A stretch of DNA of 35,561 nucleotides. Source: a virus. The notes below the pieces were generated by a model. That model saw nothing but the letters and a program-made list of their open reading frames with translations. It was not told the origin of the DNA and did no database searches. Position numbers and translations under genes: made by a program. Of the stretch, positions 1 to 35,561 are shown one piece after another. The stretch lies in IMG/VR virus record IMGVR_UViG_3300046777_001273, positions 1-35,561 of that record; one strand, given 5' to 3'. How positions within the stretch are numbered: position 1 is the stretch's first letter; each line of letters opens with the position of its first letter.

Positions 1-1
1 C

Positions 2-1570
2 TCATCAACTCTAACTGGTAATTCTGATACAGTTGCTACATTCTACGCAACAGTAAATAGCAATACTGTCACGATCAATGCAGTTAGCGCGACATCAAAT
101 ACAAATGCTGTCACAATTGCAAATACAATCTACTCAAGCCTACAGGTTGGTGACTATATTGCTATCGGTAACACAACTGTTGGTACCCAGTATCTCAAGG
201 TTACTTCTAAGACAGGCCCAGTACAAAACACTGCATTAACAGCCACTGTTCAGATTGGTGTTGCAACTCCACTTGCACTATCGCAGAACGTTGCTCCTAC
301 ATCAGTCACTCGTTATTGGGAATACTTCAACAACGTTGCAGCCCCTCCAGGTACATCTGACTTTGTTCAGGCAGCTGGTGGTGCTGATGATGAACTTCAC
401 ATCGTTGTTGTCGATGAAGATGGTCTTTTCACTGGTACTCGTGGACAGCTTCTTGAAGTGTGGCAAGGTCTATCACGCGCTACTGATGCAAAGTCAGAGC
501 AGGGTGGAACACTATACTATAAGGAATTTGTCAATCAGGGATCCCAGTACATCTGGTGGGCAAACCACCGTGCAGGGTACAACATCACGACAGCATCTAC
601 GATTTCTGGCATTAACACACTACCAATGAATCTATCGCTCTCGGGTGGTGCTGATGGTGTAACTGAAACAACAGCTACACTTGGCAACCTTGCTCTCGCT
701 TATGATAAGTTCAAGAGCACAGAAGACATTGACGTATCTCTAATCCTAACAGGTAAGAGCCGTTTTGGTCTTTCGGGTGAAGGTCTAGCTAACTACATTA
801 TCGACAACATTGCTGAATACCGCAAGGATTGTGTTGTATTTGTTTCTCCAGACAGAGACGATGTCATCAACAACCCAGGTGGTGAAGGCCTTGCTGTTTA
901 TGGATTTAAGCAGGATCTCCGTGATTCTTCGTATGCGTTCATGGACTCTGGCTACAAGTATCAGTATGACAAGTACAACGACACATATCGCTGGGTTCCA
1001 CTCAATGGTGACGTTGCTGGTACAGTTGTTCGTACAGACGATGTCCGTGATCCTTGGTTCTCACCTGCTGGCTTCAATCGTGGCCAGATCAAGAACCTTG
1101 TTAAGCTCGCATTCAACCCAGACAAGGGTAACCGCGATCTTCTCTACAAGACAGGTGTCAACCCAGTCGTAACATTCCCTGGTCAGGGTACTGTTCTTTA
1201 TGGCGACAAGACAGCTCTTAGCAAGCCATCAGCATTCGATCGAATCAACGTTCGTCGTCTGTTCATTGTTCTTGAAAAGGCAATCGCAACTGCAGCTAAG
1301 TCAACTCTGTTCGAATTGAATGATGAGTTTACAAGAGCACAGTTCCGTAATCTTGTTGAGCCATACCTGAGAGACATCAAGGGACGTCGTGGTATCTATG
1401 ACTTCAGAGTGGTTTGTGATGCTACAAACAACACACCTGAAAGAATTGACCGCAATGAATTCTGGGGCGATATCTATATCAAGCCAGCTCGTTCAATTAA
1501 TTTCATCCAGCTTAACTTCGTTGCTGTCCGCACGGGCGTAAGCTTTGATGAAATTGTAGGTAAGTTCTAA
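2..1570 (+). CDS. 18: Tail sheath protein gp18 (5' end outside window)
   Basis: The reading frame is open from the left edge to the stop at 1568-1570, giving at least 522 residues; T4 gp18 has 659, so the N-terminus lies upstream. The protein forms the contractile outer tail tube. The C-terminal part has the conserved sheath character: an arginine-rich VRRLFIVLEKAI helix region, then FRNLVEPYLRDIKGRRGIYDF and a final strand ending in a FIQLNFVAVRTG-type sequence, the region that packs against neighbouring subunits and the tube. It is followed after 14 nt by the tube gene, the T4 order 18-19-20. Identification rests on this C-terminal pattern and synteny. The Ser/Thr/Asn-rich first 90 residues look like a variable surface domain. 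Confidence 0.93.
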   Translation, partial: SSTLTGNSDTVATFYATVNSNTVTINAVSATSNTNAVTIANTIYSSLQVGDYIAIGNTTVGTQYLKVTSKTGPVQNTALTATVQIGVATPLALSQNVAPTSVTRYWEYFNNVAAPPGTSDFVQAAGGADDELHIVVVDEDGLFTGTRGQLLEVWQGLSRATDAKSEQGGTLYYKEFVNQGSQYIWWANHRAGYNITTASTISGINTLPMNLSLSGGADGVTETTATLGNLALAYDKFKSTEDIDVSLILTGKSRFGLSGEGLANYIIDNIAEYRKDCVVFVSPDRDDVINNPGGEGLAVYGFKQDLRDSSYAFMDSGYKYQYDKYNDTYRWVPLNGDVAGTVVRTDDVRDPWFSPAGFNRGQIKNLVKLAFNPDKGNRDLLYKTGVNPVVTFPGQGTVLYGDKTALSKPSAFDRINVRRLFIVLEKAIATAAKSTLFELNDEFTRAQFRNLVEPYLRDIKGRRGIYDFRVVCDATNNTPERIDRNEFWGDIYIKPARSINFIQLNFVAVRTGVSFDEIVGKF

Positions 1571-1584
1571 GGAGGTAATGACAG

Positions 1585-2169
1585 ATGGCATTCAATATTA
1601 ACGACATCAAGAGTCAGTTAACCTTCGGTGGTGCTAGACCTACACTCTTCCAGGTCAAGATTACCAACAAGGTTAACCCAGTTGCAGACATCAAGGTTCC
1701 GTTCCTTGTAAGAGCAACAACACTTCCAGCGTCAAATCTGGGGACCATTCAGGTCCCCTACTTTGGTCGTAAGTACAAGATTGCTGGTGATAGAACATTC
1801 GATCCTTGGGGTGTAACAGTCATGAACGATGAGGACTTCCTCATCCGCCATGCTATGGAACAGTGGAACTACTCAATCAACACATATGAGGGCAACCTCA
1901 ACGTTGTTGCTGGTGGTACTGCCGGTACAGGTGCTCCATCATTCTACAAGTCAACAGCAGAAGTAACTCAGTACAGCAAGACTGGTCAGGTCCTTCGTGT
2001 CTATCGATTCAATGGCATCTATCCAGATGTTATTGGTCAGATCGACCTTGATTGGAACAACACTGATACTATCGAAGAGTTCCAGGTCCAGTTCCAGTAC
2101 GACAGCTTCGAGGTTGTCGGTGGTGTAACTGGCACGTTGTCAGACGAAGGTTCAACCTTCGTTGAATAA
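1585..2169 (+). CDS. 19: Tail tube protein gp19
   Basis: Encodes 194 residues (T4 gp19 has 163). The ATG follows a strong GGAGG at 1571-1575. The protein stacks as hexamers to form the inner tail tube. Typical features are an N-terminal FQVKITNKVNP strand, LPASNLGTIQVPYFGRKYKIAGDRTF, and the VTVMNDEDF-x-W pattern near residues 68-85. Its position between sheath and portal matches T4. The extra length comes mostly from a Gly/Thr-rich segment around residues 108-125. A 7-bp GC-rich inverted repeat (1740-1758) and another (1828-1845) lie inside the gene. It likely shares a transcript with 18, since no promoter is visible in the 14-nt gap. Confidence 0.93.
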   Translation: MAFNINDIKSQLTFGGARPTLFQVKITNKVNPVADIKVPFLVRATTLPASNLGTIQVPYFGRKYKIAGDRTFDPWGVTVMNDEDFLIRHAMEQWNYSINTYEGNLNVVAGGTAGTGAPSFYKSTAEVTQYSKTGQVLRVYRFNGIYPDVIGQIDLDWNNTDTIEEFQVQFQYDSFEVVGGVTGTLSDEGSTFVE

Positions 2170-2187
2170 GTGAACTAAGACAAGGGA

Positions 2188-2217
2188 AGAGGGCTACTAT
2201 AAATAGAGTAGCCCTCT
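2188..2217 (+). repeat. Perfect 11-bp inverted repeat with a late promoter in its loop
   Basis: AGAGGGCTACT (2188-2198) pairs exactly with AGTAGCCCTCT (2207-2217) around the 8-nt loop ATAAATAG. The late box TATAAATA (2198-2205) occupies the apex. It lies between the stop of gene 19 and the portal start. As RNA from upstream it would be a stable 3' hairpin without a U-tract; as DNA it places the late promoter in a dyad. Confidence 0.95.
2198..2205 (+). promoter_or_regulatory. Late promoter box before portal gene 20
   Basis: TATAAATA is an exact match to the T4 late consensus recognised by gp55. The box ends 31 nt before the portal ATG, the same spacing as the boxes before gp67, gp22 and gp23. 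Confidence 0.85.
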
Positions 2218-2236
2218 ACTCTTAAGGAATTAAAAT

Positions 2237-3811
2237 ATGGTACAACTTTTTGGCTTTGAAATCAAAAGAAAGCAAGAAGAGCCCCTAGAGTCCTTTGCTC
2301 CCGAAGTAAAAGACGATGGGGCTATCGTTGTTGCGGCAGGGGGTGCGTATGGCACCTATATCGACCTAGATGGTACAGCTCGCACAGAAGCTGAGCTCGT
2401 CTCCAAATATAGAGAAATCTCACAAGCACCTGAAATTGAAATGGCTGTTGACGATATCGTCAATGAAGCTGTTGACACAGAAGCACAAGAGATCGTCACA
2501 ATTAACCTAGACAGGCTTGAGTTCTCGGACAACATTAAAGATAGAATTCGTCAAGAGTTTGATGTTGTCCTTCAGTTACTAAACTTCCAGACAGAAGCAT
2601 ACGAAATCTTTAAGCGCTGGTATGTTGATGGTAGAATGTACTACCATATCATCGTTGACGAAAAGTCACCACGTGAAGGAATTAAAGAACTTCGCTACCT
2701 AGACCCACGAAAGATCCGTAAGGTCCGTGAAGTCAAGAAGGAACGTAAGGGTCCTGTTACTGTAGCTACTACAGCAAAAGAATACTACGTCTATAACGAG
2801 AAGGGATTCCTTCCAGCAGGTGGTAATGCAGGCATGCCAGTCGATAACTCGACTGTTGGTGGACTTCGCATCTCGATAGACTCAATTCTCCACACAACAT
2901 CTGGTCTTATGGATAAGAACAACCAGATGGTTTATTCCTATCTCCAGAAGGCAATCAAGCCTCTCAATCAGCTCCGCACTCTCGAAGATGCAACTGTCAT
3001 CTATCGTATCTCCCGAGCCCCAGAACGTCGAATCTTCTACATCGACGTTGGCAACCTTCCAAAGGCAAAGGCTGAGCAGTATCTCCGCGATATGATGGTT
3101 CGTCACAAGAATCGTCTTGTCTATGATGCCGCTACCGGTGAGGTTAGAGACGATCGCAAGTATATGACAATGTTGGAAGACTATTGGCTTCCTCGTCGTG
3201 AAGGCAACCGTGGTACTGAAATCACAACGCTGCCAGCTGGCCAGAATCTTGGCGAACTAGCTGACGTTCAGTACTTCCAGCGTAAGCTATTCCAGGCTCT
3301 CAACGTTCCTATCTCAAGACTGGAACCAGGCAGTGCAGGATTCAACATTGGACGTGCTGCTGAAATCTCTCGTGACGAAGTCAAGTTCACAAAGTTTGTT
3401 GGACGTCTCCGTCGTCGCTTCTCTCAGATATTCTATAGATCGCTCGAGAAGCAGCTGATCCTTAAGGGAATTGTCAATGAGCAGGACTGGAATGAACTCC
3501 AGAACCTCATCACATTTGACTTCTCGATCGACAACCACTTCGAAGAATTTAAAGAAGCAGAAATCCTTCAGAACCGTATTGCTCTTCTTGGCCAGCTCGA
3601 TCCATACATTGGTCGCTATTACTCAGTTCAGTGGGTTCGCAAGAACATCCTCAAGCAGACCGATGATGATATTGAAAACATGGACCGTGAGATGATGGAA
3701 GATGGATCCGCTGAAGCCCAACAGCAAGCAATGGAACCTGAACAACAAGCACCACCTCAACAGGTCGTAAAGAAGAAGCCAAATATCCCTGGCACTGGTG
3801 CTCAGAACTAA
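2237..3811 (+). CDS. 20: Portal vertex protein gp20
   Basis: Encodes 524 residues, the same length as T4 gp20. It forms the dodecameric portal that nucleates prohead assembly and passes DNA. Recognisable family segments are EIEMAVDDIVNEAV near residue 73, a basic KIRKVREVKKERKGP stretch near 162, YRISRAPERRIFYIDVGNLPK near 256, RLEPGSAGFNIGRAAEISRDE near 361, and an acidic then Gln/Pro-rich C-terminus. An AAGGA ribosome site precedes the ATG by 8-9 nt. It has its own late promoter. An 8-bp perfect inverted repeat lies at 3024-3049 inside the gene. Confidence 0.97.
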   Translation: MVQLFGFEIKRKQEEPLESFAPEVKDDGAIVVAAGGAYGTYIDLDGTARTEAELVSKYREISQAPEIEMAVDDIVNEAVDTEAQEIVTINLDRLEFSDNIKDRIRQEFDVVLQLLNFQTEAYEIFKRWYVDGRMYYHIIVDEKSPREGIKELRYLDPRKIRKVREVKKERKGPVTVATTAKEYYVYNEKGFLPAGGNAGMPVDNSTVGGLRISIDSILHTTSGLMDKNNQMVYSYLQKAIKPLNQLRTLEDATVIYRISRAPERRIFYIDVGNLPKAKAEQYLRDMMVRHKNRLVYDAATGEVRDDRKYMTMLEDYWLPRREGNRGTEITTLPAGQNLGELADVQYFQRKLFQALNVPISRLEPGSAGFNIGRAAEISRDEVKFTKFVGRLRRRFSQIFYRSLEKQLILKGIVNEQDWNELQNLITFDFSIDNHFEEFKEAEILQNRIALLGQLDPYIGRYYSVQWVRKNILKQTDDDIENMDREMMEDGSAEAQQQAMEPEQQAPPQQVVKKKPNIPGTGAQN

Positions 3812-3814
3812 GAT

Positions 3815-3822
3815 TATAAATA
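3815..3822 (+). promoter_or_regulatory. Late promoter box before gene 67
   Basis: Exact TATAAATA, just after the portal stop and 30 nt before the ATG of the gp67-like gene. Confidence 0.85.
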
Positions 3823-3852
3823 TAAACAATTAGATTTTTGGAGGCTTTTATT

Positions 3853-4092
3853 ATGGATTCTGTACAGGATATTTTGTTATACGCTACTACTGGTGATCGT
3901 GAGTCGTTCAAGAGTGCTGTCGATGATGCACTGATGAACAAGGCAGTTGATGCAGTCAACTTGATGCGCAACGATGTTGCAGCAAGCATGTTTAGTGCAA
4001 CAACTGGTGGGGAAGAACAGCCTTCTGACGAATATACAACAGACGATCAGCTTTCAGATTCAGCAGAGGACCCAACCGATGAAGACGTTTAA
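3853..4092 (+). CDS. 67: Prohead core protein gp67-like
   Basis: Encodes 79 residues; T4 gp67 has 80. The start is the ATG at 3853, 9 nt after GGAG at 3840-3843; a TTG at 3838 would lie on top of that ribosome site. The N-terminal half is helical (SFKSAVDDALMNKAVDAVNLMRNDVAASMF) and the C-terminal half is very acidic, as in T4 gp67, a scaffold component cleaved by the prohead protease during maturation. Assignment rests on size, this bipartite composition and position directly after the portal. Its last 14 nt overlap the next gene. Confidence 0.8.
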   Translation: MDSVQDILLYATTGDRESFKSAVDDALMNKAVDAVNLMRNDVAASMFSATTGGEEQPSDEYTTDDQLSDSAEDPTDEDV

Positions 4093-5920
4093 AGAAACAC
4101 TAATGGAAGTTCAGGCTCCCCTTTCGCAGGGTGAGAAGAACTTTGTAGACCTTCACAAGCCTGTTCCACACCAGAACCTTGTTCCGGGTGTCACTGATCA
4201 GGATTTCCTGTTCCAGGGTGGTCCACGTCGCATGGATCCAAAGACTGCATCTTATGAAATTGGTAAGTCGGAAGACGAATCGAAGTCTGCATATGATAAG
4301 AACCTCAAGGTCAAGGAAGAAGTTGAACTAGACGAAGCCATCAAGATAGGTTCCAAGGTACGTATTCATTCTCCTAAGCATTCTGATATCCACGGAAAGG
4401 TTGGTACTGTAGGAGAGATCCGTCCAGGTGCACATAAGACTGCTTCCAAGAAGTACACTGTGGACTACAATTACAATCCAGAAACAGGCAGATCAAACTC
4501 AGTCCAGCTGGACAGGACTGAGATTAAGCTGCACAAGGAAGCTATTGAACCAAAGAAGCTGGCATGGGCTCACAATACATATAGTGATTATGTAAAGTAC
4601 CAGAAAGAAAGAGATCTTAAGGTTGTTCCTAAGAAGACATGGCACGAAATAAAAAGTTCAACACAAACAGCCTTGGCTAAAGAAGACGTCGAGCAGGTTG
4701 ATGAACTCTCTAATGAACTTGTGAGCCGTGCTTTAAGAAAAGCTCGTGAACGTAAAGAAACTGGCGAAGAAGAAGTTGGTCGTCGTGACAAACTAATTAA
4801 ACTTGCTGGTAAAAAGCTTTATGGTATTAAAGAAAAAGCTATCTCTGAAGAAGATGATGGCTGGTATGCCCACCACGAGATGCATGGAGATAAGGGTATT
4901 TCCAAGGAAGACTGGAAGAAGGGTTGGAGAATGAACTCCAAGGGCCAGAGAGTCCAGATCAAAAAAGAGGCAGTCGAACTTGACACCCCAGAAAGACATG
5001 ACAAGATCGCAGCGCACCTTGTCGACAGATATGGCAAGAACGTATCTCGTAAGCACATTGATTCAGTAGCTTATGATCTTAAGTCGGATCCTGATAAGAT
5101 CCTGGCTGCCGTAAAGAAGCACCAGGCTAGTATGAAAGAAAGTGTCGAACAGGTTGATGAAGCATTTGCGATTGAGCCAGGAGCAAAGATTGCTTACAAG
5201 GATAAGAAGGGAAACATGACTTACGGTAAGGTCCACGCTAAGGACACCGTTCAGGGTCAGCCTGGAGTCCATATCAAGTGGCAAGATGGAACTGAAGGTC
5301 GCTTCCCAAACCACAAGATCTCTAGCCTATCAATGGACAAGCAAGCCAATTACGTAATTGGTGAAGGTGTTGATATTGAAGAAGCTGAACAGGTTGATGA
5401 GATTGCTGACACACCTCGTGGCAAGAAGAGACTAGCCGATTATCTTGGTAGTGCATCAGATGCTCGTGGCCACCGTGGCATGTCTATTGCAAAGAAGGAC
5501 AAGCGTTATGCAGCTATTGCTAAGGCTTCTAAGATCCTCGATAGGAGACTAAGAGGTGAAGAGGTTGAGCAGGTAGAAGAAGCAAAGGCTACATATTGTG
5601 GTCGTTGTGGAACAACTCACGTTCCTCCCTCACAGGGCGGTAAGTGTCCTGCAGTCAAAGAAGAAGCTGTCATCGAGAAGACTCTTACTCCAAACGAGAA
5701 GAGAGCTCGTGAACGTATTGCCAAGGGCATTGCAAAGAGTAATCCTAACATGCCAATGAGCAAGAAGATGGCTATTGCTACTGCTCGTGCTAAGGAAGTT
5801 GCTGAGGCTGCAAAGAAGCTGATTGGTAGACAGCATGAGATTGATGCTAATAACAACGGTCGCATCGATGCCGAAGACTTTCCACTCCTAAAGGCTAAGA
5901 AGAAGGCAGAGGACAAGTAA
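4079..5920 (+). CDS. Modular head-region protein A (613 aa) with repeated protease-site-like linkers
   Basis: Sits where T4 has gene 68 but is far longer (T4 gp68 is 141 aa). The start is the ATG at 4079 inside the end of gene 67. The protein is a chain of distinct modules. Residues 86-155 form a KOW/SH3-like beta module (IKIGSKVRIHSPKHSDIHG). Residues 205-255 are a helical basic module. Residues 300-350 are a DKIAAHLVDRYGK module, and 362-420 a second beta module (PGAKIAYKDKKGNMTYGKV). Residues 440-490 are another helical module, and 507-523 a CxxC-x3-H-x8-C zinc-ribbon-like element. Residues 589-600 form an EF-hand/dockerin-like loop (DANNNGRIDAED). Near-identical acidic linkers recur at 80-87, 202-211, 354-363, 434-443 and 494-503 (EEVELDEA, EDVEQVDELS, ESVEQVDEA, EEAEQVDEI, EEVEQVEEA). 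These resemble prohead-protease cleavage sites. A virion or scaffold role is inferred from position. Confidence 0.8.
   Translation: MKTFKETLMEVQAPLSQGEKNFVDLHKPVPHQNLVPGVTDQDFLFQGGPRRMDPKTASYEIGKSEDESKSAYDKNLKVKEEVELDEAIKIGSKVRIHSPKHSDIHGKVGTVGEIRPGAHKTASKKYTVDYNYNPETGRSNSVQLDRTEIKLHKEAIEPKKLAWAHNTYSDYVKYQKERDLKVVPKKTWHEIKSSTQTALAKEDVEQVDELSNELVSRALRKARERKETGEEEVGRRDKLIKLAGKKLYGIKEKAISEEDDGWYAHHEMHGDKGISKEDWKKGWRMNSKGQRVQIKKEAVELDTPERHDKIAAHLVDRYGKNVSRKHIDSVAYDLKSDPDKILAAVKKHQASMKESVEQVDEAFAIEPGAKIAYKDKKGNMTYGKVHAKDTVQGQPGVHIKWQDGTEGRFPNHKISSLSMDKQANYVIGEGVDIEEAEQVDEIADTPRGKKRLADYLGSASDARGHRGMSIAKKDKRYAAIAKASKILDRRLRGEEVEQVEEAKATYCGRCGTTHVPPSQGGKCPAVKEEAVIEKTLTPNEKRARERIAKGIAKSNPNMPMSKKMAIATARAKEVAEAAKKLIGRQHEIDANNNGRIDAEDFPLLKAKKKAEDK
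5346..5361 (+). repeat. 16-nt perfect palindrome inside protein A gene
   Basis: CCAATTACGTAATTGG is a gapless perfect dyad within coding sequence (codons for NYVIG). About 0.5 such palindromes are expected by chance in a window this size, so it is not remarkable alone. Confidence 0.9.
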
Positions 5921-5921
5921 T

Positions 5922-8249
5922 ATGGACATCAGAGCTATCCTCGAAGCTGCAAAAGCAAAGAAGGCAGAAGAGAATCGTCCGGAGCACATCATAATGCAGC
6001 TCCGCAAGGTTGAATCGTTACGTGGCCAAAAGCCCGTAACGTTCAACGATGGCTCTACTCATAACATTCCTGTTGCTCATGCCTCCCGTGCACTAACAAT
6101 GCACCAGACAATGAAGCCAATTCCAAAGGGTGAGTTTGAAGCTCGCCTTGCCAAGTCTCATGATTCGTTCATGAGTGCAATCAAAGGTGAGGCTGCTCCA
6201 AAGGCAGAACCTAAGATCAAGCTTGGCGGCAAGATGTGGAGAGAGGAAAAGGTTGTCACTGGTGGCTATAGAACAAAAGATGGCCAGTACATAAAGCCAA
6301 TGACTGGAAGTGATTTAGTCAAAGCAGCAAGAGACAAGAAACTGGCTGCGATGAAGGCACTTGCAAGCACTCGCAAGGAAGAGACAGAGCTAGATGAGGC
6401 TGGTGCATTCTCTTATGGCGCAAAGAAGCCTAAGGCTGGCAGTCTCAAGGCTCAAATGGCAGCACAGTCAAAGAAGTACTGGGATTCTGAGCCTATGATT
6501 GAGCCTAAGGATCAAAAGGTAGGAACTGCTAAAGTTACTAAAGAAGCTAAAGATCCAAGAGAGTATGGATATGAGGGTGATATGGCAGTGTCGCAGCTCA
6601 AGTCTATCATAAGCAACTCGACAGATCTTCTGGATATGATGAAGCCAGAAACAGATCTTCCAGAGTGGGTCCAGTCCAAGATCACTCTTGCGCAGGACTA
6701 CATCCAGACTGCAGCTGATTATATGAAGACAGAGTCTGTAGATGAAGCCGTAAAGGGTTGGAAGAATGCAGGTTCAGACATCTCAAAATGGAGGTCAGAG
6801 CAAGGCAAGGAAGTAAAGCTCGTTGCACTAAAGAAGAATGGCGATGAGAACCAGATGGCCGATGCTACATCATCCCATGCAAGCGAAGAAGAAGCTATCC
6901 GCAAGCACAAGGCCAGAGTTGATAACAACCCAGGCAAGAACATCCGTCACAATCTTTATGTTGGTGGAAAGCTAGTCAAGACACTTGGTGAGGAAGCTGA
7001 GCAGATTGATGAAATCTCCCAGGAGAAGAAGGATCAGTACGCTCAAAGAGCTACTGGTGAATTCTCAATGGCTAACTATGCTAAGAGAATGACGGAGCCA
7101 GGATCCAAGGATCATGAGTTCTGGAAGCGTAAGGAAGCTAATAGACGCAAAGGTCTATCTAGAGCTCTTGCAAAAGAAGAAGCTATCAACGAAGCTCCAA
7201 TGTCTGACGTCTCGCACAGCGTAGCATCCGGTCAGACACTTTCTGGTATTGCAAAGCAGTATGGTAAGTCTCTTGCTGACATCGTCAAAGCTAATCCACA
7301 GATCAAAGATATCAACAAGATCAGTATTGGTCAGAATGTCAATGTTCCTGGTGCAGCTCCAACACCAGCAGCAATGAAGCCTAACACTCCTGCTGGTCCT
7401 TCATCACGTCAGGCACTTGGTTCTACTCTCGGTACACCAAAGGAACCAACAAATGCAGTTCGTCCTGAGGGTCCAGCAAGTGGAATGCCAAAGGGACAGC
7501 CTACATCAATGGTAGCAGGAAAGCCCTCTTCACCAATTGGTAGCTTGCCAGCAGCTCCTCCAAAGTTAACATCACAGACTCCTGGTATTGATAAGCCACT
7601 CAAGCCTTCCACACCATTTGGAGGACAGCGTGGCGGGGATCCTTTCAGTTCTCAGACATATAGACCAACAGGTCAGACTGGTATCGATACTGCTTCTGCA
7701 GCGTTGAAAGCAGCAGGTCAGCTTGCTACTCAAAAGGCAGCTCAGCAGAAGCTGGGTAATGTCCGTATGATAGGTGGCAGAACAACTGCTGGGTATGTCA
7801 ACTCAGTTCGTGAAGATGCCGACGTCAGCACGACAGCATCAGATCGTGGCGAAATCAAGACCTTTGTTAAGATTGGTCCAGATGGTCGTGTTAAGTTAGT
7901 TAAGCGTAGAATGCCTCGTCAGCAGATCGATATCACAAACGCTAGTGGGACAACAGCAGTTGAATCTGTTGGTGTCAACATGCAGCAGGACAGTCTGAAC
8001 AAACTAAAGAAGGAACCTCAGGCTGATCCTAAGAACTTAAAGACTCTTCCTCCAACACAGGGAAACAAGCCTGTTGGTGGTGAAGATCAGGTACATGTAG
8101 GCAAGTTCTCGGTAGCTGAAAATGTTTTGCTAAATACTCTATATCACAGCTTGAATGAAGATAACAAAGTGAAGTTCTACGACGTTCTTGACGCAGAAGA
8201 TGGTCCAGAGAAGCTGTTGAACTTCGCTAAAGAGCAGGGGCTAGAGTAA
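5922..8249 (+). CDS. Modular head-region protein B (775 aa) with LysM domain
   Basis: Follows protein A with a 1-nt gap. Residues 1-100 form an N-terminal domain (MDIRAILEAAKAKKAEE, then HASRALTMHQTMKPIPKGEFEAR). Residues 214-270 hold a helical module with YEGDMAVSQLKSIISN and LPEWVQSKITLAQDYI, a type familiar from T4-like cyanophage proteins. Residues 278-355 hold a beta module. A LysM domain lies at about 430-476 (SHSVASGQTLSGIAKQYGKS, then IGQNVNVP). A long Pro/Gly/Thr-rich linker covers about 476-640, and the C-terminus is acidic. The acidic linker motif of protein A recurs at 153-162, 271-276, 357-366 and 419-428 (ELDEAGA, SVDEA, EQIDEI, AINEA). LysM normally binds peptidoglycan-type glycans, so this part may act at the cell wall during DNA entry. 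Function is inferred, not shown. Confidence 0.8.
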   Translation: MDIRAILEAAKAKKAEENRPEHIIMQLRKVESLRGQKPVTFNDGSTHNIPVAHASRALTMHQTMKPIPKGEFEARLAKSHDSFMSAIKGEAAPKAEPKIKLGGKMWREEKVVTGGYRTKDGQYIKPMTGSDLVKAARDKKLAAMKALASTRKEETELDEAGAFSYGAKKPKAGSLKAQMAAQSKKYWDSEPMIEPKDQKVGTAKVTKEAKDPREYGYEGDMAVSQLKSIISNSTDLLDMMKPETDLPEWVQSKITLAQDYIQTAADYMKTESVDEAVKGWKNAGSDISKWRSEQGKEVKLVALKKNGDENQMADATSSHASEEEAIRKHKARVDNNPGKNIRHNLYVGGKLVKTLGEEAEQIDEISQEKKDQYAQRATGEFSMANYAKRMTEPGSKDHEFWKRKEANRRKGLSRALAKEEAINEAPMSDVSHSVASGQTLSGIAKQYGKSLADIVKANPQIKDINKISIGQNVNVPGAAPTPAAMKPNTPAGPSSRQALGSTLGTPKEPTNAVRPEGPASGMPKGQPTSMVAGKPSSPIGSLPAAPPKLTSQTPGIDKPLKPSTPFGGQRGGDPFSSQTYRPTGQTGIDTASAALKAAGQLATQKAAQQKLGNVRMIGGRTTAGYVNSVREDADVSTTASDRGEIKTFVKIGPDGRVKLVKRRMPRQQIDITNASGTTAVESVGVNMQQDSLNKLKKEPQADPKNLKTLPPTQGNKPVGGEDQVHVGKFSVAENVLLNTLYHSLNEDNKVKFYDVLDAEDGPEKLLNFAKEQGLE
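6009..6047 (+). repeat. Long interrupted hairpin (16 bp) in protein B gene
   Basis: GTTGAA-(T)-CGTTACG-(T)-GGC pairs with GCC-CGTAACG-TTCAAC around the loop CAAAA: 16 pairs interrupted only by two single bulged T residues on the left arm. It lies 87-125 nt into the coding sequence. Confidence 0.92.
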
Positions 8250-8251
8250 TC

Positions 8252-8494
8252 ATGGCAGTCTATAAGTTTTTAGGCACACAAATTGCAATTGGAACAGCTA
8301 ACACGGTTAGCAACAAGCCATTAGCTCGGGTCTATTGCTCGAGCTCTGGCGTCCTTACCCTTGCTTATGCTAATGCTACAGTATATGCAAACGTCACCCT
8401 TGCTACCGGTGAGTCTATTATTGTTGAAAAGGGACCAACAGATACACTTACAGGGGCAAACATGGTAGCCGTCCCAATCGCTTACAGGAACTAA
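8252..8494 (+). CDS. Small beta-rich protein before the prohead protease, function unknown
   Basis: Encodes 80 residues starting 2 nt after protein B and ending 6 nt before the protease gene. The sequence alternates short hydrophobic and Thr/Ala/Asn stretches (VYKFLGTQIAIGTANTVSNK, ATVYANVTLATGESIIVEKG), suggesting a small beta sandwich. No signal peptide, membrane segment or catalytic motif is visible. A similar small protein is often found beside the protease in cyanophage-like genomes. A minor structural or head-decoration role is plausible from location only. Confidence 0.75.
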   Translation: MAVYKFLGTQIAIGTANTVSNKPLARVYCSSSGVLTLAYANATVYANVTLATGESIIVEKGPTDTLTGANMVAVPIAYRN

Positions 8495-8500
8495 CAACAA

Positions 8501-9148
8501 ATGAAGCTGATCACCGAACAAATTGAAGACATCAAAGTTGTTCTCGGCGAAGGGGTCGAGGGCAAGAAAAGTCTATACATCACTGGACCATTCATCCAGA
8601 CAGAACAGAAGAACCGCAACGGCCGCAAGTATGTGCGCGAAGTTATGGAACGTGAAGTCAAGCGCTACACAGAGCAGTTCATCGACAAGGGTCGTGCAAT
8701 GGGTGAACTGGGCCATCCAGATGGCCCATCGATCAATCTCGACCGTGTTGCTATAAAGATTACCGAACTGAAGCAGGATGGCAATGACTTCATTGGTAAG
8801 GCAAAAATCCTTGAGACTCCAATGGGAACAATTGCACGTAACCTGATTGATGGTGGCGTCCAGCTTGGTGTTTCCACACGTGGTATGGGTTCTCTGAAAG
8901 AAGTGAATGGCATCATGGAAGTCCAGGATGACTTCTACCTTGCTACTGCTGCAGATATTGTTGCAGATCCTTCCGCCCCTGATGCTTTTGTTAATGGTGT
9001 CATGGAAGGCGTTGAGTGGGTTTGGGACAGTGGTGTTATTAAGCCACAGCAGGTTGAATCGTACAAGAAGACAATCAAGGCAGCTCCTAAGTCTAACCTA
9101 GAAGAAGCAAAGCTAAGAGTTTTCCAGCATTTCCTTTCAAATCTCTAA
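8501..9148 (+). CDS. 21: Prohead core protease gp21
   Basis: Encodes 215 residues; T4 gp21 has 212. This serine protease is assembled inside the prohead and cleaves scaffold, capsid and internal proteins. The conserved catalytic histidine is H72 in GELGHPDGP and the nucleophile is S125 in LGVSTRGMG. The N-terminus (ITGPFIQTEQKNRNGRKY, residues 27-44) is the family signature. It lies between the modular proteins and the scaffold gene, the T4 order. Its presence supports reading the repeated (V/L/I)-x-E-(A/I) motifs of its neighbours as substrates. Confidence 0.96.
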   Translation: MKLITEQIEDIKVVLGEGVEGKKSLYITGPFIQTEQKNRNGRKYVREVMEREVKRYTEQFIDKGRAMGELGHPDGPSINLDRVAIKITELKQDGNDFIGKAKILETPMGTIARNLIDGGVQLGVSTRGMGSLKEVNGIMEVQDDFYLATAADIVADPSAPDAFVNGVMEGVEWVWDSGVIKPQQVESYKKTIKAAPKSNLEEAKLRVFQHFLSNL

Positions 9149-9151
9149 TAA

Positions 9152-9159
9152 TATAAATA
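9152..9159 (+). promoter_or_regulatory. Late promoter box before scaffold gene 22
   Basis: Exact TATAAATA located 30 nt before the gene 22 ATG. Confidence 0.85.
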
Positions 9160-9189
9160 TATCAAGTACGTACTAAGGAGACTTTAAAA

Positions 9190-10239
9190 ATGTCAGATAT
9201 CGAAAATAACGAGATCGAAACTGATCTCGAAGTTACACAGCAGGTAGATGAGGCTGCAGATAACTCTGCTGCTAATCAGGCTACGATTGCTGGTAACGCA
9301 ACTGTATCACGTTCCGACCTACTTGCAAAGATGGTCGCATATGCATCAAAGCTCGACAAGGAATCACTTGCTCAGGCTGTTGAAACTCTAACTACATCTC
9401 CAGATGAAGTTTATGCTTCGACACAGCAGGCAACTGGTGACAACTCAGCAAAGAATAAGGCATCGATCAAGTCGTCTGGCGCTCCTGCAGAGCCAATGGC
9501 TTCTGTCAAGGAAGACCTCGCTCTCCTATTTGGTGGCTCAGATGATCTCTCCGAAGACTTCCGTCTAAAGACCGAAGCTCTATTCGAAGCTGCCGTCACA
9601 ACTCGCGTTGAGCTTGAAAGAGCAAAGCTCGAAGAAGCTTACGAAGCTCAGCTTGAAGAAGAAGTCACTGCTGTTGCTGAAGGCATGGTTGAAAGCATTG
9701 ACAGCTACCTAAACGTTGCTGTTGCAGAATGGATGAATGAGAACAAGCTAGCTCTCGAAAGTGGCATTCGCAATGAACTTGCTGAATCGTTCCTGAATGG
9801 TCTACATGATCTCTACACATCACACAATGTCAACATCAACGAAGAAAATGCAGACATCGTCGAATCTCTAGCTGCACGCGTTGAAGAACTTGAAGCTGCT
9901 CTTTCAGAATCTGTTGAAGTGATTGAATCGCTTGCTGTTGAAGTTAACGCAAACGAGATTGCTGAAGTTGTTGATTCAATGACAGAAAGCCTATCAGACG
10001 TCCAGAAGGAAAAGTTTGTCAAGCTGACAGAAGCTATTGATTTCTCAGACGTCGAGGAATTCACGAAGAAGGCTGCAATCATTAAGGAAACCTACTTTAA
10101 TGGTAAGGGCGAAGTTAGAAGCACTCCTGATCAGCTGCTGAGCGAGAGTGTTGAAGAGGAACCAACACAGAACGCTCCTCGTCTTGAACCAGATATGCAG
10201 GTCTACGTCGAATCCCTAACAAGAACTTTCAAAAAATAA
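9190..10239 (+). CDS. 22: Prohead scaffold (core) protein gp22
   Basis: Encodes 349 residues (T4 gp22 has 269), very acidic and almost entirely helical, with Glu/Ala/Leu heptads over roughly residues 125-300. It forms the assembly core of the prohead and is degraded by gp21. Typical features are MVESIDSYLNVAVAEWMNENKLALESG near residue 160 and FLNGLHDLYTSHNVNINEEN near residue 203. Residues 14-23 (EVTQQVDEAA) repeat the linker motif of proteins A and B, consistent with a shared protease site. AAGGAG precedes the ATG. A 7-bp inverted repeat (CGAGATC/GATCTCG) lies 20-39 nt into the gene. Confidence 0.94.
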   Translation: MSDIENNEIETDLEVTQQVDEAADNSAANQATIAGNATVSRSDLLAKMVAYASKLDKESLAQAVETLTTSPDEVYASTQQATGDNSAKNKASIKSSGAPAEPMASVKEDLALLFGGSDDLSEDFRLKTEALFEAAVTTRVELERAKLEEAYEAQLEEEVTAVAEGMVESIDSYLNVAVAEWMNENKLALESGIRNELAESFLNGLHDLYTSHNVNINEENADIVESLAARVEELEAALSESVEVIESLAVEVNANEIAEVVDSMTESLSDVQKEKFVKLTEAIDFSDVEEFTKKAAIIKETYFNGKGEVRSTPDQLLSESVEEEPTQNAPRLEPDMQVYVESLTRTFKK

Positions 10240-10244
10240 GTTTA

Positions 10245-10252
10245 CCTAAATA
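10245..10252 (+). promoter_or_regulatory. Weak late-promoter-like box before gene 23
   Basis: CCTAAATA matches TATAAATA at 6 of 8 positions. It is 32 nt before the gene 23 ATG, nearly the same spacing as the perfect boxes upstream of 20, 67 and 22; that spacing is the main support. Confidence 0.5.
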
Positions 10253-10284
10253 ACTATACAAAAACTCTAAAGGAGAATGTAAAA

Positions 10285-11649
10285 ATGAACCTTATTAACG
10301 AAGAACTAGTTGCAAAGTGGAAGCCCGTTCTCGAGCATCCAGATCTTGCAAAGATTAGCGATTCACATCGCCGTAACGTAACTGCTGTTGTCCTTGAAAA
10401 TACTGAAAAGGCTATCAAGGAACAGGCAATGTTCAACCCACAGTCTCTATTTGAAACTGCCCCAGTCAACTCAGTTGGTACAGGCGGTTACGGTGGTTCA
10501 GGTGGCACAGGCGTTGCTGGTTACGACCCAATCCTGATCTCTCTCATCCGTCGTGCTATGCCAAACATGATCGCATACGACATCTGCGGCGTTCAGCCAA
10601 TGACTGGCCCAACAGGCCTGATCTTCGCTATGCGTGCTCAGTATGCTAACTCGACAACAAAGAACGGCGAAGCTCTGTATGATGAAGCCGACACTGGCTT
10701 TGCATCGGTTCCTTCGAACGCCAACACAATTGGTAACAAGAACGTTGGTACTGTTCCAGGTACAACTGCACAGACAACTCTGCTTGCTAATTCAAGCACA
10801 TACAACTTCTCTGGCGGTATGCCAACATCGACTTCGGAAGATCTTGGTGCTGGTACAACGTTCCCAGAAATGGCATTCAGCATCGATAAGGTTTCCGTAA
10901 CTGCAAAGTCACGCGCCCTCAAGGCTGAATACACAATGGAACTCGCACAGGACCTGAAGGCAATTCATGGTCTTGACGCTGAGTCAGAGCTTGCAAACAT
11001 CCTTCAGGCTGAAATCCTCGCAGAAATCAACCGTGAAGTTGTTCGTACAATCAACATCTCCGCTGTTCGTGGTGCTGCAACAGGCACAACAACAGCAGGT
11101 ATCTTCGATCTTGACACCGACTCAAACGGTCGTTGGTCAGTTGAAAAGTTCAAGGGCCTAATGTTCCAGATTGAACGTGAAGCTAACAAGATTGCCAAGG
11201 ACACACGTCGTGGCAAGGGTAACATCGTTATCTGTTCGTCAGACGTAGCTTCTGCTCTACAGATGGCTGGTGTCCTTGACTACGCACCTGCTCTAAACAG
11301 CAACAACCTCCAGGTTGATGATACAGGCAATACATTCGCTGGTATCCTCAATGGTCGTTACCGTGTCTACATCGACCCATACACAACTGGCAACTACCTG
11401 ACAGTTGGTTACAAGGGCTCGAATGCCTTCGACGCTGGTATCTTCTACTGCCCATACGTTCCTCTCCAGATGGTTCGTGCAGTTGGTCAGGATACATTCC
11501 AGCCAAAGATTGGCTTCAAGACTCGTTACGGAATGGTTGCAAACCCATTTGCACGTTCTGTTCAGGGTACTCCAAACGTCAGCGATGGTTCAATCACAGA
11601 AGACACCAACGCTTACTACCGCAGAGTTCTTGTTACCAACCTTATGTAA
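10285..11649 (+). CDS. 23: Major capsid protein gp23
   Basis: Encodes 454 residues (T4 gp23 has 521). It has the HK97 fold and builds the capsid hexamers. The N-terminal prosequence likely ends at E57 in PQSLFE/TAPVN, which fits the hydrophobic-x-Glu rule of the T4 prohead protease. After it come a Gly-rich stretch (GTGGYGGSGGTGVAGYDP) and the family hallmark ISLIRRAMPNMIAYDICGVQPMTGP. Further conserved parts are KSRALKAEYTMELAQDLKAIHGLDAE near 210 and the C-terminal KTRYGMVANPFA. AAGGAG precedes the ATG. No gene 24 (vertex protein paralogue) follows, as in cyanophages. A strong terminator ends the operon. Confidence 0.98.
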   Translation: MNLINEELVAKWKPVLEHPDLAKISDSHRRNVTAVVLENTEKAIKEQAMFNPQSLFETAPVNSVGTGGYGGSGGTGVAGYDPILISLIRRAMPNMIAYDICGVQPMTGPTGLIFAMRAQYANSTTKNGEALYDEADTGFASVPSNANTIGNKNVGTVPGTTAQTTLLANSSTYNFSGGMPTSTSEDLGAGTTFPEMAFSIDKVSVTAKSRALKAEYTMELAQDLKAIHGLDAESELANILQAEILAEINREVVRTINISAVRGAATGTTTAGIFDLDTDSNGRWSVEKFKGLMFQIEREANKIAKDTRRGKGNIVICSSDVASALQMAGVLDYAPALNSNNLQVDDTGNTFAGILNGRYRVYIDPYTTGNYLTVGYKGSNAFDAGIFYCPYVPLQMVRAVGQDTFQPKIGFKTRYGMVANPFARSVQGTPNVSDGSITEDTNAYYRRVLVTNLM

Positions 11650-11678
11650 TAAGAAGCCGGGTCAACCGGACGAACTTA

Positions 11679-11703
11679 GGGGGGCTCACGCCCCCCTTTT
11701 TTT
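11679..11703 (+). terminator. Rho-independent terminator after gene 23
   Basis: GGGGGGC (11679-11685), loop TCAC, GCCCCCC (11690-11696), then seven T residues. The hairpin ends the late head operon and separates it from the convergent minus-strand genes. The opposite strand has no U-tract on its exit side, so it should act in one direction. Confidence 0.95.
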
Positions 11704-12130
11704 ATTCTATAATGACTAGCTGATCCCTTAGGACGTAGAACCTGACTTGCTTGAGGCTTTCGATTCCATCTCCAATCAGTCGCAGATAATCTCGACCACC
11801 ATCGATCGCGATGTTGCCAACTTCTCGGTAATCGTGGCGAAAACGGCTGTAGTAGACCTCATCATCGACAACGACTCCATTGTACTCACCTTCCGTGGCA
11901 GAAATACCATTTGAGATCACCAGATTGCCAGGAAAGTCCTGATATACAGCAAAGTAGTGGGATCCCCTTGGATGAGGTTCCTCTGTGTAGAAGATAGCTG
12001 CAGGATTGTTGATATAATTCCCCTTGCTGTCCTTCAAGCACGACTCGAACACATACTTTGCCTTGTACATGTCCTCGAGCTTCTTGATCACTCCATCGAA
12101 GAGGAATGTCGACTCCGTGTTAACCTTCAT
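11702..12130 (-). CDS. Hypothetical protein, minus-strand accessory operon (142 aa)
   Basis: Last gene of the three-gene minus-strand group. Its ATG overlaps the stop of the preceding gene in an ATGA arrangement, implying translational coupling. The protein is mixed alpha/beta, with an N-terminal helix (FDGVIKKLEDMYKAKYVFE) and aromatic-rich strands with many Asp and Glu (VVVDDEVYYSRFRHDYREVG). No known motif was recognised. Its stop lies against the U-tract of the gene 23 terminator, so the two transcripts converge without spare sequence. Confidence 0.75.
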   Translation of the reverse strand: MKVNTESTFLFDGVIKKLEDMYKAKYVFESCLKDSKGNYINNPAAIFYTEEPHPRGSHYFAVYQDFPGNLVISNGISATEGEYNGVVVDDEVYYSRFRHDYREVGNIAIDGGRDYLRLIGDGIESLKQVRFYVLRDQLVIIE

Positions 12131-12465
12131 TTCCTGTAGTACCTTTCATATGTCTGACGAACGAGGTCAAGTTCAGGATGCTTGTAAATCCACTGACCTG
12201 TGTCTGGTGAGAATACCTCACTGAAAAACTTGTCAAGCTTGTTGTATCTAGCCTTTGCCTTCTTATCCATATAAGTCTCGATCGTTGCCATCTTGGGGTT
12301 GATTTTCAATGCAAGAGAGTCATACTCCCCATCAGAGATGATCGAGCTGTCTGCAATCTCATACGCATACGCAGCAACAGCAATCTTAATCCGATTCCTC
12401 CGCTCTACCTCAATGGAAGTCCCCCACACAGGTGCATCATCAAAGAAACTCTCGAGAGATGCCAT
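12127..12465 (-). CDS. Conserved phage protein of unknown function (112 aa)
   Basis: The start chosen is the minus-strand ATG at 12465, preceded by GAGG with 6-nt spacing; a further ATG 12 nt upstream lacks such a site. Residues 20-50 (NRIKIAVAAYAYEIADSSII, then SDGEYDSLA) form a helix-turn pattern like the N-terminal domain of NAD-dependent DNA ligases (SDAEYD-type). The C-terminus has DKFFSEVFSPDTGQWIYKHP. I take this to be a widespread small phage family without assigned function. It is coupled to both neighbours (8-nt gap before, 4-nt overlap after). Confidence 0.78.
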   Translation of the reverse strand: MASLESFFDDAPVWGTSIEVERRNRIKIAVAAYAYEIADSSIISDGEYDSLALKINPKMATIETYMDKKAKARYNKLDKFFSEVFSPDTGQWIYKHPELDLVRQTYERYYRK

Positions 12466-12473
12466 ATTCAACC

Positions 12474-12833
12474 TCACTGACCAATCTGAGCGATATGCTT
12501 ACAAGACCTACGGAACTGGAAAGCAGGACACGTACAGGTCTTATTCTTTCCTTCTACAGAAACAGTATACACATTGCCTTTGGATCCGGCAACAGTAAAT
12601 GTCTGAGAACGCGGAGTTTTAATCTCCTCAACGTGAGCATTGCCATCGATCGAGATGATCACATCCTTTGGAATGATACGGAACTTGAACTTCCGTTCAC
12701 CAGTCGTAAGAGCAACAGCAGGATAATCGACCCATGCAGGGACAGCAACAAACTCGCCGCTGTAAGCGATAGTCTTTGGTGCAGGGACAAAGCCTTTGCG
12801 CGACTGGGGATTCTTGCAAACAACAACAGCCAT
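12474..12833 (-). CDS. SWIM zinc-finger protein
   Basis: Encodes 119 residues from the minus-strand ATG at 12833, preceded by GAGAGGAA about 8 nt upstream. The C-terminus carries a SWIM-type zinc-binding signature, CTCPAFQFRRSCKH (CxC-x9-CxH, residues 100-113). Just before it are a beta pair (QTFTVAGSKGNVYTVSVEGK) and the start of the motif. SWIM domains bind DNA or protein partners in recombination-associated proteins and transposases. The N-terminal half is beta-rich (AYSGEFVAVPAWVDYPAVAL). It is the first gene of the minus-strand operon and has its own promoter facing away from the small-gene cluster. The role in this phage is unknown. Confidence 0.82.
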   Translation of the reverse strand: MAVVVCKNPQSRKGFVPAPKTIAYSGEFVAVPAWVDYPAVALTTGERKFKFRIIPKDVIISIDGNAHVEEIKTPRSQTFTVAGSKGNVYTVSVEGKNKTCTCPAFQFRRSCKHIAQIGQ

Positions 12834-12859
12834 TGGTAATTCCTCTCTGATCTGTCCTG

Positions 12860-12888
12860 ATTCTATTGGAAAACAATTTAAAAGGCAA
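12860..12888 (-). promoter_or_regulatory. Minus-strand sigma70-like promoter for the SWIM operon
   Basis: On the minus strand TTGCCT (-35) and TAGAAT (-10) are separated by exactly 17 nt. The -10 lies 26 nt before the ATG at 12833. It is divergent from the plus-strand promoter at 12914. Confidence 0.65.
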
Positions 12889-12913
12889 CCGGTGATTTTC
12901 TTACAAAAGCGTG

Positions 12914-12942
12914 TTGACCTTAGAACGGGATAATCGTAGGAT
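12914..12942 (+). promoter_or_regulatory. Sigma70-like promoter, copy 1 of a duplicated cassette
   Basis: TTGACC, 17-nt spacer, TAGGAT. The -35 is preceded by GTG in the common (C/G)TGTTGAC context. The 48 nt from 12913 to 12960 match 13317-13364 at 39 positions, so the promoter and leader are duplicated. Confidence 0.78.
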
Positions 12943-12971
12943 AAGGCATAGGTTGAGAAATGAGGAATCAA

Positions 12972-13298
12972 ATGGAACTGACCGGTACCGATATCGTTAA
13001 CCTCCTCCGCACGAACGACAAGGCTGTCATCCGTGCTCTGCTCGTCCTCAACGAGCGTCAGACGACCGAAGAGCAGCAGATCGAAGCTACGACGACTCGT
13101 AATGATCGTGGCTTCCGTCCCTGCCACGCCCGTGTTGGGACAAACATGGCGAAGTTCTACCAGCGGAAGGGCTACCTGACCCCGAAGCAGATCGCCTACT
13201 GGCGAGTTGAGGGGAAGCAGGGGATGCGGATTGCCATCTACTGGCGTCAGCTTCTCTCTGAGGCGAAGAAGAAGGCTGCTGCCAAAGCTGCAGCCTAA
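12972..13298 (+). CDS. Conserved small basic phage protein (108 aa)
   Basis: The start is the ATG at 12972, 6 nt after GAGG; an ATG at 12960 overlaps that ribosome site. The sequence MELTGTDIVNLLRTNDKAVI is followed by LNERQTTEEQQ, NDRGFRPCHA and GYLTPKQIAYWR, a small family I associate with many phage genomes but without a known function. The C-terminus is Lys/Ala-rich (SEAKKKAAAKAAA). It has its own promoter at 12914 and a possible weak terminator at its end, so it may be transcribed as a single gene early in infection. Confidence 0.82.
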   Translation: MELTGTDIVNLLRTNDKAVIRALLVLNERQTTEEQQIEATTTRNDRGFRPCHARVGTNMAKFYQRKGYLTPKQIAYWRVEGKQGMRIAIYWRQLLSEAKKKAAAKAAA

Positions 13299-13305
13299 TC
13301 TTTTT
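13273..13305 (+). terminator. Possible weak terminator at the end of the 108-aa gene
   Basis: AGGCTGC (13273-13279) pairs with GCAGCCT (13290-13296) around a 10-nt loop, followed by AATCTTTTT. The stem overlaps the last codons. The U-tract is short and the loop large, so strength is doubtful. Confidence 0.4.
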
Positions 13306-13317
13306 CCAAAATAGCTG

Positions 13318-13346
13318 TTGACCTTGGATCGGGTCAACCGTAAGAT
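13318..13346 (+). promoter_or_regulatory. Sigma70-like promoter, copy 2 of the duplicated cassette
   Basis: TTGACC, 17-nt spacer, TAAGAT, preceded by CTG. A 7-bp dyad GTTGACC (13317-13323) / GGTCAAC (13332-13338) overlaps the -35 and spacer and could be an operator. Confidence 0.78.
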
Positions 13347-13377
13347 AAGTTATAGATTGAGAAACAGGAACACAGAC

Positions 13378-13671
13378 ATGACCAAGTTTGACAAGACCTC
13401 GTTCAACTACTTTGGTGGCTACCTCACCTACGGGCCGGACCGCAAGTTTATCGCTCGGTTTAAGCACAAGGGTCCGTTCACCAAGGCCATCTTCCTCAAG
13501 GAACTGATCAAGAACCATGACGTCGAGAGCTACTTTGCAGCGATGGAGTACGGTAAGGCTCCGCTGCAGATCCTGAAGGAGGCTAACGAAGCCTGGTGGG
13601 TAGCGACTGTGGAGGATTACTACGGTCGTACGCTGAGCGAGATTTTCCCTTCTCGTCAAAAGGCAGCGTAA
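13378..13671 (+). CDS. Hypothetical protein (97 aa)
   Basis: The start is the ATG at 13378 after AGGA; an in-frame TTG upstream is part of the -35 element and cannot be the start. The protein is basic and aromatic-rich, with YFGGYLTYGPDRKFIARFKH forming likely beta strands, then a helical part (FLKELIKNHDVESYFAAMEYG) and EANEAWWVATVEDYYGRTLS. No motif of known function was recognised. It is the first gene behind the second promoter cassette and probably heads the transcript of the following small-gene cluster. Confidence 0.75.
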   Translation: MTKFDKTSFNYFGGYLTYGPDRKFIARFKHKGPFTKAIFLKELIKNHDVESYFAAMEYGKAPLQILKEANEAWWVATVEDYYGRTLSEIFPSRQKAA

Positions 13672-13673
13672 TT

Positions 13674-13739
13674 ATGATCATAGAGAGTATTCTTACAGGA
13701 GCGTTCGCGCTCCTCCTTCTGTTTTCCGTCTGGAGCTAA
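13674..13739 (+). CDS. Possible 21-aa membrane micropeptide
   Basis: An ATG-initiated reading frame fills the gap between two genes exactly: MIIESILTGAFALLLLFSVW then Ser and TAA. It would be a single membrane helix, in keeping with the three small membrane proteins that follow. The ribosome site (AGGCAG) is poor. The same DNA holds a hairpin, so the peptide may not be real. Confidence 0.4.
   Translation: MIIESILTGAFALLLLFSVWS
13697..13714 (+). repeat. 7-bp hairpin with UUCG loop
   Basis: AGGAGCG, loop TTCG, CGCTCCT, followed by CCTTCTGTTTT. It could be an attenuator or weak terminator upstream of the membrane-protein cluster. The stem also overlaps the 21-aa frame. Confidence 0.7.
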
Positions 13740-13740
13740 T

Positions 13741-13947
13741 ATGAAGAAGTTTCTTCTTGCATATGCCAAGAACCTTGGTGTAACATTCTACCTTGTTGCC
13801 CTCGCCTTCACCGCGATCTTTGGGTGCATTGTCATCGGCAAACTTATTGGTATGCTGTTTGGGACTGTGGTAGGAGCAGTTGTTGCATTCCTTGTGCTCT
13901 TTACCCTTATCATTAACGTTATTGTTACTGCAGTAAAGATGGTTTGA
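13741..13947 (+). CDS. Small membrane protein 1 (68 aa)
   Basis: Starts MKKFLLAYAKNLGV. Two hydrophobic segments (about residues 12-33 and 35-62) predict a helical hairpin in the inner membrane. GGAG 5-8 nt upstream supports the ATG. It is first of a trio with matching N-termini (MKKFL, MYKFL, MNKFL) and similar hydropathy; this one and the third share a xKNLG/xKNLV segment after the start, which suggests they are paralogues. Function unknown; early phage membrane peptides of this type often act in superinfection exclusion or host takeover, but nothing here proves it. Confidence 0.78.
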   Translation: MKKFLLAYAKNLGVTFYLVALAFTAIFGCIVIGKLIGMLFGTVVGAVVAFLVLFTLIINVIVTAVKMV

Positions 13948-13956
13948 GGTGAAGTG

Positions 13957-14139
13957 ATGTATAAGTTTTTGACTTTGTTTGTTGGTTTTTCGGCTGCATT
14001 GTTGTTTGCAGGGTTTATTACCGCTTTGATTATAGGATCATTGGAGAGCGCGGAATATCGCCGTAAGTGCATCGAAAGTGGCAATGTATACATTTCATAC
14101 TACTGTGTTAAACCCAATAGCGTTGTTGAGGTGAAGTGA
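13957..14139 (+). CDS. Small membrane protein 2 (60 aa)
   Basis: Starts at the ATG 13957 after GAGGTGAAGTG. It has one membrane segment (residues 5-27) and then a short polar tail with two cysteines (RRKCIESGNVYISYYCVK). The 29 nt around its start (13944-13972) recur with one mismatch at the start of the next gene, a direct sign of duplication. Its stop overlaps the next ATG by 1 nt. Function unknown. Confidence 0.75.
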   Translation: MYKFLTLFVGFSAALLFAGFITALIIGSLESAEYRRKCIESGNVYISYYCVKPNSVVEVK

Positions 14140-14348
14140 TGAATAAGTTTTTGAATGTATATCTGAAAAACCTGGTTCCCATGATTGCGGTTTCGGCTGG
14201 TGTCGTAACAACCATGACATTGGTAATTTGGATCACGTTTCTCATTGCACAGTTTATTGGTGGTGTATATTCGCTATTGTTCTTTGTGTTCTGTGTGTTT
14301 GCTCTGATCCTTGCTTTAGTGAAGACAGCGGCGGAGTGGGAGGATTGA
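14139..14348 (+). CDS. Small membrane protein 3 (69 aa)
   Basis: Starts at ATG 14139, overlapping the previous stop in a TGATG junction. Two membrane segments (about 12-38 and 40-62) precede a short acidic end (TAAEWED). The N-terminus MNKFLNVYLKNLVP resembles the first member of the trio (MKKFLLAYAKNLGV). The ribosome-site region is the second copy of the 29-nt repeat. Function unknown. Confidence 0.77.
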   Translation: MNKFLNVYLKNLVPMIAVSAGVVTTMTLVIWITFLIAQFIGGVYSLLFFVFCVFALILALVKTAAEWED

Positions 14349-14564
14349 TTGAAGATAACTGGGTTTGTCATATTGTCTCCATATGATCCTAAACTTTATA
14401 TGGCGTATCCTAGTTTTGGTCTCACGTCTTCAGAAGCGTGGTCAAGGTGGCTAGGAGGGGCTAATCCTAATGATCCTGACCGCAGTATTAAGATTCAGAG
14501 AGCGCATGACCGGGGGTATCGGGTGCGGCGAGTGACAATGGAGCTTTTGGAAGAAGATGAATAA
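14349..14564 (+). CDS. Hypothetical protein with TTG start (71 aa)
   Basis: Begins with TTG directly after the previous stop, with GGAGG 5 nt upstream; there is no closer in-frame ATG. The sequence (ITGFVILSPYDPKLYMAYPS) and the C-terminal IKIQRAHDRGYRVRRVTMELLEEDE fit a small phage family in which an incoming amino-acid pattern RGYRVR is conserved. No function assigned. It overlaps the next gene by 8 nt. Confidence 0.68.
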   Translation: MKITGFVILSPYDPKLYMAYPSFGLTSSEAWSRWLGGANPNDPDRSIKIQRAHDRGYRVRRVTMELLEEDE

Positions 14565-14796
14565 AGAACTTATCAATGATTTGCGACTTGAAGCGGGCCT
14601 CTCACGGCTTCATGATAATGTAACTCTTATTGCAGTGACTAAAGAGGGGGGTATCAATGATCCTCTTGTCGGGCTTGAGAAGTTTGCTGAGTTGATCGTA
14701 CAGGAATGCGAAATGGCGTTAAATCCTATATTGCGCGATATGATCAGTCGAGATAAGGCAATTAGATTGATTAAAGAACACTTTGGGATTGAATAA
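14557..14796 (+). CDS. Hypothetical protein, paralogue A of a duplicated pair (79 aa)
   Basis: Carries the motif GLEKFAELIVQEC (residues 39-51) and ends IKEHFGIE. Both elements recur in the next gene, and 32 nt of DNA are identical between them. The family (FAELIV-ECA type) is common among small phage early proteins but has no known role. It is helical and acidic. It sits in a run of overlapping genes, so expression is coupled. Confidence 0.75.
   Translation: MNKELINDLRLEAGLSRLHDNVTLIAVTKEGGINDPLVGLEKFAELIVQECEMALNPILRDMISRDKAIRLIKEHFGIE
14674..14705 (+). repeat. 32-nt exact direct repeat, copy 1
   Basis: Identical to 14891-14922 (begins CTTGAGAAGTTTGC). It encodes the shared LEKFAELIVQE segment. 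Identity at synonymous sites shows recent duplication or gene conversion. Confidence 0.95.
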
Positions 14797-14797
14797 A

Positions 14798-15046
14798 ATG
14801 AACAAGCGTATTGAAGAAATTGCCAAACAGGCTGGTTTCAAACCCGTGTATTATGAATTTCAAACCGGATGGCAATGTCCAGTCGATGGTCTTGAGAAGT
14901 TTGCTGAGTTGATCGTACAGGAGTGCCTTGACATTATGAATGATGAGCGGTATAATCGGACCATGCTCACAGTTAACCCTGTGGAGAGTGGCGCTATCTA
15001 TGATGCGTATCATAATATCAAGTCGCATTTTGGGATGAAGCGATGA
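14798..15046 (+). CDS. Hypothetical protein, paralogue B of a duplicated pair (82 aa)
   Basis: The start is the ATG at 14798 (MNKRIEEIAKQAGFKPVYYE). It shares GLEKFAELIVQEC (residues 36-48) and the C-terminal IKSHFGMK with the preceding gene but has a distinct N-terminus. Its ATGA end overlaps the next start by 4 nt. Function unknown. Confidence 0.75.
   Translation: MNKRIEEIAKQAGFKPVYYEFQTGWQCPVDGLEKFAELIVQECLDIMNDERYNRTMLTVNPVESGAIYDAYHNIKSHFGMKR
14891..14922 (+). repeat. 32-nt exact direct repeat, copy 2
   Basis: Second copy of the repeat at 14674-14705. Crossing over between the copies would remove 217 bp and leave an in-frame fusion of the two genes. Confidence 0.95.
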
Positions 15047-15483
15047 AAGTTAAAGACAGCAAAGCGGCAATCGAGTTTCTGGAAGAAGCATCACGTTACT
15101 TTGAGAAGCGACCAACACACGGCGAAGATAAGGCTTACTGGTCTAATGTCTACAATGCCGAGAACTGTCTTGGGATCGTTAAGCTCATTGAAGCTAAGGA
15201 TAGTCAGATCAGAACCCTTGAGAAGGGGGTACTTGATCTATCCGTTGTTGTGAATGATCAGGTAAAAGAGATCAAAAAGCTCCGCCGCAATCTGAATGCG
15301 AAACTGTCTGATCATATCAACGGTACACCCTGCGCCCAGATCAGATGGGGTCAGGAACGCGAAGAGTTAGAAGCAAAGATCGAAAAGCTTCTAGCCGCAC
15401 TAGAAGCTGCTGCCGATGGCTTCGAAGTAAATGGGTTATATACAAGGGCCAATAAGATTTACAAAGTATTGGACAAAGCATGA
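15043..15483 (+). CDS. Coiled-coil hypothetical protein (146 aa)
   Basis: Starts in a 4-nt ATGA overlap with the previous gene. Residues 45-95 and 105-125 are rich in Leu/Glu/Lys heptads (IEAKDSQIRTLEKGVLDL, EREELEAKIEKLLAALEAAA), predicting coiled coils with a loop between. No membrane segment or catalytic motif. It may oligomerise with the next, also coiled-coil, protein, to which it is coupled by another ATGA overlap. Confidence 0.75.
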   Translation: MKVKDSKAAIEFLEEASRYFEKRPTHGEDKAYWSNVYNAENCLGIVKLIEAKDSQIRTLEKGVLDLSVVVNDQVKEIKKLRRNLNAKLSDHINGTPCAQIRWGQEREELEAKIEKLLAALEAAADGFEVNGLYTRANKIYKVLDKA

Positions 15484-15812
15484 GTGACATCGAAAAACAG
15501 TTGGATGAACTTGCCCATAGATTACGTGACAAGTGGCAGCACAGCGAAGAAGATTGTTATGCTGCCGCTGATGCGATTGAGCGGCTGCGTATTGAAAATC
15601 AAATGTTCAAGGATGCACATAAGATAGTGAGTGGCATCAACGAAAGGCAGACCGAAGAGATCAACAAACTTCGTCGTGAGAATGATTCCTTCACCGAGAT
15701 CGCTTTTGATCTGGCTTGTGTGGATGAGAACCACAGAACCGAGCATGACGATCTTCTTATTGAAGATACCTTTCGACGGGCAAAAGAATGGTACAAGGAG
15801 AATAAAGAATGA
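15480..15812 (+). CDS. Coiled-coil hypothetical protein (110 aa)
   Basis: MSDIEKQLDELAHRLRDKWQ begins a strongly helical, charged protein. A second helix covers AADAIERLRIENQMFKDAHK, and EEINKLRRENDSF continues the coiled-coil pattern. Similar proteins with a YAAADAIERLR-type segment are frequent in phage early regions; no function is known. It overlaps both neighbours by 4 nt. Confidence 0.75.
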   Translation: MSDIEKQLDELAHRLRDKWQHSEEDCYAAADAIERLRIENQMFKDAHKIVSGINERQTEEINKLRRENDSFTEIAFDLACVDENHRTEHDDLLIEDTFRRAKEWYKENKE

Positions 15813-15988
15813 GTGACTTTGAAGAGATTTTTGTGTTTGTTGAGAAACCAAAAGAAAATGTAGAATGGAGTATTAATCGGATTCGTACTCAGGAGGATTA
15901 TGATAAGTTCCTTTCGGGGCATGAGTATATTCGAGACAATCCTCCGCTAGCAGATGGTCGTGTTCTTAAACGATATAAGAGGAAGTGA
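15809..15988 (+). CDS. Hypothetical protein (59 aa)
   Basis: A short reading frame filling the gap between two coupled genes, from ATG 15809 to TGA 15986-15988. It begins MSDFEEIFVFVEKPKENVEW and ends LKRYKRK. It overlaps the previous stop (ATGA) and the next start (TGATG), with an AAGGAG ribosome site. Perfect tiling supports it as a real gene. No similarity recognised. Confidence 0.72.
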   Translation: MSDFEEIFVFVEKPKENVEWSINRIRTQEDYDKFLSGHEYIRDNPPLADGRVLKRYKRK

Positions 15989-16458
15989 TGAGTAATCTAG
16001 TTGATTTTGCGAAGCGTGAACTTGATCTTATTGGTATGACTGCAGAGTCTACTGATGAGATGAATATTGCTATGCGTGAGCATATTCTTAAGATGGTCGA
16101 GATGTTTGCTGATGAAGGGCATTCAGGCTCATCTGCTGCCTATGCTATTGGTATTTTACAGAAAGTGCTTGACTATAAGCCATTGTCACCTTTGACGGGT
16201 GCAGATGATGAATGGAACAGCATTGACGAAAGCATGGGTGGATCTGACATGGCGTTTCAGAACAAGCGTTGTCCGCATGTATTCATGCGTTCTGATGGTT
16301 CAGCATATGATGCTCAAGGACGTGTGTTTTGGGAAACCTATACTGATCCTGAAACAGGAAAGGAACACAAGTCATACTTCACGGGTCGTGGTAGTCGTGT
16401 AGACATTACTTTTCCATATATTCCTAATGTTGAATATGTTGAACGGAAGGAAGAGTAA
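15988..16458 (+). CDS. Conserved phage hypothetical protein (156 aa)
   Basis: The start chosen is ATG 15988, preceded by AGAGGAAG. The N-terminal half is helical (VDFAKRELDLIGM, MREHILKMVEMFADEGHSG, AIGILQKVLDYKPL). The C-terminal half contains DDEWN and NKRCPHVFMRSDGSAYDAQG, then TYTDPETG and SYFTGRGSR, a recurring phage family pattern. I know it as a widespread uncharacterised protein, often in early regions. The single Cys-His pair (RCPHV) alone does not make a zinc site. One-nt overlap with the next gene. Confidence 0.8.
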   Translation: MSNLVDFAKRELDLIGMTAESTDEMNIAMREHILKMVEMFADEGHSGSSAAYAIGILQKVLDYKPLSPLTGADDEWNSIDESMGGSDMAFQNKRCPHVFMRSDGSAYDAQGRVFWETYTDPETGKEHKSYFTGRGSRVDITFPYIPNVEYVERKEE

Positions 16459-16622
16459 TGTTTAAGAACGAAGCACTAAATGAAATTATTAATAAAATGC
16501 CACTGGGAAAAGAAAAACTAGAACTGACCATGCTGTTTGTTTTGATTGATGGTTATCTAAATGGTACTTTGAGTGAAAAGGATTTTCTCAATGATATTGC
16601 TGTGGTATTAGAGGTAAAGTAA
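16458..16622 (+). CDS. Hypothetical protein (54 aa)
   Basis: Short gene tiled between neighbours through TAATG junctions on both sides. The sequence MFKNEALNEIINKMPLGKEK, with LFVLIDGYLNGTLSEKDFLN, is helical and acidic. Function unknown; the coupling and ribosome sites support reality. Confidence 0.7.
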   Translation: MFKNEALNEIINKMPLGKEKLELTMLFVLIDGYLNGTLSEKDFLNDIAVVLEVK

Positions 16623-16840
16623 TGGCACGTTTTCTTGAACTGAAGAAGCCATGGGGTGATGTGATTACTATTAATATCGAGCATATCAGTTCCATTCAAC
16701 CTGACCTATTCATAGACAGAAATGATGGTAAAAGAAAAGTAGTGACAATCTCCTTACTTCATGGTACCACTTTTACTGCTGATATTCCTTACACAGAGTT
16801 TATGCGACTATTAATCCCTCTATCGCTTGGAGACCATTAA
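16622..16840 (+). CDS. Hypothetical beta-rich protein (72 aa)
   Basis: Starts MARFLELKKPWGDVITINIE in a TAATG overlap. Predicted short beta strands (VITINIEHISSIQPD, KVVTISLLHGTTFTADI) resemble a small barrel, comparable with single-domain phage proteins of the flagellar-protein-FlbD type pattern, which is only a loose resemblance. Ends directly before the next ATG. Confidence 0.7.
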   Translation: MARFLELKKPWGDVITINIEHISSIQPDLFIDRNDGKRKVVTISLLHGTTFTADIPYTEFMRLLIPLSLGDH

Positions 16841-17119
16841 ATGAAAATAATCAATCGCCCAATGTCTACAACCTATGTTATGGAATTCCCGTTCCACTAC
16901 ATTCAAGACGACAAAGAAGCTGCCAACATCCATGCGTTGATCGGTGACAAGAAAGTCGTTACAATCACCAAGACGATCTCGGCTGACACATTTCAGCCTC
17001 TGATTTTCTTTGCAATCGAGGATCCTAATAAGCCATTTGCTGAATGGGATAAGTATGTTGCTCCTATGGCTCTTGAGCTTGTCAAGGTCGAGGAGAAGGT
17101 AGAAAAGGTTACGGTGTGA
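16841..17119 (+). CDS. Hypothetical protein (92 aa)
   Basis: The ATG follows the previous stop with no gap. The sequence mixes strands and one helix (TYVMEFPFHYIQDDKEAANI, FAEWDKYVAPMALELVKV) and ends in a Lys/Glu/Val tail (EEKVEKVTV). No motif recognised. Its stop overlaps the GTG start of the phosphoesterase (GTGA). Confidence 0.7.
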   Translation: MKIINRPMSTTYVMEFPFHYIQDDKEAANIHALIGDKKVVTITKTISADTFQPLIFFAIEDPNKPFAEWDKYVAPMALELVKVEEKVEKVTV

Positions 17120-17628
17120 CAATCTTTGTTGTCTCAGATACACACTTTGGTCATAAGAACATCCTTACGTTCCTGCGTGAGGATGGTTCTCCTGTGCGCC
17201 CATTCTCTTCTGTTGAGGAAATGGATGAGCACCTCGTTGAGAGGTGGAACAGTGTTGTCTCTCCTTCCGATCATGTATATCATCTAGGAGATGTGTACTT
17301 TGGTGATGGGTGGAAGCACCTCGACCGCTTGAACGGCAAGAAGCGTCTGCTCCTCGGAAACCACGACAATGGCCGTGACCAGAAGCTTCATAAGGTGTTC
17401 AAGAAGATTGGCCTGTGGCGTGAGTTTAAGGAGTACGACTGCTTGCTTACTCATGTTCCTGTCCACGAGTCGTCACTGCACAAGCGCAGCCTTAACCTTC
17501 ATGGCCACGTCCACAATGGCGAGCATCGAGGGCTTATCCAGGATCCTCGCTATGTTAATTGTTGCGTTGAGGTCCAGCAATACACTCCTCAGCCTATCGA
17601 ACTACTTACCAAAAAGGTGACTGAATGA
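17116..17628 (+). CDS. Metallophosphoesterase (calcineurin-like)
   Basis: Encodes 170 residues from a GTG start that overlaps the previous stop. All calcineurin-like motifs are present: DTHFGH (D8, H10), LGDV (D59), GNHDNGRD (81-88), LLTHVPVH (H113 region) and LHGHVHNG (129-135). The active site binds two metal ions and hydrolyses phosphoesters; substrate unknown. Small versions like this occur as auxiliary nucleases or phosphatases in many phages and are distinct from gp47 further along. A 6-bp hairpin (CACCTC/GAGGTG) lies inside. It is coupled to the following small gene by ATGA. Confidence 0.9.
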   Translation: MTIFVVSDTHFGHKNILTFLREDGSPVRPFSSVEEMDEHLVERWNSVVSPSDHVYHLGDVYFGDGWKHLDRLNGKKRLLLGNHDNGRDQKLHKVFKKIGLWREFKEYDCLLTHVPVHESSLHKRSLNLHGHVHNGEHRGLIQDPRYVNCCVEVQQYTPQPIELLTKKVTE

Positions 17629-17801
17629 CAATGTTCAAAGTTGTTACTATCAAGCGATGTGGGATGCTTATGTACACCGTTAAGTTTCGTCAGGCATTTG
17701 GGTTCTTCTGGCATCCTACTTGTAAAGAGTTTTACACTATTGAGCAGGCTTTTGAGTATAAGAATACCCTTCGCAAACTGGATCTAGGATTGCCCGAATG
17801 A
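17625..17801 (+). CDS. Hypothetical protein (58 aa)
   Basis: Begins MTMFKVVTIKRCGMLMYTVK and ends LRKLDLGLPE. The frame runs from ATGA overlap to ATGA overlap between two good genes, which supports it. Basic, with an aromatic middle (FGFFWHPTCKEFYTIEQAF). No similarity recognised. Confidence 0.7.
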   Translation: MTMFKVVTIKRCGMLMYTVKFRQAFGFFWHPTCKEFYTIEQAFEYKNTLRKLDLGLPE

Positions 17802-18148
17802 ATATTCAAGAAGTTTTTGATACTGTTGCAACCCATCTTCTTACACAGAAGGAACGTTCTGTGAATGAATATAATAAGTGCATGTATCGCGGCGATGGCG
17901 GAAAGATGTGCGCTGTTGGCGTACTGATTCCAGATGAGTCATATGATGACAGGATGGAATTTTCTCCTGTCGAGTCGATTCTTGAGCGATATGATGCTCT
18001 CATGTTTCTTAAACCGCATATGTCTATTCTAAGCGAACTGCAAACTATTCATGACTATAGTGATCCTCGTATGTGGTTAAACTGTCTTGAAAGCTTAGCA
18101 TTTAAATATAAACTTAAAACCAACGTGCTGGAACAGCTTGCCAGTTAA
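17798..18148 (+). CDS. Conserved phage hypothetical protein (116 aa)
   Basis: The core CMYRGDGGKMCAVGVLIPDE (residues 28-47) followed by YDDRMEF and a LSELQTIHDYSDPRMW helix matches a small family known from many phage and some bacterial genomes (C-AYR-x-G-CAVG-LIPD). Function is unassigned. Last gene of the small-gene cluster: a late-type promoter box for the next gene begins 11 nt after its stop. Confidence 0.8.
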   Translation: MNIQEVFDTVATHLLTQKERSVNEYNKCMYRGDGGKMCAVGVLIPDESYDDRMEFSPVESILERYDALMFLKPHMSILSELQTIHDYSDPRMWLNCLESLAFKYKLKTNVLEQLAS

Positions 18149-18159
18149 ACAATCTGTTG

Positions 18160-18167
18160 GATAAATA
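18160..18167 (+). promoter_or_regulatory. Late-promoter-like box before the tube-like structural gene
   Basis: GATAAATA matches the late consensus at 7 of 8 positions, 21 nt before the ATG at 18189. The preceding bases CTGTTGG look like a degenerate early -35, but no -10 follows at 17 nt. Confidence 0.6.
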
Positions 18168-18188
18168 TACAGCAACCTGGAGTAAATC

Positions 18189-18710
18189 ATGGCAGCCGTA
18201 TTAAACCAACCAGACAATATCAATTTCCTTTCTCCGTTTGGCTTTCGCTTTGTTATCAAGCGCATGCCAAACGTTGTCTTTTTCTGCACAGATGTTAATA
18301 TCCCATCTGTGTCAATTTCTGGAATCAATATCCCAACACCACACAAGAACTTCCCTATCTACGGCAACAAGCTCGAGTATGGCAACCTTCGTGTGACATT
18401 CCGTGTTGATGAGAACTTCCAAAACTACCTTGAAATCTACAACTGGCTACAGAACATGACTCATCCTGAGTCATTCAATCAGTTCAATCAACTATCTGGC
18501 CCAATGAACAATACTGGTGATAGCGCTCTATCTGATGCTACTGTCACTATTCTCAACAGTTCTATGGCTCCAAATGCAGAGTTCCAGTTCGAAGATATCT
18601 TCCCAATGAGTATATCAGAACTAAACTTTACTGCGACAGATGGTGACGTCAATTACATCAGTGCGTCTGTTGACTTTGGGTTTAAACTGTTTAAGGTGAA
18701 CGTCCTCTAA
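18189..18710 (+). CDS. Probable tail-tube-fold virion structural protein (173 aa)
   Basis: The layout resembles gp19: GFRFVIKRMPNVVFFCTDVN (first strands), PTPHKNFPIYGNKLEYGNLR, then VTFRVDENFQNYLEIYNWLQ, the same order of strand, loop and W-ending helix found in tube proteins. C-terminal strands are DATVTILNSSMAPNAEF and FPMSISELNFTATDGD. This family is present in T4-like cyanophage genomes next to uvsY and uvsW. A tail terminator, baseplate or tube-related role is inferred from fold pattern and from its late promoter. It is preceded by GGAG 6-9 nt upstream. Confidence 0.72.
   Translation: MAAVLNQPDNINFLSPFGFRFVIKRMPNVVFFCTDVNIPSVSISGINIPTPHKNFPIYGNKLEYGNLRVTFRVDENFQNYLEIYNWLQNMTHPESFNQFNQLSGPMNNTGDSALSDATVTILNSSMAPNAEFQFEDIFPMSISELNFTATDGDVNYISASVDFGFKLFKVNVL
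18235..18273 (+). repeat. Two-part hairpin in the tube-like gene
   Basis: CGTTTGGC (18235-18242) pairs with GCCAAACG (18266-18273), and the inner CGCTT (18246-18250) pairs with AAGCG (18258-18262) around TGTTATC. The 3x3 internal bases between the stems are unpaired or weak. It lies 46-84 nt into the coding sequence. Confidence 0.9.
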
Positions 18711-18726
18711 CTTTCTAGGCTATATT

Positions 18727-19161
18727 ATGAAACTTGAAGAAATCCACGAATGGTGGGCTGTTGATTGTGAAGTTGACCGTACGGAACTTGGTGAAGAGAG
18801 CTTGAAGATTCCAAAGCTCCACAGCAAATACCTTAGGGTGTACTCTGAGGAACGAATGCTCCTCAAGAGGCTCGAAGAGGAGCGCAAACAGTTTGCTCAC
18901 CTCAAAAATGACTACTACCGAGGTATCCTTGCAGAAGAAGATCTTAAGGAACATGGGTGGGAACCATTCCGTCTCAACGTTCTTAAGAGCGATGTGCCAA
19001 TGTACGTTGACTCTGATACTGACATGATTAAGCTCAACCTGCGAATTGCTATGCAGCAGGAGAAGGTCGATATTCTTGAATCGATTATCCGCTCGATAAA
19101 TAATCGAGGGTATTTGATTAAGAATGCGATTGAGTATGAAAAGTTCAAGGTTGGCGCGTGA
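18727..19161 (+). CDS. uvsY: Recombination mediator UvsY
   Basis: Encodes 144 residues; T4 UvsY has 137. UvsY hexamers help load UvsX recombinase on gp32-covered single-stranded DNA. Matching regions are the N-terminal MKLEEIHEWWAVDCEVDRTE, the YLRVYSEERMLLKRLEEERK helix, the LKNDYYRGI segment (T4 has LDYYSG), and the C-terminal SIIRSINNRGYLIKNAIEYE (T4 SRGFAIKHIQDM). In T4 uvsY also lies beside uvsW. Its terminal 67 nt contain a late-promoter-like dyad just ahead of uvsW. Confidence 0.92.
   Translation: MKLEEIHEWWAVDCEVDRTELGEESLKIPKLHSKYLRVYSEERMLLKRLEEERKQFAHLKNDYYRGILAEEDLKEHGWEPFRLNVLKSDVPMYVDSDTDMIKLNLRIAMQQEKVDILESIIRSINNRGYLIKNAIEYEKFKVGA
19092..19108 (+). repeat. Inverted repeat holding a late-promoter box before uvsW
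   Basis: CTCGAT / ATCGAG (6 bp) around loop AAATA. The GATAAATA at 19095-19102 matches the late consensus at 7 of 8 positions and again sits at the apex of the dyad, as in the portal promoter. It lies inside the end of uvsY. Confidence 0.75.
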
Positions 19162-19162
19162 T

Positions 19163-20608
19163 GTGGTTCGCCTCACAAAGATAAACGAAACATTCATCAA
19201 GGTCTCGTCCGAGCCTTCTGTTGTTCAAGAACTATCCGAACACCTAACATTTACTGTACCTGGGGCAAAGTTCATGCCCCAGGTCCGTAACAAGTACTGG
19301 GATGGAAAGATCCGTCTGCTCAACAGCATGACAGGTCTAACATACACCGGTCTTGTTAAGGAGATAGGTGAGTTCTGTAACAGTAGAAACTACGACATTG
19401 AACTAGATCCAAAGCTCGTCTACGACAAGAAGTTTACAGAGATCAACGAGTTCGTTGAGTCTCTCAAGCTCAATCCAAAGTACAAGTGCAGAGAGTACCA
19501 GATAGAGTCACTTCGTCTTGCCGTAGAAGACGAGAGACACATCTTCTTGTCGCCTACAGCATCTGGTAAATCTCTCAGCATCTACCTCATCACGAAATAC
19601 TTCAACAGCCGTGGGCACAAGACGCTAGTCATTGTCCCCACGGTTTCCCTCGTTCTTCAGATGAAAAAAGATTTCGAGGACTATGCAGGGAAGGGTCTCG
19701 ACATCCACTGCATCACTGCAGGCGTCGATAAGGAATCGGACAGCCCAATCGTCATCAGCACGTGGCAGTCAATCTATAAGATGCCAAAGACGTGGTTTGC
19801 TCAGTTTGGCACAGTCGTGGGCGACGAGGTCCATCTGTTCAAGGCAACGTCACTAAAGTCAATCATGGAGAAGCTCGAGAACACTCGTTATCGTTTTGGG
19901 TTCACAGGAACACTTGATGGCTCGTTGACAAACAAGATAACACTTGAAGGTCTGTTTGGTCCCGTCAAGCAATTGACTACAACTTCTGAACTTATGGAGC
20001 AGAATCTTGTTGCCGATTTAAAAATAGTCGGTATAATACTTATGTACGATTCAGACTCTAGGAAACTAACAAGCAAATACACATATCAGCAAGAGGTAGA
20101 CTTCTTAGTTCGTAACGAGAAGAGAAACAAGTATATACGGAATCTCGCAGCCAACGTTAAAGGGAACACATTAATTCTGTTCCAGTTCGTTGAAAAGCAC
20201 GGCAAGGTTCTATATGATATGCTAAGTCAAATGGACACAAAACGAAAAGTGTTCTTTGTCCATGGTGGTGTTGAAGGAGAGGATCGTGAACAGATCAGAG
20301 CTATTGTTGAGCAGGAATCAGATGCAATCATTGTTGCATCTTACGGTACATTTTCAACTGGTGTTAACATACGGAATCTTCATAACGTTATACTTGGTTC
20401 TCCATCTAAGTCACGTGTTCGCGTCCTTCAGTCGATAGGTCGAGGACTGCGCCTGGGTGAAGGGAAAGACCAAATGACCCTATACGATATCGCAGATGAT
20501 CTAAAGCATAGGTCTAGGTTGAACTTCACACTTGAGCACTTCACAGAAAGACTCAACATCTACAACAGTGAACAATTCACATACAAACTTGTCAAAGTAG
20601 AGCTTTAA
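19163..20608 (+). CDS. uvsW: DNA/RNA helicase UvsW
   Basis: Encodes 481 residues from GTG 19163 (T4 about 500). An ATG at 19124 is an alternative that overlaps uvsY by 38 nt; the T4 protein begins in register with the GTG. Superfamily 2 helicase motifs are visible: Walker A SPTASGKS (about 130-137), DEVH (221-224), GFTGTLDG, and GRGLRLGEG near the end. The N-terminal NKYWDGKIRLL segment is typical of UvsW. It unwinds branched DNA and R-loops and helps switch replication to recombination-dependent mode. A late-promoter-like box precedes it, matching T4 where uvsW is a late gene. Confidence 0.95.
   Translation: MVRLTKINETFIKVSSEPSVVQELSEHLTFTVPGAKFMPQVRNKYWDGKIRLLNSMTGLTYTGLVKEIGEFCNSRNYDIELDPKLVYDKKFTEINEFVESLKLNPKYKCREYQIESLRLAVEDERHIFLSPTASGKSLSIYLITKYFNSRGHKTLVIVPTVSLVLQMKKDFEDYAGKGLDIHCITAGVDKESDSPIVISTWQSIYKMPKTWFAQFGTVVGDEVHLFKATSLKSIMEKLENTRYRFGFTGTLDGSLTNKITLEGLFGPVKQLTTTSELMEQNLVADLKIVGIILMYDSDSRKLTSKYTYQQEVDFLVRNEKRNKYIRNLAANVKGNTLILFQFVEKHGKVLYDMLSQMDTKRKVFFVHGGVEGEDREQIRAIVEQESDAIIVASYGTFSTGVNIRNLHNVILGSPSKSRVRVLQSIGRGLRLGEGKDQMTLYDIADDLKHRSRLNFTLEHFTERLNIYNSEQFTYKLVKVEL
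19258..19284 (+). repeat. Perfect 10-bp inverted repeat in uvsW
   Basis: ACCTGGGGCA (19258-19267), 7-nt loop AAGTTCA, TGCCCCAGGT (19275-19284). Perfectly paired, 95-121 nt into the coding sequence. Confidence 0.95.
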
Positions 20609-20973
20609 TGTCCAAGACAATCATGCTTACGATTTCCAATACTCCTCCCATCATTACTCAGGTCATTAGAGAGAATGATTACGAGATGACATGTGAGTGT
20701 CCAATGATGATCTTTAAGGAAGAGCAGACTGTGTACTCTCTCCCTTATCTTCCTCTCGTCAAGGACAATATCGTCACATTCAACAAGGACATGATCATCT
20801 CAACAGGTAATGTTGATGACATGCTCGTCAAGTACTACAACCAGATGGTTGACATCTACAAAGAGACTGCAAAGAACGTAAAGTATAAGATTGATAATGA
20901 GCCTCTGCAGAGTGAGGAAGACCTTGAGATCCTCCACGATATGATGCTCGATAGGCCAAAAATCCTCCACTAA
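20608..20973 (+). CDS. Conserved protein between uvsW and 55 (121 aa), unknown
   Basis: Starts in a TAATG overlap with uvsW. The N-terminal part has beta-strand character (MSKTIMLTISNTPPIITQVI, YEMTCECPMMIFKE, YSLPYLPLVKDNIVTFNKD), like a small Sm- or SH3-like barrel. The C-terminal part is helical (DDMLVKYYNQMVDIYKETAK). A similar protein sits in the same place in cyanophage-type genomes. No function is assigned; RNA or protein binding would be guesswork. Confidence 0.75.
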   Translation: MSKTIMLTISNTPPIITQVIRENDYEMTCECPMMIFKEEQTVYSLPYLPLVKDNIVTFNKDMIISTGNVDDMLVKYYNQMVDIYKETAKNVKYKIDNEPLQSEEDLEILHDMMLDRPKILH

Positions 20974-20977
20974 CCTG

Positions 20978-21009
20978 TTGACATTAATATATTTTTGTGT
21001 TAATATAAT
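20978..21009 (+). promoter_or_regulatory. Sigma70-like promoter for gene 55
   Basis: TTGACA (20978-20983), then TAATAT after 17 nt (21001-21006) overlapping TATAAT (21004-21009). The CTG preceding the -35 matches the other early promoters. This gives host-driven expression of the late sigma factor. Confidence 0.85.
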
Positions 21010-21041
21010 GCGTAACGTGTACTACGCACAGGTATTTTTAT

Positions 21042-21602
21042 ATGACTACAACAGCAAAACCCAAAAAGCATTATGTCGACAACAAGAAGTTTTATACGGT
21101 TCTTCTCCATTACAAAACAGAAGTTGCAGAGGCTAAGCGCAATAATGCTGAGCCCCCTCCTATTCCTCGCTATGTTGGTGAATGTCTCTATAACATTGCT
21201 ACTCGCCTTAGCCTTAAGCCTAACTTCATTAATTACCCATTTCGTGAGGAAATGATCTCAGATGGGCTTGAGAACTGCATAAGCTACTTACACAACTTTG
21301 ATCCCGAGAAGTATGACAATCCGTTTGCATACTTTACTCAAATTATCTACTACGCGTTCCTCCGTAGAATCGAGAAGGAAAAGAAGCAGCTGTACATTAA
21401 GCAAAAGACTCTCGAGAACTTCTATTTCGAAGGAATGCTAGCTGAGCAGGCTGTTGGCGACGACGACAAGACCGTCTCTGTCAACCTTGATAATGATTAT
21501 ATGGTCAACCTCGTTGAAGCAATTGATCGAAAGAACACCGAGAAGCAAACAAAGCGCACAGCAAAGAAAAAGGGAGTGGAAAAATTCTATGAACCAGAAT
21601 AA
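21042..21602 (+). CDS. 55: Late-transcription sigma factor gp55
   Basis: Encodes 186 residues; T4 gp55 has 185. It redirects host RNA polymerase to TATAAATA late promoters together with the sliding clamp. Matching segments are YVDNKKFYTVLLHYKTEV at the N-terminus, ISDGLENCISYLHNFDPEKY near residue 70, and NPFAYFTQIIYYAFLRRIEKEK near 92-113, the sigma region 2-like core with aromatic residues for melting. The C-terminus is basic (KQTKRTAKKKGVEKFYEPE), where T4 has its clamp-binding end. Three perfect and several variant target sites are found in this window, so producer and targets are both visible. Confidence 0.96.
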   Translation: MTTTAKPKKHYVDNKKFYTVLLHYKTEVAEAKRNNAEPPPIPRYVGECLYNIATRLSLKPNFINYPFREEMISDGLENCISYLHNFDPEKYDNPFAYFTQIIYYAFLRRIEKEKKQLYIKQKTLENFYFEGMLAEQAVGDDDKTVSVNLDNDYMVNLVEAIDRKNTEKQTKRTAKKKGVEKFYEPE

Positions 21603-21768
21603 GATACACCTCGTCCCACAGACAATTATTGACAGCGGTGAGAGCATCCTCAACTCAAAAGTCTCACAGCTTAAGCTGACACACATTCAGAGACTTGAGG
21701 CTGTCCGTGAGTATTGTGATGCTATTCTGAAAAAAGTTGAACAGGTTAACGACAAGGGTAAGCGATGA
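21589..21768 (+). CDS. Hypothetical protein after gene 55 (59 aa)
   Basis: Its ATG lies inside the last 14 nt of gene 55. The sequence (VPQTIIDSGESILN, SQLKLTHIQRLEAVREYCDA) is helical and acidic. Cyanophage-like genomes often have a short helical protein at this position; I cannot say whether it is a diverged co-activator like gp33 (112 aa in T4) or something else. It overlaps the next gene by 4 nt. Confidence 0.65.
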   Translation: MNQNKIHLVPQTIIDSGESILNSKVSQLKLTHIQRLEAVREYCDAILKKVEQVNDKGKR

Positions 21769-22025
21769 AGCTGACGAAGGCAAAAGAGATTATTGAATTT
21801 GGGTTGAAGCCTCCTGGGTTTCGTGTATCGTTTGAGCGGAAGGATAATGGACTTCTGTTCTCTGACTACTTCCCTGACAACGAAGAGAATCCAATTGATG
21901 ACGTCGAAGAAGCAAAGTCACTCGCTCGTCGCTTTGCAACACAGACAAAAGGCCACATCGTCAACATCCGTGTGATGGATCTTAACCACATTCCTGTTCC
22001 AGGATTTTTCATCGAGAACCGTTAA
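21765..22025 (+). CDS. Hypothetical protein before gene 47 (86 aa)
   Basis: ATGA-coupled to both neighbours (stop overlaps the gene 47 ATG by 1 nt). The sequence has a strand-helix pattern (FRVSFERKDNGLLFSDYFPD, VEEAKSLARRFATQTKGHIV, VRVMDLNHIPVPGF-type end). No motif identified. Position suggests expression with the 47/46 recombination genes. Confidence 0.72.
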   Translation: MKLTKAKEIIEFGLKPPGFRVSFERKDNGLLFSDYFPDNEENPIDDVEEAKSLARRFATQTKGHIVNIRVMDLNHIPVPGFFIENR

Positions 22026-23092
22026 TGAAGATTGCTTTAATCACTGATACGCATTGGGGAGTCAGAAATGACTCCCTTATTCAATTGAACGCGATGAAGA
22101 AGTTCCTCGACGAAGTGTTCTTCCCAACACTCAAGGAACGCAAGATTGATACAATCATCCATCTTGGTGATCTTGTCGATCGTCGTAAGTATATCAACTT
22201 CGTCACTGCTAACAGGTTGAAGAAGGACTTCCTCGAGCCTATCTTCTGGAGTAATTACAAGCTCCACATCATTGCTGGCAACCACGATACATTCTACAAA
22301 AACACGAATGAGATTAATGCTCTTCGTGAGTTGATTGTTGGCAAGTATGACAACGTCAGAGTGTATACAGAGCAACCAGAATCAGCAAGGTTTGATGGAA
22401 CGGAAATTCTTTTCGTTCCATGGATTAGTGAGCAAAATAAGGATTCATGTTACGATGCACTAGCAACGTCGAAGGCTCCTATTGTGATGGGCCACTTCGA
22501 GCTTTCTGGTTTCGAAATGTACAGAGGACAGGTAAACGACCATGGTGAAAATCCTAAAATTCTTGATCGATTTGATCTTGCTTGCTCTGGCCATTACCAC
22601 ACTAAGAGCCATAACAGCAATATCCACTATCTTGGGACACCTTGCCAATATACGTGGTCGGATTATGGGGACCAAAAAGGATTCCACATCCTAGATACAG
22701 AGACGCGGGAACTTGAGTTCATCCCCAACCCCTCTACGATCTACAAGAAGGTCTTTTATGATGACCTCAACAAGCAGCTTGACGAAGTCCTCCTTGTAGA
22801 CCAGAGCGAGTACACAGGCTGCTACGTCAAGGTTGTCGTCAAGAACAAGACGAACCCCTACTGGTTTGATCTCGTCATCGACAAGCTAGAAAAGGCCAAC
22901 GTTGCTGACCTCCAGGTCGTCGAAGATCACTTCCACCTCGATCTCGAAGAGGACGACGATATTGTCAATGAAGCAGAAGATACTATCACAATTATCCGTA
23001 AGTACATCTCGGGAATGAATATCAACACAGATCGCAAGCGTGTTGAGTCAATTATTCAGCAACTATACATAGAAGCCCATGACATCATCTAA
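22025..23092 (+). CDS. 47: Recombination endonuclease subunit gp47 (Mre11-like)
   Basis: Encodes 355 residues; T4 gp47 has 339. It is the nuclease partner of gp46 and processes DNA ends for recombination-dependent replication. Metal-site motifs are ITDTHWG (D8, H10), HLGDLVDRR (D49), AGNHDTF (N86, H87), VMGHFELSG and CSGHYHTKS. A perfect hairpin with a GAAA tetraloop lies at 22057-22076 and a longer stem with one G-U pair at 22395-22421 within the gene. Confidence 0.97.
   Translation: MKIALITDTHWGVRNDSLIQLNAMKKFLDEVFFPTLKERKIDTIIHLGDLVDRRKYINFVTANRLKKDFLEPIFWSNYKLHIIAGNHDTFYKNTNEINALRELIVGKYDNVRVYTEQPESARFDGTEILFVPWISEQNKDSCYDALATSKAPIVMGHFELSGFEMYRGQVNDHGENPKILDRFDLACSGHYHTKSHNSNIHYLGTPCQYTWSDYGDQKGFHILDTETRELEFIPNPSTIYKKVFYDDLNKQLDEVLLVDQSEYTGCYVKVVVKNKTNPYWFDLVIDKLEKANVADLQVVEDHFHLDLEEDDDIVNEAEDTITIIRKYISGMNINTDRKRVESIIQQLYIEAHDII
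22057..22076 (+). repeat. 8-bp hairpin with GAAA tetraloop in gene 47
   Basis: GGGAGTCA, GAAA, TGACTCCC. GNRA tetraloops give very stable RNA hairpins. It lies 32-51 nt after the gene 47 start. Confidence 0.95.
22395..22421 (+). repeat. 12-bp inverted repeat (one G-U) in gene 47
   Basis: ATGGAACGGAAA (22395-22406), loop TTC, TTTTCGTTCCAT (22410-22421). All 12 positions pair in RNA, one as G-U. It lies about 370 nt into the gene. Confidence 0.9.
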
Positions 23093-23105
23093 AGATAGGC
23101 AAACA

Positions 23106-23180
23106 ATGAAACTAACTGGTGTAGAAATTATAGCACTTTGTTGCATCGTTGCAATGATAGTGTGGGCATTGGTGCTGTAG
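23106..23180 (+). CDS. Possible 24-aa membrane micropeptide
   Basis: MKLTGVEIIALCCIVAMIVW and four more residues to TAG: almost all one membrane helix. It fits the gap between gene 47 and the next reading frame, whose GTG start overlaps the stop by 1 nt. Its ribosome site is weak (AGATAGGCAAACA). T4 also has small genes between 47 and 46. Confidence 0.5.
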   Translation: MKLTGVEIIALCCIVAMIVWALVL

Positions 23181-23536
23181 TGGCAAAGAAGGGATCCGGT
23201 GGCTTCTCAAAAAGGCAGAAGTTTGGTAGTGGAACACTTACAACAAACACCGCGCGAGGAACAACTGTATCCTCATCGTTCAAATCTGGAAGCACTAGAA
23301 TCACAACAAGTTATCTTCCCGGTGGATCTATTCGGCAGACACGAACGACAACAGCTCCAGGCTTTGGTACAAAACGAGAGGTGACAACGTTAAACAAGAA
23401 GCCTCGGATTCGCAAAGCAAAGCCCTTACGCTTTCGTCGAGCTCGTAGGTCTAAGCAGTCATTTAGTCCGTTGACTTTTTTGGCATTTTTGGTTATCCTA
23501 GCAATGGTTATTTTTAGTAGTGGGTTGCAAAATTGA
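23180..23536 (+). CDS. Hypothetical protein with C-terminal membrane segment (118 aa)
   Basis: Starts at GTG 23180. The N-terminal two thirds are rich in Ser, Thr, Gly and Arg with low complexity (TLTTNTARGTTVSSSFKSGS) and a strongly basic stretch (RIRKAKPLRFRRARRSKQ). A hydrophobic segment at about residues 97-116 (FLAFLVILAMVIFSSG) anchors it in the membrane. The basic part could lie on the cytoplasmic side and touch nucleic acid. It lies between 47 and 46; its stop overlaps the TTG start of 46. Function unknown. Confidence 0.7.
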   Translation: MAKKGSGGFSKRQKFGSGTLTTNTARGTTVSSSFKSGSTRITTSYLPGGSIRQTRTTTAPGFGTKREVTTLNKKPRIRKAKPLRFRRARRSKQSFSPLTFLAFLVILAMVIFSSGLQN

Positions 23537-25242
23537 TACTGTTTAAGACAATTAAGTGGAAAAACTTTCTCAGCACCGGTAATGTCTATACAGAGATTAA
23601 CCTAAACAAGAACGACACTACTCTTATCGTTGGTGAGAATGGTGCAGGGAAGTCAACTCTTCTCGATGCACTTTCGTTCGTTCTCTACAACAAGCCTTTC
23701 CGTAAGATCAATAAGCCCCAGCTGCTCAATGCAATCAACCGAAAGAACCTCACAGTCGAGGTTGAGTTTGATATTGGCACTGCACACTACAAGGTCGTTC
23801 GTGGTCTCAAGCCAACTGTGTTTGAAGTCTACATGAATGATAGACTTCTCAACCAGGATGCAGATGTCCGCGACTACCAGGATGTTCTTGAGAAGCAAAT
23901 CCTTAAGCTCAACCACAAGTCATTCTGTCAGGTTGTTGTCCTTGGTTCTGCATCGTTTGTTCCATTCATGCAGCTGCCAGCAGCTTCACGTCGAGAGGTA
24001 ATCGAAGATCTTCTTGACATCCAGATCTTCTCAACAATGAACGTCCTTCTCAAGGAGAAGATTACTGCCAACAACACTAAGGTTGTTGATAATGAACATC
24101 AGTATGAGTTGACTGCAGAAAAGATCAAGATGCAGCACGAACACATCCTTGCAATGCAGAAGAACAACAATGAGCAAATTGAGAAGTATAAAGCAGACCT
24201 TAAGGCTGCTACTGAGCGAATCGATACAGAAAAAGCGGAGATTGAAGCACTTGACGATGCTATCATTTCCCTCAAGGAAGCTGTCAGCGATAAGGATACG
24301 ATCACTAAGAGGCATAATAAGGTCCAGGTCCTTGAATCACAGCTCGCAGATAAAATCCGACGTATTAAGGATGAAATCAGCTTCCTCGAGAACCATGACA
24401 ATTGCCCTACTTGTAAACAGGAAATTGACGAACAGTTCAAGTGCAATACTGTCGAAGCCAAGCAGATTGACGAAGCGTCAACAGGCATGGAACAGCTTCG
24501 TCAGGAGATTGAAAATCTACACACAAAGATTGAGCAGGCTGCTAAGATTCAGGCAGAGCTTTCTGACCTGAACATTCGCAAGTACACTGCATCAAACAAC
24601 ATCAACGGTCTTATCCAGCAGTGCAAGAAACTCGCAAACGACATCACCGAGATTCAGCAGAAGAACGATGACTTCATCATGAACGATGATAAGATGATTG
24701 AGCTCGAGCAGCTAATCGATCAGCTTGTTGAGTTGAAGAGCGAATTGCTTAAGGAAAAGGAAGCGCTAAATATTGCCTCAATCATCCTCAAGGACAACGG
24801 AATCAAGGCTCGAATTATTAAGCAGTACATCCCTGTGATCAATAAGCTGATCAACAAGTACCTGGCTGCTATGGACTTCTTTGTTCAGTTTGAGCTTAAC
24901 GAGAACTTTGATGAAACAATCAAGTCTCGATTCCGTGACGAGTTTAGCTATGCATCGTTCTCAGAAGGTGAGAAGATGCGTATTAATCTTGCAATCCTAT
25001 TCACATGGAGAGCTATTGCTAAGCTACGCAATAGTGCATCGACGAACCTTCTTATCATGGACGAAGTTCTTGATGGGTCGCTCGATAGCAATGGAACAGA
25101 CGAGTTCCTTAAGATCCTTAGCAACTTGACTCAGGACACAAATACGTTTATCATCAGCCACAAGGTTGACCAGCTGTACGACAAGTTCGCACACATCATC
25201 CGATTCGAGAAGCACAAGAACTTCTCTAGAATTGCAGCATAA
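23533..25242 (+). CDS. 46: Recombination endonuclease subunit gp46 (Rad50/SbcC-like ATPase)
   Basis: Encodes 569 residues; T4 gp46 has 560. A TTG start overlaps the previous stop (TTGA), an uncommon initiation for such a gene. SMC-type features are Walker A GENGAGKST (34-42), a long coiled coil from about residue 175 to 420 interrupted by the zinc hook CPTC (C291, C294), the ABC signature SFSEGEKMR (about 475-483) and Walker B LLIMDEVLD (about 505-513). With gp47 it resects DNA ends. A perfect 8-bp inverted repeat lies at 24004-24030. Confidence 0.97.
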   Translation: MILFKTIKWKNFLSTGNVYTEINLNKNDTTLIVGENGAGKSTLLDALSFVLYNKPFRKINKPQLLNAINRKNLTVEVEFDIGTAHYKVVRGLKPTVFEVYMNDRLLNQDADVRDYQDVLEKQILKLNHKSFCQVVVLGSASFVPFMQLPAASRREVIEDLLDIQIFSTMNVLLKEKITANNTKVVDNEHQYELTAEKIKMQHEHILAMQKNNNEQIEKYKADLKAATERIDTEKAEIEALDDAIISLKEAVSDKDTITKRHNKVQVLESQLADKIRRIKDEISFLENHDNCPTCKQEIDEQFKCNTVEAKQIDEASTGMEQLRQEIENLHTKIEQAAKIQAELSDLNIRKYTASNNINGLIQQCKKLANDITEIQQKNDDFIMNDDKMIELEQLIDQLVELKSELLKEKEALNIASIILKDNGIKARIIKQYIPVINKLINKYLAAMDFFVQFELNENFDETIKSRFRDEFSYASFSEGEKMRINLAILFTWRAIAKLRNSASTNLLIMDEVLDGSLDSNGTDEFLKILSNLTQDTNTFIISHKVDQLYDKFAHIIRFEKHKNFSRIAA

Positions 25243-25254
25243 CAGGAGAGAATA

Positions 25255-25449
25255 ATGTCAGAAGATTTTGAACAGAAGTACCGTGGATGGCACACAAAGA
25301 TTAGTTTCATTAAGAGTGGTGTGCGAATTGCTGCTGCAGGATTATCAATTGGTCTAAGCCTTTTAGGACAAACATGGTCAGCAGTAACAGTTCTTGCATT
25401 TGGACTTCTTATTGCTGAGGTTCTCGGTATCCTAGAGGAAGCAGTATGA
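25255..25449 (+). CDS. Small membrane protein (64 aa)
   Basis: ATG preceded by AGGAGAG. The polar start (MSEDFEQKYRGWHTKISF) is followed by two hydrophobic segments (about 22-38 and 42-60). Not a known holin by sequence. It overlaps the peptide deformylase gene by 4 nt and opens the accessory block between 46 and 45. Confidence 0.74.
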   Translation: MSEDFEQKYRGWHTKISFIKSGVRIAAAGLSIGLSLLGQTWSAVTVLAFGLLIAEVLGILEEAV

Positions 25450-25940
25450 AGCCGTTAGTAAAGTATCCAGATCCTTTGCTGTCGACTCCCACCGTTCCAT
25501 TTAACTTTGCAAATCCGCAGATTGATCCATACGAGTTATCGAAAGAGCTGATCGAGACGATGCATCACTACAAGGGTGTAGGTCTTGCAGCAAACCAGAT
25601 TGGGTACAATCTCAGCGTGTTTGCCATGCGAGGACTCGATTTCAACTTTGTGTGTTTTAATCCCCGTATAGTTTCATTTAGCGGGGAAAGCACCACGATG
25701 GAAGAAGGTTGCCTTTCATTTCCGGGGCTAATTGTCAAGATTAAACGACCAGAAGAAATTAGAAGTCGATTTTTTACGCCATCGGGCGAGATTGATACAA
25801 AGACGTTTGGAGGCCTTTCAGCAAGGACATTCCAACATGAACTCGATCACCTCAATGGCAAGTTGTTCTACACAAGAGCAGGAAAGTACCATCGCGACCA
25901 GGCAATGAAGAAATGGAAGATAGCAAATGACAGAAGATAA
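25446..25940 (+). CDS. def: Peptide deformylase
   Basis: Encodes 164 residues with all three catalytic motifs: GVGLAANQI (44-52), EGCLSFP (C89) and QHELDHLNG (H131, E132, H135), which bind the metal and remove the N-formyl group from new proteins. Phage-borne deformylases are known in marine T4-like phages, where they are thought to favour turnover or maturation of host membrane proteins during infection. Length is close to bacterial enzymes but lacks a long C-terminal extension. It overlaps its neighbours by 4 and 14 nt. Confidence 0.95.
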   Translation: MKPLVKYPDPLLSTPTVPFNFANPQIDPYELSKELIETMHHYKGVGLAANQIGYNLSVFAMRGLDFNFVCFNPRIVSFSGESTTMEEGCLSFPGLIVKIKRPEEIRSRFFTPSGEIDTKTFGGLSARTFQHELDHLNGKLFYTRAGKYHRDQAMKKWKIANDRR

Positions 25941-26187
25941 CCAGAAGATAGGTGGGTTCAGGCTCGATAATTATTTCATCGCCCTCCCGCCAAACAACTT
26001 CCTTGTCGAGGACGAGGATGGCAATCTCCATGTTCTTGTTGACATTTACAAGCTAGACGGGGATACTCAGACTAAGGTTAGTGAATCAGAAATCACACCA
26101 GAACTAGAACAGAGAATTAACGCATACATCAACGAGATGTTGCTCCAGGCTGTAGAAGCAGAAGAAGGTGATAATGTCAAAGATTAA
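25927..26187 (+). CDS. Hypothetical acidic protein (86 aa)
   Basis: Starts within the deformylase gene (14-nt overlap) and ends within queE (14-nt overlap). A strand-rich N-terminal part (FRLDNYFIALPPNNFLVEDE, LHVLVDIYKLDG) is followed by an acidic helix (TPELEQRINAYINEMLLQAV). No motif recognised. Confidence 0.7.
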   Translation: MTEDNQKIGGFRLDNYFIALPPNNFLVEDEDGNLHVLVDIYKLDGDTQTKVSESEITPELEQRINAYINEMLLQAVEAEEGDNVKD

Positions 26188-27031
26188 GGTTGCAGAATTA
26201 TTTTATTCCCTCCAGGGCGAGGGTCAGTACCTAGGAACTCCTAGTGTATTCCTTCGAGTGTTTGGCTGCAACTTTAAGTGTGCAGGGTTCTCGATGCCTC
26301 GCGGACAGTTGTCAGAGGAACGTCTTGCTATTGATCCAGACAAGTACACGAAGTATGATGATCTCCCTCTTGTCCATACTGGTTGTGACTCGTATGCGTC
26401 TTGGGATCCTCGCTTCAAGCATCTCAGCCCACTGCTCGAGATCACCGAGATTGTTGACCGCATGCAGGAAATCCTTCCTGATGGAAAGTTTGGGCCCGAT
26501 AAGCATCTGATCCTTACTGGTGGTGAGCCTCTTCTTGGTTGGCAGAAAGCTTACATCGAGCTGTTCGAAGAGCTTCACAAGCGAGATATGAATCTCACCC
26601 ACATCACGTTTGAGACCAATGGTACTCAACCACTACGTGGGGAGTTAATCGATTGGTTTATGACTAATCCATATTACCCATCTCTTGACGTTACGTTCAG
26701 CGTCTCGTCCAAGCTCCCATCGTCGGGTGAGGCTTGGGAAGATGCAATCAAGCCAGAGATTATTCATGACTACTTCAATACCAGCAATCTGACATATTTC
26801 AAGTGGGTCGTTAGTAATCAAGAGGACTATGAAGATGTACTTCGTGCCATAGATGTCTATGGAAAGACGTTGCAGATGGATAGAATTCCAGTGTATATTA
26901 TGCCCGCTGGTGGCACTACAATGCATTATGACCAGAACGAACGTTGGGTCGCCAATCTGTGTATGAAGCATGGCTGGAGATATACGCCTCGTCTCCAGGT
27001 CCAGCTGTGGAAGAATGCGTGGGGCACGTGA
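26174..27031 (+). CDS. queE: 7-carboxy-7-deazaguanine synthase QueE (radical SAM)
   Basis: The start is ATG 26174, after GAAGAAGGTG; a GTG 6 nt upstream is less likely. Encodes 285 residues. The N-terminus VAELFYSLQGEGQYLGTPSVF is the QueE signature. Cluster cysteines appear at C32 and C36 (CNFKC) and C71 (TGCDSYASWD), so the usual CxxxCxxC is split by about 30 extra residues between the second and third Cys. TGGEPLLG (residues 116-123) and FETNGTQPL are further family motifs. QueE converts carboxy-tetrahydropterin to 7-carboxy-7-deazaguanine, the first 7-deazaguanine base. Confidence 0.92.
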   Translation: MSKIKVAELFYSLQGEGQYLGTPSVFLRVFGCNFKCAGFSMPRGQLSEERLAIDPDKYTKYDDLPLVHTGCDSYASWDPRFKHLSPLLEITEIVDRMQEILPDGKFGPDKHLILTGGEPLLGWQKAYIELFEELHKRDMNLTHITFETNGTQPLRGELIDWFMTNPYYPSLDVTFSVSSKLPSSGEAWEDAIKPEIIHDYFNTSNLTYFKWVVSNQEDYEDVLRAIDVYGKTLQMDRIPVYIMPAGGTTMHYDQNERWVANLCMKHGWRYTPRLQVQLWKNAWGT

Positions 27032-27051
27032 TAGGTAACAAGGAAAACATT

Positions 27052-27543
27052 ATGTATTACTCAACTAAGACTTATGGTAATGACCGTGGGCTCAGCTGTG
27101 CATTTCGTCAGTGGAGGTCGTTGCATTCCCACTGCTCTTTGATCCATGGCTACTCGATTGGCATCAAGCTGATCTTCCGGTCAGAAACTCTCGATGAGCG
27201 TAATTGGGTTATGGACTTTGGTGGGCTCAAGGAATTCAAGTCATGGGCCGAGCATATGTTCGACCACACTTTTCTTGTAGCAGAAGATGACCCGTACCTC
27301 GAGACATTCAAGAAGCTTGATGAGATCGAGGGTGGGTTTGACAACAACGGGATCGTTGACCTTCGAGTCGTTCCTGCTGTAGGATGCGAGGCTTTTGCTA
27401 AGCAGGCTTACGACAAGATGGCTTCGATTATTCAGCGCCGTAAGGAATCGCCAAACCTTTGGATTATCAATCCAAACGTCGAGCTCGTGAGTGTCGAAGT
27501 GTTTGAACATGCAGGGAACAGTGCAATCTATGAAGGTATCTAA
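27052..27543 (+). CDS. queD: 6-carboxytetrahydropterin synthase QueD-like
   Basis: The start is ATG 27052 following AAGGAAAAC. Encodes 163 residues. The T-fold enzyme acts after FolE. Visible motifs are the C-x3-H segment CSLIHGY (C28, H32), where most family members have HGH, DFGGLK (55-60), MFDHTFL (69-75) and the late Glu in VSVEVFE. H25 or H27 may supply the other zinc ligand. The Tyr in place of the second His of HGH is noteworthy. It lies between queE and folE with short gaps, forming a pathway unit. Confidence 0.85.
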   Translation: MYYSTKTYGNDRGLSCAFRQWRSLHSHCSLIHGYSIGIKLIFRSETLDERNWVMDFGGLKEFKSWAEHMFDHTFLVAEDDPYLETFKKLDEIEGGFDNNGIVDLRVVPAVGCEAFAKQAYDKMASIIQRRKESPNLWIINPNVELVSVEVFEHAGNSAIYEGI

Positions 27544-27547
27544 TAAT

Positions 27548-28237
27548 ATGTCCGTATCGGAAAAGATCCGTCAGCGTCTTAAGGAGAACAACGTCTCCTT
27601 CAATGCTTCTGACAATATCGCTGAGTACATCGAAGAGAACGAAAAGAAGGAGCTCATTGAAGAGCTGACCGAGAAGTTCGAAGGTGTGCTTGACTCGCTC
27701 GTCATTGATCGTGAGAACGACCCCAACTCGTATGAGACTGGGCATCGTCTTGCCAAGATGTACATCAACGAGATCATGGCTGGTCGCTATGACAAGCCAC
27801 CCAAGGTTACTGCGTTTCCCAACCACGTGACCGAGACTCGCTATCGTGGTCTTCTTGTTTCTCGTACTGAGTTCAAGAGCCTCTGCTCTCATCACCACCA
27901 GCCTGTCAAGGGTCTGTGCTTCATTGGTCTCCTTCCCTCGACGAAGGTGATCGGTCTGTCGAAGTACTCTCGTATCGTCGATTGGTGTGCTCGTCGTGGG
28001 ACTCTCCAGGAAGAGCTGACTCGTCAGGTTGCTGATGAAATCATGAAGTACACCGGGTCGGAAGACGTTGCTGTGTACATCGAAGCGACTCATGGCTGTA
28101 TGGAGAATCGTGGCGTTCTTGCTCACTCGTCTCTCACACAGACCAGCGTCCTTCACGGACAGTTCTACAATCCGTCTGTCAAGGAAGAGTTCTTCAACTC
28201 GATCAAGCTCCAGCACTCGACACAGATCCACTACTAA
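27548..28237 (+). CDS. folE: GTP cyclohydrolase I FolE
   Basis: Encodes 229 residues from ATG 27548. Zinc ligands appear as C113 and H116 in SLCSHHHQPV and C184 in HGCMENRG. GLSKYSRIV (136-144) and GTLQEELTRQ (151-160) are standard FolE motifs. It makes dihydroneopterin triphosphate, the entry compound for QueD and QueE. A 7-bp perfect inverted repeat (AAGGAGA/TCTCCTT) lies 33-52 nt into the gene. No terminator is seen; a consensus promoter follows directly. Confidence 0.96.
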   Translation: MSVSEKIRQRLKENNVSFNASDNIAEYIEENEKKELIEELTEKFEGVLDSLVIDRENDPNSYETGHRLAKMYINEIMAGRYDKPPKVTAFPNHVTETRYRGLLVSRTEFKSLCSHHHQPVKGLCFIGLLPSTKVIGLSKYSRIVDWCARRGTLQEELTRQVADEIMKYTGSEDVAVYIEATHGCMENRGVLAHSSLTQTSVLHGQFYNPSVKEEFFNSIKLQHSTQIHY

Positions 28238-28249
28238 GCAAGAAATCTG

Positions 28250-28278
28250 TTGACAAAAACAAACGCCTCCCCTATAAT
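28250..28278 (+). promoter_or_regulatory. Perfect consensus sigma70 promoter
   Basis: TTGACA (28250-28255), exactly 17 nt, TATAAT (28273-28278): 12 of 12 consensus bases, preceded by CTG. It should be a very strong host-polymerase promoter for the following small genes and perhaps down to the terminator at 29976. Confidence 0.95.
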
Positions 28279-28286
28279 GGGGAGGC
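28265..28286 (+). repeat. 8-bp inverted repeat enclosing the -10 hexamer
   Basis: GCCTCCCC (28265-28272) and GGGGAGGC (28279-28286) flank TATAAT, which forms the entire 6-nt loop. The dyad centre is the -10 element itself. Confidence 0.95.
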
Positions 28287-28307
28287 TTAAGTTTTATGGA
28301 GATACCA

Positions 28308-28538
28308 ATGCAGATGAAGAGCTTTGATGCGTACAGCCAGCAGGTGTGGGCTGCTAACACCGTTGCTGCAAAGAAGGAAATCCTTCTTCAGATGGTCGAG
28401 CAGTTTCACTACAAAGGCAAGTTTGGTGAAAACGTTGGTGCGTTCAAGCGCAGCATCAATGCATGCAACTCTCTTGCCAAGCTTGATAGCATGGCTGCCC
28501 AGCTTGCTCTCAACTCTACCGATAAGGTGATCAAATGA
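28308..28538 (+). CDS. Hypothetical helical protein (76 aa)
   Basis: The start chosen is ATG 28308 with GGAG 6 nt upstream; other ATGs at 28296 and 28314 fit less well. Helical throughout (FDAYSQQVWAANTVAAKKEI, LLQMVEQFHYKGKFGENVGA) and slightly basic. First gene behind the consensus promoter, so probably expressed strongly and early. ATGA overlap with the next gene. Function unknown. Confidence 0.72.
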   Translation: MQMKSFDAYSQQVWAANTVAAKKEILLQMVEQFHYKGKFGENVGAFKRSINACNSLAKLDSMAAQLALNSTDKVIK

Positions 28539-28990
28539 GCGACCGTTTGACCTCTGAATGGACGAAGACTACTGATGAAGCTTTTGGTGCATCGGGCACC
28601 AAAGGTCGACTCGGTGAAGAGTTCCTTGCTCGTGTATTTGAAGCATGGGGCTGGGATTACATCACTCATAGTGACAACTATGACTACCAGATTGAAGGCA
28701 AGGACATTTCGTTCAAGAGGCCAGAGTGGGCAAGATTCTATACTGGTGATGCCAAGAACAACATGGACGATACTGGTAAGTTCTTTGTCCATAAGGATTG
28801 GTTATTCAAGGTCAAGTGTGATCGCATCTTCCACGTCAATCCTAACACTGGCTGGCTAGTGTGGTATGGTGTTGACGAGATGCGAAAAGTGTATGATACT
28901 TCTAAGGAGTACATCGCTTTCACACCTGGGACTCGTCCCAGTTTCGTCAAGGCTGCTAACTGCCAGCAGGCAATCATTAAGGATATGTAA
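28535..28990 (+). CDS. Possible PD-(D/E)XK nuclease-like protein (151 aa)
   Basis: Motif order matches that fold: a helix with acidic residues (GRLGEEFLARVFEAWGWDY, E28/E29), D50 in NYDYQIEGKD, then GDAK (D72-A-K74) as a D-x-K element in YTGDAKNN. The remainder is mixed alpha/beta (FKVKCDRIFHVNPNTG, MRKVYDTSKEYIAF). The reading is by eye and uncertain; a structural role is also possible. It neighbours another candidate of the same type and the DNA-modification genes. A perfect 8-bp hairpin (TTTGGTGC/GCACCAAA, 28583-28603) lies near its start. Confidence 0.62.
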   Translation: MSDRLTSEWTKTTDEAFGASGTKGRLGEEFLARVFEAWGWDYITHSDNYDYQIEGKDISFKRPEWARFYTGDAKNNMDDTGKFFVHKDWLFKVKCDRIFHVNPNTGWLVWYGVDEMRKVYDTSKEYIAFTPGTRPSFVKAANCQQAIIKDM

Positions 28991-29422
28991 ATGTCTTATG
29001 ACATTCAATCAATCATGTCGTATGTTAGCTCTAATCCGCAAGTCCTTACTAGCAATTCTACAATCCTTGCATGCATTGTAGAGCAGTACAGTGCACATAT
29101 TAACAACGAAGAGTATGTGAACAAAACTGGGCACGATAGTGTCACCTTATCACACAAACTAATTGAAATCAAGTACACCAACAGCCTTCAACGAAGCAAG
29201 CAGCTTAGAATTCAGAATATTGTTGGTAAACGAGGGTTGTTTGATTACGTTCGAGTAATCGATGGTGTCAACAACAGAGCATTCCTCGTTCCACATGATA
29301 CTTTTTTCAGCAAAGCTAAACTATCTGCGTCTGGAGAATTCCATTGGTCGGGGTCATACAATACAACAGACAAAGTCCAAATCGATAACACAACTCTTCT
29401 TTTACAACACGAGGTAAAATAA
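28991..29422 (+). CDS. Possible PD-(D/E)XK-like protein (143 aa)
   Basis: Starts directly after the previous stop. A D49 in GHDSVTL is followed 10 residues later by E59-I-K61 in KLIEIKYTN, then a helix (LQRSKQLRIQNIVGKRG) and DYVRVIDGVNNRAFLVPHDTF: the order of a restriction-endonuclease-like core. Evidence is motif-level only. No known family recognised. Its stop overlaps the next ATG by 1 nt. Confidence 0.6.
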   Translation: MSYDIQSIMSYVSSNPQVLTSNSTILACIVEQYSAHINNEEYVNKTGHDSVTLSHKLIEIKYTNSLQRSKQLRIQNIVGKRGLFDYVRVIDGVNNRAFLVPHDTFFSKAKLSASGEFHWSGSYNTTDKVQIDNTTLLLQHEVK

Positions 29423-29784
29423 TGTATAAGACAATTTGGGTGACGTTCCAGAAGGAAGGTATTCATAAGTACCCTCAGGCTCTTACCGAGCCCTCGCTTA
29501 AGGACGTCCAGTTCCTCGGCTATCCTCACAGACACATCTTCCACTTCCGTGTCGAGATTGAGGTGTTCCACGATGACCGAGATATTGAGTTTATCCTGTT
29601 CAAGCGTGAGCTCGAGCAGCTCTACAGCGACAACATCCTGGCACTCGATTATAAGTCGTGTGAGATGATTTGTGTTGACATCATCGACTACCTCAAAGAT
29701 AAATACCCTGGACGAGATATTATGGTCGACGTCTCCGAAGATGGAGAGAATGGGTCGTCCGTAACTTTTCAGAAACAGGAGTAA
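29422..29784 (+). CDS. Conserved protein, possibly a distant T-fold (QueD-like) member (120 aa)
   Basis: Contains VTFQKEGIHKYPQA, LGYPHRHIFHFRVEIEVFHD (H-x-H strand), DIEFILFKREL, LDYKSCEMICVDI and VDVSEDGENGSSV. I associate this set of motifs with a family found in phages and some bacteria. The H-x-H strand, the internal Cys-Glu and the late acidic strand recall pterin synthases of the T-fold, so a link to the deazaguanine pathway is conceivable, but not proven. ATG overlaps the previous stop. Confidence 0.7.
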   Translation: MYKTIWVTFQKEGIHKYPQALTEPSLKDVQFLGYPHRHIFHFRVEIEVFHDDRDIEFILFKRELEQLYSDNILALDYKSCEMICVDIIDYLKDKYPGRDIMVDVSEDGENGSSVTFQKQE

Positions 29785-29787
29785 TCA

Positions 29788-29988
29788 ATGAAGAAGTTTG
29801 TTGAGCTATTTGGTGAAGAGACAAAGAAGCTCCACCCAATGGCTGTTCACGTACAGTACAAGAAGGGTGGACAAAGTGTCGTGACTCATGTAGGGTCAAA
29901 GGTCACTCACGTCAAGCCAGGCGATACAGTAACATCTGCAGATCTTGACGATCTGCATGATGCAGGCCACAAGGTGAAAGAGGTCTAA
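29788..29988 (+). CDS. Hypothetical protein (66 aa)
   Basis: MKKFVELFGEETKKLHPMAV opens a short protein with a beta-rich middle (HVQYKKGGQSVVTHVGSKVT) and an acidic helix near the end (SADLDDLHDAGHKVKEV). Its stop codon sits in the loop of the downstream terminator. Function unknown. Confidence 0.72.
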   Translation: MKKFVELFGEETKKLHPMAVHVQYKKGGQSVVTHVGSKVTHVKPGDTVTSADLDDLHDAGHKVKEV

Positions 29989-30008
29989 CGACCTCTTTCT
30001 TCTTTTTT
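29976..30008 (+). terminator. Rho-independent terminator overlapping a stop codon
   Basis: GAAAGAGGTC (29976-29985) pairs with GACCTCTTTC (29990-29999), loop TAAC, then a U-rich run. The loop begins with the TAA stop of the 66-aa gene, so a ribosome reaching the end would cover the stem. Confidence 0.88.
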
Positions 30009-30039
30009 GATTTTTGTTATTTGACATCTGGAGTATATA

Positions 30040-30927
30040 ATGAAGTTCTGCCATATCTCCCCAACGGAGCTTATTCCCATTGCAGCCAGCCATTCTGGTT
30101 GCTTCCTTACCCTAGCTCACCTTGTAGAGCGAGATCCCCAGTACGTAGAGAACTTCCGTCTTGCTCGCGAGCAGGCTAAGGCTGCTGGTCGCAAGATTGT
30201 CAACATCATGGATAACTCTGGCTTTGAGTTCTACAAGGAACACGGGCCTGGCTATGTCTTTGATCCTGCAAAGCTGCTCAACCTTGCTGCAAAGGTGGAA
30301 GCTGACTATATCGTCCTTCCTGACTATCCTGGTGAGCACAGCAAGCGTACGATCGAAGCTGCAATTGAATATGCTCCTATGTTCCGTAGTGCTGGCTACA
30401 AGACGTTCTTCGTTCCTCAGTCTGCTCCTGGGGACATCGAAGACTACATCTCTGCATTTGATTGGGCTATCACCTCCAAGCTCGTCGACTATATTGGGAT
30501 CTCGATCCTTGGCGTCCCGATTGCATTCAACGTCGAGCAGGGAAACAAGCTCCAGCGGTACATGTCTCGATTCAAGATCATGTCTATTCTTGGTCAGCGC
30601 GGCCTTCTTCTCCGAGCCAAGCTAGCTGGCAAGAAGATTCACTTCCTTGGAATGGTTGATGGACCTAACGAGATCGAGCTGTGTTCTATCTTTGGTAGTA
30701 ACATCGACACATGGGATACTAGCTCGGCTGTGTGGGCAGCTATTGAGGGTAAGCAGTACGACAATAGTCCTACTGGTCTTGTCGATGGAAAGATCGAAAC
30801 ACATGTTGACTTTAACTATCCATTGAGTAAGATAGACGGTCAGGTGCTCAATCGCATCCTATACAACATTGGCTTTATTAACAATCAGGTGGACGCTATT
30901 AACAATGACCAATTTTTTGCGGAATGA
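30040..30927 (+). CDS. dpdA: DpdA-like 7-deazaguanine DNA transglycosylase (TGT family)
   Basis: Encodes 295 residues. TGT/DpdA-type motifs are visible: IMDNSGFEFYKE (D58), VLPDYPGEHS (D95), YIGISILGVP (residues 151-160), KKIHFLGMVDGPNE (HFLG at 201-204) and NIDTWDTSSAVW (D226). In this family two Asp residues carry base exchange, swapping guanine for a 7-deazaguanine. Short length, absence of the C-terminal zinc motif of bacterial tRNA enzymes, and adjacency to folE-queD-queE point to a DNA-acting DpdA. It follows a terminator; GGAG 6-9 nt upstream marks the start. A hairpin with one G-U pair (30082-30102) lies early in the gene. Confidence 0.85.
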   Translation: MKFCHISPTELIPIAASHSGCFLTLAHLVERDPQYVENFRLAREQAKAAGRKIVNIMDNSGFEFYKEHGPGYVFDPAKLLNLAAKVEADYIVLPDYPGEHSKRTIEAAIEYAPMFRSAGYKTFFVPQSAPGDIEDYISAFDWAITSKLVDYIGISILGVPIAFNVEQGNKLQRYMSRFKIMSILGQRGLLLRAKLAGKKIHFLGMVDGPNEIELCSIFGSNIDTWDTSSAVWAAIEGKQYDNSPTGLVDGKIETHVDFNYPLSKIDGQVLNRILYNIGFINNQVDAINNDQFFAE

Positions 30928-31204
30928 AGATAAGAACCTCGAGGCTGTCCTCGAGTATGTTGAGAAGACTTACTCTCAGCATTACGTAGGAAAGAACGAT
31001 ATCCAGACTATTGATATCTGGGAATCACTAGGTTCACTTGAAACCACTGCTCGCGATACTGCTATTAAGTATCTGATGCGCTATGGGAAGAAGAATGGTA
31101 AGAATCGAGCAGACCTTCAGAAAGCTATTCACTATATCCTTCTGATGATGTATGTTCTAGATCAGGAAGAGGAAGCTGCCTCTCCTGAGAAGTATCGCTA
31201 TTAA
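30905..31204 (+). CDS. DUF3310-like protein (99 aa)
   Basis: Begins at ATG 30905 inside the end of dpdA (23-nt overlap). The sequence YVGKNDIQTIDIWESLGSLE, then DTAIKYLMRYGKKNGKNRAD and LQKAIHYILLMMYV, fits the DUF3310 pattern (helical, NAIKYL-RYGKK, DL-KA). The family is frequent in phages and described as a putative nucleotide-associated protein; catalysis is unproven. A perfect 7-bp hairpin (CTCGAGG/CCTCGAG) occurs 33-50 nt into the gene. Confidence 0.8.
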   Translation: MTNFLRNEDKNLEAVLEYVEKTYSQHYVGKNDIQTIDIWESLGSLETTARDTAIKYLMRYGKKNGKNRADLQKAIHYILLMMYVLDQEEEAASPEKYRY

Positions 31205-31218
31205 GGAGAAGTCATATT

Positions 31219-31737
31219 ATGGGCATGATTCATATTCACAGCAACGACACACTCTCGACACTGACTGGTGTTCAGGAAGAGGATGTTCAGCCGAACGCTG
31301 TTGATCTGCGTCTTGATAAGGTGTTTGTTATGGAAGATCGGACCAAGTTCATTCTTGGGACCGATAACGATGGCAAGGAGACTAAGACTCATCGCACGAA
31401 GATTGAAATCTCTCCTGATATCGAAGGCTACTTCACGTTCCGTAGTGGTCACTCTTATGAGGTGATCATGGAAAACATCATCCACATTGGCGATGATGAA
31501 GCTGGCTGGGTCATCACTCGAAGCACCCTTAACCGCAATGGTCTCTATATTACTTCTGGCTTGTATGACTCTGGCTACTATGGCGTAATGGCTGGCGTCC
31601 TCCATGTTCGTGAAGGTGAGGCTCGTATCAAGAAGGGTAGCCGTATTGGCCAGTTCCTTCTGTTCAAGTCTCAGTCTCTCAAGAAGTATGACGGCGACTA
31701 CGGGATTGGCAAGGAGCATGACAAGAAGTATGAATGA
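31219..31737 (+). CDS. dUTPase / dCTP deaminase superfamily protein
   Basis: Encodes 172 residues. VQPNAVDLRLD (residues 23-33) is the N-terminal motif of dCTP deaminases. GWVITRSTLNRNGLYI (96-111), SGLYDSGYYGVMAGVLHV (113-130) and RIGQFLLF (142-149) match the RSS, D-x-GYxG and G-Q motifs of trimeric dUTPases and Dcd. The Asp in YDSGYYG suggests dUTP hydrolysis, but deamination is not excluded. Either would lower dUTP or supply dUMP during phage DNA synthesis. AAGGAG precedes the ATG by about 10 nt. It overlaps the next gene by 8 nt. Confidence 0.85.
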   Translation: MGMIHIHSNDTLSTLTGVQEEDVQPNAVDLRLDKVFVMEDRTKFILGTDNDGKETKTHRTKIEISPDIEGYFTFRSGHSYEVIMENIIHIGDDEAGWVITRSTLNRNGLYITSGLYDSGYYGVMAGVLHVREGEARIKKGSRIGQFLLFKSQSLKKYDGDYGIGKEHDKKYE

Positions 31738-31948
31738 CAACGAATCAAATAAGCAGGTTGTTCACTACAACGTCGAAGACCTGAGGAAGATTGTTGCTTG
31801 GTGGGACAGTATTGACTCACCAGGCAGGGTTCCCAATGTAACACTCGAATCAACGTATGTTGGTATGGGAACGATGGTTAAAGCATTCGTCCGCACAGAT
31901 ATTAATGAAGGCGTGTGGAAAGATTTTACTGATATGGATAACTGGTAA
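31730..31948 (+). CDS. Hypothetical protein (72 aa)
   Basis: ATG 31730 lies inside the previous gene. Helix VEDLRKIVAWWDSIDSPGRV is followed by strands VTLESTYVGMGTMVKAFVRT and an acidic, Trp-rich end (FTDMDNW). No family recognised. Nine-nt gap to the glycosyltransferase gene, which carries an AAGGA site. Confidence 0.7.
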   Translation: MNDNESNKQVVHYNVEDLRKIVAWWDSIDSPGRVPNVTLESTYVGMGTMVKAFVRTDINEGVWKDFTDMDNW

Positions 31949-31957
31949 GGAATTAAA

Positions 31958-32824
31958 ATGGAAATTCAGATTAAGGTAGAAGAGCTGCAAAAGAAGAAGC
32001 TGTTCGTTGCCACGCCAATGTATGGCGGGCAGTGTAATGGCCAGTATGCTCGTTCTATGTGTGACTTGACTGCACTATGCGTTCGTTATGGGATTGAAAT
32101 GCGCTCTTACTTCCTGTTCAACGAATCGCTTATCACCCGAGCTCGTAACTACTGCGTCGATGAATTCCTTCGCTCTGGTTACACCCACCTCCTGTTCATT
32201 GACTCTGACATTGGTTTCAATCCTCAGGACGTTCTCGCTCTTCTCGCTCTCCAGACTGATGAGTCTGATTATGACGTCCTTGGTGGTGCATACCCGAAGA
32301 AGTGTATCACGTGGGAAAAGATCAAGATGGCCGTCGATAAGGGCGTTGCTGATGAGAACCCGAACGTCCTCGAGGACTTTGTTGGTGACTTCGTCTTCAA
32401 CCCTGTTATCGAAGATGGTACTGCTTCTAAGTCGATCCGTATCGATGAGCCTGCAGAAGTGCTCGAGATTGGTACTGGCTTCATGATGATTCGTCGCAAG
32501 ACGTTTGAAGACTATGCCAAGGCGTATCCTCTTATCTCGTACAAGCCTGATCACGTTCGTACTGCTGAGTTCGATGGCAGCCGTGAGATTGGAATGTACT
32601 TCCAGGCTGAGATCGATCCTGTGTCGAAGCGCTACCTGTCGGAAGACTATCTGTTCTGTCAGAACGTCCGTAAGATGGGTCAGAAGGTTTGGCTCTGCCC
32701 GTGGATGCATCTCCAGCACTCTGGCTTCTATACGTTTGGCGGTAAGCTCGCTGCTCTCGCATCGATTGGTGCTAACGCAACTGCTGATCCTGCACAACTT
32801 GCCGGAACGAAGGCAAAGAAGTAA
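31958..32824 (+). CDS. GT-A type glycosyltransferase
   Basis: Encodes 288 residues. LFVATPMYGGQCNGQYARSM opens a nucleotide-binding Rossmann-like part. HLLFIDSDIGF holds the metal-binding DSD (82-84). Further matches are VLGGAYPKKCITWEK, VLEIGTGFMMIRRKTFEDY (near 168), LSEDYLFCQNVRKMGQKVW, which places the acidic DE(D)-type active-site region, and a late HSGFYTFGG. The family is known from many T4-like phages, and the target could be DNA bases, virion proteins or host surface sugars. Being next to deazaguanine genes, base modification is possible, but the sequence does not decide. Confidence 0.85.
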   Translation: MEIQIKVEELQKKKLFVATPMYGGQCNGQYARSMCDLTALCVRYGIEMRSYFLFNESLITRARNYCVDEFLRSGYTHLLFIDSDIGFNPQDVLALLALQTDESDYDVLGGAYPKKCITWEKIKMAVDKGVADENPNVLEDFVGDFVFNPVIEDGTASKSIRIDEPAEVLEIGTGFMMIRRKTFEDYAKAYPLISYKPDHVRTAEFDGSREIGMYFQAEIDPVSKRYLSEDYLFCQNVRKMGQKVWLCPWMHLQHSGFYTFGGKLAALASIGANATADPAQLAGTKAKK

Positions 32825-32869
32825 GATATACGTTTAGTGTGACGTAACAAGAAGCAAGGTGTTTATATT

Positions 32870-33532
32870 ATGAAGCTTAGTGAAGAAACGATTAACATTC
32901 TCAAGAACTACTCCAACATCAACCCGACGATTCTGGTTAATGCTGGTAACATTCTGAAGACTGTTCATCCTCAGAAGGCAATCCTTGCCAAGGCGACTGT
33001 CGAGGAGTCATTCCCTCGACAGTTCGCAATCGATGAGCTGCCAAAGTTCCTTGGTGTCCTTTCCCTGTTTAAGGATCCCGAGCTCGAGTTTGGTGACAAG
33101 CAGCTGTTTATTCGTTCTGGCCGTCAGTCGGTCAGCTACACGTATGCAGAGCCATCGATGATTATTACTCCTGGCGACAAGGATATCCAATTCCCGACAC
33201 CAGACGTTGAGTTCATGCTTGGTCAAGAAGAACTTAATCGTCTTGTTCGTGCTACTGGTGTCCTCCAGCTCAAGAACATCTCTGTGATTGGAGATGGGAC
33301 GACTACCAAGATTGCAGCTACCAATCCTGACAATCCAACTGCTGACATGTTCAGCATTGAGGTTGGCGAGACTGATAAGGTGTTCAATCTTATCTTCGAC
33401 GTTGGCAACATTACTAAGTTGATTTCTGCAGACTATACGGTTAGCCTGTCTAGCAAGGGGCTTTCTCGATTTGTGTCGAAAGATGTCCTCTACTATGTTG
33501 CAATTGAAGCTGATAGCACGTTCAGCGGTTAA
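32870..33532 (+). CDS. 45: DNA polymerase sliding clamp gp45
   Basis: Encodes 220 residues; T4 gp45 has 228. The trimeric ring tethers the polymerase and also activates late transcription through gp55. It begins MKLSEETINILKNYSNINPT, typical of the family (T4 has MKLSKDTTALLKNFATINSG). QFAIDELPKFLGVLSLFKDP (residues 51-70) and the C-terminal FVSKDVLYYVAIEADSTFSG agree with the clamp. A perfect 10-bp inverted repeat is located at 32996-33023. An AGCAAGG sequence 13 nt upstream is a weak ribosome site. Confidence 0.97.
   Translation: MKLSEETINILKNYSNINPTILVNAGNILKTVHPQKAILAKATVEESFPRQFAIDELPKFLGVLSLFKDPELEFGDKQLFIRSGRQSVSYTYAEPSMIITPGDKDIQFPTPDVEFMLGQEELNRLVRATGVLQLKNISVIGDGTTTKIAATNPDNPTADMFSIEVGETDKVFNLIFDVGNITKLISADYTVSLSSKGLSRFVSKDVLYYVAIEADSTFSG
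32996..33023 (+). repeat. Perfect 10-bp inverted repeat in gene 45
   Basis: ACTGTCGAGG (32996-33005), 8-nt loop AGTCATTC, CCTCGACAGT (33014-33023). Adjacent GCG/CGC bases can extend it with one bulged T. Confidence 0.95.
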
Positions 33533-33546
33533 TAGGAGTTATACCT

Positions 33547-34485
33547 TTGCTCGATGAATTCTTGTGGGTAGAAAAGTACCGACCGAAGACTATCGACGAC
33601 TGCATTCTGCCTGAAAGTCTGAAAAGCACTTTCAGGCAGTTCGTAGCTGACAAGAACATACCCAATTTGATCCTTTCTGGATCTGCAGGCGTAGGTAAGA
33701 CGACTGTGGCTCGAGCAATGCTCGAAGAGATTGGTGCTGACTACATTGTCATCAACGGATCTCTCAATGGCAACATTGACACTCTCCGTACAGAGATCCA
33801 ACAGTTTGCTGCAACGGTGTCGTTCTCTGGTGGACGCAAGTATGTGATCCTCGACGAGGCTGACTACCTCAATGCAAACTCGACTCAGCCTGCTCTCCGT
33901 AACTTCATGGAGCAGTACTCGAAGAACTGTGGGTTCATCCTCACATGCAACTTTGTTAACCGAATCATCGAGCCTCTCCACAGTCGTTGCTCTCTTGTGG
34001 AGTTTAAGATTCCCAAGAACGATATGCCAAAGCTCGCTGTTCAGTTCATGAAGCGAGCTGAGATGATCCTCTCGACCGAGAAGGTTGACTATGATAAGGC
34101 TATCCTTGCTGAGCTGATCCAGAAGCACTTTCCTGATTGGCGTCGAGTTCTTAATGAGCTCCAGCGCTACTCGGCAAACGGGAAGATCGACAGTGGAATC
34201 TTCATCAACCTCTCTGACGACAGCTTCAAGACTCTTGTCGACTTTGTCCGTAACAAGAACTTCGCAGAGATGCGAAAGTGGGTTGCCGATAACTCGGATG
34301 GGGATGATACTGGACTGTTTAGGAAGTTCTATGACCAGGCCTACAAGTACGTCAAGCCTCAATCGATTCCTCAGCTTGTCCTGCTGATCAGCAAATATCA
34401 GTACCAGAGTGCGTTTGCTGCTGACAAGGAAATCAACCTTGCAGCATTCCTTACAGAGTGTATGATTGATGTGGAGTTCATCTGA
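33547..34485 (+). CDS. 44: Clamp loader large subunit gp44
   Basis: Encodes 312 residues (T4 has 319) from a TTG start with AGGAG 9 nt upstream; no suitable in-frame ATG lies near. AAA+ motifs: LWVEKYRPKTIDD (6-18), Walker A GSAGVGKTT (45-53), Walker B YVILDEADYL (about 99-108) and the arginine-finger segment LHSRC (about 143-147). It opens and places gp45. The gene contains the strongest hairpin of the window (33607-33639) near its start. Its stop overlaps the gp62 start (TGATG), ensuring a fixed ratio of the two subunits. Confidence 0.97.
   Translation: MLDEFLWVEKYRPKTIDDCILPESLKSTFRQFVADKNIPNLILSGSAGVGKTTVARAMLEEIGADYIVINGSLNGNIDTLRTEIQQFAATVSFSGGRKYVILDEADYLNANSTQPALRNFMEQYSKNCGFILTCNFVNRIIEPLHSRCSLVEFKIPKNDMPKLAVQFMKRAEMILSTEKVDYDKAILAELIQKHFPDWRRVLNELQRYSANGKIDSGIFINLSDDSFKTLVDFVRNKNFAEMRKWVADNSDGDDTGLFRKFYDQAYKYVKPQSIPQLVLLISKYQYQSAFAADKEINLAAFLTECMIDVEFI
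33607..33639 (+). repeat. Perfect 12-bp inverted repeat in gene 44
   Basis: CTGCCTGAAAGT (33607-33618), 9-nt loop, ACTTTCAGGCAG (33628-33639). Located 60-92 nt after the TTG start, within codons of LPESLKSTFRQ. Confidence 0.96.
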
Positions 34486-34907
34486 TGTCACCGTTCGAGT
34501 TTGTTAAGGCAATCAACGGATCGAAAGAAGACCTCATCCGCGGCTCGGAGACCCCCGATGCCGCGGAACGTCTTTATGTGCCATTTGTTATCAACAAGGC
34601 TCTGTCGAGCGACATAGCTACAATCCTTTATGCAAATGAGATCAACCAGAGACCTGACCTGGATAAAAAGTTGCAAAATGACTATTATCTAAATAGTGTG
34701 CGTCCTGTGAAAAGGTTTTCTAAATGGATCAAACGTGAAGAGAATGCGGACGTTGAATGCATAATGGAGTATTATAAGGTTAGCTACGCAAGAGCGTTGG
34801 AGTATACCAAGGTTCTAACAAAGGAGCAGATTGACCTGATAAAAACAAGAATAATAAAAGGCGGTAGTCATGTTCAACGTAAATCAACTGGTGGAGGTCA
34901 GGCTTAA
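34485..34907 (+). CDS. 62: Clamp loader small subunit gp62
   Basis: Encodes 140 residues (T4 has 187), shorter than T4 but of the size seen in cyanophage-type genomes. The sequence SPFEFVKAINGSKEDLIRGS, VPFVINKALSSDIATILYAN and YYLNSVRPVKRFSKWIKREE matches the family. It forms the clamp loader with four gp44 subunits. Its start overlaps the gene 44 stop and its end overlaps regA by 38 nt. A strong hairpin (34538-34568) lies near its start. Confidence 0.94.
   Translation: MSPFEFVKAINGSKEDLIRGSETPDAAERLYVPFVINKALSSDIATILYANEINQRPDLDKKLQNDYYLNSVRPVKRFSKWIKREENADVECIMEYYKVSYARALEYTKVLTKEQIDLIKTRIIKGGSHVQRKSTGGGQA
34538..34568 (+). repeat. 12-bp hairpin with one bulge in gene 62
   Basis: TCCGCGGC-TCGG pairs with CCGA-(T)-GCCGCGGA around loop AGACCC. 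Only a single T is bulged; the stem is GC-rich. It lies 53-83 nt into the gene. Confidence 0.93.
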
Positions 34908-35265
34908 GTCAGCTGAGGATTTCCTGAAAGTTCGTGAGACCCTTTCGCGCATAGGTCTCGCCTCAAAGAAAGAAAACACTCTTTATCAATCGTGCCACAT
35001 ACTTCACAAGCAAGGAAGGTACTACATAGTTCACTTCAAGGAACTGTTCCTTCTCGACGGAAAAGAGTCGACACTATCTGAAAGTGATGTCGCGAGAAGA
35101 AACAGAATCATCCAGCTACTAGACGAATGGGAACTGATCGACGTCATCGACAACGACAAGATCGTAAACCCCGTCTCTCCCCTCAGCCAAATCAAAGTCA
35201 TTCCATTCAAAGACAAGCAGCTCTGGAACCTCGTTGCAAAATACACGATTGGTTCAAAATTCTAA
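34870..35265 (+). CDS. regA: Translational repressor RegA
   Basis: Encodes 131 residues; T4 RegA has 122. It binds ribosome-start regions of early mRNAs such as 44 and 45 in T4. Very close matches to T4 are the EDFLKVRETLSRIGLASKKE segment, LYQSCHILHKQGRYYIVHFK and the C-terminal LWNLVAKYTIG. The start at 34870 gives an N-terminal extension (MFNVNQLVEV) relative to T4. It overlaps gene 62 by 38 nt. RNA targets in this phage are not known. Confidence 0.97.
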   Translation: MFNVNQLVEVRLKSAEDFLKVRETLSRIGLASKKENTLYQSCHILHKQGRYYIVHFKELFLLDGKESTLSESDVARRNRIIQLLDEWELIDVIDNDKIVNPVSPLSQIKVIPFKDKQLWNLVAKYTIGSKF

Positions 35266-35274
35266 AAAAGCCTG

Positions 35275-35306
35275 TTGATCTTATCACGTAACCGTCATAT
35301 TATAAT
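35275..35306 (+). promoter_or_regulatory. Sigma70-like promoter for the 39-aa gene
   Basis: CTG then TTGATC (35275-35280), 17 nt, TATTAT (35298-35303) overlapping TATAAT (35301-35306). The overlapping -10 pair repeats the layout at 20978. Confidence 0.8.
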
Positions 35307-35328
35307 GACAACAACGGAGAGATCCCAA

Positions 35329-35448
35329 ATGGTTAAGAATCCTTTTGCTAAACAACTCGCTGATCGGAAATACCGGCAGCGAGTTCCCCTTTGCAAGAAA
35401 GGGCGTAAGAGCTACGACAGAAAAAAGTTTAAAAAAGCTGTTGACTGA
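35329..35448 (+). CDS. Small basic phage protein (39 aa)
   Basis: MVKNPFAKQLADRKYRQRVP continues KKGRKSYDRKKFKKAVD to TGA. The pattern NP-AK-L, KYRxRV and KxYxRKK fits a very short, strongly basic phage family I know as widespread but uncharacterised; nucleic-acid binding is likely from charge. It has its own promoter, and its last codons contain the -35 of the next one. A bulged hairpin (35356-35383) lies inside it. Confidence 0.8.
   Translation: MVKNPFAKQLADRKYRQRVPLCKKGRKSYDRKKFKKAVD
35356..35383 (+). repeat. Bulged hairpin within the 39-aa gene
   Basis: CTCGCTG-(A)-TCGG pairs with CCGG-CAGCGAG around loop AAATA, using one T-G pair and one bulged A. It lies in codons of the basic peptide. 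Confidence 0.8.
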
Positions 35449-35469
35449 TCTTCTGAAATGACCTAGACT
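35441..35469 (+). promoter_or_regulatory. Sigma70-like promoter for the DUF932-type gene
   Basis: CTG then TTGACT (35441-35446), 17 nt, TAGACT (35464-35469). The -35 overlaps the last codons of the 39-aa gene. Confidence 0.72.
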
Positions 35470-35512
35470 ACCCAAGTTAGTTAGACACCCTTTGATATGG
35501 AGAAATAAACAA

Positions 35513-35561
35513 ATGGCACACCTCGTCGAAACGATGGCTTTTGCTGGCGAAACCCCGTGGC
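35513..35561 (+). CDS. DUF932-type protein, 5' end only
   Basis: Cut off by the right edge after 16 codons. The start MAHLVETMAFAGETPW is the characteristic opening of the DUF932 phage/plasmid-like family (MAH-x-ETMA-GETPWHGLG type). TGGAG lies 9-14 nt before the ATG. Family members are about 300-400 residues and of uncertain function. Confidence 0.8.
   Translation, partial: MAHLVETMAFAGETPW

Follow-up and report, generated by a model that had tools for sequence, protein, structure and literature searches.

The genomic locus described here raises the question of why two adjacent genes in a T4-like head gene cluster, called A and B, encode chains of dissimilar units joined by short acidic linkers, and whether the units are cut apart and packaged in the head. 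The window, by which we mean the whole stretch of DNA analysed, is IMG/VR record IMGVR_UViG_3300046777_001273 (35,561 nt, positions 1-35,561, one strand). Pfam searches identify it as a fragment of a T4-like phage, with tail sheath, tube, portal, gp21, gp22 and gp23 in T4 order. A and B lie between genes 67 and 21, which is the position of gene 68 in T4: the window reads 20-67-A-B-x-21-22-23 and its T4 counterpart 20-67-68-21-22-23. The gp67-like call was made by eye from the translation set beside T4 gp67 (MEGLIEAIKSNDLVAARKLFAEAMAARTIDLIKEEKIAIARNFL...) together with the matching gene order, and carries no statistic. The ORF at 8252-8494, which has no Pfam match, is a putative head protein. 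An earlier note on this DNA had proposed two polyprotein-like head genes with prohead-protease sites between their modules, and its coordinates were borne out: A spans 4079-5920 (613 aa from the ATG of MKTFKETLME, chosen downstream of position 3974, where the mechanical ORF begins) and B spans 5922-8249 (775 aa). Elsewhere in the window, an ORF at 26168-27031 between a gp46-like SMC-family ATPase gene and the clamp genes is weakly radical-SAM-like (Pfam E=1.5e-5, below the cut-off).

Table 1. Coordinates of the head genes, the predicted units of A and B and related features in the window. Numbers after site motifs are residue numbers.
Feature	Positions	Strand	Evidence or remark
gp20 portal protein	2237..3811	+	Pfam Portal_T4 E=7e-180
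Acidic gp67-like prohead core protein (MDSVQDILLYATTGDRESFKSAVDDALMNKAVDAVNLMRNDVAASMFS...DEDV)	3853..4092	+	14-nt overlap with A start
A, CTS-like propeptide MKTFKETLME, predicted cut after Glu10	4079..4108	+	likeness to 10-residue T4 CTS
A unit 1, N-terminal core (NT, VQAPLSQGEKNF...) to site ELDE86	4109..4336	+	101 relatives (HMM)
A unit 2, AIKIGSKVRIH..., KOW-like by eye, ends QVDE209	4337..4705	+	3 HMM hits
A units 3-4, LSNELVSRALRKARE... and EDDGWYAHHEMHG..., end VELD302 (degenerate)	4706..4984	+	
A unit 5, TPERHDKIAAHLVDRYG..., ends QVDE361	4985..5161	+	8 hits
A unit 6, AFAIEPGAKIAYKDKKGN..., predicted small beta barrel, then tandem sites DIEE435/QVDE441	5162..5401	+	
A unit 7, IADTPRGKKRLADYLGSA..., [LI]SKxTLGSY family (A442-501), ends QVEE501	5402..5581	+	
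A unit 8, AKATYCGRCGTTHVPPSQGGKCP, zinc-knuckle-like, ends AVIE533	5582..5677	+	by eye
A unit 9, KTLTPNEKRARERIAKGIAKSNPNMPMSKKMAIATARAKEVAE (LTP, 43 aa, A534-576)	5678..5806	+	110 ORFs
A unit 10, calcium-loop-like ...GRQHEIDANNNGRIDAEDF..., A C-terminus	5807..5917	+	62 hits
B N-terminus MDIRAILE/A, possible second CTS-like propeptide	5922..5945	+	sequence
B units HIIMQLRKV... (B1) and GGYRTKDGQY..., end ELDE159	5946..6398	+	B1 56 hits
B unit EYGYEGDM...WVQSKI...DYM (EYG), ends SVDE275	6399..6746	+	132 hits
B unit AVKGWKNAGSDISKW..., ends QIDE364	6747..7013	+	stand-alone homologue in Xanthomonas phage X1
B unit ISQEKKDQYAQRATGEFSMANYAKRM..., ends INE424	7014..7193	+	similar start after QIDE/ in L084 (VSAATKDSYAQRAG)
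B LysM unit, Pro-rich stretch, conserved C-terminal core (CT, LLNTLYHSLNEDNKVKFYDVLD...FAKEQG)	7194..8246	+	CT 64 hits
Small beta-rich ORF (x)	8252..8494	+	similar ORFs immediately 5' of gp21 in many relatives
gp21 prohead protease (Peptidase_S77), presumed cutter	8501..9148	+	Pfam E=6e-37
gp22 scaffold	9190..10239	+	T4_CASP E=4e-56
gp23 major capsid protein, predicted cut SLFE57/T	10285..11649	+	Pfam Gp23 E=5e-147
27-nt linker repeats	4679, 5135, 5375, 5555, 6987		strongest direct-repeat family of the gene pair
CTS-bearing single-unit protein MKKFVELFGE/ETKKLHPMAVHV..., 66 aa	29788..29988	+	

All nine linkers that had been counted in A and B are present and end in [VLI][DEN]E, namely ELDE86/A, QVDE209/L, QVDE361/A, QVDE441/I and QVEE501/A in A and ELDE159/A, SVDE275/A, QIDE364/I and INE424/A in B (numbered by the P1 Glu), and in eight of the nine the residue that follows is Ala or Ile, in line with the earlier description. 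With additional sites at A10 (TLME/V), A533 (AVIE/K), A576 (EVAE/A) and B8 (AILE/A), they agree with the Peptidase_S77 pattern of [LI]xE followed by a small residue. When each protein was shuffled 5000 times with its composition kept, [VLI][DEN]E followed by Ala or Ile was expected 0.28 times in A and 0.21 times in B, against five and four observed, and no shuffle reached the observed linker counts. The same motif was found 116 times, with 33 expected, across 43 full-length relatives. T4 gp21 cuts after L/I-x-E (PMC9026906), and the frequent Val at P3 in the A and B linkers was counted against our preferred reading of a polyprotein cut by gp21. So was the boundary at A302, which reads VELD where relatives show LDE or IDE, since an Asp at the cut position stopped the processing of T4 IPIII (PMC9026906); the cut in B at ELDE159 is predicted from the motif only. 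The capsid cut that had been predicted at SLFE/T gained support from relatives: 76 of 81 keep Leu at P3 and 70 of 81 keep Glu at P1, and the next residue is mostly Ala or Thr. The copy of the element reported near the gp22 N-terminus is indeed there (QVDE21/A) but is not conserved above background, and it adds little, since relatives have the motif at the N-terminus of gp22 (31/78) no more often than in the rest of the protein (204/539).

To compare unit boundaries, we retrieved 80 relatives by gp23 and more loci by three conserved units, and aligned the units. Pattern scans with A and B found few loci and a whole-protein search of A among isolated phages gave no match, but splitting the proteins into units and aligning these overcame the scarcity of loci, and units of A and B were found to recur in hundreds of environmental T4-like phages. 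Contexts counted as unrelated when their upstream 15 residues were <60% identical between occurrences, a filter under which common descent of the flank is not a ready explanation for a motif held in common. The LTP unit, which had no match among isolated phage records at E<=0.01, begins directly behind [VLIM]xE in 56 of 61 such contexts, against a background of 0.024 in the same proteins. Per-column pairwise identity in the flank before the unit is 0.06-0.14, apart from P3 (0.31) and P1 (0.93); it remains high over most of the unit and falls just past the terminal Glu (VAE), from 0.71 to 0.12. This block of conservation, which starts after one site and stops at the next, marks the unit as a site-to-site segment.

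Other units begin in the same way. Members of the [LI]SKxTLGSY family directly follow [VLI]xE in 30 of 31 unrelated contexts, a site immediately precedes the LSTDL unit in 7/7, the N-terminal core has one at its start in 23/33, behind propeptides that differ among relatives, and [VLIM]xE stands at the boundary of the calcium-loop unit in 15/34. The counterparts of unit 5 in four relatives (L219, L084, L176, L217) start directly after [LI]DE. By eye, the zinc-knuckle unit AKATYCGRCGTTHV, which comes after QVEE/ in A, has counterparts after LNE/ in gp079 of Flavobacterium phage immuto (KKATHCGRCGHTHV) and after IDE/ in L183. The pattern is not universal, and we counted the exceptions against the reading: the 5' boundary of the EYG unit, found at more than 570 IMG/VR loci, is not exact, the cyanophage units CWPGY, RDWF and RRENPG have no sharp boundary at a site, and the N-terminal cores of some relatives lack the Glu (for instance ILNG/F in L019, L091 and L093). 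Nevertheless, since recurring units start exactly after [VLI]xE in unrelated contexts, the linkers are very probably gp21 sites, and the proposal of a polyprotein with prohead-protease sites between its modules is strongly supported.

The relatives also bear on the number of genes. In 43 of them, one ORF carries both cores, the N-terminal one known from A and the C-terminal one known from B, so that A and B appear from their sequences to be one member of a modular polyprotein family split in two; the polyprotein part of the earlier claim holds, and its two genes are better read as halves. The split falls between units, and the second half starts MDIRAILE/A. Between their constant ends, the 43 relatives show 14 architectures, or unit orders, with core-to-core spans of 156-1028 aa, which is the gain, loss and reordering of modules between linkers that had been suggested as a check.

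As for the units themselves, the view that they are small folded modules was upheld in part. Pfam detects in A and B only LysM in B (E=5.7e-9) and a sub-threshold EF-hand at the calcium loop of A (E=0.04), and the zinc element was recognised by eye. AlphaFold2 on the single sequence of unit 6 gave six strands with a pLDDT of 74, which predicts a barrel with fair confidence; SH3/Tudor-like folds were among its Foldseek hits, but none reached E<=0.001, and as a result we claim no function for it. Structure prediction for unit 2 gave no confident fold. A prediction for the whole of A without an alignment was poor (pLDDT 47) and was not used for fold searches.

The start of A, MKTFKETLME/V, was absent from the earlier note and probably matters, being CTS-like and ending in the gp21 motif: like T4 internal proteins, A has an N-terminal peptide of about 10 aa ending in [LI]xE. 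The likeness is to the letters that we take to be those of the T4 CTS. That peptide has ten residues, directs proteins into the head, suffices for packaging and ends in L/I-x-E (PMC9026906). Similar starts precede units that stand free of the polyprotein. The LTP unit occurs behind CTS-like N-termini (MKSFKQIRE/KTLTP, MKNFKQLVE/KTLTK, MRNFKSFLEE/KTLTP) as well as behind internal linkers (EEVELDE/KTLTP). In Xanthomonas phage X1, the unit at B276-355 exists as a complete CTS protein of 92 aa (MTFEEFLGE/AIKGWKHAHNDLAKH; E=4e-12 over 99% of the B unit), with the similarity starting at the residue after the predicted cut. The window itself encodes a protein of this kind at 29788-29988, whose body matches a polyprotein unit in two relatives (L133, E=4e-6; L173, E=1e-5). 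By regular expression, CTS-like starts are about twofold commoner in module-bearing ORFs (97/286) than in other ORFs (270/1581), a comparison too permissive to be strong evidence. As a separate observation, the C-terminal unit of a cyanophage modular protein (L005 4707-6833) is also a short protein in small phages (H131-H139), the hosts of which are cyanobacteria, Pelagibacter and Methylophilales.

The alternative that survives best accepts cleavage but not delivery: A and B would be an overgrown prohead core protein, which gp21 shreds to clear the head before DNA packaging, and the units would be space filler or head-size determinants. A and B may be such a disposable scaffold because T4 gp22, gp67 and gp68 are also cut by gp21 into fragments, which are mostly lost from the head, and the parallel in gene order and the constant ends around a middle of variable length suit it too. 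So does the S-SM1 homologue SSM1_115, which is annotated as hypothetical only, though the S-SM1 virion had mass spectrometry. However, units of A and B are also free, CTS-tagged proteins at other loci, a filler would not need LysM, zinc-knuckle-like, calcium-loop-like and barrel elements, and no sequence homology was detected between the N-terminal core and T4 gp68 (hhalign probability 0.3%). The content of a related virion also argues against it. The virion proteome of Synechococcus phage S-CREM2 includes gp160, detected with 7 unique peptides (PMC10665884 Table 3), and gp154 and gp136 were likewise detected in purified virions by mass spectrometry (PMC10665884). S-CREM2 gp160 is modular, shares units with the modular protein of S-SM2 and has LSE/, LEE/ and ISE/ boundaries, and the starts of gp154 (MKNFSSFLTE/A) and gp136 (MQTFSMFFSE/D) are CTS-like. 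These detections show that this kind of protein is packaged, not that it is cleaved. We regard the scaffold explanation as unlikely, though not negligible, and the packed cargo of effector modules foreseen by the earlier note as plausible. We also note that gp154, a virion-associated cytidylyltransferase, is encoded at 18709-19569 of S-CREM2 (L320), and its CTS-like N-terminus would explain its presence in virions.

A second alternative denies cleavage altogether, and takes A and B for uncleaved multidomain head proteins in which the acidic linkers are flexible spacers and the P1 Glu and P3 hydrophobic residue belong to the fold of each unit. E-rich linkers are commonplace in acidic phage proteins, and the bare triplet [VLI]xE, which is uninformative alone, is marginally enriched in A and not enriched in B (10 vs 8.5). 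But unrelated units start with an identical P3/P1 pattern, the CTS of their free versions closes with this motif in the corresponding position, and the capsid protein of these phages has the motif as well, which makes this explanation very improbable. Weaker still, and to our minds scarcely credible, is the idea that 24-27 nt of linker DNA merely lets units shuffle and the protein motif is incidental: the best direct-repeat family within 4079-8249 consists of exactly five linkers (27 nt, five copies, 70-85% identity to the reference copy), but linker codons differ between linkers while the amino acids stay the same, and CTS-type boundaries have the xxE motif in common, not the linker DNA. The linker repeat could nevertheless aid unit shuffling as a recombination point, and such recombination may operate alongside the cleavage that we favour.

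Our preferred reading is that A and B are two halves of a modular prohead polyprotein in the gene 68 place of a T4-like head cluster. The propeptide MKTFKETLME would recruit the polyprotein into the assembling core as the T4 CTS does, and gp21 would then act on the N-terminal site and on every acidic linker, cutting behind [VLI]xE, so that within the head some ten to fifteen small units are freed along with the end pieces. Since each linker would be a self-contained cut site, units could be gained, lost and swapped with free CTS-tagged internal proteins while head assembly is undisturbed. At least some of the released units would most likely stay with the DNA and reach the host like T4 internal proteins. 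The comparison shows that units recur, that they start exactly after [VLI]xE, that architectures vary and that free CTS-bearing forms exist; gp21 cleavage, virion retention, injection and any host target are what we infer. Cleavage at the linkers, taken alone, we consider highly likely, and the full model, in which the polyprotein is cut and part of the cargo at least is retained, reasonably probable. Whether it extends to a widespread group of aquatic T4-like phages, as an exchangeable cargo cassette by which one gene yields many small injected proteins and acquires new units through the [VLI]xE linker and swaps with free CTS-tagged proteins, is in our estimation evenly poised. With the A/B layout, a single gene could supply the head with several different small proteins, which suggests a way for phages abundant in fresh and marine waters to bring along a number of early-acting factors in one gene. 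It also gives a means, based on sequence, of recognising hundreds of unannotated candidates for head packaging and of placing the cut in each at the correct residue, so that candidate units become directly testable as single small proteins.

The openly accessible literature that we searched yielded no description of such a train of units linked by cut sites, and several known systems resemble it in part. T4 gp67, gp68 and gp22 share the gene neighbourhood and are cut into several fragments by gp21; unlike these core proteins, A and B have a middle of exchangeable units common to unrelated proteins. In phiKZ and SPN3US, prohead proteases process ejection proteins of the head by cutting after xxE, in some of them more than once (PMC5694885, PMC10052503), but in the portions of those reports that we draw on, multiple cuts in long propeptides lead to one mature protein and a train of interchangeable units is not described. 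Polyvalent proteins, known from phages and conjugative elements (Iyer et al. 2017), also place many domains in one host-bound polypeptide, and for some of them processing into units has been proposed (PMC5512222). There a built-in metallopeptidase does the processing, whereas A and B would depend on a separate head protease, short linker sites and units of 30-120 aa, and Pfam found in A and B none of the effector or enzyme domains, often with an MPTase domain, that characterise polyvalent proteins. Cyanophage proteins S-SM2 SSM2_109 (T4-GC 119) and S-CREM2 gp160 are modular with the same kind of sites, SSM2_109 having the EYG unit in common with B and gp160 being found in virions; they are annotated as hypothetical only, consist mostly of different units and lie between terminase genes 16 and 17 or near a cytidylyltransferase gene, not between 20 and 21. 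The T4 internal proteins IPI, IPII and IPIII likewise start with a short targeting peptide that ends in [LI]xE. Their CTS is removed by gp21, and these small, variable proteins are packed with the DNA and, once injected, inhibit GmrSD restriction enzymes (PMC9026906, PMC12373910). In contrast to these proteins, with one unit per gene, A and B chain many units with predicted cut sites between them, and if our reading is true, the T4 CTS and internal-protein system extends from single proteins to exchangeable polyproteins.
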